Shown one piece after another: positions 1-51,158 of a stretch of DNA of 51,158 nucleotides. Position 1 is the first letter of the stretch, and each line of letters starts with the position of its first letter. The notes beneath the pieces are model-generated. The model searched no databases and was not told where the DNA came from. It worked only from the letters and a program-made list of their open reading frames with translations. Location: positions 1 through 51,158 of the IMG/VR virus record IMGVR_UViG_3300032294_001048. One strand, 5' to 3'. Origin of the DNA: a virus. Made by a program: the position numbers and the translations under genes.

Positions 1-1
1 A

Positions 2-3000
2 GAGGCGGCACAAGGAGCGCAGGAACAACTTGCTGCGAACGTTGCTTTGCAGCGCGAGGGCATGGAAGTTCCGACGATGCGCGGTGTGTTCTCGTCAGGT
101 GCTTTGGAAGGTATCGCAGGATTCGGAGTCGGCGCACCACTCGGGGCTATTCAAAAAGCTTCGGTTGCAGAGGATGCCGCGAGAAAAGCAGAAGAAGCAG
201 ACGCCCCGCAAACAGCGAATGCTATCCGCAAAGAGGCGCAGCAAACAGTAGCCGCAGAGAAGGCTGTCGTTCAAGAGGAGCAGGATATCGAAGATACGGA
301 AAAAGAAATGGTTCCCATCCAAGAGGAATACAAAGTTCCAGCAAAAGAAGAGTTCAAAACAACCTTTGCCAAGATGTCTCCGGAATCCATCGCTCAGACC
401 GAGCAGGGCTTCCGCGAAGAACTCGAAAACGAAGACGCGGATACCCGTGCATTCGCTCAAACGGGGTTGGACGCTCTTGCCGAGTTCCGTGCAGGGGTAG
501 CACCCACACCGATTACAGTCCCGCCCGTAGGGGAGGTCGCTCCCGCAGTTGCGGCTGTTACGCAGCCAGCAGCACCCGCCGCACCCGTTACGCCTGCTGC
601 ACCAGCAGAACCCGTCGCGCCAGCAGCCACAGCAGAACCAATAACTTCTGCCGATGCACAAGTAATAAACAATTTGCGCTCTGTAGCGGAAAACACGGCA
701 AACCGCGAACAGATTTCCGCGCTATCCGCCGCAGGGCTGGTCGATATTATCAAAGGCCAGCCCGTTATCAACGAAGACGGAGAGGCTATCCTAGCGCAAG
801 CACAGGCTCCCCTACCGCGCCTTACTCCAGAGGAGAGGGTTTCCGAGATACAGGCCGCGCCAGCACCTACAGCAGAAGCCCCCGCTATTGTTGAACAAGC
901 ACCTACTATCTCGGAAGAATCGCAAGTTTCCGAGATAGTTAGTCCTGCTCCAGCGGAACCTGCACCAGCACAAGCAGTAGCTCCAGTAGCACCAGCCACC
1001 GCACCTACTATCGGAGAAAAACCACCAACTTCTCCAATGATAGGCGCAGAGCCAACTCAACCCGCACCAGCGGAAGGAGTAGCGCAACCTTCAGCGGTAA
1101 CACCAGCACCGGAGATCGCCGCAGCGCCAGCACTAGTCACCGAGCAAGTTGCACCAGCAGAAGCTCCCGCGCCAGAGGTTGCGCCTGTAAAGCCATTGAC
1201 TGATGATGAGGCTGAAACTATCCGCGATGTAATTACACTTCGTAAATCTCAAGGCAGAGAACCAAATCCAGAACAAGTTAAAAGACTCGCAGAATATGAT
1301 GCGAAGAAAGCTGGCGTTGAAGTTCAAGCGGGAGATATTGTTTCTAACATCGTTGTTGGACACCCAATGTTTGAGTCTCCGCAACCAGAGCTTAACAACC
1401 TTGTCCCAATTAAAGTTACAACCAAGGAGCAACTTGCATCGCCAATACAACGAGCGCAACAAGTTCGTGATAAAGCGCAGTCCTACATTGGGAACTACCA
1501 AGTTGAGCAAGCGAAGGCGAAAACTCCCGCGCAAAAGAAAGCATTCGCAAAGAAGTTTACTCCTTCAGAACTCGCTCGCCAACGTGATATTTTAGACTAC
1601 ATCAAAAATGATGTGATGCCAGAGTTGGATAGGCTTGAGAAATTAGCACCATCTACCACCCCCGCAGTATCGGAAACAATAACAGAGCCAGCAGCACCAA
1701 CAGGCATCGCAGTAGGCAACCGCATCAAGCTCGGTAAAAGCCCGCAGACCTACGTAGTAGAAAAAGTCATCCCGCAGACAGCAACAGAGCGCGATCTAGG
1801 CGAGCAGTATTACTCCGTAAAGAACGAGCGAACTGGAGAGACGCAGGTCGTAGAGAAGAACGACGTAAAGCCTGTAAAGGCGAAAGCAGACAAGCGATAT
1901 AATCCGTTGGGATACGACATTGCTGAAATGGTGGAAGACATAAAGGCTGGCAAGACCGACACGCCCTTCCGTGCGGTAAACCAAGTAATCAAAGAAGCTC
2001 AGGAACTTCGGGGGCGAATTATGCTTGAGGCGATGCGCCGTAAGCAACCTAGGAAGGTCGGCAAGGCGGCAATTTTGGAGCGTATTGCTAGGGAGCGCAG
2101 CGCGGGAACAATCAGCGAGGCTACAGCCCGTGCGCTTACAGATTTTGTAAATAGCGTAAGAGAAGATGCGATAGGCGATACTTCAATCTCCATCCGCCAA
2201 AAGGGAGTAAGCAACTTTGATTTCGCTGATAATCTAGTTACATTCTTTTTGAACCAAGACAAAGGCGATTTTGGTGCAGCAGTCGGCATACACGAGTTCT
2301 GGCACGGACTTTCGAGGTTTCTTCCCGAATCTGAAGTGCAAAAAATCAACAAAGAATACGTCAAAGAACTTGAGGCATATCTCAAAAAAAACCCGTGGTT
2401 CCTCGCTTTTGTCGGGCGATACTCGCTTTCTGTTGAGCAGTTTAATGAATACAAGAAGTTTAATCCAGTAGAGGCGGAAACAAAGCTTGAACCAGTGCGT
2501 GATGCACAGGGCAACATCATAAAATACAAGATCAAATTTGATAAGAGCAACTATCGCTACATCATGCTGGACGAGTTCATTGCGGAAAAGATGACCGATC
2601 TTGTTATTGGTAAACAAGCGGTTCCAAATACATTCTTCGGCAAACTCGCCAAGGTATTCCGCGAATTTTTGGCGCTCATCAAGGCTCGGCTTGGTCTTGA
2701 ACCTTACGAGAAATTTTACCAACTCGTCACATCCACCAGCGATAAATTGATTCTGCAAAGAACATCAGGTGTTGCCGCGCCAATCCAAATATACGATCCC
2801 GTCGAATACGACTATTCTACTCGCAGAATGATGGCGGTAGAGGGTGAGCCTACAGCAGAAGCCGCGCCAGAAGAAGCTCCGCAAAGGAAGCCCCGCCCCA
2901 CGACAATCCAGCGATTGATCGAAGCGACAACGGGAGTGAAGCGCAAGCGTGACTTGTTAACGATAAACGAGAAGACCGCGCTGAAGGATCAACTCAAACT

Positions 3001-6000
3001 CGGGGCGAAGAAGCGCAGGTTGGATGCCGCGCAGCAGAAGGAGTTCGTAAAAGACCTGACAGCCCAACTCCGCGAGGAGGCAATTCGCGGTAGGGTAAAA
3101 GCCCCGCAGCTTCGCGCTATCGTCAACAAGGCGATGCAAGTTCGTTTCGACAACGACGCATCTATCCTCTCGTTCTTGAACTACGCGAACAAGGTGATCG
3201 ACAACGCGAATTACGACAAGGACTTGTCGGATGCGAAGAAGGCGATCAAATCCGCAAAAAGACTCGCCAAGCAGAAGGATGTTCCAGCCCCAGCGCAGGG
3301 AATCTTAAAGAGATTCGCCAACATCAATCCGTCCGACATAGATAACCCCGGTGACTTCGCTCTTGTGTTGAACGAGTATATGAAGGGATACGGCCCAGTG
3401 ACTGCGGAGGATTACGTTGTTGTCCCCGACGTGGAGATGGAGGCATATCTCGATGATCCAGAGGTCGGGCTGCTCAAGCAAAGCGAAGACGCAAAAGCAG
3501 AGCGCGATCAAATGGCGCTCATCAATTCGCTGAATGCCGAACTTGGGAAAGAGGGGCTGACCGAGGAGGAGAAGAATGACATTTTGAATATGTCGGAGGA
3601 AGATTTCTCCAAGATGATCCAGCAGCGCAAGGCAGATACGCAAAACGAAAAGCGTGTCGCCCGTGCCGAAGCTATCGAAAAGGCGATAAACGACATTGCC
3701 GCAAATTCACAGATCGCGCTGGTCAACTATCAAAACCCAGAGATGACCGCAGACCAGAAGCGAATTCTCGATCTCGTAAAGCAGGTAGAACTGGATCAAC
3801 TTGATCTTGGTTCGCGGAAGGAATACATCCGAATTGCGAATAGCATCTTGGTAAACAACGGATTCTTCGGTTCAAGAAAGTTCGCCAGTAAGGTGCTTGG
3901 TCAGCTAGGCGCAAAAGAGGCTGCAAAAGACTCCAAACAAACAAAACGCTACAATGCGATGTTCAAGTTTCTTGAAGGGATGATTGGAGAAAGGATTTCC
4001 AAGTCGATAAACTTGAGCGTCCAGTCTATCGCCGACACGTTCCGCAATATCGCTGGTAAGGATGGCGCTCCAAAACTTCTTGTCCAGATGGGCATGGGTG
4101 AGCTTGCAAGGGGTCAGGCTACCGCCAACAAGATGAACGCACAAATATCCGATGCGATTAGTGGTGTCTTTGAAAAGATCGAAAAGGAAACTGGTCTAAA
4201 GATTTCAGAAAGACGCGGATCGTTTGCGATGGGTGTTGCTGGAAACTTGCTGCAAGTAGACCCGTCAGAGACAGAAGCGCAAGGCATACAAAGAATCAGA
4301 AACCTTATCGAGCAAGACATTGCGATTAAGGAGAAATCTCCGTCACGAGAAGATAGGGAAAGTGCTGTCTTTGTTAAGCGGGCATTGGACGAGGTATATG
4401 CCGACAGCGTAGAGGGCATTCTTGCGAACCTAAAGGCCGCGCATCCGGCACACTACGAAGCCCTTGTTTTCTTAAAAGATGAGATTCTTCCAGAATACAA
4501 ACCCTTGTTAAAGGAACACGACGAATTGTTTAATAACCAAACGGACAATTATGAGAACGTCAACTATCTCCCCATCCGATACAGGGGCATTGATTTTGAG
4601 ATCAAGGCTCCAGAGGACTTAATTCAAAGGCAGTTCCGCGATGTAACCGAGCCGAAGCAATCTCCCAATACGATTAAGCGCAAGAAGCTCACCACCCTTC
4701 CGCCCGGCAGGGTATTCGATTACAACCTTACAAGGAATGTGATAAACGCGCTTTCAGACCAAATCACAGCGGCGAATACGAACCCAGCTTGGCAGCAGAT
4801 TATTTCCTTCTTGGCGTCTCCCGATGCGGCAGAAGCTGTAGGAGGCGTGGAGAACCTTGATTTCATCAAACAGCGATTGGGTGGTCTGGCAAGAGCAAGG
4901 GCGCGGACATACGCAACAACTGGTGCAGAGCGCATTGCAGATGCGTTTGCCAACCTCACACGCAGGTTCGGTATCGGTCTAGCTCTTGGTGGATACGGAC
5001 AGTTCTTCAAGCAATTCCCGTCACAAACAGCGACAACTCTTGCGAATGTTAGAGATGCAGGACTCCTCGCAGAAAGCACAAGGGATTTGCTGGAAGGAAA
5101 GGCTCAAGGGATTTTATCGCAATTCTCTATCGGAGAGCGCGGTGAAATTGCTGGTGGAACAAAGTGGATCAACCAGATGGAAGGCAACTTCGGCAAGGTG
5201 CGCAAATTCTACGAGGAAGGCAGGTGGGCTGAATTCTCCGATGCGTTTGAGAGGCTGAATAACATGTGGCTCTTTGCTCTGAAGAAGTCGGATTATCTCG
5301 CCGCTGGCGCTGGATGGCTGGCGTATTACCGCAAACATCTTAAAGACAAAGGCATCGAGTTCACTGGATGGGAAAACGAAACGAATCTCATAAATCAAAA
5401 CGACCCGTCTCGTATGGAAGCCGCTGTCTACGCCGAGCAAATGATCGACATGTATCAAGGTTCGTCCGACCCGACCAAAATGGCTGAACTCTCCCAACGC
5501 GGGCAGAACGGATACGAGAATCTTTTCAAAGCTATCTTCATGCCGTTCTTCTCGTTCGTGCTGCAAGAACGCTCCCGCATACTTTCCGACACGCGAGACA
5601 TCGCCTTTGGTGACGCAAATCAGAAAGCACAAGGCGCTGCTGGTATGGGTGGAACGATTGCCGGAATGCTCATCTTCCACACAATGCGTCGGTTCTTGCT
5701 GCCAGCCGTCGCTGCTGGAGGAGCTTCAGCAATCTACGCTTTACTCGGCGTGGATATGGACGAACCCGACGAAGAGAAACAACAAGAGGAAGCAAACAAG
5801 ATTTGGCGCAGGTTCAGCGCGGAAGTGTTCTCAAACATCGTTGTCGGCGGATTCGGTAGCATTGCGGAAAACCGATTCGTGGATGCGGTCAACTATTCCT
5901 TCTATATTATCGAATCGCAGATCGAAAACGAGAACGTGCTGGATGATAAGGGCGAGGTTATGTCGTTCGACAAATACCAGAAGGAACGCTCGCCATTCTA

Positions 6001-6295
6001 CCGCTACACGGGCATGGGGGCGGATTCCAGCTTCGGCATGTTGGACATCATGCCGGGGCAGATCAGCGAACTTCGCAAGAGGGTGGAGGAACTGACCAGC
6101 GAGGAGCTTGCAGAAACCCTGACTCCAGAAGAGCGTCGTGTCCTTTACGTTGCGGGATTCAGCGAACTTATTTACACAATGCGCTTGAACGACACGGACG
6201 TTGCGAGGATGATTAGGCAAATGAATAGAGACGTGATCGAGCAGTCTAAAGAGCGCGAGAAGGCAGAGAAGAGACTACAGAACCTTTACAAGTAA
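2..6295 (+). CDS. Giant phage protein, 5'-truncated, with HExxH motif; likely virion-associated
   Basis: The frame is open to the window edge with no in-frame ATG before codon 20, so the true start lies upstream and only about 2,097 codons are visible. Numbering residues from base 47, about 150-390 is a Pro/Ala-rich linker. An HEFWH zinc-peptidase-like motif sits at about 749-753, followed some 100 residues later by D-E-F-I-A-E-K, which could supply the third ligand. Long charged helical stretches fill about 950-1,700. A hydrophobic segment near 1,865-1,905 could be membrane-active. The C-terminal third resembles the 'large polyvalent protein' associated domains (LPD38-like) found in giant phage proteins; that is recognition from memory, not a search. 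Very long multi-domain phage proteins of this kind are usually packaged and ejected with the DNA. I infer an ejected internal protein; a host-takeover polyprotein is the alternative. The next gene overlaps its stop codon (TAATG). Confidence 0.75.
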   Translation, partial: EAAQGAQEQLAANVALQREGMEVPTMRGVFSSGALEGIAGFGVGAPLGAIQKASVAEDAARKAEEADAPQTANAIRKEAQQTVAAEKAVVQEEQDIEDTEKEMVPIQEEYKVPAKEEFKTTFAKMSPESIAQTEQGFREELENEDADTRAFAQTGLDALAEFRAGVAPTPITVPPVGEVAPAVAAVTQPAAPAAPVTPAAPAEPVAPAATAEPITSADAQVINNLRSVAENTANREQISALSAAGLVDIIKGQPVINEDGEAILAQAQAPLPRLTPEERVSEIQAAPAPTAEAPAIVEQAPTISEESQVSEIVSPAPAEPAPAQAVAPVAPATAPTIGEKPPTSPMIGAEPTQPAPAEGVAQPSAVTPAPEIAAAPALVTEQVAPAEAPAPEVAPVKPLTDDEAETIRDVITLRKSQGREPNPEQVKRLAEYDAKKAGVEVQAGDIVSNIVVGHPMFESPQPELNNLVPIKVTTKEQLASPIQRAQQVRDKAQSYIGNYQVEQAKAKTPAQKKAFAKKFTPSELARQRDILDYIKNDVMPELDRLEKLAPSTTPAVSETITEPAAPTGIAVGNRIKLGKSPQTYVVEKVIPQTATERDLGEQYYSVKNERTGETQVVEKNDVKPVKAKADKRYNPLGYDIAEMVEDIKAGKTDTPFRAVNQVIKEAQELRGRIMLEAMRRKQPRKVGKAAILERIARERSAGTISEATARALTDFVNSVREDAIGDTSISIRQKGVSNFDFADNLVTFFLNQDKGDFGAAVGIHEFWHGLSRFLPESEVQKINKEYVKELEAYLKKNPWFLAFVGRYSLSVEQFNEYKKFNPVEAETKLEPVRDAQGNIIKYKIKFDKSNYRYIMLDEFIAEKMTDLVIGKQAVPNTFFGKLAKVFREFLALIKARLGLEPYEKFYQLVTSTSDKLILQRTSGVAAPIQIYDPVEYDYSTRRMMAVEGEPTAEAAPEEAPQRKPRPTTIQRLIEATTGVKRKRDLLTINEKTALKDQLKLGAKKRRLDAAQQKEFVKDLTAQLREEAIRGRVKAPQLRAIVNKAMQVRFDNDASILSFLNYANKVIDNANYDKDLSDAKKAIKSAKRLAKQKDVPAPAQGILKRFANINPSDIDNPGDFALVLNEYMKGYGPVTAEDYVVVPDVEMEAYLDDPEVGLLKQSEDAKAERDQMALINSLNAELGKEGLTEEEKNDILNMSEEDFSKMIQQRKADTQNEKRVARAEAIEKAINDIAANSQIALVNYQNPEMTADQKRILDLVKQVELDQLDLGSRKEYIRIANSILVNNGFFGSRKFASKVLGQLGAKEAAKDSKQTKRYNAMFKFLEGMIGERISKSINLSVQSIADTFRNIAGKDGAPKLLVQMGMGELARGQATANKMNAQISDAISGVFEKIEKETGLKISERRGSFAMGVAGNLLQVDPSETEAQGIQRIRNLIEQDIAIKEKSPSREDRESAVFVKRALDEVYADSVEGILANLKAAHPAHYEALVFLKDEILPEYKPLLKEHDELFNNQTDNYENVNYLPIRYRGIDFEIKAPEDLIQRQFRDVTEPKQSPNTIKRKKLTTLPPGRVFDYNLTRNVINALSDQITAANTNPAWQQIISFLASPDAAEAVGGVENLDFIKQRLGGLARARARTYATTGAERIADAFANLTRRFGIGLALGGYGQFFKQFPSQTATTLANVRDAGLLAESTRDLLEGKAQGILSQFSIGERGEIAGGTKWINQMEGNFGKVRKFYEEGRWAEFSDAFERLNNMWLFALKKSDYLAAGAGWLAYYRKHLKDKGIEFTGWENETNLINQNDPSRMEAAVYAEQMIDMYQGSSDPTKMAELSQRGQNGYENLFKAIFMPFFSFVLQERSRILSDTRDIAFGDANQKAQGAAGMGGTIAGMLIFHTMRRFLLPAVAAGGASAIYALLGVDMDEPDEEKQQEEANKIWRRFSAEVFSNIVVGGFGSIAENRFVDAVNYSFYIIESQIENENVLDDKGEVMSFDKYQKERSPFYRYTGMGADSSFGMLDIMPGQISELRKRVEELTSEELAETLTPEERRVLYVAGFSELIYTMRLNDTDVARMIRQMNRDVIEQSKEREKAEKRLQNLYK

Positions 6296-6924
6296 TGGTT
6301 CAATATCGCTACACGGACAAGGCCACGTGTCCCCCCGGTGAGTGGCGCTACAAGCATCCTATTACAGGACTGCTTCTCAAACATTATGATTACCGAGCAT
6401 TCATCAAAGCGTATGTGAATCATTGCTTGGCAAACAATATCGTCCTTACGGGGGATTGGGAAGACGAGCTAATCTCGGAGATGTGCATCCAGAACGGGTG
6501 GGGCAAGCTATGCAAGCCCGTGTCGCTGGACAAGGTGGTTCGCCGGAAGCTTTCGTTGCAGGCCGTGCTTTCATTCCTAAATATGATTAAATCGTGGGCG
6601 ATGCAGGTCTTGAACGGCAGGGCTGCATTCGTCTCGCAAGAGGAAGCAGAGCGCAGGGCGAACATCTGTGCGGGATGCCCGAACAACGTTACGCTCCAAT
6701 TTTCCTGCGGTGCGTGTATGGGGGGAGTGATGAAGCTTATTCATGGAGTTCTGGGCGACAGAAAAACCAAGAACGATTACGCTCTCGGTGCTTGCCTTGT
6801 ATGCTCCTGTGAGCTAAAGTCCGCTGTTCACGTTCCCCTCGACGTGCAACACAACGGGCTAAATGATGAACTCAAAAACGACTTTAGGCAAATCACGCAC
6901 TGTTGGAAGCGGGAGGGGTTGTGA
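6295..6924 (+). CDS. Cys-rich phage protein with PPGxWRY N-terminal module
   Basis: The ATG overlaps the previous stop by one base (TAATG), indicating translational coupling. The 209-residue protein has an N-terminal module (residues about 10-50) with C-P-P-G-E-W-R-Y, a T-G turn and Y-R-A-F, shared with the next gene. The C-terminal half has paired cysteines (C-A-G-C, C-G-A-C, C-L-V-C-S-C) and a final H-C, a pattern suited to a zinc ribbon or an Fe-S cluster. The function is unknown. It heads the overlapping run of glycan-type enzymes and may be an accessory or adaptor to them, or a product of the structural operon that ends here. Confidence 0.75.
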   Translation: MVQYRYTDKATCPPGEWRYKHPITGLLLKHYDYRAFIKAYVNHCLANNIVLTGDWEDELISEMCIQNGWGKLCKPVSLDKVVRRKLSLQAVLSFLNMIKSWAMQVLNGRAAFVSQEEAERRANICAGCPNNVTLQFSCGACMGGVMKLIHGVLGDRKTKNDYALGACLVCSCELKSAVHVPLDVQHNGLNDELKNDFRQITHCWKREGL

Positions 6925-8597
6925 GCGTTGAGAAATTCGGGATCGACATCAACACGACCCCGCCCGGAGATTGGCGCTACACGATCAACGGCAAGATGCA
7001 AAAGAGCTATTGCATCCGCCAGCTAGCCATGTGGGCGAAGAGTGCTGGCGACCAGCGCAAGAAGGATGAAATTATGCACGACATCATTAGAGAAACCATG
7101 CCGCACATCCCGAGACAGAATTATCTGACAGGATTTCTCTCAGAAAAAGATATACATTTTTCGGACAAAAGCCTGCACGTCATGCTCGGCAGGGCGGGAG
7201 ATATTCTTTGTTTACTCCCCGCGATTCAGTCTGAATACGAAAGACTTGGGACAAAGCAGAAGCTTGTTGTTTCAAAAGAGTTCGCTCCGTTGCTGGACGG
7301 CTGCACCTACGTAGAACCGATTGTCTTTGAGAAGGACTTCAGGCTCCCCGCTCATGCAACGAACTGGGCAACGAGGAGTTTCCCAGAGTCGTGCGTAATC
7401 AACTGTGCTGTGTGCGCAGAAGATATGCGTATCGACCAGAAGGGATGGTCGTTCGACAGAGACATCTGGATTAACTCGCGGATACCCATCTCGCCGCACT
7501 CCAAGAGATTATTGTTCGACAATAGAGATCAAAAGCGGGAAGACGTGTTAAAAAAACAATACATTTCTTTTAACAAGAAGAACGTGCTTTTGGCAATGGA
7601 TGGGCATTCTTCTCCTTTCTTCTGGGGCGAGGAACTGATGAAAGGACTATTCAAATCCCTGCCCGAATACAATTTCATCAACATATCTGGCATCCGGTCT
7701 GCGAGACTCTACGATTTGCTGGGGCTATACGACGAGGCGGATTCGCTTATCGCAATCGACTCGGCTCCACTCCACTTGGCATCAGCATCGGGGATCAACA
7801 CAATCGCTTTGGTGACAGACCAGAATACGATGTGGCATCAGTCTAGCTGGAAACCGCATCACAATCTGCGGGTTCCTTACTCGGATGTAGTCAAAAAGAT
7901 TGATGACATCGCTAGTGCGGTATCCGACAAGCGAACCCCTCCCGAGATATGGTTTGTTCGCTCTAGGAAGGCGCAGAACGACGCGGAAACGCAAAGGCGA
8001 TACGACACAGCGGATCGTAGTATTTCGCAAGAGAATTGGTTTTCTGGCGGGAAATGGAAGGAAGTGGACTTCACCCCGACAAGAGACGCGACTTGTATAA
8101 ACGACGTTCCTGTTCCGTTCATCCACGATATGCTCGACCAAGCGAACGCAAAAGCGAACGTTAACGACATCATCTGTATTCTGAACGCGGACATCAATCT
8201 AACTCCGGGCATTACGGGAGAGATACTTGACGCCTGCTACAACTTCGGCTCTTGCTACGCTCAGCGCAACGACTTCCGCAGAATAGACAGGCTGGCGTTA
8301 AACGAGGTAGAGTGTGCTGCTGGAAGGAAGTATCCGGGCGCTGATCTCTTCGCCTTTACGAAGGAATGGTGGGTCAAGAGGAAGAGCCTATTCCCCGACA
8401 TGCTGCTCGCTAGGGAAACGTGGGATATGATCATGCGGGACTTGATTCGCATGACAGGCGGAATCGAACTACACAACGCGATCTACCACGAGATGCACGA
8501 AAGCCATTGGTTGCAGAATAGGGGTTGCGCTGGCAACGAATACAACAAGCGGCTTGCTTCGGCTTGGCTGGCTGCGAACGGAAGGAACTGGTGGTGA
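6921..8597 (+). CDS. Bifunctional glycosyltransferase: PPGxWRY module, GT9-like domain, GT-A-like domain
   Basis: A GTG at 6921 overlaps the previous stop as GTGA; an upstream in-frame TTG is possible, but the same coupling recurs at later junctions. The 558-residue protein appears to have three parts. Residues 1-60 carry the P-P-G-D-W-R-Y module shared with the upstream gene. Residues about 80-340 look like heptosyltransferase family GT9, with the donor-site signature I-D-S-A-P-L-H-L-A-S-A-S-G near 275-290. Residues about 350-558 look like a GT-A nucleotide-sugar transferase: I-L-N-A-D-I-N-L-T-P-G (DxD-like), then R-R-D-F-type and G-A-D-L-F-A-F motifs. Such fusions build or modify surface glycans. 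Here the product could decorate the virion or host polysaccharide. The family calls come from motifs only. Confidence 0.78.
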   Translation: MSVEKFGIDINTTPPGDWRYTINGKMQKSYCIRQLAMWAKSAGDQRKKDEIMHDIIRETMPHIPRQNYLTGFLSEKDIHFSDKSLHVMLGRAGDILCLLPAIQSEYERLGTKQKLVVSKEFAPLLDGCTYVEPIVFEKDFRLPAHATNWATRSFPESCVINCAVCAEDMRIDQKGWSFDRDIWINSRIPISPHSKRLLFDNRDQKREDVLKKQYISFNKKNVLLAMDGHSSPFFWGEELMKGLFKSLPEYNFINISGIRSARLYDLLGLYDEADSLIAIDSAPLHLASASGINTIALVTDQNTMWHQSSWKPHHNLRVPYSDVVKKIDDIASAVSDKRTPPEIWFVRSRKAQNDAETQRRYDTADRSISQENWFSGGKWKEVDFTPTRDATCINDVPVPFIHDMLDQANAKANVNDIICILNADINLTPGITGEILDACYNFGSCYAQRNDFRRIDRLALNEVECAAGRKYPGADLFAFTKEWWVKRKSLFPDMLLARETWDMIMRDLIRMTGGIELHNAIYHEMHESHWLQNRGCAGNEYNKRLASAWLAANGRNWW

Positions 8598-9412
8598 AAA
8601 TCACACTCCCACATTTACATACACCTATACACCACTTTGGCTACAAAGGGTTCATGGGACACAATCCAAATATCGAGGCCGTGCAGAGCTTGAGCGAGGC
8701 GGATTTCATTTGGTATCACACAGTAGGAGATAGCCACGAGGTTACGGAAGACTTGGGCAGGATCAGCAATCTGAACAAGCGAGTTATCGCTATCATCACG
8801 GGCGACCAAGCTCCAGCGTTTGTCCCCTACGGATACATCTTCGGAACGAATTGCGGATTTAACATTCCTTACGAATATGATAGGTTCATCCCAAACTACT
8901 TGCGCGGAGATTTCGATAACCGCAAACGCAAAACGAGGATTAGCTTCCGTGGGCATCGCCAGACTTGGAAGAACCGCCATAGAATGCAGGTGGACGGCAT
9001 TCGGCTGACGTGGATTGATTGGTGGAAGACACCAGCAGAACGCAGGCCTCAGTTAGCAGAAGCGTATGCGAACGAACTTAAAGATTCCGTATTTTCGCTT
9101 TGCCCTAGGGGTAACGGGCCGAGTTCCATGCGACTATTTGAATCCATGCTGCTAGGAGCGATACCGGTTCGACTAGATGATTGGACGATGCCATTCGGTC
9201 AGGAGTTGGATTTTTCCCCGAGATTCAACTTGGACAACACGAACATGAACGATATCGTGAAATATCTACAAAACATGACAGAAAGTGAAATAAAACAGCG
9301 AGTCGATTCCATGCGGAATTTTGTAGAATCACACCTTGTTATCGACGCAAGGCGTGGATGCGAAGGAACGATGGGATACTCGGAGTGGATACGGGAATTT
9401 ATACAACTATGA
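8594..9412 (+). CDS. Exostosin-like (GT47-type) glycosyltransferase
   Basis: The start is GTG 8594, giving a GTGA overlap with the upstream stop. The 272-residue protein has the exostosin hallmark near residues 165-195: F-S-L-C-P-R-G-N-G-P-S-S-M-R-L-F-E, then G-A-I-P-V-R-L-D-D, which in the family binds the nucleotide-sugar donor. A preceding S-F-R-G-H segment also fits the family. It is shorter than eukaryotic exostosins but typical for bacterial and phage members. It would be a cytoplasmic transferase acting with its fused GT9/GT-A neighbour. The acceptor is unknown. Confidence 0.8.
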   Translation: MKITLPHLHTPIHHFGYKGFMGHNPNIEAVQSLSEADFIWYHTVGDSHEVTEDLGRISNLNKRVIAIITGDQAPAFVPYGYIFGTNCGFNIPYEYDRFIPNYLRGDFDNRKRKTRISFRGHRQTWKNRHRMQVDGIRLTWIDWWKTPAERRPQLAEAYANELKDSVFSLCPRGNGPSSMRLFESMLLGAIPVRLDDWTMPFGQELDFSPRFNLDNTNMNDIVKYLQNMTESEIKQRVDSMRNFVESHLVIDARRGCEGTMGYSEWIREFIQL

Positions 9413-9942
9413 GCAAACATCAATATGCAATCAGAGAAGCCCTCTCTCGCGTATGCGGAGGAGCAGAATCATACCTAGAGGTTGGAGTAAACGAAGGGAC
9501 CAGCCTTGAGGTGGTTATTAACGAATGCACTACAGTCAAAAGCCTAACGCTTGTTGATATGTGGGGTAAAGAGTATGGCGGCACAGGAAGGGGCAGTAAC
9601 GCCCACATTAAAGACTTGTTGAACAAGCTTGGCTATACTGGTGAAGCAAGGTTCCTAGACGGCAACTCTCACGACATTTTGCCACAACTCATCGCTGAAG
9701 GTGTGTCATTTGATTTGGTGACAATAGACGGAGATCATTCCTATGAAGGCGGCGAACGCGATCTTATCGACGGATGGCAGCTTCTTAATTCTAAGGGATG
9801 GCTTGTGTTTGATGATATTACGCACGAGCAGCATGGGTATCTGATGGATATGACCAAGAAGTTTGAGGCAAACTATTCTCCTGCAAATTCCATCTGGATT
9901 ACCGACCTAATCAATGGTGCGGTTGCATTTCAAAGGCCATGA
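9409..9942 (+). CDS. Class I SAM methyltransferase (Methyltransf_24-like)
   Basis: ATG at 9409 overlaps the upstream stop (ATGA). The 177-residue protein has a Rossmann motif I (Y-L-E-V-G-V-N-E-G-T-S, residues about 23-33), an acidic motif II region (L-V-D-M-W), the post-core signature V-T-I-D-G-D-H-S-Y-E-G, and G-W-L-V-F-D-D-I. The D-G-D-H-S-Y segment is typical of the Methyltransf_24 family, which often methylates sugars or natural-product hydroxyls in glycan clusters. In this operon the substrate is probably a sugar hydroxyl or carboxyl. This is inferred from position. Confidence 0.8.
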   Translation: MSKHQYAIREALSRVCGGAESYLEVGVNEGTSLEVVINECTTVKSLTLVDMWGKEYGGTGRGSNAHIKDLLNKLGYTGEARFLDGNSHDILPQLIAEGVSFDLVTIDGDHSYEGGERDLIDGWQLLNSKGWLVFDDITHEQHGYLMDMTKKFEANYSPANSIWITDLINGAVAFQRP

Positions 9943-10463
9943 AAAAATTAAACTTTGGATGTGGTGGAAATCTGCTTGATGGGTGGTCGAACCACGATAT
10001 GGACGTGGACATAACAAAACCACTTCCATTTGCAGACAACTCAACAGATTACATCTTTGCGGAACACGTCGTGGAACATTTAGACAGCAGGGAGGTATTT
10101 AACTTTTTTACGGAGTGTTATCGCATCTTGAAGAAAGGCGGTGTATTGCGAGTTTGCGTTCCGTCTATTACTCGCGTTGCAGCTAAAGCAGATAACGAAT
10201 ACCTTTATTGGCTCGGCTCGTCTGGCTTCGGTGAGGCCACGCTGGATTCGGCAATACGGAATCTTATGGTCAACCACGGACACAAGACAATGTGGTCTGA
10301 AGAAATCTTGAGTGTTGCGCTTCAGGGTGCCGGATTTGATTATCGCTACGTTGCAATTGGAATGTCGCCGGATAGGAATTTATGCAACCTTGAGGGGCAT
10401 TGGAAAGTTATCGGAGATCATGCGAATTGGGTTGAATCCATTGCAGGGGAGGGGATCAAATGA
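9939..10463 (+). CDS. Class I SAM methyltransferase (Methyltransf_11-like)
   Basis: ATG 9939 overlaps the upstream stop. The 174-residue protein begins directly with motif I (L-N-F-G-C-G-G-N) and continues with H-D-M-D-V-D, D-Y-I-F-A-E-H-V-V-E-H-L and I-L-K-K-G-G-V-L-R-V, the order seen in Methyltransf_11 enzymes. It lacks any N-terminal extension, so it is a minimal catalytic domain. It is the second of three consecutive methyltransferases, suggesting several positions on a glycan are methylated or that successive enzymes act on one product. Confidence 0.8.
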   Translation: MKKLNFGCGGNLLDGWSNHDMDVDITKPLPFADNSTDYIFAEHVVEHLDSREVFNFFTECYRILKKGGVLRVCVPSITRVAAKADNEYLYWLGSSGFGEATLDSAIRNLMVNHGHKTMWSEEILSVALQGAGFDYRYVAIGMSPDRNLCNLEGHWKVIGDHANWVESIAGEGIK

Positions 10464-11026
10464 GTTTGGTGTGCGACGGACATCTTGGTGGATTCATTAC
10501 TGGTGGCGATCCAGATACGTTCGACCCTGTTGTGTGGATGGATATCGTTAAGAAGTTCACACCGCGAACAATGCTGGATATCGGTTGCGGAGAAGGGCAT
10601 ACTGTTAAATGGTTTCTCGATCACGGTGTAGAGGCAATCGGTGTAGACGGAAGTAAACTAGCATTGGACAACAGTCCTGTCCAAGATCGCATACTCATTC
10701 ACGACTTTACACAAGGCCCGCTACCAATAGGCAGTATGCTTAAACCGGACATCATCTGGTCTTGCGAGTTTCTTGAGCATGTTGAGGAGAAATACCAAGA
10801 TAACTACATGCGGCTATTCTCCACGGCAAACCTTGTATTTTTGACCTATTCTGAACCGCAATGGGCTGAGGGTGGGCATCACCACGTTAACTGCAAGCCT
10901 CAAGAATATTGGGACGATGTGTTTAAGAAATACGGGTTTAAGAGGCAGGAGTTTTACACAAACAAACTTCGTGGAATTGCTACGGCAAGATGGGTTAAAC
11001 CAACAGTCTGCGCATACTTCAAATGA
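10460..11026 (+). CDS. Class I SAM methyltransferase
   Basis: ATG 10460 overlaps the upstream stop. The 188-residue protein has motif I (M-L-D-I-G-C-G-E-G-H, residues about 37-46), motif II (A-I-G-V-D-G-S), a motif III-like stretch (D-I-I-W-S-C-E-F-L-E-H-V) and an aromatic, charged C-terminal third (K-Y-G-F-K-R). The W-S-x-E-F-L-E-H signature is typical of methyltransferases found in phage and surface-glycan clusters. It is probably cytoplasmic and part of the same coupled operon. Confidence 0.8.
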   Translation: MSLVCDGHLGGFITGGDPDTFDPVVWMDIVKKFTPRTMLDIGCGEGHTVKWFLDHGVEAIGVDGSKLALDNSPVQDRILIHDFTQGPLPIGSMLKPDIIWSCEFLEHVEEKYQDNYMRLFSTANLVFLTYSEPQWAEGGHHHVNCKPQEYWDDVFKKYGFKRQEFYTNKLRGIATARWVKPTVCAYFK

Positions 11027-11667
11027 ACTACATCGTCGGTTCCGGCTATCACTACCGTTCCACTTGGGATTCAGAATTCTTTCAACTGTGGAAGAAGAAT
11101 ACCGAGAAATACACGAAAGATTATTACGTGGTCTGCACCAATGTCCCCGCTGATTGCGACAATGTAATCCTGTTAAACGATAACTTGGGGCATGTAGGGG
11201 ACTGCATTAAGGAGAATCGAGGCGGGCTGTGTGGATGGTCGCATTCTGTCCTTACACTAGCGATGATCGCTTACGGAGCGAATAAAGACCTGATATTCAA
11301 AGAGTCGGACTGCATTTGGCACGGAGATGTTCCAAGTAAACTATACGAAGATTGCGGAGATAAGGGCATGGTATTCGGCGCAAAAATGACAGCAGCACCT
11401 TGGATGGCTTGCGCTCAAGCGACATTCCTTATCAAGTATTGGTGTATTCTTGAATTCATCCGCGATTATCTATTTCTTCCCAGCGATAAAGACATGCTTC
11501 CAGAAGACAAGTTCGTTAAGCTGGAGGAGCAATCTCCCAACACTTACGGACGAATCTCGTTCGGTGTGGATAGGCAAAGACCGATTCCTTGGGATGAGCC
11601 TGTGTGGTATGCCCAGCAATGGACGCAAGAGGAGTTAGACGAAGCGAAGCGTAAAGGTATTGTTTAA
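11023..11667 (+). CDS. Putative GT-A-like glycosyltransferase
   Basis: ATG 11023 overlaps the upstream stop. The 214-residue protein starts with a short strand and loop (Y-I-V-G-S-G-Y-H-Y), has an alternating hydrophobic core, and contains D-L-I-F-K-E-S-D-C-I-W-H-G-D, which resembles the metal-binding acidic strand end of GT-A enzymes. No confident family was recognised. It is the last gene of the operon. Its stop codon lies inside a 17-nt perfect palindrome before the convergent terminase gene. Confidence 0.6.
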   Translation: MNYIVGSGYHYRSTWDSEFFQLWKKNTEKYTKDYYVVCTNVPADCDNVILLNDNLGHVGDCIKENRGGLCGWSHSVLTLAMIAYGANKDLIFKESDCIWHGDVPSKLYEDCGDKGMVFGAKMTAAPWMACAQATFLIKYWCILEFIRDYLFLPSDKDMLPEDKFVKLEEQSPNTYGRISFGVDRQRPIPWDEPVWYAQQWTQEELDEAKRKGIV

Positions 11668-11673
11668 CAATAC
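11657..11673. repeat. 17-nt perfect palindrome between convergent genes
   Basis: GTATTGTT-T-AACAATAC is a perfect 8-bp inverted repeat with a one-base centre. It spans the stop codon of the last glycan-operon gene and lies just before the end of the convergent terminase gene. It is too A/T-rich to be a classical terminator. The same core recurs at 29307 and 35421, and shorter versions occur at 38351 and 42482. Confidence 0.7.
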
Positions 11674-11674
11674 T

Positions 11675-14521
11675 TCAGCGATAAACCGTGCGGAATTTGC
11701 CGAATGCTTCTTTCCAACCTTTGCTTTCAACTCTGTTGTTTTGATTGATCGCTTTGGTAACAGTAGTGCTGTCCAAGCCTAGTCTCTCCCTGCAAAGCGC
11801 AAGAAGCCCCATTCCTGCGTCTGCAATATCCGGCGACATGCCGTAAGATAACTTCATTTCAGACTTCGGCATTACTTTAATGCGCATGTTCAAGTCTTTA
11901 ACTCCGTGCTTATCAAGTTTACGCTGACACATTTCCTGCATCATGTCGCCTGAGATGCCTTTAATTTGTCCTGCTCGCATGTATTCCTTGAGCGAATACC
12001 ATATCTCGCTGACGGCGTTGACATACCTTTCGTGCGCCGGAGTCTGGTCGTATGCGGACACTGGCTTCTCTGAAGCTTTTCCGCCGAACTGAAGGCCAAA
12101 TACATCCTTACTCCACGCGATTGAGATAACGTCTCCTAGCGGCCCGCCTGCTCCAGACTTATCGTATCCTGCGTTCTTCGGCTGAACTCCACGCTTTACG
12201 CATTCGTCTCTAAACCAGCGAACAATCTGCTCGGTTCGGGTGGAGGACTGATCTGTAACATCCTCTGCGAATTTAAGGAACTCATCGTATTGCAGCCCTT
12301 TATATCCATAAGGTTCGATTAGCTTACCAACTGTTCCAAAGTAAAGAATCGCCCTATCTCCTCCGTTGGTAAACGAAGGATCGAGGAACGCGACCTTAAC
12401 AAGTTCGTTATCCAGCCAGATCGCTTTGTCTGTAGCCTTGGCGTTGATAATCTCAACCTCGCTGTAGATTTGATCTGTAACTCCAGCGGGGCACCAGAAC
12501 CCGCGATACATTCGCCAATACGAGGCTGTATTGCGTTCTGATACGGGAACCTTCTCTAGGTCTTCCGGCCCATCCATCCACGAATATACCTTCTTACCCT
12601 TCATCATATTCGGGTTCTTTAGTGTATCAAAATGGATGCATGTCCCACGCTCGGTCTCCCAATCGTCATCGTCTACAGAAATCGAATCCCATCCTGCTTT
12701 AGGCTTGGCGAACTTTCCGAACGCATCTACGTAAGACGCAGGGTTGGAGATACCGATAAACTGAAAGCGTTCGCAACCCTTGCTCAAGTTGTAGAATGCT
12801 ACTTCGGTAATCGCTTCGGATAGTTCTGAAAGCTCGTCCGCAACAAAGATAACGTTCTTTTGGTGGATACCCTGCATTTTTCCAGTGGCATCCTTTTCTT
12901 TCTTTTTTTCACCGGGGATAAGCGTGATACCAGCGAGATCGCCCTTGCTTGCCTTACCCTTGCCATCCACATAGCGAATCGTATTAAGAGAATCTACAAG
13001 CTTACCCGGCAATCCAAGCTGTTCGCAGATTTGCCAATACTTGACGATCTTACCCCAGATGCGCTGTTTGGATGCCTTGATCGTCGTAGAAGTAGCAAGG
13101 ACAATAGTATTCTCTGGATCAGCTAAGTAGTTGATAATAGCCCATATTGCATAAAATTCGCTGTTGTGTGTGACAGTAAAATCACCAAGAAGGAACCGTC
13201 CATTGCCGTCTAGTTGGAAACCAGACCAGTCGCCCTCCCCAAGCTGTTCAATCTTAAAAGATACAGTTTCCGACTTCGTTCTTTCTTTTGGCCTTGCAAC
13301 TTTCCTTAATGCGGGAATCTGCCAAACATCTCCCATAATGCTTATCCGGCATGCATCATGCAGTCCAAAGTTGCATTTAACTTTTCTTTGTTCTGTTACA
13401 ACGCGAAACCCAAGTGACCTTGCAAGAAACACGATATCTTTTGCAAGCTCTGGATACGAACAAGATATTTCGTATGCTGTTCCATTTGTGTATCCATCTG
13501 AATCAATCAACCCGGCGAGAAGTTCCAGCCTGTTTTTTCTGGAGTTAATAAGGTATTCTTTAAGAATTCTTTTTTTGCCGTATTGTTTATTTCTAACAAA
13601 TCCAGAAGAGTCTTTTACAAGCTGCAAGAACGCATTGTCTTTGCTCCTCGCATATTTTTTAGAAATCATCCAAGTGGGTGTGTCTTTCCCGTAGTATTCT
13701 TTTTTAACATCGTATCCATTCTTTGTGAAGTAATCGCAGATATAATTGTTAACAAGAGTCTCGTTGTCGCTGCTTGTGATGTGTGTTTTGCCAGTTGACC
13801 CATCACCTAGCCAAATGCCATAAGCCCTAGGCTCTATTGGAAGCGGCCTCTCATCCCACTCAACGCCCGTGCAAAACAATTTGAATTGTTCTTTGAACGT
13901 GTCGCTTTTCTTCAAATAGTCTTTTACAGAAATATCAATTGTATCTCCAACTCGTCTCCAACTTTTCTTTGGCCCCCAAGCCCTCTTAAGAGTTAAAATG
14001 TGATCGTCATTGCACTCCCAAGAATCACCTTTGGATGGGATAATGCGAACCATGTTTGATCTTCCGGGGTTTGTTGCCAAAACATTTCTCGGAGTTGAAT
14101 CGTCTCCCATCAACTGATCTCCAACAACAACGTCCTTCGCAAGCTTGATTGACCCGTCATACATTAGAACTGGCGTGTTTGGTGCAAGGCACTTGCCGAA
14201 GCCGCCCGAGCCAGCAATCGCAAGGTAGTCATACTTGCAAGAAGCCTCTAACATGCGAGTCGCCCAAGGGTGCCAGATAAAGTTGGCTGCTGCCTTACCT
14301 TCTTTCTCGGGCCAAAGCGCCCTAGCGATTGCAAGAAAGTGATCTGATGTTTTATGTCCTCCTGTATCTTCTGGAATCCTGCGAGTAATCTTTTCGCGGA
14401 ACATCGCTAGCTCAATAGCAAGATCGTGCGTTCCTTGCCGCCAGTTGAATCCGTATTTATATTTTCTCCCTTTGATCGGCTCGCCGTAAATAGGAGTGCT
14501 TGGGTCACCGTCTATATTCAT
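11675..14521 (-). CDS. terL: Terminase large subunit (TerL), intein-containing
   Basis: The precursor has 948 residues. Removing the 343-residue intein leaves about 605, a normal TerL length. The ATPase Walker A, G-S-G-G-F-G-K-S, is split by the intein between K110 and S454. Walker B is V-I-F-V-A-D-E, and an L-A-T-S-T segment follows the P-loop as expected. The C-terminal nuclease half shows F-L-D-P-S-F, a Y-D-K-S-G-A-G-G-P segment and a late D-I-A-D-A, consistent with the RNase H-like metal site. TerL powers DNA packaging and cuts concatemers. The ATG at 14521 is followed by an N-terminus rich in charged residues. The partner TerS gene is about 31 kb away on the other strand. Splicing is needed for function because the P-loop is otherwise interrupted. 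Confidence 0.93.
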   Translation of the reverse strand: MNIDGDPSTPIYGEPIKGRKYKYGFNWRQGTHDLAIELAMFREKITRRIPEDTGGHKTSDHFLAIARALWPEKEGKAAANFIWHPWATRMLEASCKYDYLAIAGSGGFGKCLAPNTPVLMYDGSIKLAKDVVVGDQLMGDDSTPRNVLATNPGRSNMVRIIPSKGDSWECNDDHILTLKRAWGPKKSWRRVGDTIDISVKDYLKKSDTFKEQFKLFCTGVEWDERPLPIEPRAYGIWLGDGSTGKTHITSSDNETLVNNYICDYFTKNGYDVKKEYYGKDTPTWMISKKYARSKDNAFLQLVKDSSGFVRNKQYGKKRILKEYLINSRKNRLELLAGLIDSDGYTNGTAYEISCSYPELAKDIVFLARSLGFRVVTEQRKVKCNFGLHDACRISIMGDVWQIPALRKVARPKERTKSETVSFKIEQLGEGDWSGFQLDGNGRFLLGDFTVTHNSEFYAIWAIINYLADPENTIVLATSTTIKASKQRIWGKIVKYWQICEQLGLPGKLVDSLNTIRYVDGKGKASKGDLAGITLIPGEKKKEKDATGKMQGIHQKNVIFVADELSELSEAITEVAFYNLSKGCERFQFIGISNPASYVDAFGKFAKPKAGWDSISVDDDDWETERGTCIHFDTLKNPNMMKGKKVYSWMDGPEDLEKVPVSERNTASYWRMYRGFWCPAGVTDQIYSEVEIINAKATDKAIWLDNELVKVAFLDPSFTNGGDRAILYFGTVGKLIEPYGYKGLQYDEFLKFAEDVTDQSSTRTEQIVRWFRDECVKRGVQPKNAGYDKSGAGGPLGDVISIAWSKDVFGLQFGGKASEKPVSAYDQTPAHERYVNAVSEIWYSLKEYMRAGQIKGISGDMMQEMCQRKLDKHGVKDLNMRIKVMPKSEMKLSYGMSPDIADAGMGLLALCRERLGLDSTTVTKAINQNNRVESKGWKEAFGKFRTVYR
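13163..14191 (-). mobile_element. Intein with LAGLIDADG homing endonuclease inserted in TerL P-loop
   Basis: Residues 111-453 of the TerL precursor form a class 1 intein. It starts with Cys (block A: C-L-A-P-N-T-P-V-L-M-Y-D-G), has a block B-like C-N-D-D-H-I-L, and ends with G-D-F-T-V-T-H-N followed by extein Ser. Two dodecapeptide motifs are present: A-Y-G-I-W-L-G-D-G (intein residues about 123-131) and L-L-A-G-L-I-D-S-D-G (about 224-233). The homing endonuclease therefore looks intact, with both acidic residues. All splice-junction residues (Cys1, penultimate His, terminal Asn, Ser+1) are present, so it should splice. Bases 13163-14191 mark the exact insertion. Confidence 0.93.
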
Positions 14522-14533
14522 TCAAAAAAATTG

Positions 14534-14561
14534 TTGCAACGGGTGTGTATTAGTGTATAAC
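14534..14561 (+). promoter_or_regulatory. Sigma-70-type promoter upstream of the packaging/head genes
   Basis: TTGCAA at 14534-14539 (4/6) and TATAAC at 14556-14561 (5/6) are separated by 16 bases. They lie in the gap divergent to terL. The expected start is near 14568, only about two bases before the ATG at 14570, so that transcript would be almost leaderless. The box is followed by TATGCCCC. Confidence 0.55.
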
Positions 14562-14569
14562 TATGCCCC

Positions 14570-14728
14570 ATGTCAAACGAAAAAGAGTGCAAACACAGGA
14601 CAGTTGCCAAGCTGAATCCAGACGATTGGAAGTTCTTTCGGGCTTGGCTAATGATGAAGGGAACCACGTTCACTTCTTGGCTCAAGAAGGAAATCCAAAA
14701 AGCCAAGCGCGAAGCCGGAATGGTATGA
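14570..14728 (+). CDS. Small hypothetical protein, 52 aa
   Basis: ATG at 14570 gives a short basic protein with a central amphipathic helix (N-P-D-D-W-K-F-F-R-A-W-L-M-M-K-G) and T-F-T-S-W-L-K-K-E-I. The shape resembles a small ribbon-helix-helix or plasmid-type regulator, but no family is recognised. Its stop overlaps the next ATG (ATGA). It is the first gene after the promoter divergent to terL. Confidence 0.6.
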   Translation: MSNEKECKHRTVAKLNPDDWKFFRAWLMMKGTTFTSWLKKEIQKAKREAGMV

Positions 14729-15081
14729 CGCTCCTTCAAGCTCTCGGTCTGGAGAAAACGCAGGCCGAAAAGTTTATTGACGCAAAACGCGAGGATGTTA
14801 CTTTCCACATCCAAGTAAATCCCTCCGACTATGACAACGGCTCTAAGCACGATCCTCTTAACAGTCCTTTGGCTTTGGCTGTTAAACGCTCACTCCAAGG
14901 ATCGCAGTTCGTGTTGGATCGGGCGGGTTTTAAAGTTATCATTATATCTCGCGGTATTTACGAGTATGGCTTCTTTATGCCTCGCCGCGTTTGGCGAAAG
15001 GTAAACTGCCAAGAGTTCGTGGACGATAAAAGACCGTCCTCACCCATACGCTTTAAAGCGACTTTTTCGATGCTTTTTTAA
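14725..15081 (+). CDS. Hypothetical protein, 118 aa
   Basis: The start chosen is ATG 14725, which overlaps the preceding stop; a longer frame from 14563 would cover the preceding small gene and is rejected. The protein is mixed alpha/beta with a basic C-terminus (F-F-M-P-R-R-V-W-R-K). No family is recognised. It lies in the operon leading to the portal gene. Confidence 0.6.
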   Translation: MTLLQALGLEKTQAEKFIDAKREDVTFHIQVNPSDYDNGSKHDPLNSPLALAVKRSLQGSQFVLDRAGFKVIIISRGIYEYGFFMPRRVWRKVNCQEFVDDKRPSSPIRFKATFSMLF

Positions 15082-15082
15082 T

Positions 15083-16018
15083 ATGAAATTAGTTATTCCT
15101 ATCTCGCAATCAGACCGAGAACTACTGCCTAATCTCTACGCAGCTTTTGACAAATACGAAAACACGCCAGACCACGATTTGCTCGTTGTTGGATCGCATT
15201 CCGTTCAAGCCGATGTAGACACTGCTGTGGAGCAGCTTCGCGGCAAGTTCGATACTGTTGATAAGCTTATCATCCCAGACAACAACTACGGCTGGCCTAT
15301 GGCCTGCAACCATTACTTCCAGCAGACTTGCTACCATCTACGTAACGACGAAGAACTCGATGCCTTTCTGTGGTTTGAGTTGGATACTACGCCAATTACC
15401 GACAACTGGCTGGATATTCTGAATGCTGAATATTATGCGGACACAACAAAAGCAGTGAAGGAGAAGCGTGAACCATTACTTTACTTCGGAGCAAAAGAAC
15501 GAAACTACGAAGGACGCAACGGCGAACTGCTTCCTGAATCCGCTGCTGGAAGCCGCATGGCTCCTGTCGGCATCTACTCGACAGAAATCTGCCACGCTCC
15601 AGTTCTATCCTCACTTTCCGCAACCACACGTCATTGGTCATCGGTCATCCAATGGTATACTGTGCCGTCCTTAAACGACTCCAAATCCATTCAAAATAAT
15701 TGGAGGACAAAAAACTATCGCAAAGAGAAAAGCGATGTTGTATGTGATTCGATTGCCAACTTGGCTTGGGACATTCATTTCAACAATCCGATCCACGAGG
15801 ACGCCGTTCTCGTTCACGGTTGCAAGGATGGAAGTCTCATCAGCCTATTGTTGGACAATAACAACAACGATATGAAAGTAGCTAAACAAGTATCCGTAGA
15901 AGATGCCGAACGAATTGCCGAGGAGTTTGAGGAAACCGAGGAAAAGAAAGAGGTTAAGCAAAAACCAAAATCGTTCTTCAGCATGTTTAAGGATCGCAAA
16001 GTAAAGGATGAAGAATGA
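15083..16018 (+). CDS. GT-A-like glycosyltransferase-related protein
   Basis: The 311-residue protein begins M-K-L-V-I-P-I-S and has L-L-V-V-G-S-H, N-Y-G-W-P-M-A-C-N and F-L-W-F-E-L-D-T-T-P-I, the order of donor-binding and DxD-like elements in GT-A glycosyltransferases. The last 60 residues are highly charged (E-E-T-E-E-K-K-E) and end in K-S-F-F-S-M-F-K-D-R-K, a basic tail. ATG 15083 follows the upstream stop by one base. It sits directly before and overlaps the portal gene, so it may act on virion components. A structural role with a degenerate GT fold is the alternative. Confidence 0.6.
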   Translation: MKLVIPISQSDRELLPNLYAAFDKYENTPDHDLLVVGSHSVQADVDTAVEQLRGKFDTVDKLIIPDNNYGWPMACNHYFQQTCYHLRNDEELDAFLWFELDTTPITDNWLDILNAEYYADTTKAVKEKREPLLYFGAKERNYEGRNGELLPESAAGSRMAPVGIYSTEICHAPVLSSLSATTRHWSSVIQWYTVPSLNDSKSIQNNWRTKNYRKEKSDVVCDSIANLAWDIHFNNPIHEDAVLVHGCKDGSLISLLLDNNNNDMKVAKQVSVEDAERIAEEFEETEEKKEVKQKPKSFFSMFKDRKVKDEE

Positions 16019-18330
16019 GTGACGTATTGCAAACACTTTCGCAGGAGACGGGTAAGCCGCCAGTTTCACGCATTAAGGACGCTAAATCAGCTTATGAGAT
16101 TTGGGAGACATTGCGCAGGGCGGATGCGGTTAGCGCCTTTGACCGCAGCAAGATTGACGCTGCTTACGACAACGAGCGACCTTACGACGAACGTGCGCTT
16201 ATCAACGCCGGACAAGGATACCGAGTTAACGTCTCTTGGGGATTCGCCAAACAGGTTCTCGACACCGCGATTGCAGGATACACGGATATCATCAATGCGC
16301 CCCAAACGTTCTTTAGCTGCCCGACTACTTACGGGCCGATGGCTGAAAGGGACGAGCTTGAGCAGGTTGTTGCCCAAGAGGTGACTGCTTGTATTCGCTC
16401 TTGGAGGAATTTCTTCCCGACGTATCTCAAACTTTGCAATGCGTTTATCAAACACGGAGTTGGCGTTGCTTTGTTCAACGACGAGTGGGATTGGCGCTGG
16501 AAGTCAACCGACATGTCTGATTTCAAGATTCCCCGTAAGACGGAGATCGGTCAGGAGAATATCGACGTTGCTGCCTGCCTGCGATTCTACAGTCCCACAC
16601 AGCTTTATCAGTTGATCAAAGACGAAGAGGTCGCCACAATCAACGGATTCAACGTAGAGGCATGCAAGCGAGCGATCATCCAGTGCGTCAACAACAACAA
16701 CAATTACTACCAATTCCGCCAATACGACTGGGAGAAACTTGAGATCGAGCTTCGCAACAACGATTTGTATTTCACCACACAAGCAGCGAACCAACAGTCG
16801 ATTCGCGTTGTTCACATCTGGGTTAAGGAGTTTGACGATAAGGTTAGTCATTACATGATCGTGGATGACAACGGAGTGCAGGACTTCCTTTACAAGAAGA
16901 TCGGTCGATTTGAAGACAGCTACCAAGCCTATACTGTATTTACTTACGGAGTCGGAACTAACGGATACTATCACGGCGTTCGGGGGCAGGGATACGACGT
17001 CTTTGCGATTAACGGCGCACTGAACCGTGCGTATTGTTCTTTGCTTGAAATTGCGTCTTTTGGTTCGGCTCCTACGTTCCAGCCTAAAGACGAGTCTGCC
17101 CTGCAAGAGATGCAGTTCATCCCGAATGGAGTCTATAATTTGCTTTCTCCGGGTATTGAGGTCATTAAGGATACTATAGTTCCCAACGTCAGTAACGGAA
17201 CGCTGCCTATCGTTAACGCGTTTACCCAGCTATTCCGTGAGCGAACCTCATCATACAATACGGAATCGCTTATCAATACGAGCGTAGAGAAGTCGGCTAC
17301 CCAAGTCCGTGCTGAACTCGGCAACATTGCGAAGATGTCCATCTCTGCGCTTAACTTGTTCTTCGATCCTTGGGAGAGTTTGATGCGCCAGATGGTTGCG
17401 CGAATGAAACGCCGCGACTACGACTCTAACGAGTCTGGAGGGCAATATATTTCCGAACTCAAGAAACGCTTGCTCATGCGTGGATCGGAAGGATTTGGTG
17501 CGAAAGACCGCTACCTCCAAGCATTTTACGCGCTGGATACAGATCGCCTGCGAATCACCAAACCAGTCGGTGCTGGATCAGAAGCCGCCCGTATGTTGGC
17601 TTACGACAGGCTTATGGCGATCTTTGGTTCGCTGCCTGACTTCGGCAAGAAGAACCTTATCTGGGATATCGCTTCGGAGACTGCTGGTTACGAGAATGCG
17701 GCACGTTACGCTGTTGCTCCCGGCGAAACAGAGACACCCACTTGGGACGCCTCGCTCGCTCAAGTTGAGAACAACGTCCTCGTCCAAGGTGGACAGATTA
17801 CCGTCCTCGACGGACAGAACGATCTTGTCCACTCCAAGGTTCACGCCGAAGCACTTAACCCGCTTGTCACTCAGACACAGGACGCACTGGAAATTGATCC
17901 GATGTCTATCGCTGGAGTCTTGCCGGGTATCAACAATCTTAACCAGCACATGGCACAGCACGTCGAGCGCATGTCGCAAGACCCATTGCTTCGTCAAGAA
18001 TCTGCGATGTTCCGCAAGATGCTTCAGCAAGCTGACGAGATTCTGCACAACGGAACGCTCAAGGTTCAGAAGATGCAGGCTCAAGAGATGGAGGCGCAGC
18101 AGGCCGCTATGGCGCAAGGACAGGCTGTAGAGGCTACCCCTCAAGGAATATCGCCTGACGTTATTGCGAAGATCGAAGCACAACGTGCCGAACGTCAAGC
18201 CAAGCTGGAGATGGATTACCAGTCACACCAGCAGAAGATGATTATGAAACAACAGGAAGCAAACCAGAAACTTGCAATCCGCGATGCGGAAGCTGCGAGT
18301 AAAATCCAACGTCAGGGCATCCGCGTATGA
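16015..18330 (+). CDS. Portal protein
   Basis: The 771-residue product lies between a terminase region and scaffold/capsid genes, the standard place for a portal. It has an N-terminal alpha/beta region, then a middle region rich in hydrophobic helices. The C-terminal 120 residues are Gln/Glu/Ala-rich coiled coil (Q-A-A-M-A-Q-G-Q-A), typical of the barrel and tail of podovirus-type head-tail connectors. The size fits the long portals of podoviruses. It would form the dodecameric ring through which DNA enters. No diagnostic short motif exists, so the call rests on size, composition and order. Confidence 0.75.
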   Translation: MSDVLQTLSQETGKPPVSRIKDAKSAYEIWETLRRADAVSAFDRSKIDAAYDNERPYDERALINAGQGYRVNVSWGFAKQVLDTAIAGYTDIINAPQTFFSCPTTYGPMAERDELEQVVAQEVTACIRSWRNFFPTYLKLCNAFIKHGVGVALFNDEWDWRWKSTDMSDFKIPRKTEIGQENIDVAACLRFYSPTQLYQLIKDEEVATINGFNVEACKRAIIQCVNNNNNYYQFRQYDWEKLEIELRNNDLYFTTQAANQQSIRVVHIWVKEFDDKVSHYMIVDDNGVQDFLYKKIGRFEDSYQAYTVFTYGVGTNGYYHGVRGQGYDVFAINGALNRAYCSLLEIASFGSAPTFQPKDESALQEMQFIPNGVYNLLSPGIEVIKDTIVPNVSNGTLPIVNAFTQLFRERTSSYNTESLINTSVEKSATQVRAELGNIAKMSISALNLFFDPWESLMRQMVARMKRRDYDSNESGGQYISELKKRLLMRGSEGFGAKDRYLQAFYALDTDRLRITKPVGAGSEAARMLAYDRLMAIFGSLPDFGKKNLIWDIASETAGYENAARYAVAPGETETPTWDASLAQVENNVLVQGGQITVLDGQNDLVHSKVHAEALNPLVTQTQDALEIDPMSIAGVLPGINNLNQHMAQHVERMSQDPLLRQESAMFRKMLQQADEILHNGTLKVQKMQAQEMEAQQAAMAQGQAVEATPQGISPDVIAKIEAQRAERQAKLEMDYQSHQQKMIMKQQEANQKLAIRDAEAASKIQRQGIRV

Positions 18331-18695
18331 CCGCAAGACAGTTATTCCAACTCAACTCAGAGAAACTCGTTAGGCTTGAGGCATTGCTTGACGATCCAGT
18401 TATGAAGGAAGCACTTGTTATTGTTCGACAAGAATCGTTTCCTAAAGAGCCAGCAGTTCGAAGCGACGTGGATATGCGTGACGTTCTATCGCTGGAGGCT
18501 GGCAAGTCTATCGGAGCTAACGAATTTCACAACAAGCTGCAATCGCTTGCCAAGCGCCCTCAACTCAAGGACAACAGGCTTGAACAGGAATACATTAAGC
18601 AAGCAAGAGAACGACTTTTCTCTACAGGGTTATACACTGTAGACGAAATCAACGAGGCCGAGAGGCTCTCACAAATCAACAACCAACCGGAGTAA
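18327..18695 (+). CDS. Hypothetical protein, 122 aa
   Basis: ATG 18327 overlaps the portal stop. The protein is mostly helical and charged, with no membrane segment or recognised motif. Lying between portal and scaffold, it may be a small head-assembly protein. The gene itself is well supported by coupling and an uninterrupted frame. Confidence 0.65.
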   Translation: MTARQLFQLNSEKLVRLEALLDDPVMKEALVIVRQESFPKEPAVRSDVDMRDVLSLEAGKSIGANEFHNKLQSLAKRPQLKDNRLEQEYIKQARERLFSTGLYTVDEINEAERLSQINNQPE

Positions 18696-18699
18696 AGAT

Positions 18700-18834
18700 A
18701 TGAAAACAATGCAAAAAGAAAGTGGTCGCATGGGAGCTATGGCACCTGCGAAGAAAACAATCGGCAAGAAAACCAGCGTTGCTACCAAAGGCAAGGCTTG
18801 GGGTGCCCGTCACCGTGCAGGCATCAAAAAGTAA
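18700..18834 (+). CDS. Small basic protein, 44 aa
   Basis: This 44-codon frame (M-K-T-M-Q-K-E-S-G-R) is rich in Lys, Gly and Ala (A-P-A-K-K-T-I-G-K-K) and starts 5 bases after the previous stop. Its Lys-rich composition resembles small nucleic-acid-binding phage proteins. An adjacent scaffold gene and no internal stop support it, but it is short. Confidence 0.5.
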   Translation: MKTMQKESGRMGAMAPAKKTIGKKTSVATKGKAWGARHRAGIKK

Positions 18835-18850
18835 ACAATAGAAAGGCAAC

Positions 18851-20044
18851 ATGTCCGAACAAGCACAAGAGGCACCAGCTTCTACAAACGAGGCAATTAC
18901 AAATCTACGCGGAGCATTGGATTCCATTGCTAGGAATGATCTTAGCGCGGAGTCCACGCTAACCGAGCGTCCCCCGAATCCAAACACACCCGTTCCTTCA
19001 TACGCTATCAAAGAAGAGGCGAAGGCGGAACCTGCTCCAGAAAAGACGGGGCAAAAAGTGGAATCCACTCCAGAAGTAGAAGAACCTTCTACAGAGGAGC
19101 CAGTTGCCGCAGAATCCGAGGAACCCCAGCCTACCGACGAAAAGTCCAAGATTCGCTGGAAAGAACTAAAGCAAGCAGAGAAAGACTTGAAGTCCGCTCA
19201 AAAGGAACTTGCCGAACTTAAAAAACGCGGCGAGGAGTTTGAATCCACCTCCAAGGAAGTCGATGCTCTTAAGGCCCAGATCGAAGAGATCAAAGCTGAA
19301 CGGGAAGCTTTGGACGGGGAGCTTTACATCTCGCGAGTTCAATCCAGCAAGGAGTATAAGCAATACGTTACGGAGCCTCTTAACAAGTTGTTCGATGACG
19401 TGGACTTCTACGCCAAGCGAAACAACGTAGACGGCGCGGATATTGTTGATGCCTTGGAAGCCGACATCAACGGCAATCCTAAAGCGTTGGAAGAGTTGCT
19501 TGCCGATTGGTCTGAAAGGGACAAAACAAAGATTTACACTCTTGCGGATAACATGCTTGCCATCCACAACCGCAAACAAGAGATCGAGCAGAACAGCAAA
19601 GAAGCGTTTGAGTTATCGCAGAAACGCGAACTAGCCGAACGCGAACAGGCGTATAAACAGTTTATCGCTCAACGCGAAACTGCGATCAATACGGTCATCC
19701 CTAAAATCGGAGAAAAGGTGTTTAACCTTCTGCCGGAAGATAAGCGCCCAGACGTAGCCAAACTCCAGCAGGAGATTATGAACTACGACGAGTGGCCCGA
19801 AGACCTCAAGGTTTACGGAATCGCTGGTGCTGCTATTCTCCCCGATCTCGTGGATCGCATCACATCACTCCAAAGCGAATTGGAGACAACTCGCAAGGAG
19901 AACGTCAAGTTGCGCGGTGGTGCCGCGCCTGCCGCAGGAGGCTCCTCACCGAGGACTCCTCAAGATACAAACAAACCAGTAGACTACACCAAGGTTGACA
20001 CGGAAGACTTCGTGAAAAACATGGTGTCCAGGATGGTTGCATAG
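18851..20044 (+). CDS. Scaffold-like protein
   Basis: The 397-residue protein is Glu/Lys/Pro-rich with an N-terminal P-A-P-E-K-T low-complexity stretch. A central coiled coil (about residues 95-150, L-K-S-A-Q-K-E-L-A-E-L-K-K) is followed by more charged helices. The C-terminus contains a short basic/Gly segment (R-G-G-A-A-P-A-A-G-G). Position just upstream of the capsid gene and this composition match internal scaffolding proteins, which guide procapsid assembly and then leave. AGAAAGG five bases before the ATG is a plausible ribosome-binding site. Confidence 0.75.
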   Translation: MSEQAQEAPASTNEAITNLRGALDSIARNDLSAESTLTERPPNPNTPVPSYAIKEEAKAEPAPEKTGQKVESTPEVEEPSTEEPVAAESEEPQPTDEKSKIRWKELKQAEKDLKSAQKELAELKKRGEEFESTSKEVDALKAQIEEIKAEREALDGELYISRVQSSKEYKQYVTEPLNKLFDDVDFYAKRNNVDGADIVDALEADINGNPKALEELLADWSERDKTKIYTLADNMLAIHNRKQEIEQNSKEAFELSQKRELAEREQAYKQFIAQRETAINTVIPKIGEKVFNLLPEDKRPDVAKLQQEIMNYDEWPEDLKVYGIAGAAILPDLVDRITSLQSELETTRKENVKLRGGAAPAAGGSSPRTPQDTNKPVDYTKVDTEDFVKNMVSRMVA

Positions 20045-20068
20045 TTTAGTGTTGTCATACTGATTGAA

Positions 20069-20101
20069 GGGCGCATCGTAAATGGTGCGCCTTTCTTTTT
20101 T
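20069..20101 (+). terminator. Rho-independent terminator after the scaffold gene
   Basis: GGGCGCA, a 7-base loop and TGCGCC form a GC-rich stem directly followed by TTTCTTTTTT. It would end transcripts from the upstream operon or reduce read-through into the capsid gene. Confidence 0.75.
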
Positions 20102-20339
20102 GTAAATAATCCTTGCATAACTTTAAATAATACATTACCCCTTGCGATGCAGGGTTGGATAACCTGTTGAAAAAGGTTCCACGGAGGCTGTGTTCCGCAA
20201 GCATAGTATAGACTAATTGTGAGCTTAAAAAAACCCGCAAGGGCTTCTCAAGTGGCTCGGAGGAGATAAGAGAAAATGCCGTTTCCGCAAATGCGGGAGG
20301 GGCGACTTACAATTAACAATCATTTAGAAAGATAAACAA
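20102..20339 (+). promoter_or_regulatory. Long structured leader of the capsid gene
   Basis: About 240 non-coding bases separate the terminator from the capsid start. Short stems are visible: GGTT/AACC near 20153, CCGCA/TGCGG near 20287-20298, and CGGA/TCCG. An A/T-rich stretch (TTGCAT at 20113, TAATAC at 20128, then CCCC) could hold a promoter, but the spacing is only 9 bases. AGAAAG lies 8 bases before the ATG. A leader of this length for the most expressed gene suggests stability or translation control. Confidence 0.5.
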
Positions 20340-21527
20340 ATGTCACAATACAATCTCGCTGATGTGAATCAGCAACTCCAGCAAGAAGCTGGTCGTATCG
20401 GAGAAATGATCTCCGCGAAACTTATCGGAACCGATGTGTGGAACCGCCTCATCAAGCAGGATACCTTCCCTGCCGGAATGGGTGAGTCCATCCAGACCCT
20501 TATCCAAGAGCGTTCGACTGTCGGAAACGTCAGTTCTACAGCTTGGGAAGACGTCGGAACCAACGACGGAACAGGCAATTCCTGTAACCCGACCCCGCAA
20601 ACCGTTGAGTTTGCCCGCACCCTCAAGAGCTACAACCTCCAGCAGTCGGCTATCCGTAGCCCCGGCTTCTGCGTCAACGACCTCCGCACTGCGTGGAAGG
20701 CCGAGGAGCAGTTGGCTGGTGAGGTTAAGGTTCTCAAAGAGAACAGCCAGTGGTTCTGGAGCAACCGTTACCGTGACGAGTTCATCCGTCTCTGCGGCAA
20801 CAAAGTTGTTACCGACGTGAACGACACGCTCGCCATGTCTGTCAGCGGTTCGGATCAGGCGTTCCCCGCCGTGGCCCCGACCTTCGCTCTCGACCAAGGT
20901 ATGCTCGACCAGTTCTATCTCGATCTGGCTCGTGATTCCGCCGAGGGGCATTACGCAATGGTTGACGGTGAGCCGCAATACGCGCTCATCTGCTCGCCTG
21001 AAACGTCGAACTACATTAAGAAGCAGAACTCTGACATCCGTCAAGACCTCCGCTTCTCCTCGCAGGTTGACGAGTTGATCAAGCCTTTCGGCGCTTCGTT
21101 CGCCTACTCTGGCTTCGTTCACATCGTTGATCGTCAGGCTCCTCGTTACAACTTCGTTAACGGGCAGTTTGTCCGCGTTCCGTTCTATGCGAACGCCGCA
21201 GCCACCACGGGCAGCAAAGCGGTTGTCAATCCGGCTTACCGCACCGCTCCTTACGAGGTTAGCGTTATCTACAACCCGCACGTCTTCACTTCGCGTGTTG
21301 CTCAGGTCATCACCAGCCCCGGTTCGGGACTGAAGTTCGATCCTGTCAACTATCGCGGTGAGTTCATCTGGATCAACAACAAGGACAACGTGAACAACAT
21401 CCTTGGCTTGACCGGATACTTCTACGCTCTGTTCATGCAGGGTTCTCAGCCGAAGCGTGTTGAGTGGGGTTATGCTATCATGCACCTCCGCTGCTCGCCC
21501 GCCACGATCTACCAGTCCTGCTCCTAA
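20340..21527 (+). CDS. Major capsid protein
   Basis: The 395-residue protein follows portal and scaffold and has strongly biased codon use, expected for the most abundant virion protein. It opens with a charged helix, includes W-F-W-S-N-R-Y-R-D-E-F, and ends in hydrophobic beta-rich segments (F-Y-A-L-F-M-Q-G). Length and order fit an HK97-fold capsid protein. No motif is diagnostic, but no other gene fits. An unusually long antisense open frame on the minus strand is explained by its codon bias. Confidence 0.85.
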   Translation: MSQYNLADVNQQLQQEAGRIGEMISAKLIGTDVWNRLIKQDTFPAGMGESIQTLIQERSTVGNVSSTAWEDVGTNDGTGNSCNPTPQTVEFARTLKSYNLQQSAIRSPGFCVNDLRTAWKAEEQLAGEVKVLKENSQWFWSNRYRDEFIRLCGNKVVTDVNDTLAMSVSGSDQAFPAVAPTFALDQGMLDQFYLDLARDSAEGHYAMVDGEPQYALICSPETSNYIKKQNSDIRQDLRFSSQVDELIKPFGASFAYSGFVHIVDRQAPRYNFVNGQFVRVPFYANAAATTGSKAVVNPAYRTAPYEVSVIYNPHVFTSRVAQVITSPGSGLKFDPVNYRGEFIWINNKDNVNNILGLTGYFYALFMQGSQPKRVEWGYAIMHLRCSPATIYQSCS

Positions 21528-21554
21528 GCAGTTGGTAGCGTAAGCTACGCTCAC

Positions 21555-21585
21555 GGTGCGGGGAGGTTCGATCCCTCCTCGCACC
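21555..21585 (+). ncRNA. tRNA acceptor/T-arm minihelix
   Basis: GGTGCGGGGAGG pairs with CCTCCTCGCACC over 12 bp (one G-T wobble) around a 7-base loop TTCGATC, which matches the tRNA T-loop consensus TTCRANY. This is exactly a 7-bp acceptor stacked on a 5-bp T stem. A D-loop-like AGTTGGTA lies just upstream (near 21530). No 5' acceptor or anticodon arm completes a full tRNA. It sits 27 bases after the capsid stop and 24 before the next ATG. It may be an RNA-processing signal or a tRNA remnant. Confidence 0.6.
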
Positions 21586-21609
21586 TTAACTAAAGAAAGA
21601 TCGAACAAT

Positions 21610-21933
21610 ATGAAAAACGAAGGCAAAGGCGGAATGGCTGTTATTATCGGTATGGGCAAACCCGAGAAAGAGGGCGTCGAGTTCGATGCTCCAGAAGGAT
21701 TCGATTACTCCGATATGAAAGAAGGCGAGGAGAAAGAGGTTCTCGCTAAAGTTTGTTACTGCGGAGATGGAGAGTTCACCCTTGTTTCAATCGACGGGTA
21801 TCCTCTTGTTAAAGAAGAAGAGGAAGAGATGGAAGAAGAGGAGATGCCCGAGGGTGAAATGGAAGAGGAAGAGTCCGTAGAAGAGGAAGTGCCGTTCCAA
21901 GAGCGTCTACGTCAACGCGCAGGAATTGCTTGA
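21610..21933 (+). CDS. Small acidic head/neck protein
   Basis: This 107-residue protein starts with ATG 21610 and contains a Gly-rich N-terminus, a C-Y-C-G-D-G segment, and a very acidic run of Glu from residue about 70 to 95 (E-E-E-E-M-E-E-E-E-M-P). Acidic proteins here often decorate or stabilise the capsid or connector. The call is by location only. Confidence 0.6.
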   Translation: MKNEGKGGMAVIIGMGKPEKEGVEFDAPEGFDYSDMKEGEEKEVLAKVCYCGDGEFTLVSIDGYPLVKEEEEEMEEEEMPEGEMEEEESVEEEVPFQERLRQRAGIA

Positions 21934-21934
21934 A

Positions 21935-22711
21935 ATGGCACAGTTCCCACAACTTAACGATTCACAGAACAACCTTCTTGCGAAAATAGCCGCCAACACA
22001 GGCGAGTCTCAACCGCGAGTAGGTGACGGACAGCACAATCTGCTGTTCAAGATCGCGCAGAATACTTACGCAAGCGCGGTCACAAGTTCCTCCGCATTAC
22101 AATCAAGCGGAGACAATTACGTCCTCGTCCAGCCCGGCGACGATCTTGCTGCAAAATACGCCGAGGCTAAAGCCAAAAGCCCATCAGCGAGCAATCGCAT
22201 TACAGTTTTCATCATTCCCGGAACTTACTCACCTTCCTCCGAACTTGCGATAGACGCAGAGTATGTAGACCTCGTAGGACTAGGCGCACAATTTCAAAGC
22301 CCAGCAGTTATTGTTTCCAATAACACGCTGAATGTAACTGCTAACGATGTAAGAGTTAGTGGCATTTCTGTTGGTATTCAACAATTTTTAATTTCCAATG
22401 ATAAACCACTTCAGGTTTTTGAAAATTGCAGTGGTGGTGATGTTAGTTTTTCTGCATTTGGAGGATCGTCTACTGGAAAATTTTATGGATGCGTTGCCGG
22501 GTTGGATAGCTTTGGAGAAACTGCATCTGGAATTTATATTTCATGTTTAAGTGGTGCTGGTAGCTTTGGAGGAGTTTCAGACTTATTTGGTCAGTTAATA
22601 TATTGCCGACTAATTGGTGTTGGCGCTACATACCAAACTCCATTAGGATCAGGTATTATCCGCTTCTGCTTAGATGGAGACAATAATATCGTAAACGCAG
22701 ACGCGCCTTAA
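21935..22711 (+). CDS. Tail fibre/spike-like protein with beta-helix
   Basis: ATG 21935 follows the upstream stop by one base. The N-terminus has two tandem copies of a (S/G)-D-x-Q-x-N-L-L-x-K-I module (residues about 8-18 and 32-42), also at the start of the gene at 26934. The rest is Ser/Gly/Val-rich with regular short hydrophobic strands (V-D-L-V-G-L-G, I-Y-I-S-C-L), the look of a right-handed parallel beta-helix. Such proteins bind or cleave host polysaccharide. The nucleotide composition from about 22,300 is more A/T-rich than in flanking genes, so this part may be acquired. Confidence 0.65.
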   Translation: MAQFPQLNDSQNNLLAKIAANTGESQPRVGDGQHNLLFKIAQNTYASAVTSSSALQSSGDNYVLVQPGDDLAAKYAEAKAKSPSASNRITVFIIPGTYSPSSELAIDAEYVDLVGLGAQFQSPAVIVSNNTLNVTANDVRVSGISVGIQQFLISNDKPLQVFENCSGGDVSFSAFGGSSTGKFYGCVAGLDSFGETASGIYISCLSGAGSFGGVSDLFGQLIYCRLIGVGATYQTPLGSGIIRFCLDGDNNIVNADAP

Positions 22712-22712
22712 T

Positions 22713-22946
22713 ATGAAAGTAATCTACAACGGACGAGTGGTCGAAGAGAAGGGTAAGCTTGTCGCAGATAGTTTGCCTACAGACTTTGACGATGTGGTAA
22801 CTTATCTAACAAAAGATAACTTTCCTGCAACCGGAGAGCGTGGTCGCATTTATTTTGAAGAAGAGGAAGGTCTTCCTTATCTGTGGAATAGCGATCAAAA
22901 TAAATATGTCCCTTTGCGTGTTGACAATGACGGGGGAGAGTTTTAA
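22713..22946 (+). CDS. Small fibre-associated protein, 77 aa
   Basis: The frame starts one base after the previous stop. It has V-I-Y-N-G, a G-R-I-Y-F-E-E-E-E-G-L-P-Y-L-W segment resembling a fibre N-terminal domain, and an acidic tail. No family is assigned. It belongs to the fibre run. Confidence 0.55.
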   Translation: MKVIYNGRVVEEKGKLVADSLPTDFDDVVTYLTKDNFPATGERGRIYFEEEEGLPYLWNSDQNKYVPLRVDNDGGEF

Positions 22947-23028
22947 AACAACGACACTTTCGCAAGGAAGGGCTGGGGCTAAGTAACCCTAGCTTCAAAC
23001 AAAACAACAACCAGAAAGAAATAATAAT

Positions 23029-23955
23029 ATGGCTACTAATATCCGCATTAAACGCCGTCTAACTGGCAGCGCAGGGGCACCCGCCTCTTTGCTTGCTGGT
23101 GAATTGGCACATAACTTCGTAAACGAAACACTCTACATCGGTAATGGCACCTCGATTGAGGCCATCGCTGGTAAGGGCACATTCGTTGATAAAGCCTCTG
23201 CTCAGACCGTATCCGGTAAGAAAACCTTCTCGGGTGGTATTGACGCTGGCTCGCTTGTGGTTGAGAACGTTGCGACTCCTGTTGCTTCGTCCGACGCCGC
23301 GACCAAGGGCTACGTTGACACCGCGATCAGCAATGTGATCGACTCCGCTCCTGCGGCTCTCGACACGTTGAACGAACTCGCCGCCGCTCTTAACGATGAC
23401 GCTAACTTCGCCTCGACTGTGGCGAACAGCCTTTCGTCGATTGAGGGAGACATTACAGCGATTGAGTCAGCAGCTTCTACCTTGAGCGGACGTGTTGACA
23501 CCGCCGAGTCCGATATCGACTCGCTTGAGTCCCGTGCTACCGCCGTTGAAGGTCGTGCGACCACCCTCGAAGGTGATGTTGCCACCCTTCAGAGCGACGT
23601 TGACGCCGCCGAAGGACGCCTCGACACTGCCGAGAGCGACATCGACGCCATTGAGTCTGCCGCTACCACGCTGGAAGGTCGTGTGACCACAGCCGAAGGC
23701 GACATCGACGCATTGGAAGGCCGCGCCACCACGCTTGAGGGTGACGTTTCCTCCCTCGACGGTCGGCTTGATACCGCTGAGAGCGACATTACTGCAATTG
23801 AGTCTGCGGCTAGCACCCTGAGCGGTCGCGTGGATACGGCTGAGTCCGACATCGACGCCCTTGAAGGACGTGCTACCAGCCTTGAGACCGACGTTGCGGA
23901 CCACGAGTCCCGCATCTCCGCTCTTGAGGGAGAAGTTGACGGCGGAACCTTCTAA
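23029..23955 (+). CDS. Coiled-coil repeat tail fibre
   Basis: Residues 1-50 carry an I-R-I-K-R-R and S-L-L-A-G-E-L-A module, similar in layout to the gene at 23973 and to known phage fibre N-termini. Residues about 130-305 are a long trimer-type coiled coil built from near-repeats such as A-S-T-L-S-G-R-V-D-T-A-E-S-D-I-D and E-G-R-A-T-T-L-E-G-D-V. The DNA of the repeats has diverged synonymously while the protein words stay alike, pointing to protein-level selection. It is likely the rod of a fibre. AGAAAG lies 10 bases upstream of the ATG. Confidence 0.75.
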   Translation: MATNIRIKRRLTGSAGAPASLLAGELAHNFVNETLYIGNGTSIEAIAGKGTFVDKASAQTVSGKKTFSGGIDAGSLVVENVATPVASSDAATKGYVDTAISNVIDSAPAALDTLNELAAALNDDANFASTVANSLSSIEGDITAIESAASTLSGRVDTAESDIDSLESRATAVEGRATTLEGDVATLQSDVDAAEGRLDTAESDIDAIESAATTLEGRVTTAEGDIDALEGRATTLEGDVSSLDGRLDTAESDITAIESAASTLSGRVDTAESDIDALEGRATSLETDVADHESRISALEGEVDGGTF

Positions 23956-23969
23956 TATAAGTTAGAAGG
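23948..23969. repeat. Inverted repeat at fibre gene junction
   Basis: CCTTCTAA, six bases, TTAGAAGG form a perfect 8-bp stem. The stop codon of the coiled-coil fibre lies in the left arm, and the following GTG start is 4 bases after the right arm. It could act as an mRNA hairpin affecting coupling. There is no T tract. Confidence 0.6.
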
Positions 23970-23972
23970 ATC

Positions 23973-24344
23973 GTGCCTACAACGATCAAATTAAAACGGT
24001 CAAGCGTCTCGGGGCGAGTCCCTGAGGCGCAAGACCTCACCGCTGGGGAGCTTGCGATCAATCTAACGGATCGCAGGCTCTACAGCAAAGACGAATCGGG
24101 CGAAGTATTTCGGCTGGCTAGACCACGTGATCCTTCGCTTTATTTGTTTCTATCCGCCACCAGTTCAGACGGATTGGAACTTTATATCGGGCGGCTTGCT
24201 TGGGAAGATTATCCCGAAAGCAATCCGGAGGATTCAAATGACTGGACAATTTACAAAACAGAAATAAACTCTGCGGGAGAAGTTGTTTCAGACGGGAGTG
24301 CTACAGGTGCTTGGTCTGACAGAGAAACGCTAACTTATACATAA
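23973..24344 (+). CDS. Fibre N-terminal-type protein, 123 aa
   Basis: GTG 23973 is the start. Residues 1-35 (T-I-K-L-K-R-S, L-T-A-G-E-L-A-I-N) match the head of the preceding fibre and resemble phage-fibre attachment modules. The rest is a short beta-rich domain with Y-L-F-L-S-A-T-S and W-T-I-Y-K-T, similar to the C-terminus of the gene at 27191. It may attach or cap a fibre. Confidence 0.6.
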   Translation: MPTTIKLKRSSVSGRVPEAQDLTAGELAINLTDRRLYSKDESGEVFRLARPRDPSLYLFLSATSSDGLELYIGRLAWEDYPESNPEDSNDWTIYKTEINSAGEVVSDGSATGAWSDRETLTYT

Positions 24345-24347
24345 ACG

Positions 24348-25907
24348 ATGATCGGAACAAGCTCGGGCAAGACAATCATGGCGACCAACAAACTGTTGGG
24401 ACGCGGAACTGCGGGAACTGGTGCGATTGAAGAGATCACGCTGGGAACCGGGCTTTCTCTTTCAGGAACCACACTTAACGCATCGGGTGGTGTAACCTCT
24501 GTTTCTGCTACCGCTCCGCTGACTAGCTCTGGTGGAGCGACACCCGACATTTCTACTAGCATCGCCACCAACCGCATCGTAGGCCGCAGCACAGCGGGAA
24601 CAGGCGTGATGGAGCAACTTACTCCAGTAGGCATCACGGTTTCTGGAGGCAACATCACAGGTATCGGTGGAACTACTGGGGTTGTGGACAATGTTGTTCC
24701 GCGCGCAGATGGGACTAGTGGATACACTATTCAAAATTCCGGCCTTATCGTAGAGGATACGGTTGTTTCTTTTACCACCGTAACCGGAGATGCGGGGACT
24801 GATGTTATCACCGTTACAGGCTCCGCGTTTTCCAATGAACAGCCCGTCCGATTTATCGCATTGACGGGCGGCTCTGGACTTAACACTACGACCAATTACT
24901 TTGTCCGCGAAGTCTCTGGCGCGACTTTTAAACTTGAGACAAGCATTGGCGGTGGGGCTATCAATTTTACAACGAATATCACCGCAGGCACTCTCCTCAC
25001 GGGACACAGCGTGCAGGTCAATGTCACCCTCTCCGAGAACACCACCGAAACCAACAGTGCCCTCGTCCTCTCGCCGAAAGGCACGGGAGCGTTTATCCTT
25101 GGGCCAAAGCCAGATGGGACTGCAACTGGAGGAAATGCGAGGGGCACGAATAGCATTTGTTTGGTTAGAGATAGGTCATTAGCAACCCAAGTCGCCTCTG
25201 GAACAAATTCAATTGCAATTGGAAGGAGAGCAACAGCCAGCAGTGCTTCTTCAATCGCAATTGGAAATGGAGCAACTGCTTCTGGAAACCAAAGCCTTGC
25301 AATTGGACTTGGCGACTCTGGAGGGCAATCTACGGGAGATAGAAGTATAGCGATTGGTGGACAATTCTTCACGGTGAGCGGTCAGGGTGCAGTTGGAATA
25401 ATTGGAGGTGCCGCACAAGGTTCTGTAACAGGTAATTTCGCTGGAGTTTTTGCTGGAACAAATTCATTGGCAGACAGATATTCAATGCAAGCACATGCCG
25501 CAGGTGGATTCGCCGCAGCTGGCGATGCCCAGCGCGCCCGCTTCGTCCTTCGCAACAAAACCACGACGAACGCCGCAGTCGAGCTATTCCTCGACGGCAG
25601 CGCAACTCGCCTCACGATCCCCAGCGGCAAAGTCCTCGGCCTCACCATCAACATCACAGGCATCAAATCAGACGGCACCGCAGTAGCACACTACCTGCGC
25701 CAGTATGCGTTGAAGAATGTCGCCGGAACTACCACGGAAGTCTATGCGCCCGTGACTATCGGAACCGATAACGCGGCAGGCACAACCATCGCACTCTCTG
25801 CCAACGACACGAACGATGCACTCAAAGTCGAAGTCACAGGCATCACCAGCGAAATCTGGAGATGGGTCGCCAGCGTGGATGCCGTCGAAATCGCCTACGG
25901 AATTTAA
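24348..25907 (+). CDS. Tail fibre/receptor-binding protein with YadA-like head repeats
   Basis: The 519-residue protein is Gly/Ser/Thr-rich. Residues about 285-325 contain S-I-A-I-G-x-x-A-T-A-S repeats, the left-handed beta-roll repeat of YadA-type trimeric adhesins. N-terminal G-T-G-L-S-L-S-G and C-terminal beta-rich segments fit a trimeric fibre. Such repeats bind host surface components. ATG 24348 starts after a short gap. Confidence 0.72.
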   Translation: MIGTSSGKTIMATNKLLGRGTAGTGAIEEITLGTGLSLSGTTLNASGGVTSVSATAPLTSSGGATPDISTSIATNRIVGRSTAGTGVMEQLTPVGITVSGGNITGIGGTTGVVDNVVPRADGTSGYTIQNSGLIVEDTVVSFTTVTGDAGTDVITVTGSAFSNEQPVRFIALTGGSGLNTTTNYFVREVSGATFKLETSIGGGAINFTTNITAGTLLTGHSVQVNVTLSENTTETNSALVLSPKGTGAFILGPKPDGTATGGNARGTNSICLVRDRSLATQVASGTNSIAIGRRATASSASSIAIGNGATASGNQSLAIGLGDSGGQSTGDRSIAIGGQFFTVSGQGAVGIIGGAAQGSVTGNFAGVFAGTNSLADRYSMQAHAAGGFAAAGDAQRARFVLRNKTTTNAAVELFLDGSATRLTIPSGKVLGLTINITGIKSDGTAVAHYLRQYALKNVAGTTTEVYAPVTIGTDNAAGTTIALSANDTNDALKVEVTGITSEIWRWVASVDAVEIAYGI

Positions 25908-25910
25908 TCT

Positions 25911-26147
25911 ATGAAAACATACGGAGTAATCTTCGCAGATGGAACCAAGGAACTGATCAGCATCGTGCTGGATGACGAGGGCAACCCACGCCTCGACACG
26001 CTTGCACCTTATCCAACGCCTGAAGATTGGGTCACACCGACTATCGTTCCTCTCGTTAAACTTGATAAACCCGAAGAAGGCGAATGGAATCCTGTTGTCG
26101 TATGGTTTGACGATAGGGTGGAGCGTCAATGGGAACCAGCTAACTAA
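25911..26147 (+). CDS. Hypothetical protein, 78 aa
   Basis: An acidic protein starting just after the fibre stop. It has a G-V-I-F-A-D-G-T-K strand-turn and W-N-P-V-V-V-W-F motifs. It may be a small fibre cap or chaperone. No family is recognised. Confidence 0.5.
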   Translation: MKTYGVIFADGTKELISIVLDDEGNPRLDTLAPYPTPEDWVTPTIVPLVKLDKPEEGEWNPVVVWFDDRVERQWEPAN

Positions 26148-26155
26148 CTACTAAT

Positions 26156-26527
26156 ATGGCAAACGAACTTAACATCGCACTTCCGACAAGCGGGCTTACA
26201 GTTACCGCTCAACGTTTTCAAAATGGAGCCTCAGTAGGTTCCGCCATCTCGCTTACGGAGGTTGGTTCCTCTGGATTCTACAGCGGGAATATGACTGGCT
26301 CTGCGGGAACTTACGAAATTGCATTTATCGCTGCTTCTACGAACGTCGGTTCTGGTAGTATTGTCTGGGACGGCACGAACGAAGTTCCTGTCTCCACACT
26401 TACTGCTACCGACGTTTGGGATACGCAGACATCCGCGCTTACGACTAGCGGTGCTATTGGCACTCGCCTGAAGAACTCCAGCACGGTTGCTACGACTGGC
26501 GCACAGCTTGCCGCAGCCTTGAGCTAA
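26156..26527 (+). CDS. Fibre-like small protein, 123 aa
   Basis: ATG 26156 is followed by a Ser/Thr/Gly-rich, beta-strand-rich sequence (A-L-P-T-S-G-L-T-V-T, S-I-V-W-D-G). It has no Cys and fits a tail-spike or immunoglobulin-like domain. The stop overlaps the next ATG (TAATG). Confidence 0.55.
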   Translation: MANELNIALPTSGLTVTAQRFQNGASVGSAISLTEVGSSGFYSGNMTGSAGTYEIAFIAASTNVGSGSIVWDGTNEVPVSTLTATDVWDTQTSALTTSGAIGTRLKNSSTVATTGAQLAAALS

Positions 26528-26892
26528 TGCGAGCTTTCATCCTGCTGCTGGCGTTGCTCGTAGCGGGATGCACGGCGAATCCTACTGCGAACACTCCTCC
26601 GTGGGTGGGCAAGTATAAGAACGCCTGTCTCCCTGAAGCGATTGTAATGACGCAGGGACTGAAGGCGAACGGAATTCAAGCCAAGGTTCTTACTATTTAC
26701 ACCGACAAGTGGGGTCACGCGGTTTGTGTTTATATGTATCCTACTGGGAAGAACAGGCTGTGGGTGTGGGATTCGCATTGGAAGTCTGTGCAGATCAGGG
26801 CTTACTTTGACGATCCTAACGATATAGCGAGGGCGTGGATGCGCTGGACGATGACTGACGCGAATCTGAACTACGCTGTCTTCCAAGAGTGA
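26527..26892 (+). CDS. Lipoprotein with Cys-His-Asp triad (transglutaminase-like protease family)
   Basis: The N-terminus is a lipoprotein signal: positively charged start, hydrophobic A-F-I-L-L-L-A-L-L-V-A-G, then lipobox Cys (residue 16). The mature part has N-A-C-L-P-E-A near 35, G-H-A-V-C-V-Y near 62 and L-W-V-W-D-S-H-W, the order of Cys, His and Asp in transglutaminase-like cysteine peptidases. The spacing is right for a catalytic triad. It should be exported and lipid-anchored, unusual among cytoplasmic phage proteins. Possible roles are peptidoglycan or receptor modification or superinfection exclusion. Confidence 0.65.
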   Translation: MRAFILLLALLVAGCTANPTANTPPWVGKYKNACLPEAIVMTQGLKANGIQAKVLTIYTDKWGHAVCVYMYPTGKNRLWVWDSHWKSVQIRAYFDDPNDIARAWMRWTMTDANLNYAVFQE

Positions 26893-26933
26893 ATTTACTT
26901 GTTTAACGATAACTAAAGGCTTAAAAGTTTGAT

Positions 26934-27191
26934 ATGGCAGCATTACCGATACTTGGCGACGGACAGAACAACCTGCTCCGTAAAATCACAGAGAACACCT
27001 ACCAGACGGCAGGCTCGGTATCGTCTTTTCCAATCCCTCCGTTTGACGAGGTGGACATTACTTACTACGGTTCCACAAATAACATATACCAAGTCTTTTA
27101 CAAGAATGGTGGGAGCAGCGTAAAAACTCTCACATTAACTTATGTCGGTGGTGCGGTGGCGGATAATGACCGTCTTTCTAATATCAGCTAA
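26934..27191 (+). CDS. Fibre-like protein, 85 aa
   Basis: It begins with the G-D-G-Q-N-N-L-L-R-K-I module of the fibre at 21935, then beta-rich sequence. The shared module suggests a common docking site on the tail. The stop overlaps the next ATG (TAATG). Confidence 0.6.
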   Translation: MAALPILGDGQNNLLRKITENTYQTAGSVSSFPIPPFDEVDITYYGSTNNIYQVFYKNGGSSVKTLTLTYVGGAVADNDRLSNIS

Positions 27192-27766
27192 TGTGGGTAT
27201 TTAATCCATTTACTGGAAAGCTGGACTTCTCCGGTGGAGGAGGCGGGTCTTCCTACATCGACGGCGAGGTGCAATACTACGCCGACCTCCCTATTACTGT
27301 CGGAACTCCCGCAGTAAACTCGGCTTACCTCGTTCGTGAGGCATCCGGCACTTGGTTTATCGGCAGGCATCCAGCGGGTATCTACGTTCGCTTGAGTAAT
27401 GCGGGAGCTTTGACCGACTGGACATACGCAGGGACATTCCCCGACGTATTCTCGGATGCGAACTTTACTATTTATCACGATGCCGACTCTACGCGAGAAG
27501 TTCAGTTCGACGTCTCGGGGGTATCTACCGCTACCGTTAGAACGCTCGTAATCCCGAACAAGGACGGAACGATTGAGTTATCTCAAGAGATTCGCTCTGA
27601 CTTCGTTACCGATACATCTTACATCGGTCTGGCTCCTTTAGGCTCCTCCGAATCCTCTCCTGTGTGGACAATCTACCGCAACGTAGTTGACTCTGGCGGC
27701 AACGTAACTACCACTACTGCGACTAACGTAGAGTGGGATGATAGATTGACAGCGACCTACTCTTAA
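27191..27766 (+). CDS. Tail-fibre protein, 191 aa
   Basis: It opens with W-V-F-N-P-F-T-G-K-L-D-F, a recurrent phage fibre N-terminus, then a Gly-run linker (five Gly) and beta-rich repeats. The C-terminus resembles the gene at 23973 (V-W-T-I-Y-R-N). It is probably a fibre tip or connector. Confidence 0.65.
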   Translation: MWVFNPFTGKLDFSGGGGGSSYIDGEVQYYADLPITVGTPAVNSAYLVREASGTWFIGRHPAGIYVRLSNAGALTDWTYAGTFPDVFSDANFTIYHDADSTREVQFDVSGVSTATVRTLVIPNKDGTIELSQEIRSDFVTDTSYIGLAPLGSSESSPVWTIYRNVVDSGGNVTTTTATNVEWDDRLTATYS

Positions 27767-27784
27767 CAATATAGATAACTGGAT

Positions 27785-28003
27785 ATGAATATTGATACAC
27801 CGATTCAATCCCAAACCCACGGAGTTCTTGGAAGTATGACCTCTCTTCTCGCATTCGCTATCAGCTTCCTCCCTCATCTTGAGGCGTGGCTCCGCGTCTC
27901 ATCGCTTGCATTCGGAACGATTGCCGCGATTGTTTCCATCTTTATTATGCTGGAAAAACGACACATCGAAAAAGAGAAGAGAAATGAAAAACATACTAAC
28001 TAA
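27785..28003 (+). CDS. Holin-like small membrane protein
   Basis: The 72-residue protein has two hydrophobic stretches (about residues 17-31 and 38-56) and a Lys/Glu-rich C-terminus. Size, topology and place before the muramidase fit a holin or small pore protein. The next gene starts inside its end. Confidence 0.6.
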   Translation: MNIDTPIQSQTHGVLGSMTSLLAFAISFLPHLEAWLRVSSLAFGTIAAIVSIFIMLEKRHIEKEKRNEKHTN

Positions 28004-28274
28004 GTTACTCGCCATTCTTACGGGTGCATCCAAGACGGTTCTTACTTTTATCGTCCCGATTCTGCGGGACAGCACGTCTAAGCTGCTTGCGGACATTCTT
28101 CCTATCGCGCTGGAAGTTGTCTCCTCTTTGCTGACGAGCAACAAGACGAATGAAGAGAAGCGTAAGGCTGCGTTTGTCCGTATCGAAACTGCCGCCAAGC
28201 AACGCGGGATCGAAGCCGCGAACTCTGTTATCAATCTTGCAATCGAGTTGGCTGTGCAGCGCGTCAAGCAATGA
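27984..28274 (+). CDS. Membrane-associated helical protein, 96 aa
   Basis: ATG 27984 overlaps the previous gene. It contains amphipathic helical segments (L-L-A-I-L-T-G-A, V-L-T-F-I-V-P-I-L) and a charged repeat region. It is part of the lysis cassette and may regulate the holin. Confidence 0.5.
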   Translation: MKNILTKLLAILTGASKTVLTFIVPILRDSTSKLLADILPIALEVVSSLLTSNKTNEEKRKAAFVRIETAAKQRGIEAANSVINLAIELAVQRVKQ

Positions 28275-28744
28275 GCGAAGAGACGAAAGCTTGGTGGCAA
28301 TCTCGGACGATTATCGGTGTTATCGTCCTGCTTCTTGCCCAGCTTCTTAAGTATCTCAAGGTCGATATTGTTAACGAGGAGTTGACCGAGATCGTTACGC
28401 TCGTGATGGACTTTGCAGGCGCATCGCTTGCGATATACGGGCGGGTTAAAGCTAGGAAGCAGATCAAGCGAACAGCACCCGGCGGTAAGTTCAATCCTAA
28501 AGCAGAAGTCCGCAGGGCGAAGCCAGTCCGCAAAAAGGTATTCGGCGTGTTCCTGCTTATCGCATGTGCGAACATTTGCTATTCGGAAATACCGTATCCT
28601 TCTCACGTTTGGTATGATAACCCGATTGAGGTTCATCCTATTGAAGATCGCCGCTCGTTTATTGTGCGCCTGCTGGATAGTTTATTTTTCAGTATGTCTG
28701 TCTTCCCCCTGAAGGGCGAGATCAGAGGTAACGCCGACTTCTAA
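28271..28744 (+). CDS. Holin-like protein
   Basis: ATG 28271 overlaps the upstream stop. The N-terminal W-W-Q-S-R-T-I-I-G-V-I-V-L-L-L-A-Q helix, the later A-S-L-A-I-Y-G-R-V-K-A-R-K helix with a basic edge, and a third hydrophobic segment near residues 93-102 resemble a known type of phage holin. It is long for a holin (157 residues). The tail after residue 110 is soluble. It sits immediately before the muramidase. Confidence 0.6.
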   Translation: MSEETKAWWQSRTIIGVIVLLLAQLLKYLKVDIVNEELTEIVTLVMDFAGASLAIYGRVKARKQIKRTAPGGKFNPKAEVRRAKPVRKKVFGVFLLIACANICYSEIPYPSHVWYDNPIEVHPIEDRRSFIVRLLDSLFFSMSVFPLKGEIRGNADF

Positions 28745-29316
28745 TGCGATCCACTTTGGCACAGAGGCTGGAGATGGCGCGGTTTATCGTTTCTGTCGAG
28801 GCGAGGCGGGACAAGAACGGGAACCTACGTGTTTACAAACTACCCGCTGCTGACGGGGGGGGGACTTACGAGATCGCCGGAATCAACGACAGGTTCCACC
28901 CAGATGCAGCGAGACGGCTTAAAGAACTTCTGGAAGCGAAGAGGTTCCCCGCTGCGGAGGAATACATCGTGGACTACCTACTGGCTTATACGGATATTGT
29001 TACGAAGTGGACAACCCACCCTGCGATAGAGGCATTCTTGCGAGATTCTGTATTCAATCGTGGGCCACGTGGAGCCTTGCGTATTTTACAGATTGCCTTG
29101 CGTGTAATAGATGACGGCAACTTTGGGCCTAAAACCCGCGCTACATTGCTTGAGGCACTGAAGAAGCCCGATGCCCTGCTCACCTCCCTCCGACGCGCTA
29201 GAGAGGCGTATGAGCGCAAGGTAGCCCCACCTGTAGGAGCGAGGGCCAAGTTCTGGGTGGGGCTGGTCAATCGCTGGAACAAAGCCTACGACTTCGCCAA
29301 GACTTTTATTGTTTAA
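28744..29316 (+). CDS. Endolysin, GH108-type muramidase
   Basis: Residues 12-20 show I-V-S-V-E-A-R-R-D, where the Glu is the likely catalytic residue of GH108 N-acetylmuramidases. The stretch near 100 (F-N-R-G-P-R-G-A-L-R) and N-F-G-P-K-T-R-A-T-L match the paired peptidoglycan-binding half. The 190-residue length is normal. The stop lies inside an ATTGTTTAACAAT palindrome. TAATG couples it to the holin. Confidence 0.8.
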   Translation: MRSTLAQRLEMARFIVSVEARRDKNGNLRVYKLPAADGGGTYEIAGINDRFHPDAARRLKELLEAKRFPAAEEYIVDYLLAYTDIVTKWTTHPAIEAFLRDSVFNRGPRGALRILQIALRVIDDGNFGPKTRATLLEALKKPDALLTSLRRAREAYERKVAPPVGARAKFWVGLVNRWNKAYDFAKTFIV

Positions 29317-29321
29317 CAATA
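29307..29321. repeat. TATTGTT-T-AACAATA palindrome
   Basis: A 15-nt perfect inverted repeat overlaps the muramidase stop and abuts the next ATG. Its core matches the palindromes at 11657 and 35421. Its position around a stop codon, in the same I-V-stop context as at 11657, suggests an operator or a transcript-end element. Confidence 0.6.
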
Positions 29322-29422
29322 TGAACGAAGATGAATACAAAATATTCGTGCTGGCCTTGATGTCCATTTGCACGTCGCTGATCGCGGTCTACGGGATAAT
29401 GAAGATTGCTTATGCCTACTGA
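29321..29422 (+). CDS. Tiny membrane protein, 33 aa
   Basis: ATG 29321 begins directly after the palindrome. The product has one membrane helix (F-V-L-A-L-M-S-I-C-T-S-L-I-A-V-Y) with acidic N-terminal residues. It may be a small spanin-like or lysis accessory. Confidence 0.45.
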   Translation: MNEDEYKIFVLALMSICTSLIAVYGIMKIAYAY

Positions 29423-29549
29423 AGAGGAACTCCGCAAGGAGATCGCTAGGTTGCGGGAAGTGCTTGCCAAATGTCTGAAGGCGCGGCAGATTAACCACGT
29501 AAAGCAAATCATCAAGGAGGCACTTACTCATGGCGACAGAAAAATCTAA
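29412..29549 (+). CDS. Small coiled-coil protein, 45 aa
   Basis: The frame overlaps the preceding stop and the following gene. It is a Leu-heptad helix (L-R-K-E-I-A-R-L-R-E-V-L) and may partner with the preceding membrane protein as a spanin-type pair. This is speculative. Confidence 0.4.
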   Translation: MPTEEELRKEIARLREVLAKCLKARQINHVKQIIKEALTHGDRKI

Positions 29550-29820
29550 CGGGACAATGAAGCGGCTTGGTCTTTCGGGATACAACAAGCCGAAGCGCAC
29601 TCCGTCCCACCCTACCAAGAGCCACGTCGTTTACGCAAAGAGCGGAAGCCAAAAGAAGGTTATTCGCTTCGGGCAGCAGGGAGTTAGCGGAAGCCCAAAA
29701 AAAGAAGGAGAGTCTGCCGCCTATCGTAAACGCCGCGAATCATTTAAAGCAAGGCATGCTAAGAACATTTCCAAGGGCGCAATGTCTGCGGCATATTGGG
29801 CCTCAAGGGTGAAGTGGTAA
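29530..29820 (+). CDS. Small basic phage protein, 96 aa
   Basis: A good ribosome-binding site (AAGGAGG) precedes the ATG. The protein is Lys/Ser-rich (K-R-T-P-S-H-P-T-K-S-H) with a C-terminal aromatic segment S-A-A-Y-W-A-S-R-V-K-W and R-F-G-Q-Q-G-V-S-G-S. This matches a family of small basic proteins seen in aquatic phages. Its role is unknown. Confidence 0.6.
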   Translation: MATEKSNGTMKRLGLSGYNKPKRTPSHPTKSHVVYAKSGSQKKVIRFGQQGVSGSPKKEGESAAYRKRRESFKARHAKNISKGAMSAAYWASRVKW

Positions 29821-29863
29821 AAATTTCTTTACATTTCTTTTAACCTCCTCCAGAGTTATTCAC

Positions 29864-30178
29864 ATGCCAAACGTAGTCAGGCGAACGCTGACAATAAACG
29901 GAGAGAAGTGGAAGCTACTCTTCCGTGCCCCTAGAAAGTCCGATGCACCGGAGGTCAGCATCGCCGATGATGACGAGGGGCTTTGCTCGTATGAGGACAA
30001 CACGATCTACATCAAGCCCAGCAGCGAGGCACTCGGCACAGCGATCCACGAGGTCTTACACGCAGTTCTGCCGGACAACGACGAGGATTCTATTGCCCGT
30101 GCTGAAGATGCAGTGATGCGACTCCTCTCTGTATTCCCGAAACAATACCTGTGCAAAGAAACAGCATTTGAATTATGA
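29864..30178 (+). CDS. HExxH zinc-protein, 104 aa
   Basis: The central motif A-I-H-E-V-L-H-A-V (residues about 60-68) followed by an Asp/Glu-rich stretch (E-D-S-I-A-R-A-E-D-A) fits a small zinc metallopeptidase. Phages often carry such single-domain proteins. The substrate is unknown. Confidence 0.65.
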   Translation: MPNVVRRTLTINGEKWKLLFRAPRKSDAPEVSIADDDEGLCSYEDNTIYIKPSSEALGTAIHEVLHAVLPDNDEDSIARAEDAVMRLLSVFPKQYLCKETAFEL

Positions 30179-30366
30179 ACCAACTACCGAAACAAGGAAC
30201 GTGGTGGACATTCCGTGGCGACCAGCAAGGCTGCGGTAAGTCACAACAAGTCGTGGAATCTTCCACAGCAGGAATCGTTACGTGGGGTAACGGGTTCTCT
30301 TGGTTCGGCCCCACCAATCTTTTCTTTCAGTTGTTCACCCCAGACACGGAGAAATCAACAGTATGA
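30175..30366 (+). CDS. Hypothetical protein, 63 aa
   Basis: An aromatic-rich protein (T-W-W-T-F-R, S-W-F-G-P) overlaps the previous stop codon. It probably folds as a small beta domain. No family is recognised. Confidence 0.5.
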   Translation: MNQLPKQGTWWTFRGDQQGCGKSQQVVESSTAGIVTWGNGFSWFGPTNLFFQLFTPDTEKSTV

Positions 30367-30593
30367 GTTTAAGATCGGAGCAACAATACGCACTCTACAA
30401 GACTCGCAACTTCTTGCGCGATCTTCTGGATAGCTCGACCAGACCGAAGACCGTAAAGGAACTTAAAGACAAAGCCTATTCTTGCTTGAGACACTTTCCC
30501 TTCCTTGATGAAAGAGGGAACCCAATGTGGTCACAGGACGAATTCCCGTGTCCCGTAATAGAAAAACAAGATGAAAAAAAACCAGAAGCGTAG
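30363..30593 (+). CDS. Hypothetical protein, 76 aa
   Basis: ATG 30363 overlaps the preceding stop. The protein is helical and charged, with C-L-R-H-F and C-P-V-I-E-K segments. No recognised domain. It couples to the phosphoesterase gene. Confidence 0.55.
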   Translation: MSLRSEQQYALYKTRNFLRDLLDSSTRPKTVKELKDKAYSCLRHFPFLDERGNPMWSQDEFPCPVIEKQDEKKPEA

Positions 30594-31341
30594 CGATAAG
30601 TTCGCTCCGTTCAACGTAGGTAGACAATGGAAGAAGTGGCTGGCCGTGTCCTGTTCACATGGCGATCACATCGACCCAGAGGCGCGGGACGCAGTTCTCG
30701 CATTTAAAGACAGGTTCAAACCAGATACCACTATCCACTTAGGAGACTTCGTGGATATGGCTGCGGCTCGCAGCGGTGCAATGAACGACCCGAACTCTGC
30801 GGACAGGGCGGCGAGTGTCGCTGACGATCTCGCTGCGGGTGTGGATTTCCTTCAAGAACTTCGCCCCCAGCATATCCTTTACGGCAATCACGAGGATCGC
30901 CTGTTCAAGTTGGCGCACTCCCCTAACGCACTGGCTGCACATGCGGCGACTATTGTTATCCAAGAACTGGAGAAAGTGGCGAAGAACCTCAAGGCGAGGA
31001 TGTATCCGTATGACATTCGGTCATACTGTTCTTTGGGTGGGTTCAAGTTCATCCACGGGTTCATGTTCAATCTATCAGCCATCCGCGATCATGCAGAGTC
31101 ACATGGCAACTGTATCATGGGACACTTGCACAGAGTAGGCGTGGAGCCGGGCCGCACACTCAATCCTTCCACAGCTTACTGCGTCGGGACACTGATGAAG
31201 CTCGATGCAGACTACGCGAAAACCCGCCGCGCTACTTTGGCTTGGAGCCAAGGATTCGGTTACGGCTACTACACGGACAACCAACTAACAGTAAACCTAT
31301 GCGAACGAAAACCAAACAATCCTTGGATATTGCCGCTGTAA
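30571..31341 (+). CDS. Metallophosphoesterase (calcineurin-like)
   Basis: The 256-residue protein shows the family motifs in order: S-H-G-D-H near residue 28, G-D-F-V-D near 50, G-N-H-E near 110, H-G-F and G-H-L-H near 187. These coordinate a bimetal centre. Phage members process nucleic acid ends or small nucleotides. The substrate here cannot be read. The N-terminus is slightly basic. Confidence 0.85.
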   Translation: MKKNQKRSDKFAPFNVGRQWKKWLAVSCSHGDHIDPEARDAVLAFKDRFKPDTTIHLGDFVDMAAARSGAMNDPNSADRAASVADDLAAGVDFLQELRPQHILYGNHEDRLFKLAHSPNALAAHAATIVIQELEKVAKNLKARMYPYDIRSYCSLGGFKFIHGFMFNLSAIRDHAESHGNCIMGHLHRVGVEPGRTLNPSTAYCVGTLMKLDADYAKTRRATLAWSQGFGYGYYTDNQLTVNLCERKPNNPWILPL

Positions 31342-31562
31342 GCGAGGCGTGGAAGAGGCTCGCTGAAGAAACATCGGGCCAGACAGAAAAGGAAATTGAA
31401 TCGACTGGATGGTATCGAGACGGCGGACTTAAAAGTAAATTCAAGATCGGCAAGAAGAAGCTGAGCCGATTGTTTAAAGAGGGAAAGGTCGAGAAAAGAA
31501 CGATCAAGACTCTTATCGCGGCGAAGAAGAGGCCATGCGTCTACTATCGCCCGAAACTTTGA
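31299..31562 (+). CDS. Small basic protein, 87 aa
   Basis: ATG 31299 overlaps the end of the phosphoesterase. The product is Lys/Arg-rich, with a helix (A-V-S-E-A-W-K-R-L) and K-I-G-K-K-K-L-S-R-L-F. A DNA-binding role is plausible. It ends just before a convergent terminator. Confidence 0.5.
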   Translation: MRTKTKQSLDIAAVSEAWKRLAEETSGQTEKEIESTGWYRDGGLKSKFKIGKKKLSRLFKEGKVEKRTIKTLIAAKKRPCVYYRPKL

Positions 31563-31563
31563 A

Positions 31564-31583
31564 GGCTCCCCTTTCGAGGAGCC
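31564..31583. terminator. Hairpin between convergent operons
   Basis: GGCTCC, an 8-base loop and GGAGCC pair perfectly. A second inverted repeat ACAACGG/CCGTTGT (31608-31632) follows in the same gap. The pair lies between a plus-strand and a minus-strand operon and probably separates them. A T tract is absent, so strength is uncertain. Confidence 0.6.
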
Positions 31584-31641
31584 TCCAAGTGATGAACACT
31601 ACAGTCAACAACGGGAAACCAATAACCGTTGTATGTAGAAG

Positions 31642-32094
31642 TTACTGAAGTTCTGTTTGGTTGTCAATAGTTGACTTTGCATACACTGCTACGGCTAACG
31701 CTGCCCAGCAATGCGAGGTTATGCCGTAGGTTGCACCGGGTTCTTTCTTGGTTCCCTGCCCGCCTAGTTTTTTGAGAAGAGCTTGTCTGATGTCTTTGTC
31801 TTTTGACCGCATCGTGCCGCATAAAAGTAGTTTAATGTCTTTTCTGTAGCACAATTGTGGCTCCTTCCTAGCTATCTCGCAGAAGCGTCCTACCCACATA
31901 CAGGTATTAAAGACACTTGCTCCTACCGCCATGCCGTAGCTTGCGATCATCTCTATTGCTACGTGGTCATATTCCCTGCCGATTAAGATTTGCCTCATCT
32001 CTGCGTTGGGGACGTGCCCGTAGTCGATGATCTTCCCGTCGAACTGGACGAACGCGCTCTTCTCAGGGCCGGGGTCTATTGCGAAGATTGTCAT
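31642..32094 (-). CDS. RuvC-like Holliday-junction resolvase
   Basis: The N-terminus F-A-I-D-P-G-P-E-K-S is the first acidic strand of RuvC-fold nucleases. A second acidic position lies in V-A-I-E-M-I-A-S-Y-G, and the C-terminal H-C-W-A-A-L-A helix is in the right place. The 150-residue length is usual. It would resolve recombination intermediates before packaging. It is last in the leftward block. Confidence 0.82.
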   Translation of the reverse strand: MTIFAIDPGPEKSAFVQFDGKIIDYGHVPNAEMRQILIGREYDHVAIEMIASYGMAVGASVFNTCMWVGRFCEIARKEPQLCYRKDIKLLLCGTMRSKDKDIRQALLKKLGGQGTKKEPGATYGITSHCWAALAVAVYAKSTIDNQTELQ

Positions 32095-32095
32095 A

Positions 32096-32401
32096 TCAAG
32101 TCTGTGTTATGTAGCCGTGTTCCCGTGCCCACTTGCCGTTTGATTCGATGTATTGATGACACTGGCGACATACTTGCATCCACGTCTCTACGTTGTTCAG
32201 ATTCTTTCCGCGTCTAGCCTTGTGGTGAATGTCAGTAGCTTCAACACCGCAGATATCGCAACATGGATTGCTTAAAAGATACGCCTTCCGTTTGCCGGAA
32301 TAGACAGCGAGTTCAGCCCTGTGCTTCTTGCTGACTCGGTTCAGTCCCTTCCTAGCTTTAAGCGGCCTTCCTCTTTTTAGTCCGACCTTTCTCGTTATCA
32401 T
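32096..32401 (-). CDS. HNH endonuclease
   Basis: ATG at 32401 overlaps the upstream gene by 44 bases. The 101-residue protein has a basic N-terminus, then C-D-I-C, D-I-H-H, an Asn and C-R-Q-C-H, the order of a Cys4-type HNH nuclease. It ends one base before the resolvase gene. It may act with packaging or recombination, or be a homing-type enzyme. Confidence 0.8.
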   Translation of the reverse strand: MITRKVGLKRGRPLKARKGLNRVSKKHRAELAVYSGKRKAYLLSNPCCDICGVEATDIHHKARRGKNLNNVETWMQVCRQCHQYIESNGKWAREHGYITQT

Positions 32402-32588
32402 CGTAATACTTTCTAATCTTGTGGAGTGCTTCAACACACTTCTCTTCGGGGATCGCTCCCTTTACTCCTGCTGGGAATGACTCGTCACGTTCGTGCATAT
32501 CGCTCAGTGAGTTAAGCCTGAACGGAGAGACATATATCTTGTGGTCGCCGTTATCGTCTATCCCCATAAATGTATACAAGTCGATCAC
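32358..32588 (-). CDS. Small charged protein, 76 aa
   Basis: GTG 32588 overlaps the upstream stop as GTGA. It ends K-G-R-T-K-K-R-K-A-A, a basic tail. A longer frame reaching 32765 would overlap the primase gene and is not needed. Confidence 0.55.
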   Translation of the reverse strand: MIDLYTFMGIDDNGDHKIYVSPFRLNSLSDMHERDESFPAGVKGAIPEEKCVEALHKIRKYYDDNEKGRTKKRKAA

Positions 32589-33448
32589 GCTATAGCCTCT
32601 GGGTTCCAATACAGAATGTTCTGCCTGTTTCCGTTTGACCGCATACCTCCCGGCATCCGAGCGAACTGGGAGCGCGTCCAAAGTCCTCGGTCTGCCCCGA
32701 GAACGCAGGCTCGGCGGAAGAAGGAGAGAACCTTGTCTTCCTTCTGGCCCTCTACATAGAACCATCCGTGCAGCGACTTGCCACCAGAGTCTACCACCAG
32801 AGCTAGTGGCATCTTCTCTGCGAGCTTCAGAAGTATAGCCGCCTGTATATCCTTGTCGATCTTGTCGCCCTCTACTACGAGGAACCTTCTTTCACCTGTA
32901 GCGTCTAGGGTATGCTGGCTTTGCTTGCCGTCCTTGGTCTTGCCATACTTAGCCGTCATCGGGCTGGGAACGATCTGCTCCAGCCCTCCAGCCGATTGCA
33001 GGAACTGGTCTAATCGCTCGGTAAAGAACTTGCACTTATCTCCAGCGCAGACCCACGGATTGTTCGGGAATAGCCTAGGCAGGACTCGCTGTGCCTGCTC
33101 CTCTAGGTCATCTCCTAGGCGAATTGGTGATCTTTCCCACAGATCAACCGCTCCAAGGTTACTAGCGGCGATCTCCCGTATCTGGATGGGGTCTTGCTCG
33201 GGCCATTTCGGGGCTTTGAACTGTGCATTATACTGCCCATTATTCTCTAAAATCGTTTCATATATTTTCTCTACTGCGTGTTCTACCTCGTTCCTTGGGT
33301 TCGGATAGCGGGTCATGCCTGCTCGGAGGTAGCGGACGGCTTCCTGTGCGTCCATTCCTTGGAGCCTACACTGCCAGCCTGCTTGCATTATCCAGAGGTG
33401 GACACCGCCGCCTGCTGCCGGACACGGGGGAATGGTTCTATCTTTCAC
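32585..33448 (-). CDS. Primase-like protein (archaeo-eukaryotic primase type)
   Basis: GTG 33448 is the start. In the C-terminal half, V-V-E-G-D (acidic), A-L-V-V-D-S-G-G-K-S-L-H (S-x-H type), W-T-R-S-Q and R-M-P-G-G fit the AEP primase core of phage and plasmid primases. The protein is 287 residues, so a helicase part is absent here. It would start DNA synthesis. The N-terminal acidic pair is not certain, so a degenerate enzyme is possible. Confidence 0.65.
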   Translation of the reverse strand: MKDRTIPPCPAAGGGVHLWIMQAGWQCRLQGMDAQEAVRYLRAGMTRYPNPRNEVEHAVEKIYETILENNGQYNAQFKAPKWPEQDPIQIREIAASNLGAVDLWERSPIRLGDDLEEQAQRVLPRLFPNNPWVCAGDKCKFFTERLDQFLQSAGGLEQIVPSPMTAKYGKTKDGKQSQHTLDATGERRFLVVEGDKIDKDIQAAILLKLAEKMPLALVVDSGGKSLHGWFYVEGQKEDKVLSFFRRACVLGADRGLWTRSQFARMPGGMRSNGNRQNILYWNPEAIA

Positions 33449-33797
33449 GAGAAGATAAGGTAGAGGATACAGATGATGCAGACGACGATAACGAGGATCG
33501 TGTCTGGGGCGATGTAGTCTCCAATTTTGCGTTTATCTTTTCGAGCCAATCCGACTCCTTCTTCTGTTTCTCCTTCGGGGGATTGAGCCGTCTCCATTGT
33601 CTTTGGTATTCTGCCCTTTCCCTTTTAGGGCGATAAGTGTCTGGGATGGGGGAGAGTATCGCAAGCATTTCGTGCGTTACGCATTGGTGTTCGTTCTTGC
33701 AGAAGCGGATACGGCGAATGAATTGGTTGCCGTGTTCGTCCTTCAGCCTGCGGGATTCCTTCACCTGTAGCTTGGCGCGACATGCTGGGCATTTCAC
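33438..33797 (-). CDS. NrdR-like zinc-ribbon protein
   Basis: GTG 33797 overlaps the preceding stop (GTGA). The first 45 residues (M-K-C-P-A-C, V-K-E-S-R-R, I-R-R-I-R-F-C, T-H-E) closely resemble the zinc-ribbon head of NrdR repressors, but the ATP-cone is missing. The C-terminus is Ser-rich. It may bind DNA. Confidence 0.65.
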   Translation of the reverse strand: MKCPACRAKLQVKESRRLKDEHGNQFIRRIRFCKNEHQCVTHEMLAILSPIPDTYRPKRERAEYQRQWRRLNPPKEKQKKESDWLEKINAKLETTSPQTRSSLSSSASSVSSTLSSRER

Positions 33798-34174
33798 TTC
33801 TTCGCCTCCCGACGAAGGATGTTGCAAATAGAATGGACTGCCTCTTCGCTATCCCAGCGGAGTGCTGTGGTGACAACCTCTCTCCACTGCCCGAGAATGA
33901 AGCACTCGTAGGTCGTGCGCTTGCAGTCTTCTTCACTAGCGTCGTAGTGCCGGACGGGGAACCCAAGAAACTTCGGCTCGCTATTGGGAAACAATAACTG
34001 CGAACGGAGATTCTTCACCTCGTCTCGCAGTGCTTCGATTTCGTTTTGCAGGAGGACGTGGTATGGAACCACGGGTTCGTCCTGCCACGGTTCATCTATC
34101 ATGTCACGTCGTGGTGCGCCAATCGTGCTGGAGTCCCACATTCCTGTTACTTCGGTGTTGAGTTGTGCGTTCAT
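33794..34174 (-). CDS. Hypothetical protein, 126 aa
   Basis: The chosen ATG is 34174, leaving room for a divergent promoter. It has a central helix (N-E-I-E-A-L-R-D-E-V-K-N-L) and a C-terminal helical region. It is first in the leftward operon. No family is recognised. Confidence 0.55.
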   Translation of the reverse strand: MNAQLNTEVTGMWDSSTIGAPRRDMIDEPWQDEPVVPYHVLLQNEIEALRDEVKNLRSQLLFPNSEPKFLGFPVRHYDASEEDCKRTTYECFILGQWREVVTTALRWDSEEAVHSICNILRREAKK

Positions 34175-34224
34175 CAGAAAAAGAGGTTGCACTATATGCA
34201 CTCATCTGTCAACTTCTCTCTCGC
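34175..34224. promoter_or_regulatory. Divergent promoter region
   Basis: Fifty bases separate divergent genes. The minus strand has TTGACA (34212-34207) and TATAGT (34196-34191), only 10 bases apart, and a TGCA-TATAG-TGCA operator-like repeat. The spacing is too short for an ordinary sigma-70 promoter. Confidence 0.4.
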
Positions 34225-34425
34225 ATGAACACATCAGATGCCCACACAAAAATCGCCATGGCTTCCGTCTATGCACGGACGGCTATGGAAGAACTGGAAA
34301 TCGGCAATCTACTGGAGTGCTACAACTCCGTGCAGATCGCCAAACGAAACCTAACCGAAGCAGCGAAACTCCTCATAGATATTGTCGCTGAAGTCCCCGA
34401 AAAAGAATTCGCTGTCGAGTTATGA
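34225..34425 (+). CDS. Hypothetical protein, 66 aa
   Basis: ATG 34225 is first in the rightward run. The protein is helical with A-M-E-E-L-E-I-G-N-L-L-E-C and a hydrophobic end. No family is recognised. It overlaps the following membrane gene. Confidence 0.55.
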   Translation: MNTSDAHTKIAMASVYARTAMEELEIGNLLECYNSVQIAKRNLTEAAKLLIDIVAEVPEKEFAVEL

Positions 34426-34565
34426 AGACCTACATCGCTATCGCAATCGCCCTGCTTCTCGGAGCTATCGCCTGCTTCTTGTCAGACCTAGCGTGGTTCA
34501 AGTTCATGCTGTGGCTGACCACTGACAACAAACCAAAGGTCGAACGAATCACCGTAACGATATGA
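34422..34565 (+). CDS. Small membrane protein, 47 aa
   Basis: A single membrane helix (I-A-I-A-I-A-L-L-L-G-A-I-A-C-F-L) is followed by a short polar tail. ATGA overlaps at both ends support translation. The role is unknown. Confidence 0.5.
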   Translation: MKTYIAIAIALLLGAIACFLSDLAWFKFMLWLTTDNKPKVERITVTI

Positions 34566-34894
34566 GCGACACGCCAGAGACGGATGCATTTTTTGCAGAA
34601 TGGACTAGGACAGACGGCGTTTTAGCAAGATCACGATTGCACGCCGAAAAGCTGGAGCGCGAACGCGACGCGGCGAGGAAGGATCGTGATGAACAAGTAA
34701 AATTAACAATGCTTGTGGATGGGCGCAGGGCAAGCGCAGAACGCGAAAGTATTGAAAGACTTTCAATGTGTGTAAAATACAAACAAGAGCGCGATGAGGC
34801 GCGGGATGTAGCTCTTCGATATCGTTCGCTTTATTTTGCTCAAAATGGAATAGATGTAAATGAATACCAAATTCCTTGGGAGGAAGTGAAATGA
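34562..34894 (+). CDS. MSDTPETD-family coiled-coil protein (copy 1)
   Basis: It begins M-S-D-T-P-E-T-D-A and continues with a basic/acidic coiled coil (L-E-R-E-R-D-A-A-R-K-D-R-D). Two related genes lie at 34891 and 39241. Such short phage proteins are often annotated as unknown. Copies diverge strongly outside the first nine residues. Confidence 0.65.
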   Translation: MSDTPETDAFFAEWTRTDGVLARSRLHAEKLERERDAARKDRDEQVKLTMLVDGRRASAERESIERLSMCVKYKQERDEARDVALRYRSLYFAQNGIDVNEYQIPWEEVK

Positions 34895-35133
34895 GCGACA
34901 CGCCTGAGACGGATGCCATCGCCCACGCCGGGCTGGGTGAGTCGGCCTACATTTCTCAAATGACCGACAAAGCCCGGTCTCTCGAACGCGAGCGCGACGA
35001 GGCGCGGAATAGGCTTGCGGATGCGCTTCAAGAATTGGACTTGCGGACACTAGATTTTGAGCGCGTAAAAGCCGAGAGAGACGATCTGCGCGACAGACTC
35101 AACGAACTACTAAATAGACCAACATTAGTATGA
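34891..35133 (+). CDS. MSDTPETD-family coiled-coil protein (copy 2)
   Basis: ATG 34891 overlaps the previous stop. It has the same N-terminus and a longer heptad segment (L-E-R-E-R-D-E-A-R-N-R-L). Tandem placement suggests gene duplication. Confidence 0.65.
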   Translation: MSDTPETDAIAHAGLGESAYISQMTDKARSLERERDEARNRLADALQELDLRTLDFERVKAERDDLRDRLNELLNRPTLV

Positions 35134-35201
35134 ACAAATCGTCACTAATGGCGACACGCTGCTGTATATACATGCAACTCGCCAGAGGAGGAGAACTATG
35201 A
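35130..35201 (+). CDS. Possible 23-residue leader peptide
   Basis: A tiny frame overlaps both neighbours: its ATG overlaps the upstream stop, and its stop overlaps the ATG at 35198. Its last codons contain AGAGGAGGAG, the ribosome-binding site for the next gene, so translating it could control access to that site. Confidence 0.3.
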   Translation: MNKSSLMATRCCIYMQLARGGEL

Positions 35202-35452
35202 GCGAGAACCCTACAATCTTCGACGGCGAAGCTGGAACCTGCCTCGACTGCGGCTATCCCCTACAAGCTGTGCGTCCCGGCAAAGCACAATGCGATTACT
35301 GCGATCTCGTAGAGATGTATGAGGTGGAGCGTAGCGAGGTGCTACGCCTCCAGAAGAACATCGCCAAGCTACTAAAGATAAACAACGAACTTCAGGGGCT
35401 GCTGCACGAGCAGCGGGGAGTATTGTTGAACAATAAAGTTGACGAGGAATGA
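35198..35452 (+). CDS. Zinc-ribbon protein, 84 aa
   Basis: Two Cys pairs, C-L-D-C-G and C-D-Y-C-D, fit a zinc ribbon at residues about 15-36. A helical C-terminus follows. A strong AGGAGGAG site lies upstream. The palindrome at 35421 is inside the end of this gene. Confidence 0.65.
   Translation: MSENPTIFDGEAGTCLDCGYPLQAVRPGKAQCDYCDLVEMYEVERSEVLRLQKNIAKLLKINNELQGLLHEQRGVLLNNKVDEE
35421..35435. repeat. TATTGTT-G-AACAATA palindrome
   Basis: A perfect 15-nt inverted repeat, identical in arms to the one at 29307, lies near the end of the zinc-ribbon gene, 17 bases before its stop. Confidence 0.55.
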
Positions 35453-35620
35453 AGTAGTGCTACCTTGAACCTGTGCGGGGAACCGCGCCTCGGGGTGAGA
35501 GCCGAGTATAGAAGAAGCAAAATAAATTAACAAACAACATATATGATCCCTTGTGGAGGTTTCACTCTCACGCGTCAGTTGCCGCTTTGCTTCGCCTCTA
35601 CAAGGGATCGCCCTACCCAC
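35453..35620 (+). promoter_or_regulatory. Structured RNA leader of the replication genes
   Basis: This 168-base gap holds three helices. GTGCGG-GGAA-CCGCGC (35473-35488) closes with a GNRA tetraloop. CTCGG/CCGAG (35489-35506) follows directly. A 15-bp helix pairs 35545-35559 with 35595-35609 (one G-T wobble), with a 35-base loop. An A-rich linker (35515-35540) lies between. The right arm ends 11 bases before ATG 35621. The layout suggests a cis-acting regulatory RNA. No known riboswitch class is recognised. Confidence 0.6.
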
Positions 35621-35878
35621 ATGAAAAAGAGAATCCACAAATTACTTGATGAGTTTGTAGTCATTCCATTTGACCTTTTAAGGCATGAATGTCTTTCGCT
35701 TGAAGCTATCGGACTAGCCACCTACATCTGCTACCTTGATATGACCGAGATAGATAAATCTTCGGCGACTATCCAGCTTTGGAAACGAGTTGAAGATTAT
35801 AGCTGTCGAGGGGCTTACGATGAATTAGTCCGCAAAGAAATAATAGACGATGTTCTTGGAGGACTGAGCCATGAGTGA
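35621..35878 (+). CDS. Winged-helix-like protein, 85 aa
   Basis: I choose ATG 35621 (M-K-K-R-I-H-K-L-L) because the alternative ATG 35543 would place the hairpin in coding sequence. The remainder (F-D-L-L-R-H-E, Y-D-E-L-V-R-K-E-I-I-D) fits a small winged-helix domain. It overlaps the larger replication protein gene. Confidence 0.5.
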   Translation: MKKRIHKLLDEFVVIPFDLLRHECLSLEAIGLATYICYLDMTEIDKSSATIQLWKRVEDYSCRGAYDELVRKEIIDDVLGGLSHE

Positions 35879-36854
35879 GGTTAACCAAAAGGTATTTAAG
35901 GGCGTATGGATTCCGTATGAAGTGTGGAAACTAGATGCATTAACTTGGATGGAAAAGTGCCTGTGGGCCGAGATAAGCTTCCTTGGAACAGAGGAAAGGC
36001 CATGCTTCGCCAGCAATGCGTATCTCGCTGATGTCTTCAAAAGCACAGAGTCAAGCATATCAAACATGATCTCGCGGTTGAAGAAATACGAGATGATTAA
36101 ATACATCTCCAACGACGGGCGATCTCGCCAGATGATCGCTGTTATTCCTTCAATAAAACCGCAAAAAATTATCCGCAAAGGCAAATGCATGAGTGAACCC
36201 AGCCTTCACGCATGCGTGAACCCAGACTTCACGCAGGAGTGCAACATAGATACTAGATTAGTTACTAAAGGAGATAACCCCCTTACCCCCTTAAACAAAG
36301 AGATCGCTAATGCGAATGATTCTGAACCAGCGAAAGAGGCATCGTTATCCGTAGCGAGTAAAGAAACCCCACCTGCTGACGCAGCGAAACGACCCTCCCC
36401 CGATTGCGCAGCCCCCCTCCCAGAACTGGAGGCGAACAAGACGAAGGTCAACCAGATGTTCCGCCGCAGGGACAACACGGTATGGAGCGACAAAGAGCGA
36501 AAGGCTCTGGAGAACACGCTCGGCACAACGGAGGAGGAATGGGAAACGCTAATCGAATACTACTCGCATGCTGGTGAGGAGGGATACTACTGCCGGACTG
36601 CGCCGCTGACAGCGATGAATAACTGGGCTGGCGAGATCGACAAGGCGAAGCTGGACAGAAAGAAGAAGTCTGCCAAGTCTCCCGCCTCAAGCGAGACGAA
36701 CAAACTCGGGGGCGGTATCGCCGGACGGGAGGACGAGTTCTGGACGTGGGTTCACAGCAAGCGACCTTGGGAAGAGCGCAGGCCCGTTCGTGCCGTGCCG
36801 GAGGAGTGGGTGTGGGACTTCCTCAACGGAACGAAGGACGAGGATTTATTCTGA
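35871..36854 (+). CDS. Replication initiator-type winged-helix protein
   Basis: The 327-residue protein has an N-terminal winged-helix region (W-M-E-K-C-L-W-A-E-I, N-A-Y-L-A-D-V-F, I-S-N-M-I-S-R-L-K-K-Y), then a long Pro/Ser/Lys-rich linker and a C-terminal basic/aromatic region. This is the layout of phage O-type replication initiators. The gene follows a possible paralogue of its N-terminal part. The call is by architecture. Confidence 0.6.
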   Translation: MSEVNQKVFKGVWIPYEVWKLDALTWMEKCLWAEISFLGTEERPCFASNAYLADVFKSTESSISNMISRLKKYEMIKYISNDGRSRQMIAVIPSIKPQKIIRKGKCMSEPSLHACVNPDFTQECNIDTRLVTKGDNPLTPLNKEIANANDSEPAKEASLSVASKETPPADAAKRPSPDCAAPLPELEANKTKVNQMFRRRDNTVWSDKERKALENTLGTTEEEWETLIEYYSHAGEEGYYCRTAPLTAMNNWAGEIDKAKLDRKKKSAKSPASSETNKLGGGIAGREDEFWTWVHSKRPWEERRPVRAVPEEWVWDFLNGTKDEDLF

Positions 36855-36879
36855 CAAACAACAAACAAACAACAAACAA

Positions 36880-38112
36880 ATGAAAGGACAAACAAATGTG
36901 GATAATACCATCACAACTCTTGAATTCTGCGCCGGATATGGCGGCATTGGACTTGGCCTCAAAAACATCTTTGGCGAACGACTGCGATGCCTCGCATATT
37001 GTGAGCTTGAGGGGTTTGCTCAAGCCAATCTCATCAGTAAAATGGAAAAAGGACTCTTGGATGTCGCACCTCTTTGGAACGATCTTAAGACCTTCCCTTA
37101 CGGAAAATTTCACGGACTGGTGGACATCCTCATTGCAGGATACCCTTGCCAATCGTTCTCTGCCGCAGGAAAGCGAGCAGGTAAAGATGACCCAAGACAC
37201 CTCTGGCCTTGGATCGCAGACGGAATTCGCGTTCTTCGACCAAGAGCCTGCTTCCTCGAAAATGTCGAAGGACACATTTCGTTGGGACTCTCCACAGTCG
37301 TTAGCGATCTGGAAGAGTTGGGTTACAAGGTGTCGTGGGGAATATTCTCTGCGAGTGAAGTCGGGGCGCCTCACCAGCGGAAGCGAGTTTTTATCTTGGC
37401 CCACCGCAGCGGCGAGGGATTTCAAGGGCGAGAGTGGATCGGGCAGACAAGAACGCAAGGGGAATCCAGCGGACACGCTACCGAATGCAGTAGCTCAATG
37501 GCCAACTCCGCAGACTGGAGAGGCGAAGGTTTGCATGACTGGAACGCAGAACCAGAGAATGCTATCCCACGCTGTGCATGGCCCAGCCGCCCCAGCGAAC
37601 TGGTCAACGCCGAACACAATGGACACGCTGCCACCAAAGTCGCCGGAGGGCATTCAACGAGTGCTGACCCACGATGGGCGCAAGAATCGGAAGTCCACAG
37701 GCAATCTTCGGGAGGATGTAGTTCAATTTGGCCCAGCCGCCCCGGCCAACCACAATACGCATGGGAGCCGCCAAGGGTGGTGGGGAACTCCAGCAGCCAA
37801 CGATGCGAACAAGACTCCGCATTGCGAGGTGAACAGCAATCAAGCGGGACTAGCGAAGAGTGTGGGGCTGGAGTTGCAGAAAAACCAGACGGGAAAATTG
37901 AACGGACAATGGGTTACACAATTGATGGGACTTCCGATGGGCTGGGTTACGCCGAGTTGTCCAGCCTCTGTGATTCGGAACTGGCCGAGATTCGTGAGTG
38001 GATGGTTAAGTGCGACAATCGCACCGACGAACTCCGACTCTTGGGCAACGGAGTCGTGCCAGCCACCGCCGAACGAGCTTTTCGAGTGCTGATGGAGGAA
38101 CTGCTAAAATAA
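36880..38112 (+). CDS. DNA (cytosine-5)-methyltransferase
   Basis: ATG 36880 follows an ACAAAC-rich leader. The 410-residue protein has motif I (F-C-A-G-Y-G-G-I-G), motif IV (G-Y-P-C-Q-S-F, catalytic Cys), motif VI (F-L-E-N-V-E), motif VIII (Q-R-K-R-V) and motifs IX-X (R-L-L-G-N-G-V-V-P). The middle 190 residues, normally the target-recognition domain, are unusually Ser/Gly/Pro-rich because a second gene shares the bases. It would methylate phage DNA against restriction. Confidence 0.88.
   Translation: MKGQTNVDNTITTLEFCAGYGGIGLGLKNIFGERLRCLAYCELEGFAQANLISKMEKGLLDVAPLWNDLKTFPYGKFHGLVDILIAGYPCQSFSAAGKRAGKDDPRHLWPWIADGIRVLRPRACFLENVEGHISLGLSTVVSDLEELGYKVSWGIFSASEVGAPHQRKRVFILAHRSGEGFQGREWIGQTRTQGESSGHATECSSSMANSADWRGEGLHDWNAEPENAIPRCAWPSRPSELVNAEHNGHAATKVAGGHSTSADPRWAQESEVHRQSSGGCSSIWPSRPGQPQYAWEPPRVVGNSSSQRCEQDSALRGEQQSSGTSEECGAGVAEKPDGKIERTMGYTIDGTSDGLGYAELSSLCDSELAEIREWMVKCDNRTDELRLLGNGVVPATAERAFRVLMEELLK
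36896..38092 (+). CDS. Overprinted protein in +1 frame of the methyltransferase
   Basis: ATG 36896 opens a 398-codon frame nested almost wholly inside the methyltransferase. The product carries recurring W-P-T-P/W-S-T-P/W-G-T-P words (near W-P-T-A-A-A-R-D-F, W-P-T-P-Q-T-G-E) and other ordered segments. Proteins with this WPTP pattern are, from memory, a recurrent family that overlaps methyltransferases in phages and bacteria. The lack of stops over 1.2 kb and the protein-like order argue that it is real. Its function is unknown; an anti-restriction or regulatory role is a guess. Confidence 0.6.
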   Translation: MWIIPSQLLNSAPDMAALDLASKTSLANDCDASHIVSLRGLLKPISSVKWKKDSWMSHLFGTILRPSLTENFTDWWTSSLQDTLANRSLPQESEQVKMTQDTSGLGSQTEFAFFDQEPASSKMSKDTFRWDSPQSLAIWKSWVTRCRGEYSLRVKSGRLTSGSEFLSWPTAAARDFKGESGSGRQERKGNPADTLPNAVAQWPTPQTGEAKVCMTGTQNQRMLSHAVHGPAAPANWSTPNTMDTLPPKSPEGIQRVLTHDGRKNRKSTGNLREDVVQFGPAAPANHNTHGSRQGWWGTPAANDANKTPHCEVNSNQAGLAKSVGLELQKNQTGKLNGQWVTQLMGLPMGWVTPSCPASVIRNWPRFVSGWLSATIAPTNSDSWATESCQPPPNELFEC

Positions 38113-38115
38113 TTT

Positions 38116-38143
38116 TTGACAGCACAACACGGCAGCATAGAAT
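38116..38143 (+). promoter_or_regulatory. Sigma-70-type promoter
   Basis: A perfect TTGACA (38116-38121) and TAGAAT (38138-38143, 5/6) are 16 bases apart. The predicted start is about two bases before ATG 38152, as with the promoter at 14534, so the transcript would be nearly leaderless. CCCC follows the -10 box in both. Confidence 0.65.
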
Positions 38144-38151
38144 AGACCCCG

Positions 38152-38451
38152 ATGAAAAAAACCAAACCGAAACCTACCGAAAGGTGGTTCGCAGTAGACG
38201 CAGACGGCTGGCTCCAGTCAGCAGTCGAAGAAACCGAGCAGTTGTGGGACGAGACGCTTGTCATCGGCCCCTGCAAGAGTCTCGGGCAACTCAAAGACGC
38301 GATCAAAGACTGTGCCGAAGTAGAGGGCATGGCAGACGGACGCTTCTTTATTGTTAAACAAGAAACCACCCTCTCGCTCCAGCCTGCGACAACATACAGA
38401 TTCATCGAGGATGCGGTGTTGAAATACAAGGAGGACGGCGATGAAGAATAA
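38152..38451 (+). CDS. Hypothetical protein, 99 aa
   Basis: The frame starts directly after the promoter. It is acidic overall, with E-R-W-F-A-V-D-A-D-G-W and R-F-F-I-V-K-Q-E. A short TTGTTAAACAA palindrome lies at 38351-38361. No family is recognised. Confidence 0.6.
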   Translation: MKKTKPKPTERWFAVDADGWLQSAVEETEQLWDETLVIGPCKSLGQLKDAIKDCAEVEGMADGRFFIVKQETTLSLQPATTYRFIEDAVLKYKEDGDEE

Positions 38452-38578
38452 GTTCACATCTATCGCAGCCCTCGTCCTGTCGCTGGGATTCTTCTTAGCG
38501 GTGGGCTGGTATTGGAGCAAGGCGAGTCAGCCGGACTTCGACCTGTGCCCGCTGTGCAACGAGGAGGTAAAGCGATGA
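38441..38578 (+). CDS. Membrane-anchored CxxC protein, 45 aa
   Basis: One N-terminal helix (I-A-A-L-V-L-S-L-G-F-F-L-A-V-G) is followed by C-P-L-C. The combination could be a redox or metal-binding accessory. Both ends overlap neighbours. Confidence 0.45.
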   Translation: MKNKFTSIAALVLSLGFFLAVGWYWSKASQPDFDLCPLCNEEVKR

Positions 38579-38853
38579 CAAGCTCCACTTCAGGTTCGGA
38601 TGATTGTGTCGGAATTACATGGTCTCCACTAGGAGATCATTACGGTGTCGCTACTGGTGGATGCAAAAAGGGTTTCACTGATAAATGGAATTACTGTCAA
38701 GAAACTGGACTTTCATTTATCAAATATGCTGGCACATATACATTGGGAGACTCCAATAGCGGATTTCAAATAGGACTGACTCGCAAACCAAGCTGGTTCC
38801 ACAGATTCTTTATGAGGATTTGCCTTGGATGGAATTGGGAGGACACGAAATGA
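38575..38853 (+). CDS. Hypothetical protein, 92 aa
   Basis: ATG 38575 overlaps the previous stop, with AGGAGG upstream. The protein is Gly/aromatic-rich (G-I-T-W-S-P-L-G) and has several Cys. It may be extracytoplasmic or a small beta protein. Confidence 0.5.
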   Translation: MTSSTSGSDDCVGITWSPLGDHYGVATGGCKKGFTDKWNYCQETGLSFIKYAGTYTLGDSNSGFQIGLTRKPSWFHRFFMRICLGWNWEDTK

Positions 38854-39077
38854 AAACAATAAACGACGGAGGCCCAGCGTTTCCGAAATCAATAGACGGA
38901 ACTCGCGGGATGTCTTTACGAGATTGGTTCGCTGGGAACATAATCCAAGGCATGTTTGCAAACCCATCTTTGTTGAAAGAAGACGGAACACTCAGAGCGT
39001 TCAGAGAAACGAATTTTTCAGTAGCATTCCAAGCGGCTGACGCAATGCTGGCTGCACGAAACGAGGGCGCGAAATGA
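38850..39077 (+). CDS. Common small phage protein, 75 aa
   Basis: The sequence N-D-G-G-P-A-F-P, then G-M-S-L-R-D-W-F-A-G and A-D-A-M-L-A-A-R, matches a widespread phage/prophage family of unknown role. GGAGG precedes the ATG. Confidence 0.65.
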   Translation: MKTINDGGPAFPKSIDGTRGMSLRDWFAGNIIQGMFANPSLLKEDGTLRAFRETNFSVAFQAADAMLAARNEGAK

Positions 39078-39244
39078 TTCATGTCACTCCAATAAATGAT
39101 GAAATGGAACACCTTGATAGCAAGGATTGCTGGTGCGAACCGACCATTGATTGGACTCACGCAGAAGCCATTTGCACACACAACGCAGCGGATTACCGCG
39201 AGCTAATTGAGCAGGCTGAAAAAATAAAGGAGGACATGAAATGA
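39074..39244 (+). CDS. Small conserved phage protein, 56 aa
   Basis: It has H-V-T-P-I-N-D-E, C-W-C-E-P and H-N-A-A-D-Y-R, a pattern seen in a recurring phage family. Cys and His could bind a metal. Overlaps at both ends. Confidence 0.55.
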   Translation: MIHVTPINDEMEHLDSKDCWCEPTIDWTHAEAICTHNAADYRELIEQAEKIKEDMK

Positions 39245-39495
39245 GCGACACACCGGAGACAGATTGGGTTTCTTCGATTGAAGGAAACTGGGACACTAAA
39301 GCATTGAGAATGACTGATTTTGCTAGAAAATTGGAGCGCGAGCGAGATGTGGAGATGAAGCGATCCGCCAAGCTACGTAAAGTTTCTTTGCGAGCAATTG
39401 AACTTTGCGAATTTATGGATGAAGAAAACGATAAAAATGGAGTAGCACTTCAACTGCGAATGGACATTGAACAACTAAAGAAGAAAACAAAATGA
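39241..39495 (+). CDS. MSDTPETD-family coiled-coil protein (copy 3)
   Basis: It begins M-S-D-T-P-E-T-D-W. AAGGAGG lies upstream. Compared with the copies at 34562 and 34891, the N-terminal nine residues are conserved and the coil has diverged. Confidence 0.65.
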   Translation: MSDTPETDWVSSIEGNWDTKALRMTDFARKLERERDVEMKRSAKLRKVSLRAIELCEFMDEENDKNGVALQLRMDIEQLKKKTK

Positions 39496-39770
39496 ACGAA
39501 ACGATAGAAACAAATACACATTCTTTGCTTACAGATGCGCAATTAGAGATAGCGGCAAGAAAATATTGTGAGATTGCTGGGATTAATCCTGACGAACAAG
39601 TGGGGCACGGCGCAGAACCAGATGAAAACGGATATGTTTTTGCAGTAATGCTCTACTCGCCACGATGGAAAAGAGTTGCGACAGAAATCGCGCGCTATGA
39701 CATCGTAAGGGTCTGTATCGCTTTTGCGCAGCGTGAAGTTCCTACGATCTGTGAGGAGGCAAGGCAATGA
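39492..39770 (+). CDS. Hypothetical protein, 92 aa
   Basis: A predominantly helical, acidic protein ends at the exonuclease start. Motif-like R-V-C-I-A-F-A-Q-R. No family. Confidence 0.5.
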   Translation: MNETIETNTHSLLTDAQLEIAARKYCEIAGINPDEQVGHGAEPDENGYVFAVMLYSPRWKRVATEIARYDIVRVCIAFAQREVPTICEEARQ

Positions 39771-40522
39771 AAGAATCAGGACACTACTACGCAGCAGACG
39801 GAGCGGCGGTATTTGAGGTGCCGAACAAAAGCAAGGGTGGTATGCGCCCGACAACTCTGAAAGATTGTAGATCGCTAAATCTTTATCCTTCAGTAACTAC
39901 CGTGATGAAGGTCATGGCATCGCCGGAACTGGATCGCTGGAAGCAGCAACAAGTTCTCCTTGCGAGTCTCACCCTGCCCCGCAACTCCGAAGAAAGCGAC
40001 GAAGACTACTGCTCCCGCATCATCGAAGACGCGTTCAGACAGGTGCAGGACGCAGCCGATCTGGGGACGAACATCCACAAGGCTCTGGAGCAACACTTCC
40101 AAGGCGACTTCTACGACCAATCGATGGAAGAATACATCGCTCCCGTGAAGAAGTGGGCCGAGCATAACCGCATCAAGTTCCTCAAGCACGAGCTTCGCCT
40201 TGTGAACAAAGAGATCGGGTATGCCGGAACGACGGACGCCTTGATCGAGAAGGACGGGGTGCTGCACATACTTGATTTCAAGAGCCGGAAGACCAAGCCA
40301 GATTTCGACATTAAGCCGTGGAGCAAGGAGCCAATGCAGATCGCAGCCTACGCGAAGATCGTCGGCGCACCCAGAGGAGTAAACGTCTACATCAGCACCA
40401 CCGAACCCGGCAGGATCGGCGAGGCGTGGTATGACGAGGCTACACTGACCAGCGAATACGAGGCATTCACCCACGTCGTGGCGCTGTGGCAACACGCGAA
40501 CAAATACACGCCGCCTAAATAA
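39767..40522 (+). CDS. PD-(D/E)XK exonuclease
   Basis: The 251-residue protein has, in the middle, G-T-T-D-A-L-I and L-H-I-L-D-F-K-S-R-K, the acidic and lysine motifs of RecB/Cas4-type nucleases. It couples to the ERF annealing gene just downstream and AGGAGG precedes its ATG. The pair forms a red-like recombination module. Confidence 0.78.
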   Translation: MKESGHYYAADGAAVFEVPNKSKGGMRPTTLKDCRSLNLYPSVTTVMKVMASPELDRWKQQQVLLASLTLPRNSEESDEDYCSRIIEDAFRQVQDAADLGTNIHKALEQHFQGDFYDQSMEEYIAPVKKWAEHNRIKFLKHELRLVNKEIGYAGTTDALIEKDGVLHILDFKSRKTKPDFDIKPWSKEPMQIAAYAKIVGAPRGVNVYISTTEPGRIGEAWYDEATLTSEYEAFTHVVALWQHANKYTPPK

Positions 40523-40524
40523 TT

Positions 40525-40707
40525 ATGGAAAAAGAACTAAACGAAATGACACCCGATGAACTCCGCAAAGAACTCAAGTCGATTGGTCGCAGGCTCAAGT
40601 CCGCGCTCAAGCAAAGAGATGACTGGGCGCTCAAGTATGCGAAGGTCATGTCCCAAAAAAATGAAAATATTTCTTGCTCCACCCAGCAGATCGCAGTAGA
40701 ACAGTAA
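40525..40707 (+). CDS. Small charged protein, 60 aa
   Basis: A Lys/Glu-rich helical protein (L-R-K-E-L-K-S-I-G-R-R-L) lies between exonuclease and annealing protein. It may be an accessory of the pair. Confidence 0.5.
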   Translation: MEKELNEMTPDELRKELKSIGRRLKSALKQRDDWALKYAKVMSQKNENISCSTQQIAVEQ

Positions 40708-40712
40708 TCGTG

Positions 40713-41438
40713 ATGAACACACAATCAGAAAACATAGCAGAACTCGCGGCTGCGCTTGCCAAAGCACAGACCGAAATGGGCGGTGTCCATAGGGATGCCG
40801 CGAACCCCTATTATAAGTCCTCATACTGCACTCTCGCCAACGTGTGGGAGACTGTGAAGCCAGCCCTTACAAAGCACGGACTATCTGTAGTGCAGATGCC
40901 CGGCTCCGACGAGCGGGGCTACTACGTGCAAACTCAACTCATGCACGGATCGGGCCAATGGATTCGCTCTACCACCTACATGAAGCCCGCGAAGGAAGAC
41001 CCGCAAGGCATCGGTTCGCTCATCAGTTACGCCCGCCGCTACGCCCTCCAAGCGATGGTTATGGCCTGCCCTGATGACGATGACGGAGAGGCTGCAATGG
41101 GACGCCCACAAGGAAAGCACAATGCTGCGCCTACAAAGCCCGTAGAATCGTCCAAACCTGTCCAGAAGGTAGAGACAGCGGAAGCCCCAGCTAAAGAAGC
41201 CACAGGTAAGCGTTTCAACGGCGAGAACCACAAGGCACTTTTCGAGCAACTAATACAGGAGGATATAACTCCCGACGAGTTTCTCGCAACGAGTAAATGG
41301 CAGAAGGACGAACGTGTCCCCGCCAAAGCCAACGACTTCTTCCGCATGTCAGACACAACCTCGGCGGCGTTCCTCGCGGATGGGATCGCCAAAATAAAAG
41401 CAGACGTGATCGCCTATCGTGCGGTTGCACAACCCTAA
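40713..41438 (+). CDS. ERF-family single-strand annealing protein
   Basis: ATG 40713. The 241-residue protein contains the ERF signatures: A-K-A-Q-T-E-M, Y-C-T-L-A-N-V, G-L-S-V-V-Q, H-G-S-G-Q-W-I, S-Y-A-R-R-Y-A-L and D-D-D-D-G. The C-terminal part is Lys/Glu/Pro-rich. It anneals single strands for recombination, acting with the upstream exonuclease. Confidence 0.85.
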   Translation: MNTQSENIAELAAALAKAQTEMGGVHRDAANPYYKSSYCTLANVWETVKPALTKHGLSVVQMPGSDERGYYVQTQLMHGSGQWIRSTTYMKPAKEDPQGIGSLISYARRYALQAMVMACPDDDDGEAAMGRPQGKHNAAPTKPVESSKPVQKVETAEAPAKEATGKRFNGENHKALFEQLIQEDITPDEFLATSKWQKDERVPAKANDFFRMSDTTSAAFLADGIAKIKADVIAYRAVAQP

Positions 41439-41446
41439 CAAATACA

Positions 41447-41671
41447 ATGGCATTCGATAATACAGACAGGGGAATTCTCTTCCCGAAGAAAGACAAGAAA
41501 AGCGAGAAGCAGCCGGACTATGACGGCAAGATCAACGTGGGCGGCAAAGACTACGCCCTCGCAGGGTGGAAGAAGACTTCCCAGAAGGGCGCGACATTCC
41601 TCTCGCTCAAGATCAGCGAGGCTAAGGTTGTCGTGAACGGACAACGAGTCGATTCGGACAACGATTTCTGA
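41447..41671 (+). CDS. DUF736-like small protein, 74 aa
   Basis: G-K-I-N-V-G-G-K-D-Y-A-L-A-G-W-K-K and A-T-F-L-S-L-K-I recall the DUF736 family seen near recombination genes. It has a basic N-terminus. It may bind single-stranded DNA, which is inferred only from location. Confidence 0.5.
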   Translation: MAFDNTDRGILFPKKDKKSEKQPDYDGKINVGGKDYALAGWKKTSQKGATFLSLKISEAKVVVNGQRVDSDNDF

Positions 41672-41720
41672 GGGGCAAGCGGGGCGGGAGACTCCCCTAA
41701 TCCCGTCCCGCACATCAGAT

Positions 41721-41999
41721 ATGGGATACTTGTTACTCGCAAAGCCCGTCAACTCGACGGAGTGGACATACGGAAAGTGGTTCTCTACCCACGGCGAGGC
41801 CCAGTTCTGGGTTCATACCATCCCAGCCGGAACTTATTCATACAAGATCATGGAGATAAACGAGAACCTTTTAAAAGAAAAAGACTCGGGGACAAATGTT
41901 CCTGAGGCAAAACCCAAGTTTACGGAGGATGACGATATCCCGAGCGAGGTTATCACACCGCAGTGCAACTTGGACGAGGAGTGCGAATCATGCCAGTGA
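41721..41999 (+). CDS. Hypothetical protein, 92 aa
   Basis: Beta-rich first half (Y-L-L-L-A-K-P-V) and an acidic end with C-E-S-C. The start follows a 49-base gap. The next ATG is inside its end. Confidence 0.5.
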   Translation: MGYLLLAKPVNSTEWTYGKWFSTHGEAQFWVHTIPAGTYSYKIMEINENLLKEKDSGTNVPEAKPKFTEDDDIPSEVITPQCNLDEECESCQ

Positions 42000-42196
42000 A
42001 AAAAAGAAACACATCCGTGGCTAAGAAGCTACAGGAACCTACCCACTACGTAGGGTTCCAGATGCCAGTAGCACTATACAAACACTACCAGCGAGCCTGC
42101 GCCGAGAATCGCAGAAGTCTCTCATCCGAGATCATTTGCACATTAGAGAAACGTGCAGAGAAGGAAGGCTACGAGCGTGACATTAACGTGGAGTAG
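41990..42196 (+). CDS. Ribbon-helix-helix (Arc-like) repressor
   Basis: The 68-residue protein has a basic N-terminus (V-K-K-R-N), a beta strand (V-G-F-Q-M-P-V), helix Y-K-H-Y-Q-R-A-C-A-E-N and R-R-S-L-S-S-E-I-I-C-T-L-E. This matches Arc/MetJ-type repressors, which bind operators as dimers. It sits immediately upstream of a sigma-54-like promoter and may regulate it. Confidence 0.75.
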   Translation: MPVKKRNTSVAKKLQEPTHYVGFQMPVALYKHYQRACAENRRSLSSEIICTLEKRAEKEGYERDINVE

Positions 42197-42199
42197 AAC

Positions 42200-42216
42200 T
42201 TGGCACGGCATTTGCT
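42200..42216 (+). promoter_or_regulatory. Sigma-54-type promoter
   Basis: TTGGCACG at 42200-42207 and TTTGC plus T at 42212-42216 match the -24/-12 consensus (TGGCACG, N4, TTGCW) with GG and GC 10 bases apart. The start would be near 42227, three bases before ATG 42230. A TATAAC word overlaps its end, so a non-sigma-54 reading remains possible, but its spacing to TTGGCA is only 10. Confidence 0.55.
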
Positions 42217-42229
42217 ATAACGAATTTTG

Positions 42230-43258
42230 ATGAACACACAAACACCAAGGTTGCGGGGCACCTTTAAGCTCCCGACAGGCGAGGTATCTCGCCAGCAGTT
42301 CGCCGAGATGCTTGCAATCAAGCACAAGGCAGACATCAAGACGGCCCTCAAACTCATCGCCTGCTGTGAGCGGGAGGATGAGATTGACGAGGACTCCCCG
42401 AAGAATCACTGGGCGTTGCTTGAGGAAGCATGCGCCCTTATCAAGTATTCAGACGGCGAGTTGGAAAGCCTGCCAGTCGAACTTGTTAAACAAGAAGAGG
42501 GCACGGAACAGAGTATCCTTGAGTCCGCGCTTACCTCACGGCTCGACAACAGTTACTCGCGCCTCTCCGAACGATTCGACTTCGGCGAGTATATGACGCA
42601 GTTCCGCCCGAAGCAGGGAACTATCCCGACACCTGAAGACTACGCCGCAGCTATCGGTATGGGTGTGGACATGTCCAGCAAGGGAATGTGGCTTGCTGGT
42701 GATGGCATCAGCAACCTCATCCGCCTCGGGCATGAGAATGTCGTTTACCAGATCGCGGCGAGTCTCAAAATGTCCTACTCTGCGGTCAGCAACTGGCACC
42801 GGACAGCCCAGCGAATCCCCCTGCACCAGCGCCACGAGATCAGCCCGACAGTGGCAGTCGAGATCGCCACCGCAAAGTTCAGCGAGGACGAAGCAACAAA
42901 CAATGAGCAGATCAAGTCGCTGATAGACCAAGCGCGTAGAGAAAGCTGGACATGCGCCGAAGCTCGGTCACACGTCCGCATGCTGAAAGGCAAAGAGCCT
43001 CTGCAAAAGCTGGACAAATCATCTACAGCTTGGATTAAAGAGTTTGGCGGCGCAGAAGAGCTTCTGATTATCGCTACCAAGTGTGCGATGTGCAACGCAG
43101 GACAAGCCTCGTTCCACTTCGCAGTCGCACTGGTGAAAAGTTTCCACCAGTTGACCGACAAGACTCAAGCAATACTCCGCGAGTTTCTTACAGATATGAA
43201 AAAGGAAGAAACCTTTGACGAACAAACCAACGAAATACTGGAGAAAATAATCAAATGA
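42230..43258 (+). CDS. HTH-type DNA-binding protein, 342 aa
   Basis: ATG 42230. The middle holds A-A-S-L-K-M-S-Y-S-A-V-S-N-W, a helix-turn-helix-like segment. The N-terminal region is charged and the C-terminal region helical with C-A-M-C-N-A-G. It may be a transcription factor or partition-like protein. The promoter upstream is unusual, which makes this gene a likely regulated one. Confidence 0.55.
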   Translation: MNTQTPRLRGTFKLPTGEVSRQQFAEMLAIKHKADIKTALKLIACCEREDEIDEDSPKNHWALLEEACALIKYSDGELESLPVELVKQEEGTEQSILESALTSRLDNSYSRLSERFDFGEYMTQFRPKQGTIPTPEDYAAAIGMGVDMSSKGMWLAGDGISNLIRLGHENVVYQIAASLKMSYSAVSNWHRTAQRIPLHQRHEISPTVAVEIATAKFSEDEATNNEQIKSLIDQARRESWTCAEARSHVRMLKGKEPLQKLDKSSTAWIKEFGGAEELLIIATKCAMCNAGQASFHFAVALVKSFHQLTDKTQAILREFLTDMKKEETFDEQTNEILEKIIK

Positions 43259-43512
43259 AATACTGGGTTTTAGAATTGGAAAGCTGCGGTCATTCTCAAG
43301 GCACAAAGGAAGCGAGAGGCCCGTTCCCGTCACTTGCTTTGGCAGAGAAATGGATAGCGGAAGATTGTTTGGATGTATTTTCATACAGCGACTCAATCAA
43401 AATTGGAGAAAACCCGGATTGGTCTGGGCAAATGCTTATCCTGCAAGAGGTGAAGCGAGTCACGCCAACGCCAACCGTAAGCTGCAAAATCGAACTAAAG
43501 GAGACAAAATGA
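43255..43512 (+). CDS. Hypothetical protein, 85 aa
   Basis: A beta-rich start (K-Y-W-V-L-E-L-E-S-C-G) followed by mixed sequence. Overlaps the upstream stop. No family. Confidence 0.5.
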   Translation: MKYWVLELESCGHSQGTKEARGPFPSLALAEKWIAEDCLDVFSYSDSIKIGENPDWSGQMLILQEVKRVTPTPTVSCKIELKETK

Positions 43513-43694
43513 CTGAATTAGATAGAGAATTCATGCGTGAATGCGTGAAGAGTTATTACAAAACCATGTCGGAAGACAACGCTCGACACGAGAGGGAGAT
43601 TCCAGATTGGGGAATGACGCAACGCCAGATCGACAGAGAGAGGTGGGAGCTTGACGGTTGCCCCGGTAAATATACAGAAACGGAGGAAGAATAA
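43509..43694 (+). CDS. Hypothetical protein, 61 aa
   Basis: A highly charged helical protein (E-F-M-R-E-C-V-K-S-Y-Y). AGGAG lies upstream of ATG 43509. No family. Confidence 0.5.
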   Translation: MTELDREFMRECVKSYYKTMSEDNARHEREIPDWGMTQRQIDRERWELDGCPGKYTETEEE

Positions 43695-43981
43695 TGAAAT
43701 ACTTCAACGAACGCTGGAACCACCTGCTCGACCTCGCTCAAGAGTGCGAAGACATTCTTGCAAAGAACGGGGCGATCATCGTGGACAAGAACGAGAATGA
43801 AATCGGCACAAACTTTGGCGAGTCAACAGTCAAGAGCATCGAAGAGACACGCGAGATTCTTAAGCTCGGCGCAGTCCTCGTCCGTGCGCTGGAGAAATTG
43901 ATGGACACCAAGCACGAGCCGACATACTTCGCAACATTAACAGAAGGGATGGAACAGATTATATGCGGCCCGAAGAAATAA
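43694..43981 (+). CDS. Hypothetical protein, 95 aa
   Basis: A helical protein with E-W/N-H-L-L-D-L-A-Q-E-C-E-D-I and L-V-R-A-L-E-K-L. The stop TAA overlaps the ATG of this gene (TAATG). No family. Confidence 0.5.
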   Translation: MKYFNERWNHLLDLAQECEDILAKNGAIIVDKNENEIGTNFGESTVKSIEETREILKLGAVLVRALEKLMDTKHEPTYFATLTEGMEQIICGPKK

Positions 43982-44184
43982 CATGGGGTGATGTGGGGCT
44001 GGCGATCTTCGCTTTAGTCTCCATATTCGGAGGTGTAGGAGTAATCATCTTCGCCGCTATTCAGTGGCTTCCCATCTGGCTTACGATTGTATGCCTTGCG
44101 CTTATATTCGCAGGATGGCGGATAGCCGATGGATATTCAGAGGTAGAATTCGTAGAAGAAGAAGACAAGGAGAACACAAAATGA
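43963..44184 (+). CDS. Small two-helix membrane protein, 73 aa
   Basis: Two hydrophobic stretches (V-G-L-A-I-F-A-L-V-S-I-F-G-G-V-G and I-W-L-T-I-V-C-L-A-L-I-F-A-G) and an acidic tail. It is far from the lysis genes, so it is more likely a host-membrane factor than a holin. Confidence 0.55.
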   Translation: MRPEEITWGDVGLAIFALVSIFGGVGVIIFAAIQWLPIWLTIVCLALIFAGWRIADGYSEVEFVEEEDKENTK

Positions 44185-44366
44185 GTGCAATAAAAACAAT
44201 GCAGCAGATGACAGATACAGTTGAGTCGCTTAAACGACGCATCAAATATCTTGAAGACATAAACTTTGCGCTTCGTATGGAGCGTAAACAACCAAAGAAG
44301 GTGGCTAAACTCCACCTTGAAAACATCAACAACATCGCAGGAATGTGCAACAAATACTTCGCTTAA
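44181..44366 (+). CDS. Small coiled-coil protein, 61 aa
   Basis: AAGGAG precedes ATG 44181. It has a heptad-like helix (V-E-S-L-K-R-R-I-K-Y-L-E-D-I) and a basic middle. The role is unknown. Confidence 0.5.
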   Translation: MSAIKTMQQMTDTVESLKRRIKYLEDINFALRMERKQPKKVAKLHLENINNIAGMCNKYFA

Positions 44367-44367
44367 T

Positions 44368-44550
44368 ATGAAAAAGCCCACAACAAAAAAAGGACAGCAA
44401 AACAAAATCGCCACCGTCATGCGGGAATACAAGGCAGGCAAACTGCACGGTGGAGTCAACCCGAAGGGGCCGAAGAAGGCACCAATCGTCAAGAACCGTC
44501 GCCAAGCAGTAGCCATCGCGCTCAGATCAGCCGGAGTCAAAAAGAAATAA
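44368..44550 (+). CDS. DUF6496-like basic protein, 60 aa
   Basis: K-A-G-K-L-H-G-G-V-N-P-K-G-P and V-K-N-R-R-Q-A-V-A-I-A-L-R recall DUF6496, a common small phage/bacterial family. Its Lys/Arg-rich start suggests nucleic-acid binding. Confidence 0.6.
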   Translation: MKKPTTKKGQQNKIATVMREYKAGKLHGGVNPKGPKKAPIVKNRRQAVAIALRSAGVKKK

Positions 44551-44554
44551 GTAT

Positions 44555-44704
44555 ATGAAATCCAAAGGACTATACGCGGCGATCCACGCCAAGCGTCAGC
44601 GTATCGAGGCAGGCAGCGGCGAGCGCATGAGGAAACCCAGCAGCAAAGGAGCGCCAACAGCCAAGGCATTCCGCCAGTCTGCCAAGACAGCCAAGAAGAA
44701 GTGA
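44555..44704 (+). CDS. Small basic protein, 49 aa
   Basis: G-L-Y-A-A-I-H-A-K-R-Q-R-I and R-M-R-K-P-S-S-K-G resemble a small aquatic-phage family of unknown role. It is followed by a GTGA overlap. Confidence 0.55.
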   Translation: MKSKGLYAAIHAKRQRIEAGSGERMRKPSSKGAPTAKAFRQSAKTAKKK

Positions 44705-44931
44705 TAGTCATGGAAGAGGAGGACGAGATTCGTTCCCTCCAGACAGAACTAAACGAGCAGTGCAACTTGTTGGGCAAGAGCGAAGAGAGGGAATACAACC
44801 TTCGCGGGACTGTCTTTGAGCTTGTGAAAATGAACGAGCGATTCGCCGCATTTTTGCAGGAGCATTCGCCGCAGACGGGCAAGGATTTGATTCTGGAATA
44901 CCGCAAGATCAAGGCGAGGAGGAATCTGTGA
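44701..44931 (+). CDS. Coiled-coil protein, 76 aa
   Basis: GTG 44701 couples to the upstream stop; ATG 44710 is the alternative. Acidic coiled coil, with E-E-D-E-I-R-S-L-Q-T-E-L. No family. Confidence 0.5.
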   Translation: MIVMEEEDEIRSLQTELNEQCNLLGKSEEREYNLRGTVFELVKMNERFAAFLQEHSPQTGKDLILEYRKIKARRNL

Positions 44932-45242
44932 CAAGACAAGAGGCAATTCAGGAACAGATTGACGAGATCATGGACACTTTTGATTTTGATAAAGTCCACG
45001 ATGTTATGAAGTTCTTGGATTGGAGGTGGCAAAGAGCAGAAGAACCCCCCGACATTTACGAGATCAAGCAAGAAGCCAGAGAGCGATTGAAGCAGGCCGC
45101 AAAGAGCGGAGGCTCAAGCACAGGAGGGTTTACTGCCTACAAGACAGAAGGCGCGGACGAGAAAACTGGCGAGCCGTTCGTCCACTTGGAATTGTTCTTT
45201 GGCTTCCAGAGCGTCAACGACGGAACATCTTACGAAGAGTAA
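44928..45242 (+). CDS. Hypothetical protein, 104 aa
   Basis: GTG 44928 overlaps the preceding stop. The sequence is helical then beta-rich (F-V-H-L-E-L-F-F-G-F). No family. Confidence 0.5.
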   Translation: MTRQEAIQEQIDEIMDTFDFDKVHDVMKFLDWRWQRAEEPPDIYEIKQEARERLKQAAKSGGSSTGGFTAYKTEGADEKTGEPFVHLELFFGFQSVNDGTSYEE

Positions 45243-45790
45243 TGTTCACGAAGATCGGTCATCTACCAAGGCATCAATACATTTATATTGATAGCTCGTT
45301 TACGCACGAGGAGCCACGAGGATTGGTCGAAGCCTGTTGGGTAGGGGTGACTGCCATCCCAGCGAGAACTTGGGGAATAAACGCCATCCTGCGCGAAGGC
45401 GGGGCACTATATCGTAACATCCCTCCGCATTTAGTCTCCTTCTCCCCCGAGAACGATACGCGTTGGACAATTTCGCAGGCGCAACTTTGGAACTGCTACG
45501 CTTTCGAGTTCACATTATTGGAAAACAATCATCTCTCTGGCCTCCGAGTCTCCGTATGGATCGACGGAAAGTTATACGGCGGGGAATATCTATTCAGCGC
45601 GGCCCACATTCTCGACGGATACAGCATGACACCGGAACAGGATAAGGAGTTTTTTTTCATCCGTCTCGACAACAACAGGCTGACGATCCAACCAACTAAC
45701 AGAGTTGCATTTGTGGATCGTTCTTTTATTGTTTCCGATATTCCGATGCCGAAATTGAAATTGAACAACCAGATTTTCACCTGCGAATAA
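45242..45790 (+). CDS. Hypothetical protein, 182 aa
   Basis: ATG 45242 (TAATG overlap). Beta-rich sequence (Q-Y-I-Y-I-D-S, F-E-F-T-L-L-E), no membrane segment. It lies directly before TerS and could belong to the packaging or head module. Confidence 0.5.
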   Translation: MFTKIGHLPRHQYIYIDSSFTHEEPRGLVEACWVGVTAIPARTWGINAILREGGALYRNIPPHLVSFSPENDTRWTISQAQLWNCYAFEFTLLENNHLSGLRVSVWIDGKLYGGEYLFSAAHILDGYSMTPEQDKEFFFIRLDNNRLTIQPTNRVAFVDRSFIVSDIPMPKLKLNNQIFTCE

Positions 45791-45791
45791 T

Positions 45792-46304
45792 ATGCCACGC
45801 CGAAAAAAAGGATTTGAGAACGAGCTTACGCCTTACGAGACGGCCTTTGCCCGCAATTTAGTTGCTGGAATGTCTTATGCGAAAGCCTACAACGAGTCCG
45901 GTTATAAACCTTCTGGCTGCCCTCGCTATTCCTATCTTCGCGGCAAAAAGATTAGCGAACGCCCACGAGTCCAGCAGTATATGCAGACACTCCGCGAGTC
46001 CGCTTGGGCTAACAATGTCATGTCGATCCTTGAGAAGCGTTCCATGCTCGCCGAGTTAGTCCGCGCCAAGCCTAACGAGATTGACGAAACTAAACCTTAT
46101 GTCGCGCTTTCGGTGGACGGGGAAGGACGGAGAACCCTGCAAGGGCCGCGAGTCTCCGACAAACTCAAGGCGATTGAACTGGATATGCGGGCCGCTGGGG
46201 AGTTGAACGACGAGGAGAACAAAACGAATATCGCAATCCAGCTTGTAAGCGAAAGGCTTTCCATCCCTGAGAATGGAAAGCCCTTGCTGTTGGAGGAGTC
46301 TTAG
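45792..46304 (+). CDS. terS: Terminase small subunit (TerS)
   Basis: The 170-residue protein has an N-terminal T-P-Y-E-T-A-F-A-R-N-L-V-A-G-M-S segment followed by A-Y-N-E-S-G-Y, the helix-turn-helix region of Terminase_2-type small subunits, then a long helical centre. TerS recognises phage DNA and loads TerL. It is about 31 kb from terL and on the opposite strand, unlike the usual adjacency. Confidence 0.75.
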   Translation: MPRRKKGFENELTPYETAFARNLVAGMSYAKAYNESGYKPSGCPRYSYLRGKKISERPRVQQYMQTLRESAWANNVMSILEKRSMLAELVRAKPNEIDETKPYVALSVDGEGRRTLQGPRVSDKLKAIELDMRAAGELNDEENKTNIAIQLVSERLSIPENGKPLLLEES

Positions 46305-46305
46305 A

Positions 46306-46464
46306 CTATCTGGCGATTCTTCTCGCTTGTATTCGTAGGAGCAGGATCGCCCGCTCCGCTTCTGCTTTGTTAAGTTCCCACAGGTAGCCAGCAGGCAACC
46401 CGATCCGCTTCTTGAGCTTGAGGATCGCCCGCAGTTGATGAATGGTGGCGCTGGGCGGTTTCAT
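46306..46464 (-). CDS. Small basic protein, 52 aa
   Basis: ATG 46464. The product is Arg/Lys/Leu-rich helical (L-R-A-I-L-K-L-K-K-R-I). It ends two bases from the convergent TerS gene. No terminator lies between. Confidence 0.5.
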   Translation of the reverse strand: MKPPSATIHQLRAILKLKKRIGLPAGYLWELNKAEAERAILLLRIQARRIAR

Positions 46465-46646
46465 TCTCCCTCCCTTTTCGTGATCGTGGTGAACTTTGAG
46501 TCCCCTTTTCTGCGGAAGGACAGGACACGCCCGTCCTCGTGCAATATGCACAGGTTCTCGTTTAACTCCTCAGTCTCCGCGAATAGCTCCGCAGCGGCTC
46601 GCGTGAGGAAGGTGTATTTCTGAGTTGGTGTGTGTAAGTGTATCAT
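46461..46646 (-). CDS. Hypothetical protein, 61 aa
   Basis: ATG 46646, coupled at both ends. Small beta-strand protein (Y-T-F-L-T-R-A-A-A). No family. Confidence 0.5.
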   Translation of the reverse strand: MIHLHTPTQKYTFLTRAAAELFAETEELNENLCILHEDGRVLSFRRKGDSKFTTITKREGE

Positions 46647-46780
46647 TTTGCGATGAGTGCGACGATTGCGATTGAGATTGTGAGGATGCAAAGCGCGACA
46701 AGGATTGTTGCGTTTCGCTCCCGTGTTTGGCGGATGGATTTAGTCTGCAAAATCCATTCCGGTGTTTTGTGTGGTTTCAT
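46643..46780 (-). CDS. Small membrane protein, 45 aa
   Basis: ATG 46780. A hydrophobic helix (I-L-V-A-L-C-I-L-T-I-S-I-A-I-V-A-L-I) occupies the C-terminal half. ATGA overlap with the next gene. Confidence 0.45.
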   Translation of the reverse strand: MKPHKTPEWILQTKSIRQTRERNATILVALCILTISIAIVALIAK

Positions 46781-46995
46781 TTCGCTCCCCCCCTTGCCTT
46801 GGCAATGGCGGCGCGGGCGGCATTTTGCGCGGCGTGTGTTTTTTCGTCGGCGTAATCATTCCCGATCCATTGGTCGAGTTCGTCGGCGGCAAGTTCCAAA
46901 GCTGCCAGCAAATCGGGCGCGGCTTTTTCAATACGAATTTCGCGGCGCAACAGTGCGTCTCGGTAGTCCTGTTCAGGGTTGCCGTAGTATTTCAC
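46777..46995 (-). CDS. Common small phage protein, 72 aa
   Basis: GTG 46995 overlaps the upstream stop. A-P-D-L-L-A-A-L-E and A-A-R-A-A-I-A-K-A match a frequent prophage family of unknown role. Confidence 0.6.
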   Translation of the reverse strand: MKYYGNPEQDYRDALLRREIRIEKAAPDLLAALELAADELDQWIGNDYADEKTHAAQNAARAAIAKARGGAK

Positions 46996-47156
46996 TTTCC
47001 TGCCTCCTTTCGCGTTGAGTCTACCGCCCTTGCGAGGCGCAAAAGCTCCTCCTCTGCTGCGTTTATCCCCTCGAAAGAGGCTTCCGGGTTCCGCAGCACG
47101 GCGATATAAATCCGCACGGCGGCTTCCCATGTTGGCGTTAGGTCTATGGTTTTCAT
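46992..47156 (-). CDS. Small hypothetical protein, 54 aa
   Basis: ATG 47156 follows an ACCCAACCAAC-rich leader. Amphipathic helices (W-E-A-A-V-R-I-Y-I-A-V-L). No family. Confidence 0.5.
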   Translation of the reverse strand: MKTIDLTPTWEAAVRIYIAVLRNPEASFEGINAAEEELLRLARAVDSTRKEAGK

Positions 47157-47176
47157 GTGTGTGTTGGTTGGTTGGG

Positions 47177-47272
47177 TTAGATTTGAGTCGCGGCGAATAT
47201 AAGAGACACTACGGCGATCATAGTGATTACCAGTAGCGCGTTTGCGATGGTGTTTGCGAGTGTGGGTTTCAT
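47177..47272 (-). CDS. Tiny membrane protein, 31 aa
   Basis: ATG 47272. One hydrophobic helix (A-L-L-V-I-T-M-I-A-V-V-S-L-I-F-A-A). Not coupled to neighbours, so less certain. Confidence 0.4.
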   Translation of the reverse strand: MKPTLANTIANALLVITMIAVVSLIFAATQI

Positions 47273-47292
47273 AGTGTGGAACAGGTGAAGGA

Positions 47293-47505
47293 TTAGGCGG
47301 GGACAGAAACCATGTGAGAGTTGCGCCCATCCGCATGGCCCCAAAATTGGAGCAGCTTGCGCTCAACGCGCCCGCAAGCGTGGAATGTTTCAATGAGCTG
47401 AGTCTGCCAGATGCGCGGACCCTGAGTGTTCGCGCGATGTAAAACATCAACGCGAGGGTGCGCGACGATGCGTGTTCCGTTCGGGAGTGTGTGTGTGGTG
47501 TTCAT
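47293..47505 (-). CDS. Hypothetical protein, 70 aa
   Basis: ATG 47505. Beta-rich start (L-P-N-G-T-R-I-V-A-H-P) and His-rich later part. No family. Confidence 0.45.
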   Translation of the reverse strand: MNTTHTLPNGTRIVAHPRVDVLHRANTQGPRIWQTQLIETFHACGRVERKLLQFWGHADGRNSHMVSVPA

Positions 47506-47534
47506 ATTGTTTTAGTGTGGTTGGTTGGGTTAGT

Positions 47535-47557
47535 GGCGAGGGGATCGAACCCCCGCC
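47535..47557 (-). ncRNA. T-loop-like hairpin
   Basis: On the minus strand GGCGGGGG pairs with CCCTCGCC (8 bp, one wobble) around TTCGATC, the same 7-base T-loop as at 21555. It lies 7 bases after the stop at 47565 and 29 bases before ATG 47505. No 5' half of a tRNA is found. Confidence 0.5.
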
Positions 47558-47564
47558 TAAAGGT

Positions 47565-47729
47565 TTATCGGGAATTCTCCAAGCGGGTTATCTTAGTTTT
47601 AATGGAACGGATTTTAGCCTGTTGCGCTACAAGCTCCGTCCATGCCCATGTTCGGCGGGCGGACATTTGAGCGTTTAGGTCGTTGAGCTTCACGCGCAAG
47701 GCGTGCAGTTGGTTTTCGTTTGTTTTCAT
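47565..47729 (-). CDS. Small helical protein, 54 aa
   Basis: ATG 47729. Charged helix pattern (V-K-L-N-D-L-N-A-Q-M) and basic C-terminus (K-T-K-I-T-R-L). No family. Confidence 0.5.
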   Translation of the reverse strand: MKTNENQLHALRVKLNDLNAQMSARRTWAWTELVAQQAKIRSIKTKITRLENSR

Positions 47730-48240
47730 ATCACCGGATAGCGTAGCAAAGCGCGTGCCAACCTCGCACAAGGCAATCGCAAGGTGCAAAATCAACGACT
47801 TAAGCCATGTTTTTGCACAGCATCTCCCATGCCAAGATGCAAGCCCCGCAAACGCAACACCTTTCCGAAATGGCAATTTCTTCCGGTAGGCAGGATTTAC
47901 CCGGCAAAGGTTGCCGCTTTCCGTGCAATTCTTGCCCTGCCTTTTGCAAAGCGCGGTGAATGTGCATCTTGCGGAAATGCGCAGCATCTATCGTGCCAAC
48001 ATTCGCACGGGTGACTCCCTCCTGTGATATCAGGCCAGCATTCGCATTGCCCTTTGCTTTGCGTTAAACGCCCCGCATTCTCGCCGGAATTCTCCCTGCT
48101 GTGCTACCCCTTGCCAATCGGCAAACGCAATCCTACGCCAACCTCGCGCATTGTTCAGCTATCGACTATAGATAATTATATCATGTTATTATGTAGCGCG
48201 GCACAGCATCAACGGGTTAGGCAAGCGCGCCCCATCGCAT
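47730..48240. other. Non-coding stretch, left half
   Basis: No protein-like frame was found. A GCCA(A/G)CATTCGCA word occurs at 47995 and 48034, and an A/T-rich island (48164-48195) contains a TATAAT on the minus strand (48180-48175) without a good -35. Otherwise nothing recognisable. Confidence 0.4.
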
Positions 48241-48859
48241 GAGGTATGGGAACCGCTATTGTTGAGACTGGCAACGGCTACGGCTACCGCAAGACAAGGC
48301 AAGGCACCATGCCAAGCGGAGCGGAGCGGAGGGAGAGACAAGGCCTCACACCCACGGCGGCAGGGCAGGACAGCGGGCGTAGCGGCGGGGTAGCAGCAGC
48401 ACACCCCACGCCACCCGTGGTAGGGGGAGGGGGACTTGGCACGGCGCCGCAGGGTAAAAAAACGACCTAGAGGGTTTTTAAAATTTAAATTCCTGAATCA
48501 AAATTAAAAATTAAAAATTATCTCTACACAAACTCTACATCTATGCCTACTTTAGGTATTTACTATACGCCTAACTATTTGTTGCTTAGGGAACTGCACC
48601 CCTAGCGAACCCTCTCGTGTATTCGTTGCCTGTCGAGATACGACTCTCTCCCTCTGTGTAGCCAGCCTCTCTTTTGCGTTTAAAGCCTCTGTAGCGAGTT
48701 TTCTTCTTCTTTCCGATACTTTACTCGGCTTGGCTGCCTGAACGCGAATAGCGGGCTTTTACGAAGCTTTTCTGTATACCCGATCTGGAGTGAACCCTAT
48801 ACTCTTTGGGAACTCTATACCCGTTCGGTGTAGGGTATCCCTGATATACCTGTGTGTTC
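48241..48859. other. Non-coding stretch with composition switch and TATACC repeats
   Basis: A G/C-rich block (48300-48450) gives way abruptly at 48470 to A/T-rich sequence with three ATTAAAA steps (about 48500-48520). Between 48774 and 48850 five TATACC-like words occur (48774, 48797, 48815, inverted 48833, 48843), plus a 9-bp inverted pair (48794-48802/48828-48836). A 74-codon frame at 48246 lacks protein character. This resembles a replication-origin arrangement, but that is only inferred. Confidence 0.45.
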
Positions 48860-49084
48860 CTAACGGAGGACGATGCGGGATAGGGCCGTTAGGTATTCTA
48901 TCTCTTCGGCGAGTTCGTAGAGGAAGTCCTGCTCGAAAATCATGCTGACTTTCTTCCTGTGCGGCTTTAAGCACTGCATTAACGTGACGAATGTTTCTAC
49001 CGCGCTTTCGCTTTCGGGTATGAGGATTGGCTTCTCCTTTTTAGGGGTATGACTCTGGTGGGCAGATTTTGCCGCTTTTTTCAT
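48860..49084 (-). CDS. Small hypothetical protein, 74 aa
   Basis: ATG 49084 overlaps the upstream stop. Basic N-terminus (K-K-A-A-K-S-A-H) and a helical acidic middle (L-Y-E-L-A-E-E-I-E-Y-L). No family. Confidence 0.55.
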   Translation of the reverse strand: MKKAAKSAHQSHTPKKEKPILIPESESAVETFVTLMQCLKPHRKKVSMIFEQDFLYELAEEIEYLTALSRIVLR

Positions 49085-49308
49085 TCCTCGACTACCTTTC
49101 TTAACCGCGAAACGAATCGCATATCCAGCCCCTGCCTCCCCATCTCCGAAAGGATGATCTGCATGTCGGACTCCGCGAGTTGCAACTCTTGCTCCAACTC
49201 CTCGATCTCCTGCGCCATTTCGACCGCCTCGTCGTGCAGAAGCTTGTTCTCTTCGATTGCCTCTTCGTAGGCTTGCTTGAACTTGGCGATTGTTTCTTCT
49301 GCGGTCAC
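49081..49308 (-). CDS. Coiled-coil protein, 75 aa
   Basis: GTG 49308 overlaps the upstream stop. Long heptad coil (A-Q-E-I-E-E-L-E-Q-E-L). Possibly a tail or assembly chaperone. Confidence 0.55.
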   Translation of the reverse strand: MTAEETIAKFKQAYEEAIEENKLLHDEAVEMAQEIEELEQELQLAESDMQIILSEMGRQGLDMRFVSRLRKVVEE

Positions 49309-49676
49309 GCGGTAAGAACCGAGAATGCCTCTGCGACGGTATCGTTAAACAAGAACGGTGCGGTTCCCCAGTTTTCTTTAGGCTCTGGCGACTGCACATA
49401 CTCAGCAAGGATCGTGTTCGTCCATGCTTTCACGGCGTTGAGTTTTTCGCTCACCTTGCCTGCGGCTTGGAGTTGGCTTGCCAGATCAAGCAATGTGACT
49501 AACTGGGTGGGGCCGTAGCCTTCTTTAGATAGCCATTGGTCTGCCGTGTAGGTGGGCGGGATGACTGGCTCGGGATCGGGCGTGTAGACTTCCCAGCCTT
49601 TGCGGACGAGGTTGTCGATGACGCTTTGGTCGGTTTCTGTGCGGGTTTGGTCGAGGTATCGGAGGTGAGTTTTCAT
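49305..49676 (-). CDS. Hypothetical protein, 123 aa
   Basis: ATG 49676. Mixed alpha/beta protein. Downstream of two adhesin genes, it may be a tail-fibre assembly protein. It contains a TTGTTTAACGATA word. Confidence 0.5.
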   Translation of the reverse strand: MKTHLRYLDQTRTETDQSVIDNLVRKGWEVYTPDPEPVIPPTYTADQWLSKEGYGPTQLVTLLDLASQLQAAGKVSEKLNAVKAWTNTILAEYVQSPEPKENWGTAPFLFNDTVAEAFSVLTA

Positions 49677-49678
49677 AA

Positions 49679-50392
49679 TTAGTTACAGGCGATTTTGAAG
49701 GAAAATGCGGCGGCGTGTTCAAGGCGGCGGCAGATGCTTGTGCTTAAGTTGACTGGAACAATAGTAACTAACATAATATCTCCTATCCACGCTTGACCTG
49801 TTCCAGTATAATTACCTAAACGATAATTTGTTGTTATGTTTGGAAAACCAGAGGATGCCGAAGAAGGGGTAGTAGCTGAACCATTAACAATTGGAACAAA
49901 TGATGTAGTTGATGAATTATATACTGATCTCAAGATTGAGTATTGAGATGCAATTGCTGGTAAAGTTAAGTTCAAGAAAATTCCACCAATTCTTCCAAAC
50001 ACCCAAGTGCCATCATTGTTTTGTCCATCAGTTGCTAATAACAAACCACTTCCAGAAGAAGTTGTATCTCCAATTTGCAATGGAGTGCGAAATCCAGATG
50101 TATTAGAGGCGCGACAGACTAACAAAAAAGTATAACTGGAAGTGCCCAAGGCCGATAAACTGCCAGCAAGTGTGCTATTGTTAAATCTTACGCCGGGTTG
50201 CCCTCCTTGAACTGAAACTTCATAAGTTGGTTGCAGCAATGAATTTGCTTGAGTAGCATTTCGGCTGTTGCCACTAATGTCATCCCATGAAGAGATTAGG
50301 CTTCCATTTGATATTCCTTGAATAAAACGCGAATCTAAAACTAATGAAGATCCGACAGTTCTTGCATTAAGAAATCTTTGCCGCGCTCTCAT
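49679..50392 (-). CDS. Adhesin-like protein with LamG/ConA-type fold
   Basis: The 237-residue protein has W-D-D-I-S-G-N-S-R-N-A, G-Q-P-G-V-R-F, and Ser/Gly/Asn-rich beta strands, the pattern of concanavalin A-like lectin domains in fibre proteins. It probably binds host glycans. The ATG overlaps the upstream stop. Confidence 0.65.
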   Translation of the reverse strand: MRARQRFLNARTVGSSLVLDSRFIQGISNGSLISSWDDISGNSRNATQANSLLQPTYEVSVQGGQPGVRFNNSTLAGSLSALGTSSYTFLLVCRASNTSGFRTPLQIGDTTSSGSGLLLATDGQNNDGTWVFGRIGGIFLNLTLPAIASQYSILRSVYNSSTTSFVPIVNGSATTPSSASSGFPNITTNYRLGNYTGTGQAWIGDIMLVTIVPVNLSTSICRRLEHAAAFSFKIACN

Positions 50393-51039
50393 TAGTTAAA
50401 CAAAATTTCTACGCCGAGGAGTCGGGCATCGACGGCGAGTGTGTCGCCGCCAGCATCAGCATCGCGGTAGACTTGGAACTGGATGGGGCGGTTTGCTGCG
50501 GGGGTTCCGCCAATCGTTACGGCGCTGGTAGCGGCAGAGATGTGCATATCGTCTGCTGCTAACAATGTGTCTGTCACGGTCTGTGCTGTGCCGAATGCGG
50601 TGTCGAGCGCATCGTCATCTGCGAACGCTCGGCCTTGGATCGCCCACACTACTGCTCCGCTACCTGATGCCGCAGTCCAGTAGAACCGCGCAGTAATGGT
50701 GCCGAGATTGTAGTTGTTCGGCAGGATGGTGAGGGCTTGGGCGAACTCGTCCGTGCCGGGGTCGAAGAGAAGTTCGTCAAAGTTCTGGTCGTTCGTGGTA
50801 GTCTCGCGGCTGTCAACTCCTGCTCCGGTAGTAGTGCGTGGAATCCATGCGCTCGCTGGAATCCAGATGTTGGTTGATCCACCGCCTCCACCTACAGCAG
50901 ATTCCGTTCCGCTTGAGTCTTTAATGTAGGCTTTATTATCGCTCTTAATGTAGAGGGCTGCGTCACCGCTATTCGGTGTAAGTCCTGTGGATTGCGTGAA
51001 AATTGCGGCTGTTGCGAAATGTCGGTCTGGTGAAGGCAT
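50392..51039 (-). CDS. Fibre-type structural protein, 215 aa
   Basis: A short S-G-T-E-S-A-V and five-Gly linker separates a fibre-like N-terminus from a domain with W-I-P-A-S-A-W-I-P-R, D-D-D-A-L-D and A-D-A-G-G-D-T-L-A, a recurrent phage fibre/tail domain. It is first in the leftward run. The start is ATG 51039. Confidence 0.65.
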   Translation of the reverse strand: MPSPDRHFATAAIFTQSTGLTPNSGDAALYIKSDNKAYIKDSSGTESAVGGGGGSTNIWIPASAWIPRTTTGAGVDSRETTTNDQNFDELLFDPGTDEFAQALTILPNNYNLGTITARFYWTAASGSGAVVWAIQGRAFADDDALDTAFGTAQTVTDTLLAADDMHISAATSAVTIGGTPAANRPIQFQVYRDADAGGDTLAVDARLLGVEILFN

Positions 51040-51158
51040 AGTCTTGTTAAGTTAGTTTTTATCGCTTGTGTTTGCAAGCAAGATTTTGTGTTTAAGATTT
51101 ACGCTGCAACTCAAGTCTCGCTTGAACTATACAGCGATTTCTAAACATCCTGTAAAAA
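51040..51158 (-). promoter_or_regulatory. Region upstream of the leftward fibre genes
   Basis: On the minus strand TTTACA (51156-51151) and TATAGT (51131-51126) are 19 bases apart, a weak sigma-70-like pair. GCTTG/CAAGC at about 51063-51079 makes a short stem. The window ends here. Confidence 0.35.

Follow-up and report, generated by a model that had tools for sequence, protein, structure and literature searches.

The probable major capsid gene of the viral DNA examined here is followed by a 12-bp hairpin with a seven-nucleotide loop, TTCGATC, that resembles the T-loop of tRNA. The analysed stretch, referred to as the window, comprises the 51,158 nucleotides of the IMG/VR record IMGVR_UViG_3300032294_001048. 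The hairpin is found behind the same gene in every relative in which the junction is present, its two strands co-vary, and its loop is nearly invariant in the lineages that lack a U-tract behind the stem. It probably acts as an RNA element of the sense strand, located at the capsid cistron's 3′ end, as a stabiliser of the message or as a weak terminator.

The features of the window are collected in Table 1. The 5′ arm GGTGCGGGGAGG (21555-21566) and the 3′ arm CCTCCTCGCACC (21574-21585) form 12 pairs, one of which is G-U, and RNAfold applied to positions 21510-21620 returns this hairpin with a z score of -4.19 relative to 200 shuffles. The sequence and the fold thus bear out the stem and loop described in the first-pass annotation, and their placement between the probable capsid gene and the next gene is confirmed by the TAA at 21525-21527 and the ATG at 21610. 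The window holds 8 stems of at least 12 bp against a shuffled mean of 1.7, and such stems alone are not rare; a fully paired 12-bp stem with TTCRANY as its loop is present at a single site of the window and in none of 60 dinucleotide shuffles. The label of the upstream gene is probably correct, judging from gene order and extreme conservation; its protein matched no PHROGs or Pfam family, and a fold prediction with a pLDDT of 28.7 gave no usable fold identity. Both genes are preceded by AGAAAGAT-like starts (20325-20339 and 21590-21609) without a clear Shine-Dalgarno sequence, which may be a pointer to the host group.

Table 1. Coordinates of the features described in the window
Feature	Position	Strand	Basis
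Canonical intrinsic terminator, 13-bp stem followed by TTTTTT	20066..20095	+	Terminator scan; relatives; precedes the capsid leader
Structured capsid mRNA leader, conserved, pseudoknot-like	20110..20339	+	Alignments; pairing in 23/23 rows
Probable major capsid gene, 395 aa	20340..21527	+	50 relatives of 83-100% identity in IMG/VR; synteny with a portal-like gene
D-loop-like AGTTGGTA	21530..21537	+	Present in 10/48 junctions; not conserved
12-bp hairpin with T-arm-like loop TTCGATC (loop 21567-21573)	21555..21585	+	Sequence, fold, covariation, 48/48 junctions
GATCGAAC, complementary over 8 nt to the hairpin's GTTCGATC (21566-21573)	21599..21606	+	Sequence; by eye, in the window's clade only
Next gene, small acidic protein	21610..21933	+	ORF; ATG 24 nt past the stem; protein start conserved in relatives
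Second T-arm-like hairpin, 8 bp, loop TTCGATC	47535..47557	-	Directly behind the minus-strand ORF 47565-47987; R1 match with E 0.08

A search of IMG/VR with the capsid protein gave 50 loci, 47 of which keep the junction and, together with the window, make up the 48 rows compared here. The hairpin stands 13-27 nt past the capsid stop codon in all 48 junctions, so that the lack of conservation in relatives, which the first-pass annotation had named as refuting its proposal, is not seen. Hairpin energies in the family lie at about -20 to -27 kcal/mol. The stem is not of fixed length, with 11 bp in 5 rows, 12 bp in 13, 13 bp in 18 and 14 bp in 12. The loop is TTCTATC in 19 rows, TTCGATC in 15, TTCTAAC and GATAAAAA in 4 each and ATTGA in 3, while TCAT, CGAAAA and TTATATC occur in a single row each. 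The pattern GUUCNANNC matches the loop in 38 of the 48 rows.

The two strands of the stem change together across capsids of 84-98% identity. Among 11 aligned hairpins, 8 of them distinct, two-sided changes were seen in 7 of the 12 pairs, and 99% of the paired cells are complementary compared to 84.8% in shuffles; the covariation score was reached by none of 500 shuffles, and slid controls fail. When the arms of 13 hairpins were swapped, only 10 of 156 combinations retained full pairing. G-U occurs 11 times in the 161 pair cells and A-C never, which indicates a structure maintained in RNA with the sense of the capsid gene. Searched with a covariance model, all 17 virus records of the capsid family had their best match at the hairpin, and there was no match in the Saccharibacteria genome that carries a distant relative of the capsid. 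In this relative (L107, 5672-7500; 26% identity), whose contig is titled as a Saccharibacteria MAG, the gene is preceded by a U-tract terminator and a TTGACA box and directly followed by the hairpin GGGGGTA-GCAA-TACCCCC.

In the window, the hairpin has the GC-rich stem-loop of an intrinsic terminator, but the U-tract directly 3′ of the stem is absent, with TTAACTAAAG in its place, and the hairpin is not among the sites returned by the terminator scan. A run of at least five T near the stem is present in 13 of the 48 rows and missing in the other 35. In a tree built from 43 capsid genes (the 48 less identical ones), the 12 rows with such a run 3′ of the stem cluster as a single clade and require one change. 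In the 31 tree rows without the U-tract, the seven loop sites account for 3 changes (0.43 per site). The corresponding rate is 1.5-1.75 changes per site for the stem arms and 2.46 for third codon positions, and random draws of seven third positions were as quiet as the loop in about one of 10,000 (resampling P about 0.0001). In the 12 U-tract rows, by contrast, the loop shows 2.86 changes per site against 1.11 at third positions. Likewise, GUUCNANNC fits 30 of the 31 rows without the U-tract and 3 of the 12 with it. The contrast between loop and U-tract is large, and a single transition on the tree lies behind the whole of it; an independent-pairs test on the same tree yields 1 pair. Upstream of the capsid leader, a U-tract terminator was found in 29 of 45 rows by a strict perfect-stem script, several of whose misses are stems hidden by a mismatch or an internal T-run and others of which show none. 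Since many capsid genes have such a terminator before the leader, the host machinery appears to use U-tracts.

A hairpin that is terminator-like in one clade and loop-conserved without a U-tract in the others is most simply read as an element of the 3′ end. It would end or protect the capsid message, as a barrier to 3′-5′ exonucleases, as a weak terminator or as both, and the capsid mRNA would thereby outlast or outnumber the genes behind it. The clade with the U-tract would carry an ordinary intrinsic terminator at this position, and the other lineages, including the window, would have kept the T-arm-like UUCNAUC instead. Most likely, this loop folds into a compact T-loop or serves as a protein-binding site, in which case stabilising or pausing would be achieved in another way. 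Intrinsic (Rho-independent) terminators are well known behind phage capsid genes, such as Tphi behind gene 10 of T7. These terminators share with the present hairpin a GC-rich stem-loop directly behind the capsid gene and, in one clade, the U-tract; they differ in that the window and the majority of its relatives conserve the loop in its stead. REP-type stem-loops are 3′ stabilisers of bacterial mRNA. Here too a strong stem ends a presumably abundant message, but the seven-nucleotide loop is conserved, there is no repeat family and the effect on the mRNA is a predicted one; for terminator hairpins, a reporter study links strong ones to a higher abundance of the upstream transcript (PMC11696848).

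The hairpin could also be a plain degenerate intrinsic terminator whose likeness to a T-arm is due to chance and shared ancestry. The G-rich 5′ arm and the presence of a U-tract version at the same place in 13 of the 48 rows agree with this, but it is only in rows lacking the U-tract that the loop has hardly changed, and the same loop recurs in a further family of capsid genes and at a second location; such an origin is considered rather unlikely. An effect on translation of the next gene appears very doubtful. Here the loop would pair with the ribosome-binding region of that gene, where GATCGAAC stands just 5′ of the ATG, and would throttle its translation. All 8 nucleotides are complementary, and GATCGAA is kept in the window's clade while the neighbouring bases vary. 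By eye, however, the pairing is absent elsewhere among the clades with a conserved loop, and one locus (L049) that has the identical loop also lacks it. It was ruled out as a family-wide rule, the window's clade alone showing it.

The likeness to tRNA was examined from several sides. With the tRNA T-arm the hairpin shares the closing G-C pair, U54, U55, C56, A58, a pyrimidine at position 60 and the length of the loop; it differs in having U57 in most relatives, no D-loop partner, anticodon arm or CCA, and a stem of 11-15 bp. Position 57 is the variable site of the loop, T or G in the capsid family and A in a second family described below, whereas real T-loops have a purine there according to PMC7912444; the commonest loop of the relatives, TTCTATC, has U57. 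The window loop with its G-C closing pair fits the T-loop pattern TTCRANY. ARAGORN found no tRNA genes in the window or in the loci L001-L008. Rfam returned no family for the junction with the hairpin at the gathering score and, at E values up to 10, a single unrelated sub-threshold match (E 3).

The first-pass annotation had seen in the hairpin the 7+5 bp top half of a tRNA, with a D-loop-like sequence upstream, and had suggested either a degraded tRNA or a signal through which the capsid mRNA is processed. The 7+5 bp geometry holds for the window itself; it is lost in the relatives, where stems range from 11 to 14 bp, and AGTTGGTA, though present upstream as described, is specific to some lineages. 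Since the length of the stem varies and AGTTGGTA is found in so few junctions, the tRNA ruler is not conserved, and an exact 7+5 bp ruler was ruled out. The variable stem argues against recognition by the ruler enzymes RNase P, RNase Z and the CCA-adding enzyme, no CCA was found directly 3′ of the stem in the junctions shown, and there is no D arm or D-loop, the upstream bases folding otherwise. A processing signal for one of these three enzymes, to which the exact 7+5 bp stem and T-loop of the window would be suited, is therefore highly improbable; of the proposed processing of capsid mRNA, a role at the end of the message stays plausible. That the hairpin descends from a tRNA, degraded or captured, or is an integration site derived from a tRNA 3′ end has next to no probability and was ruled out. 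The T-loop, the acceptor-like stem and the tRNA genes that family members carry at other places in related records would speak for such an origin. Both strands of the stem nevertheless change together while the loop stays, no D arm, anticodon arm or CCA is conserved, and T-arm-like hairpins occur at unrelated sites.

A role for enzymes that read the T-arm is also unlikely. The hairpin would then be a T-arm mimic, a substrate or binding site of host TruB (Psi55), TrmA or TrmFO (m5U54), and its modification or binding would stabilise the loop or the mRNA. TruB and TrmA are named as candidate readers because a T-arm suffices for them (PMC7912444). In that account, TruB accepts a 17-base T-arm of the sequence 53-GUUYRANYC-61, TrmA needs only a 5-bp stem, which may be prolonged, with a seven-base T-loop, and T-arm enzymes are indifferent to the length of the stem, the feature that differs among the relatives here. 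Judged by its letters, the window hairpin conforms to this consensus, with a seven-nucleotide loop and a stem of at least 5 bp, as do substrates of TruB, Pus4 and TRUB1, mRNA hairpins among them; its modification, with pseudouridine expected at the U55 equivalent (21568), is a candidate one. Psi has also been mapped in GUPsiC loops of bacterial mRNA (PMC13236023). The fit of GUUCNANNC to 38 of the 48 rows, with position 57 as the variable one, is in keeping with a T-arm mimic. However, GUUYRANYC fits only 15 of the 48 rows, as most relatives miss R57, one row without the U-tract has TTATATC, and RluA rather than TruB is reported in PMC11421799 as the major Psi synthase of E. coli mRNA.

Similar hairpins are found elsewhere. 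In a scan of 14 records that is independent of gene calls, hairpins with a GUUCNANNC loop and a stem of 8 bp or more greatly exceed the number in shuffles (0.33 per set). The stem of the second hairpin of the window (Table 1) is kept in a relative (L220, 14809-14831), with the loop TTCTATC and other flanking genes. Both copies of this 8-bp stem are flanked by two collinear blocks with different genes in between, which looks as though a gene cassette had been swapped next to the hairpin.

IMG/VR was scanned with patterns for two stem sequences and with one permuted loop as a control. Of the 5 matches to a 17-mer taken from the TTCTATC form, 1 belongs to the capsid family, 2 have no hairpin and 2 belong to another type of phage. 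In this second family, a gene for a major head protein (phrog_1328, E 1.7e-55) without similarity to the window capsid (E 2.9) precedes a 149-aa gene, directly behind which stands a 14-bp TTCTATC hairpin. The 22 close relatives whose sequence reaches far enough past the capsid gene have TTCTATC in 17, TTCAATC in 1, TTCAAAT in 1, other loops in 2 and no hairpin in 1; the loops TAAA and CTTAAAAA were found in close relatives. More distant members have hairpins with GCAA or GCGA (GNRA), TTCG (UUCG) or a U-tract near the same place.

The 16-mer GGGGGTTCTATCCCCC gave 21 matches in IMG/VR, 12 with stems of 9-15 bp and 9 with stems of 4-6 bp; a permuted-loop control gave 4, none with a stem over 5 bp. 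All 12 long-stem matches sit 8-25 nt behind a stop codon, 4 in the capsid family, 7 in a third group and 1 behind a RecT gene. The third group is putatively one of head genes, as gene order suggests; PHROGs names none of the three of its proteins tested. Its presumed capsid aligns with that of the window at 29% over 110 aa (E 7e-6) and could be remotely related to it, which means that not all recurrences are independent. In one record (L280, ~2880-2910), a 9-bp TTCTATC hairpin lies between RecT-like and RecE-like exonuclease genes, and the motif is thus not limited to head genes. Further strong hairpins stand at gene ends in the related phages L210-L216, several without a U-tract and with loops unlike the T-arm; the T-arm-like loop is therefore not needed at every site.

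Other parts of the window also hold structured elements. The leader of the capsid mRNA had no Rfam match, and a scan for its pattern recovered 26 contigs, each belonging to the window's capsid family. Its GAGC/GCTC stem is present in 23 of 23 rows, and a pseudoknot helix, paired in every one of them, co-varies through CTTCTC/GAGGAG, TCTTTG/CAAAGA, CTTTTAC/GTAAAAG and CTTATAC/GTATAGG. The MAFFT alignment of the leader is partly out of register (P3 is in register in 7 of 23 rows), and only P6 was recounted per row. The leader may be more novel than the hairpin. Two strong hairpins of 11 and 13 bp lie close together at 24004-24081, near a possible 123-aa ORF. A 948-aa terminase- or helicase-like ORF on the minus strand (11675-14521) contains a Hint domain and a homing endonuclease, that is, an intein.

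No report of hairpins of this kind was found in the open-access literature. A broader proposal, quite speculative at present, is that several groups of uncultured phages end their genes, head genes above all, with free-standing T-arm mimics that host T-arm enzymes bind or modify (Psi55, m5U54), marking and stabilising the 3′ ends of mRNA in place of a U-tract. If T-arm enzymes read the loop, phage mRNA would be a natural substrate of tRNA-modifying enzymes. If the loop really replaces the U-tract, these phages would possess a second means of forming or protecting the 3′ ends of mRNA at their most expressed genes.

Follow-up and report, generated by a model that had tools for sequence, protein, structure and literature searches.

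The two-subunit C5-cytosine DNA methyltransferase M.EcoHK31I (YGGCCR) is the closest known case to the locus that we describe here, and its small gene likewise lies inside the large gene, in another reading frame. According to the published description, motifs I–VIII and X of M.EcoHK31I are on one polypeptide, motif IX is on the other, and the recognition domain is assigned to the large subunit (PMC3404938). In M.AquI, and in consecutive split pairs from phages such as Peaches (gp77/gp76) and Samora (34/35), motifs I–VIII are on one chain, while recognition, motif IX, and motif X are on the other, and the two genes overlap by only ~20–30 nt. A third arrangement is found in the phages K1ind2 (gp32/gp33) and K1ind3 (ORF30/ORF29) and in Paenibacillus phage Tadhana (gp54/gp55), where a +1 ORF is nested within the C5-methyltransferase gene. 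Both genes of the K1ind2 and Tadhana pairs are annotated as “DNA methyltransferase,” so annotated nested pairs are already known; two-subunit C5-methyltransferases are known too. The K1ind3 record (L143:601-1530) names the nested gene “putative Mte8-like protein”; a literature search for “Mte8” gave no origin for the name. The C5-methyltransferases of some Bacillus phages (the SPbeta group, including mtbP) reportedly have several tandem target-recognising domains within one variable region (Trautner 1996, as cited in PMC12707154). These multispecific enzymes are single chains. A homing endonuclease that lies out of frame within a phage methylase (PMC11855218) is a different phenomenon.

We analysed a stretch of viral DNA of 51,158 nucleotides (IMG/VR record IMGVR_UViG_3300032294_001048), which we will refer to as the window. 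Judging from its sequence and that of its homologues, the window very probably has a single C5-cytosine DNA methyltransferase whose two subunits are encoded in overlapping frames. The subunits would be translated from one site and would form a heterodimer that protects the phage’s DNA. We call the two genes alpha and beta. As in M.EcoHK31I, with which we compared the locus by description only, motifs I–VIII and X are on alpha and motif IX is on beta. The nesting is similar as well: beta (36896–38092) lies in another frame within 36880–38112, and this is conserved in the homologues. Unlike in M.EcoHK31I, where the published description places recognition in the large subunit, the putative recognition part of the window’s enzyme is an array of cassettes in the second frame; also, the two genes are almost coextensive and have tandem starts. 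The nested phage pairs, which belong to the phrog_1008 family, share W-P-T-P cassettes and an LNPxW-type motif IX block with the window, but their beta genes are shorter and begin 88 or 202 nt inside alpha, whereas the starts in the window’s family are 2–8 nt apart. The consecutive pairs resemble the window in having motifs I–VIII apart from recognition and motif IX, and differ in that the window has motif X on alpha and a nearly complete overlap. The SPbeta group resembles the window in the tandem arrangement of modules, but those enzymes have no overlapping frame (mtbP has 41 stops in the +1 frame). In a limited literature search, we found no paper on overlapping genes that are coextensive in this way, on tandem starts at AUGUG, or on the shuffling of cassettes in a second frame.

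The methyltransferase sits in the replication/recombination module of this 51-kb virus record. Upstream is a replication-initiation-like gene, and downstream are genes for an Erf annealing protein and a PD-(D/E)XK exonuclease. We scanned flanking ORFs and recognised no restriction endonuclease among them, so the locus looks like a solitary phage methyltransferase. Elsewhere in the window, a 2082-aa ORF (47–6295) has no PHROG match at 1e-3; two ORFs are almost exactly opposed (20340–21527 on the plus strand, 395 aa, and 20343–21659 on the minus strand, 438 aa); and an ORF that adjoins the terminase small subunit (45020–45790) matches phrog_3704 “ferredoxin” (5.6e-24).

All features of the gene pair are on the plus strand. 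A preliminary description of this DNA had reported a 398-codon frame at 36896–38092 in the +1 frame of the methyltransferase, and we confirmed this: beta runs from ATG 36896 to 38092 (398 aa) and is entirely within the methyltransferase ORF. That description had the methyltransferase begin at 36880, but ATG 36880 is probably only an alternative start. Alpha probably begins at GTG 36898 and runs to 38112, which would make its start codon overlap beta’s in the sequence ATGTG (36896–36900). The sequence AAAGGA (36883–36888), 7 nt upstream of ATG 36896, is probably a ribosome-binding site that serves both genes. In all 68 of the homologues that could be tested, beta’s ATG is 2, 5, or 8 nt ahead of a GTG or ATG for alpha (ATGTG in 34, an offset of 5 in 25, and an offset of 8 in 9). 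In 39 of these 68, alpha has no alternative start codon within the stretch searched. ATGTG is also found at the start of alpha in distant homologues from bacterial genomes (L111, L112, L116, L118, and L119).

Alpha matches the C5-cytosine DNA methyltransferase family (PF00145; 5.8e-33, residues 12–182), and the catalytic motifs that the preliminary description listed are present, with one exception. Alpha contains motif I (CAGYGG, 36928–36945), motif IV with its PC (GYPCQSFS, 37138–37161), motif VI with its ENV (FLENVEGH, 37252–37275), motif VIII (HQRKRVFI, 37372–37395), and motif X (RTDELRLLGNGVVPATAERAF, 38020–38082), which is constrained in the alpha frame and matches phrog_1008. Motif IX had been assigned to alpha as well, but alpha lacks both motif IX and a target-recognition region in its own chain; these are found in the +1 frame. 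The sequence match between alpha and M.HhaI reaches only through motif VIII. The AlphaFold (AF2) model of alpha is folded at residues 11–180 and ~365–409, with pLDDT below 50 through nearly all of residues 190–358, and this central region is predicted to be a disordered linker. The model aligns with the large domain of M.HhaI, C-terminal end included, over 198 residues (Z = 20.5). DNA cytosine C5 methylation is the predicted activity of the locus.

Beta consists of an N-terminal region, the cassettes, and motif IX. The N-terminal quarter has no counterpart in single-chain enzymes. A conserved block of beta, SKMSKDTF...RGEYSLR (37256–37354), is predicted to be a helix. The profile phrog_1008 (“DNA methyltransferase”) matches beta at residues 76–353 (1.5e-20; profile positions 38–281), and the next part of the profile (293–319) matches motif X of alpha. 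In bacterial genomes, phrog_1008 is likewise divided over two open frames. Beta’s motif IX block (LNGQWVTQLMGLPMGW, 37898–37945) has the pattern LNxxWVxxLMGxPxGW and is constrained in the beta frame. The same block precedes motif X in gp76 of Mycobacterium phage Peaches and in the variant L120:2975-4864. In Peaches, gp77 has motifs I–VIII, while gp76 is a single chain that combines cassettes of the W-P-T-P type with the IX block and motif X; Samora 34/35 is arranged in the same way. In L120, alpha stops after WEPPRVC and motif X is at the end of a 630-codon open beta frame.

A model of beta alone, from a 64-row alignment, had low confidence (mean pLDDT 52.6, pTM 0.24). The alignments for folding were built without the homologues L001 and L003. 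A poor prediction for beta alone would be expected if beta requires alpha or DNA, and it proves nothing. A profile of beta had no matches to PDB sequences at E values up to 1. In Pfam, a sub-threshold match of beta to 1-cysPrx_C was judged to be due to chance.

We examined the second frame in the window and in 69 homologues from viral contigs, which were fetched by words from alpha or beta; these 70 sequences are non-redundant. In 69 of the 70, the +1 frame is free of internal stops, and the sole exception, L069, has one. Its alpha gene (L069:116-1911) is unusually long (1797 nt) and might contain an internal duplication. Within codons 6–180, all 70 sequences lack +1 stops. In the same sequences, the +2 frame has 9–32 stops. 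When we redrew the codons of alpha synonymously, using the codon usage of the other genes in the window, we expected about 4.9 stops in codons 6–180 and 6.9 in the whole gene, and the probability of zero stops was about 0.001 per sequence; the 70 homologues are related to each other, so they are not 70 independent draws. The open frame is thus far beyond chance by synonymous resampling. The preliminary description had proposed a search among homologues for second-frame stops without synonymous constraint; this comparison was run and dual coding stands. L117, at 33% identity, has a +1 stop near codon 101, and its cassette and motif IX part is open beyond that. In two other sequences, an early stop or frameshift interrupts the alpha frame, but another frame continues (+1 in L098:179-1451 and +2 in L121:2941-3769); these could be sequencing errors or decay.

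The recurring W-P-T-P words that had been noticed in the second frame turned out to be the openings of four cassettes. Across the homologues, the beta array spans SSWPT to LNPRWVE and comprises 1–10 segments that open with W-P-T-P or similar. In the window, these are cassette 1 (WPTAAARD..., family F5, 37397–37498), cassette 2 (WPTPQTGE..., 37499–37600), cassette 3 (WSTPNTMD..., 37601–37780), and cassette 4 (WGTPAAND..., family F14, 37781–37897). The end of cassette 3 overlaps WPSRPGQPQYAWEPPRV (37729–37779), an element in the middle of the array that is conserved and constrained in the alpha frame. We grouped 249 cassettes (24–60 aa) into 91 families, of which 44 are found at more than one locus, often at differing ordinal positions; the cassettes were parsed with a regular expression, so these counts are approximate. 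The N-terminal backbone of alpha is just 60% identical between the window and L018, yet cassettes 1 and 4 are shared with L018 at 97% and 91% nucleotide identity. More broadly, among 74 pairs of same-family cassettes with backbones below 70% identity, 25 pairs have cassettes that are at least 85% identical. The sharing of cassettes between diverged phages is best explained by recombinational exchange. Tandem exchangeable modules between motifs VIII and IX are also a feature of the multispecific phage C5-methyltransferases. The position of the cassettes between these motifs, along with their variability, suggests that they are the recognition-like part of the enzyme, and by analogy with the Bacillus phage enzymes, each cassette may recognise its own DNA site. 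A comparison of a cassette profile with SPbeta mtbP gave no match (E = 0.93); this profile is a short one, however, and mtbP is the single enzyme of that group that we tried.

We then compared substitutions by codon position in 25 independent pairs of homologues. Third positions of alpha evolve fastest near motifs I, IV–VI, and VIII, in codons 289–300, and near motif X. The pattern is reversed in codons 337–360, which correspond to the beta block LNPRWVETLMGLPxGW. There, alpha position 1 (which is beta position 3) has about 0.33 and 0.28 differences per codon, while alpha position 3 has 0.06 and 0.03. Four-fold degenerate sites in these codons differ in 2 of 203 comparisons for alpha and in 100 of 291 for beta. 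Within the cassettes, there were 490 changes at beta position 3, 115 at position 1, and 105 at position 2 (position 3 vs. position 2, p = 2e-60). Because the first cassette families were built from similarity of the beta protein, which might bias this test, we repeated it with frame-neutral DNA similarity (blastn). The result agreed with the protein-based test (588 vs. 241 changes, p = 3e-34), and the N-terminal part of alpha, as a control, went in the opposite direction (591 vs. 1062). Selection alternates along the gene: it acts in the alpha frame at motifs I–VIII and X and in the beta frame at the cassettes and motif IX. In codons 25–84 and 133–180, the divergence of alpha at four-fold sites is 0.21 and 0.34 of the value for motif X, which suggests that these regions are constrained by both frames; alternatively, they could be recombination blocks that differ in age. 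Given these frame-specific patterns, the Ser/Gly-rich middle of alpha is mostly a passenger. The preliminary description had taken this Ser/Gly/Pro-rich part to be a recognition region constrained by the other frame, but its amino acids change freely, and the recognition-like array is in the other frame.

These results can be set against other explanations of the second frame. Moderately long +1 runs occur in some other phage methyltransferases, as would be expected if the open frame were an untranslated by-product of base composition and of the conserved residues of alpha. Several of the runs that we inspected also include cassettes like those of beta, or a IX block, however, and the stops in mtbP, the synonymous resampling, and the frame-specific substitutions (including the frame-neutral control) also argue against this idea, whose probability seems negligible. 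Three findings support long dual coding and a real second protein, as the preliminary description proposed: the +1 frame is open, the starts are tandem, and selection is reciprocal. But the preliminary description viewed that protein as a separate gene overprinted in a complete methyltransferase. An unrelated new protein within a self-sufficient enzyme would fit a second frame that is long, open, and under selection, yet we consider it highly improbable, as beta itself carries the recognition-like cassettes and motif IX, is homologous to the corresponding part of split methyltransferases, and supplies just what alpha lacks.

Two further possibilities concern how the parts are divided. The selected segments, read across the frames, are in the same order as in a single-chain enzyme, so one chain could be imagined to arise by programmed frameshifting: motifs I–VIII from alpha, a shift to beta for the cassettes and motif IX, and a shift back for motif X. 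This requires two shifts. Also against it are the conserved tandem starts, a beta frame that stays open ahead of the junction and seems to be constrained there, and the independent genes, nested or consecutive, in related phages, and we think it very unlikely. It is most improbable that the central segment of alpha is the true target-recognition domain, with beta providing only motif IX. Although the subunits of M.EcoHK31I are described in this way in PMC3404938, where this is a prediction, in our family the cassette region is constrained in the beta frame while the alpha residues vary freely, and alpha is predicted to be disordered there.

Under the two-subunit model, ribosomes at a single binding site probably start at either the ATG of beta or the GTG/ATG of alpha, which would yield two independent products. 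Alpha would be the catalytic large domain, with AdoMet binding and catalysis (motifs I–VIII and X) and a long disordered linker. Beta would be the DNA recognition half, with its conserved N-terminal region, four W-P-T-P cassettes in place of a target-recognition domain, and motif IX. As for M.EcoHK31I, both polypeptides would be needed for methylation. The heterodimer would methylate cytosines at one or more sites in the phage DNA and so protect it from host restriction, and exchange of cassettes between homologues by recombination would change the specificity. The pair could plausibly have arisen from a single-chain enzyme: indels flanking the recognition and IX part would have shifted that part into the +1 frame, and beta would then have gained its own start. 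The genes are consecutive in Peaches, nested in K1ind2 and Tadhana, and coextensive in the window, and these arrangements could be steps in this process or alternatives to each other.

We also put forward a bolder idea, tentatively and at slightly less than even confidence, which draws on the analogy with multispecific enzymes. The second frame might be a combinatorial array in which each W-P-T-P cassette recognises a DNA sequence of its own, with about 1–10 cassettes per phage that are traded by recombination. The enzyme would then shield the phage against restriction at multiple sites and could be reprogrammed. Its recognition half would be written in the other frame, along almost the whole length of its catalytic half, and one AUGUG would start both. 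If so, the shared start could link the dosage of the two halves.

The same pairing is found in contigs from bacterial genomes (Verrucomicrobiota and other groups), in phage C75C1, and in Paenibacillus phages. Nested +1 ORFs are also found in phages of Escherichia, Salmonella, Mycobacterium, and Stenotrophomonas. What appeared to be a new overprinted gene would be one half of a widespread phage enzyme, a hidden half that is omitted from many annotations. Studies of specificity that use only the annotated gene would probably not succeed, since that gene’s frame would not include the recognition part. The family offers an overlap of ~400 codons in DNA phages, along which selection clearly switches frame, and a conserved overlapping start, AUGUG. 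Its exchangeable cassettes may form a natural library for recognition, and each of them could be tested singly.
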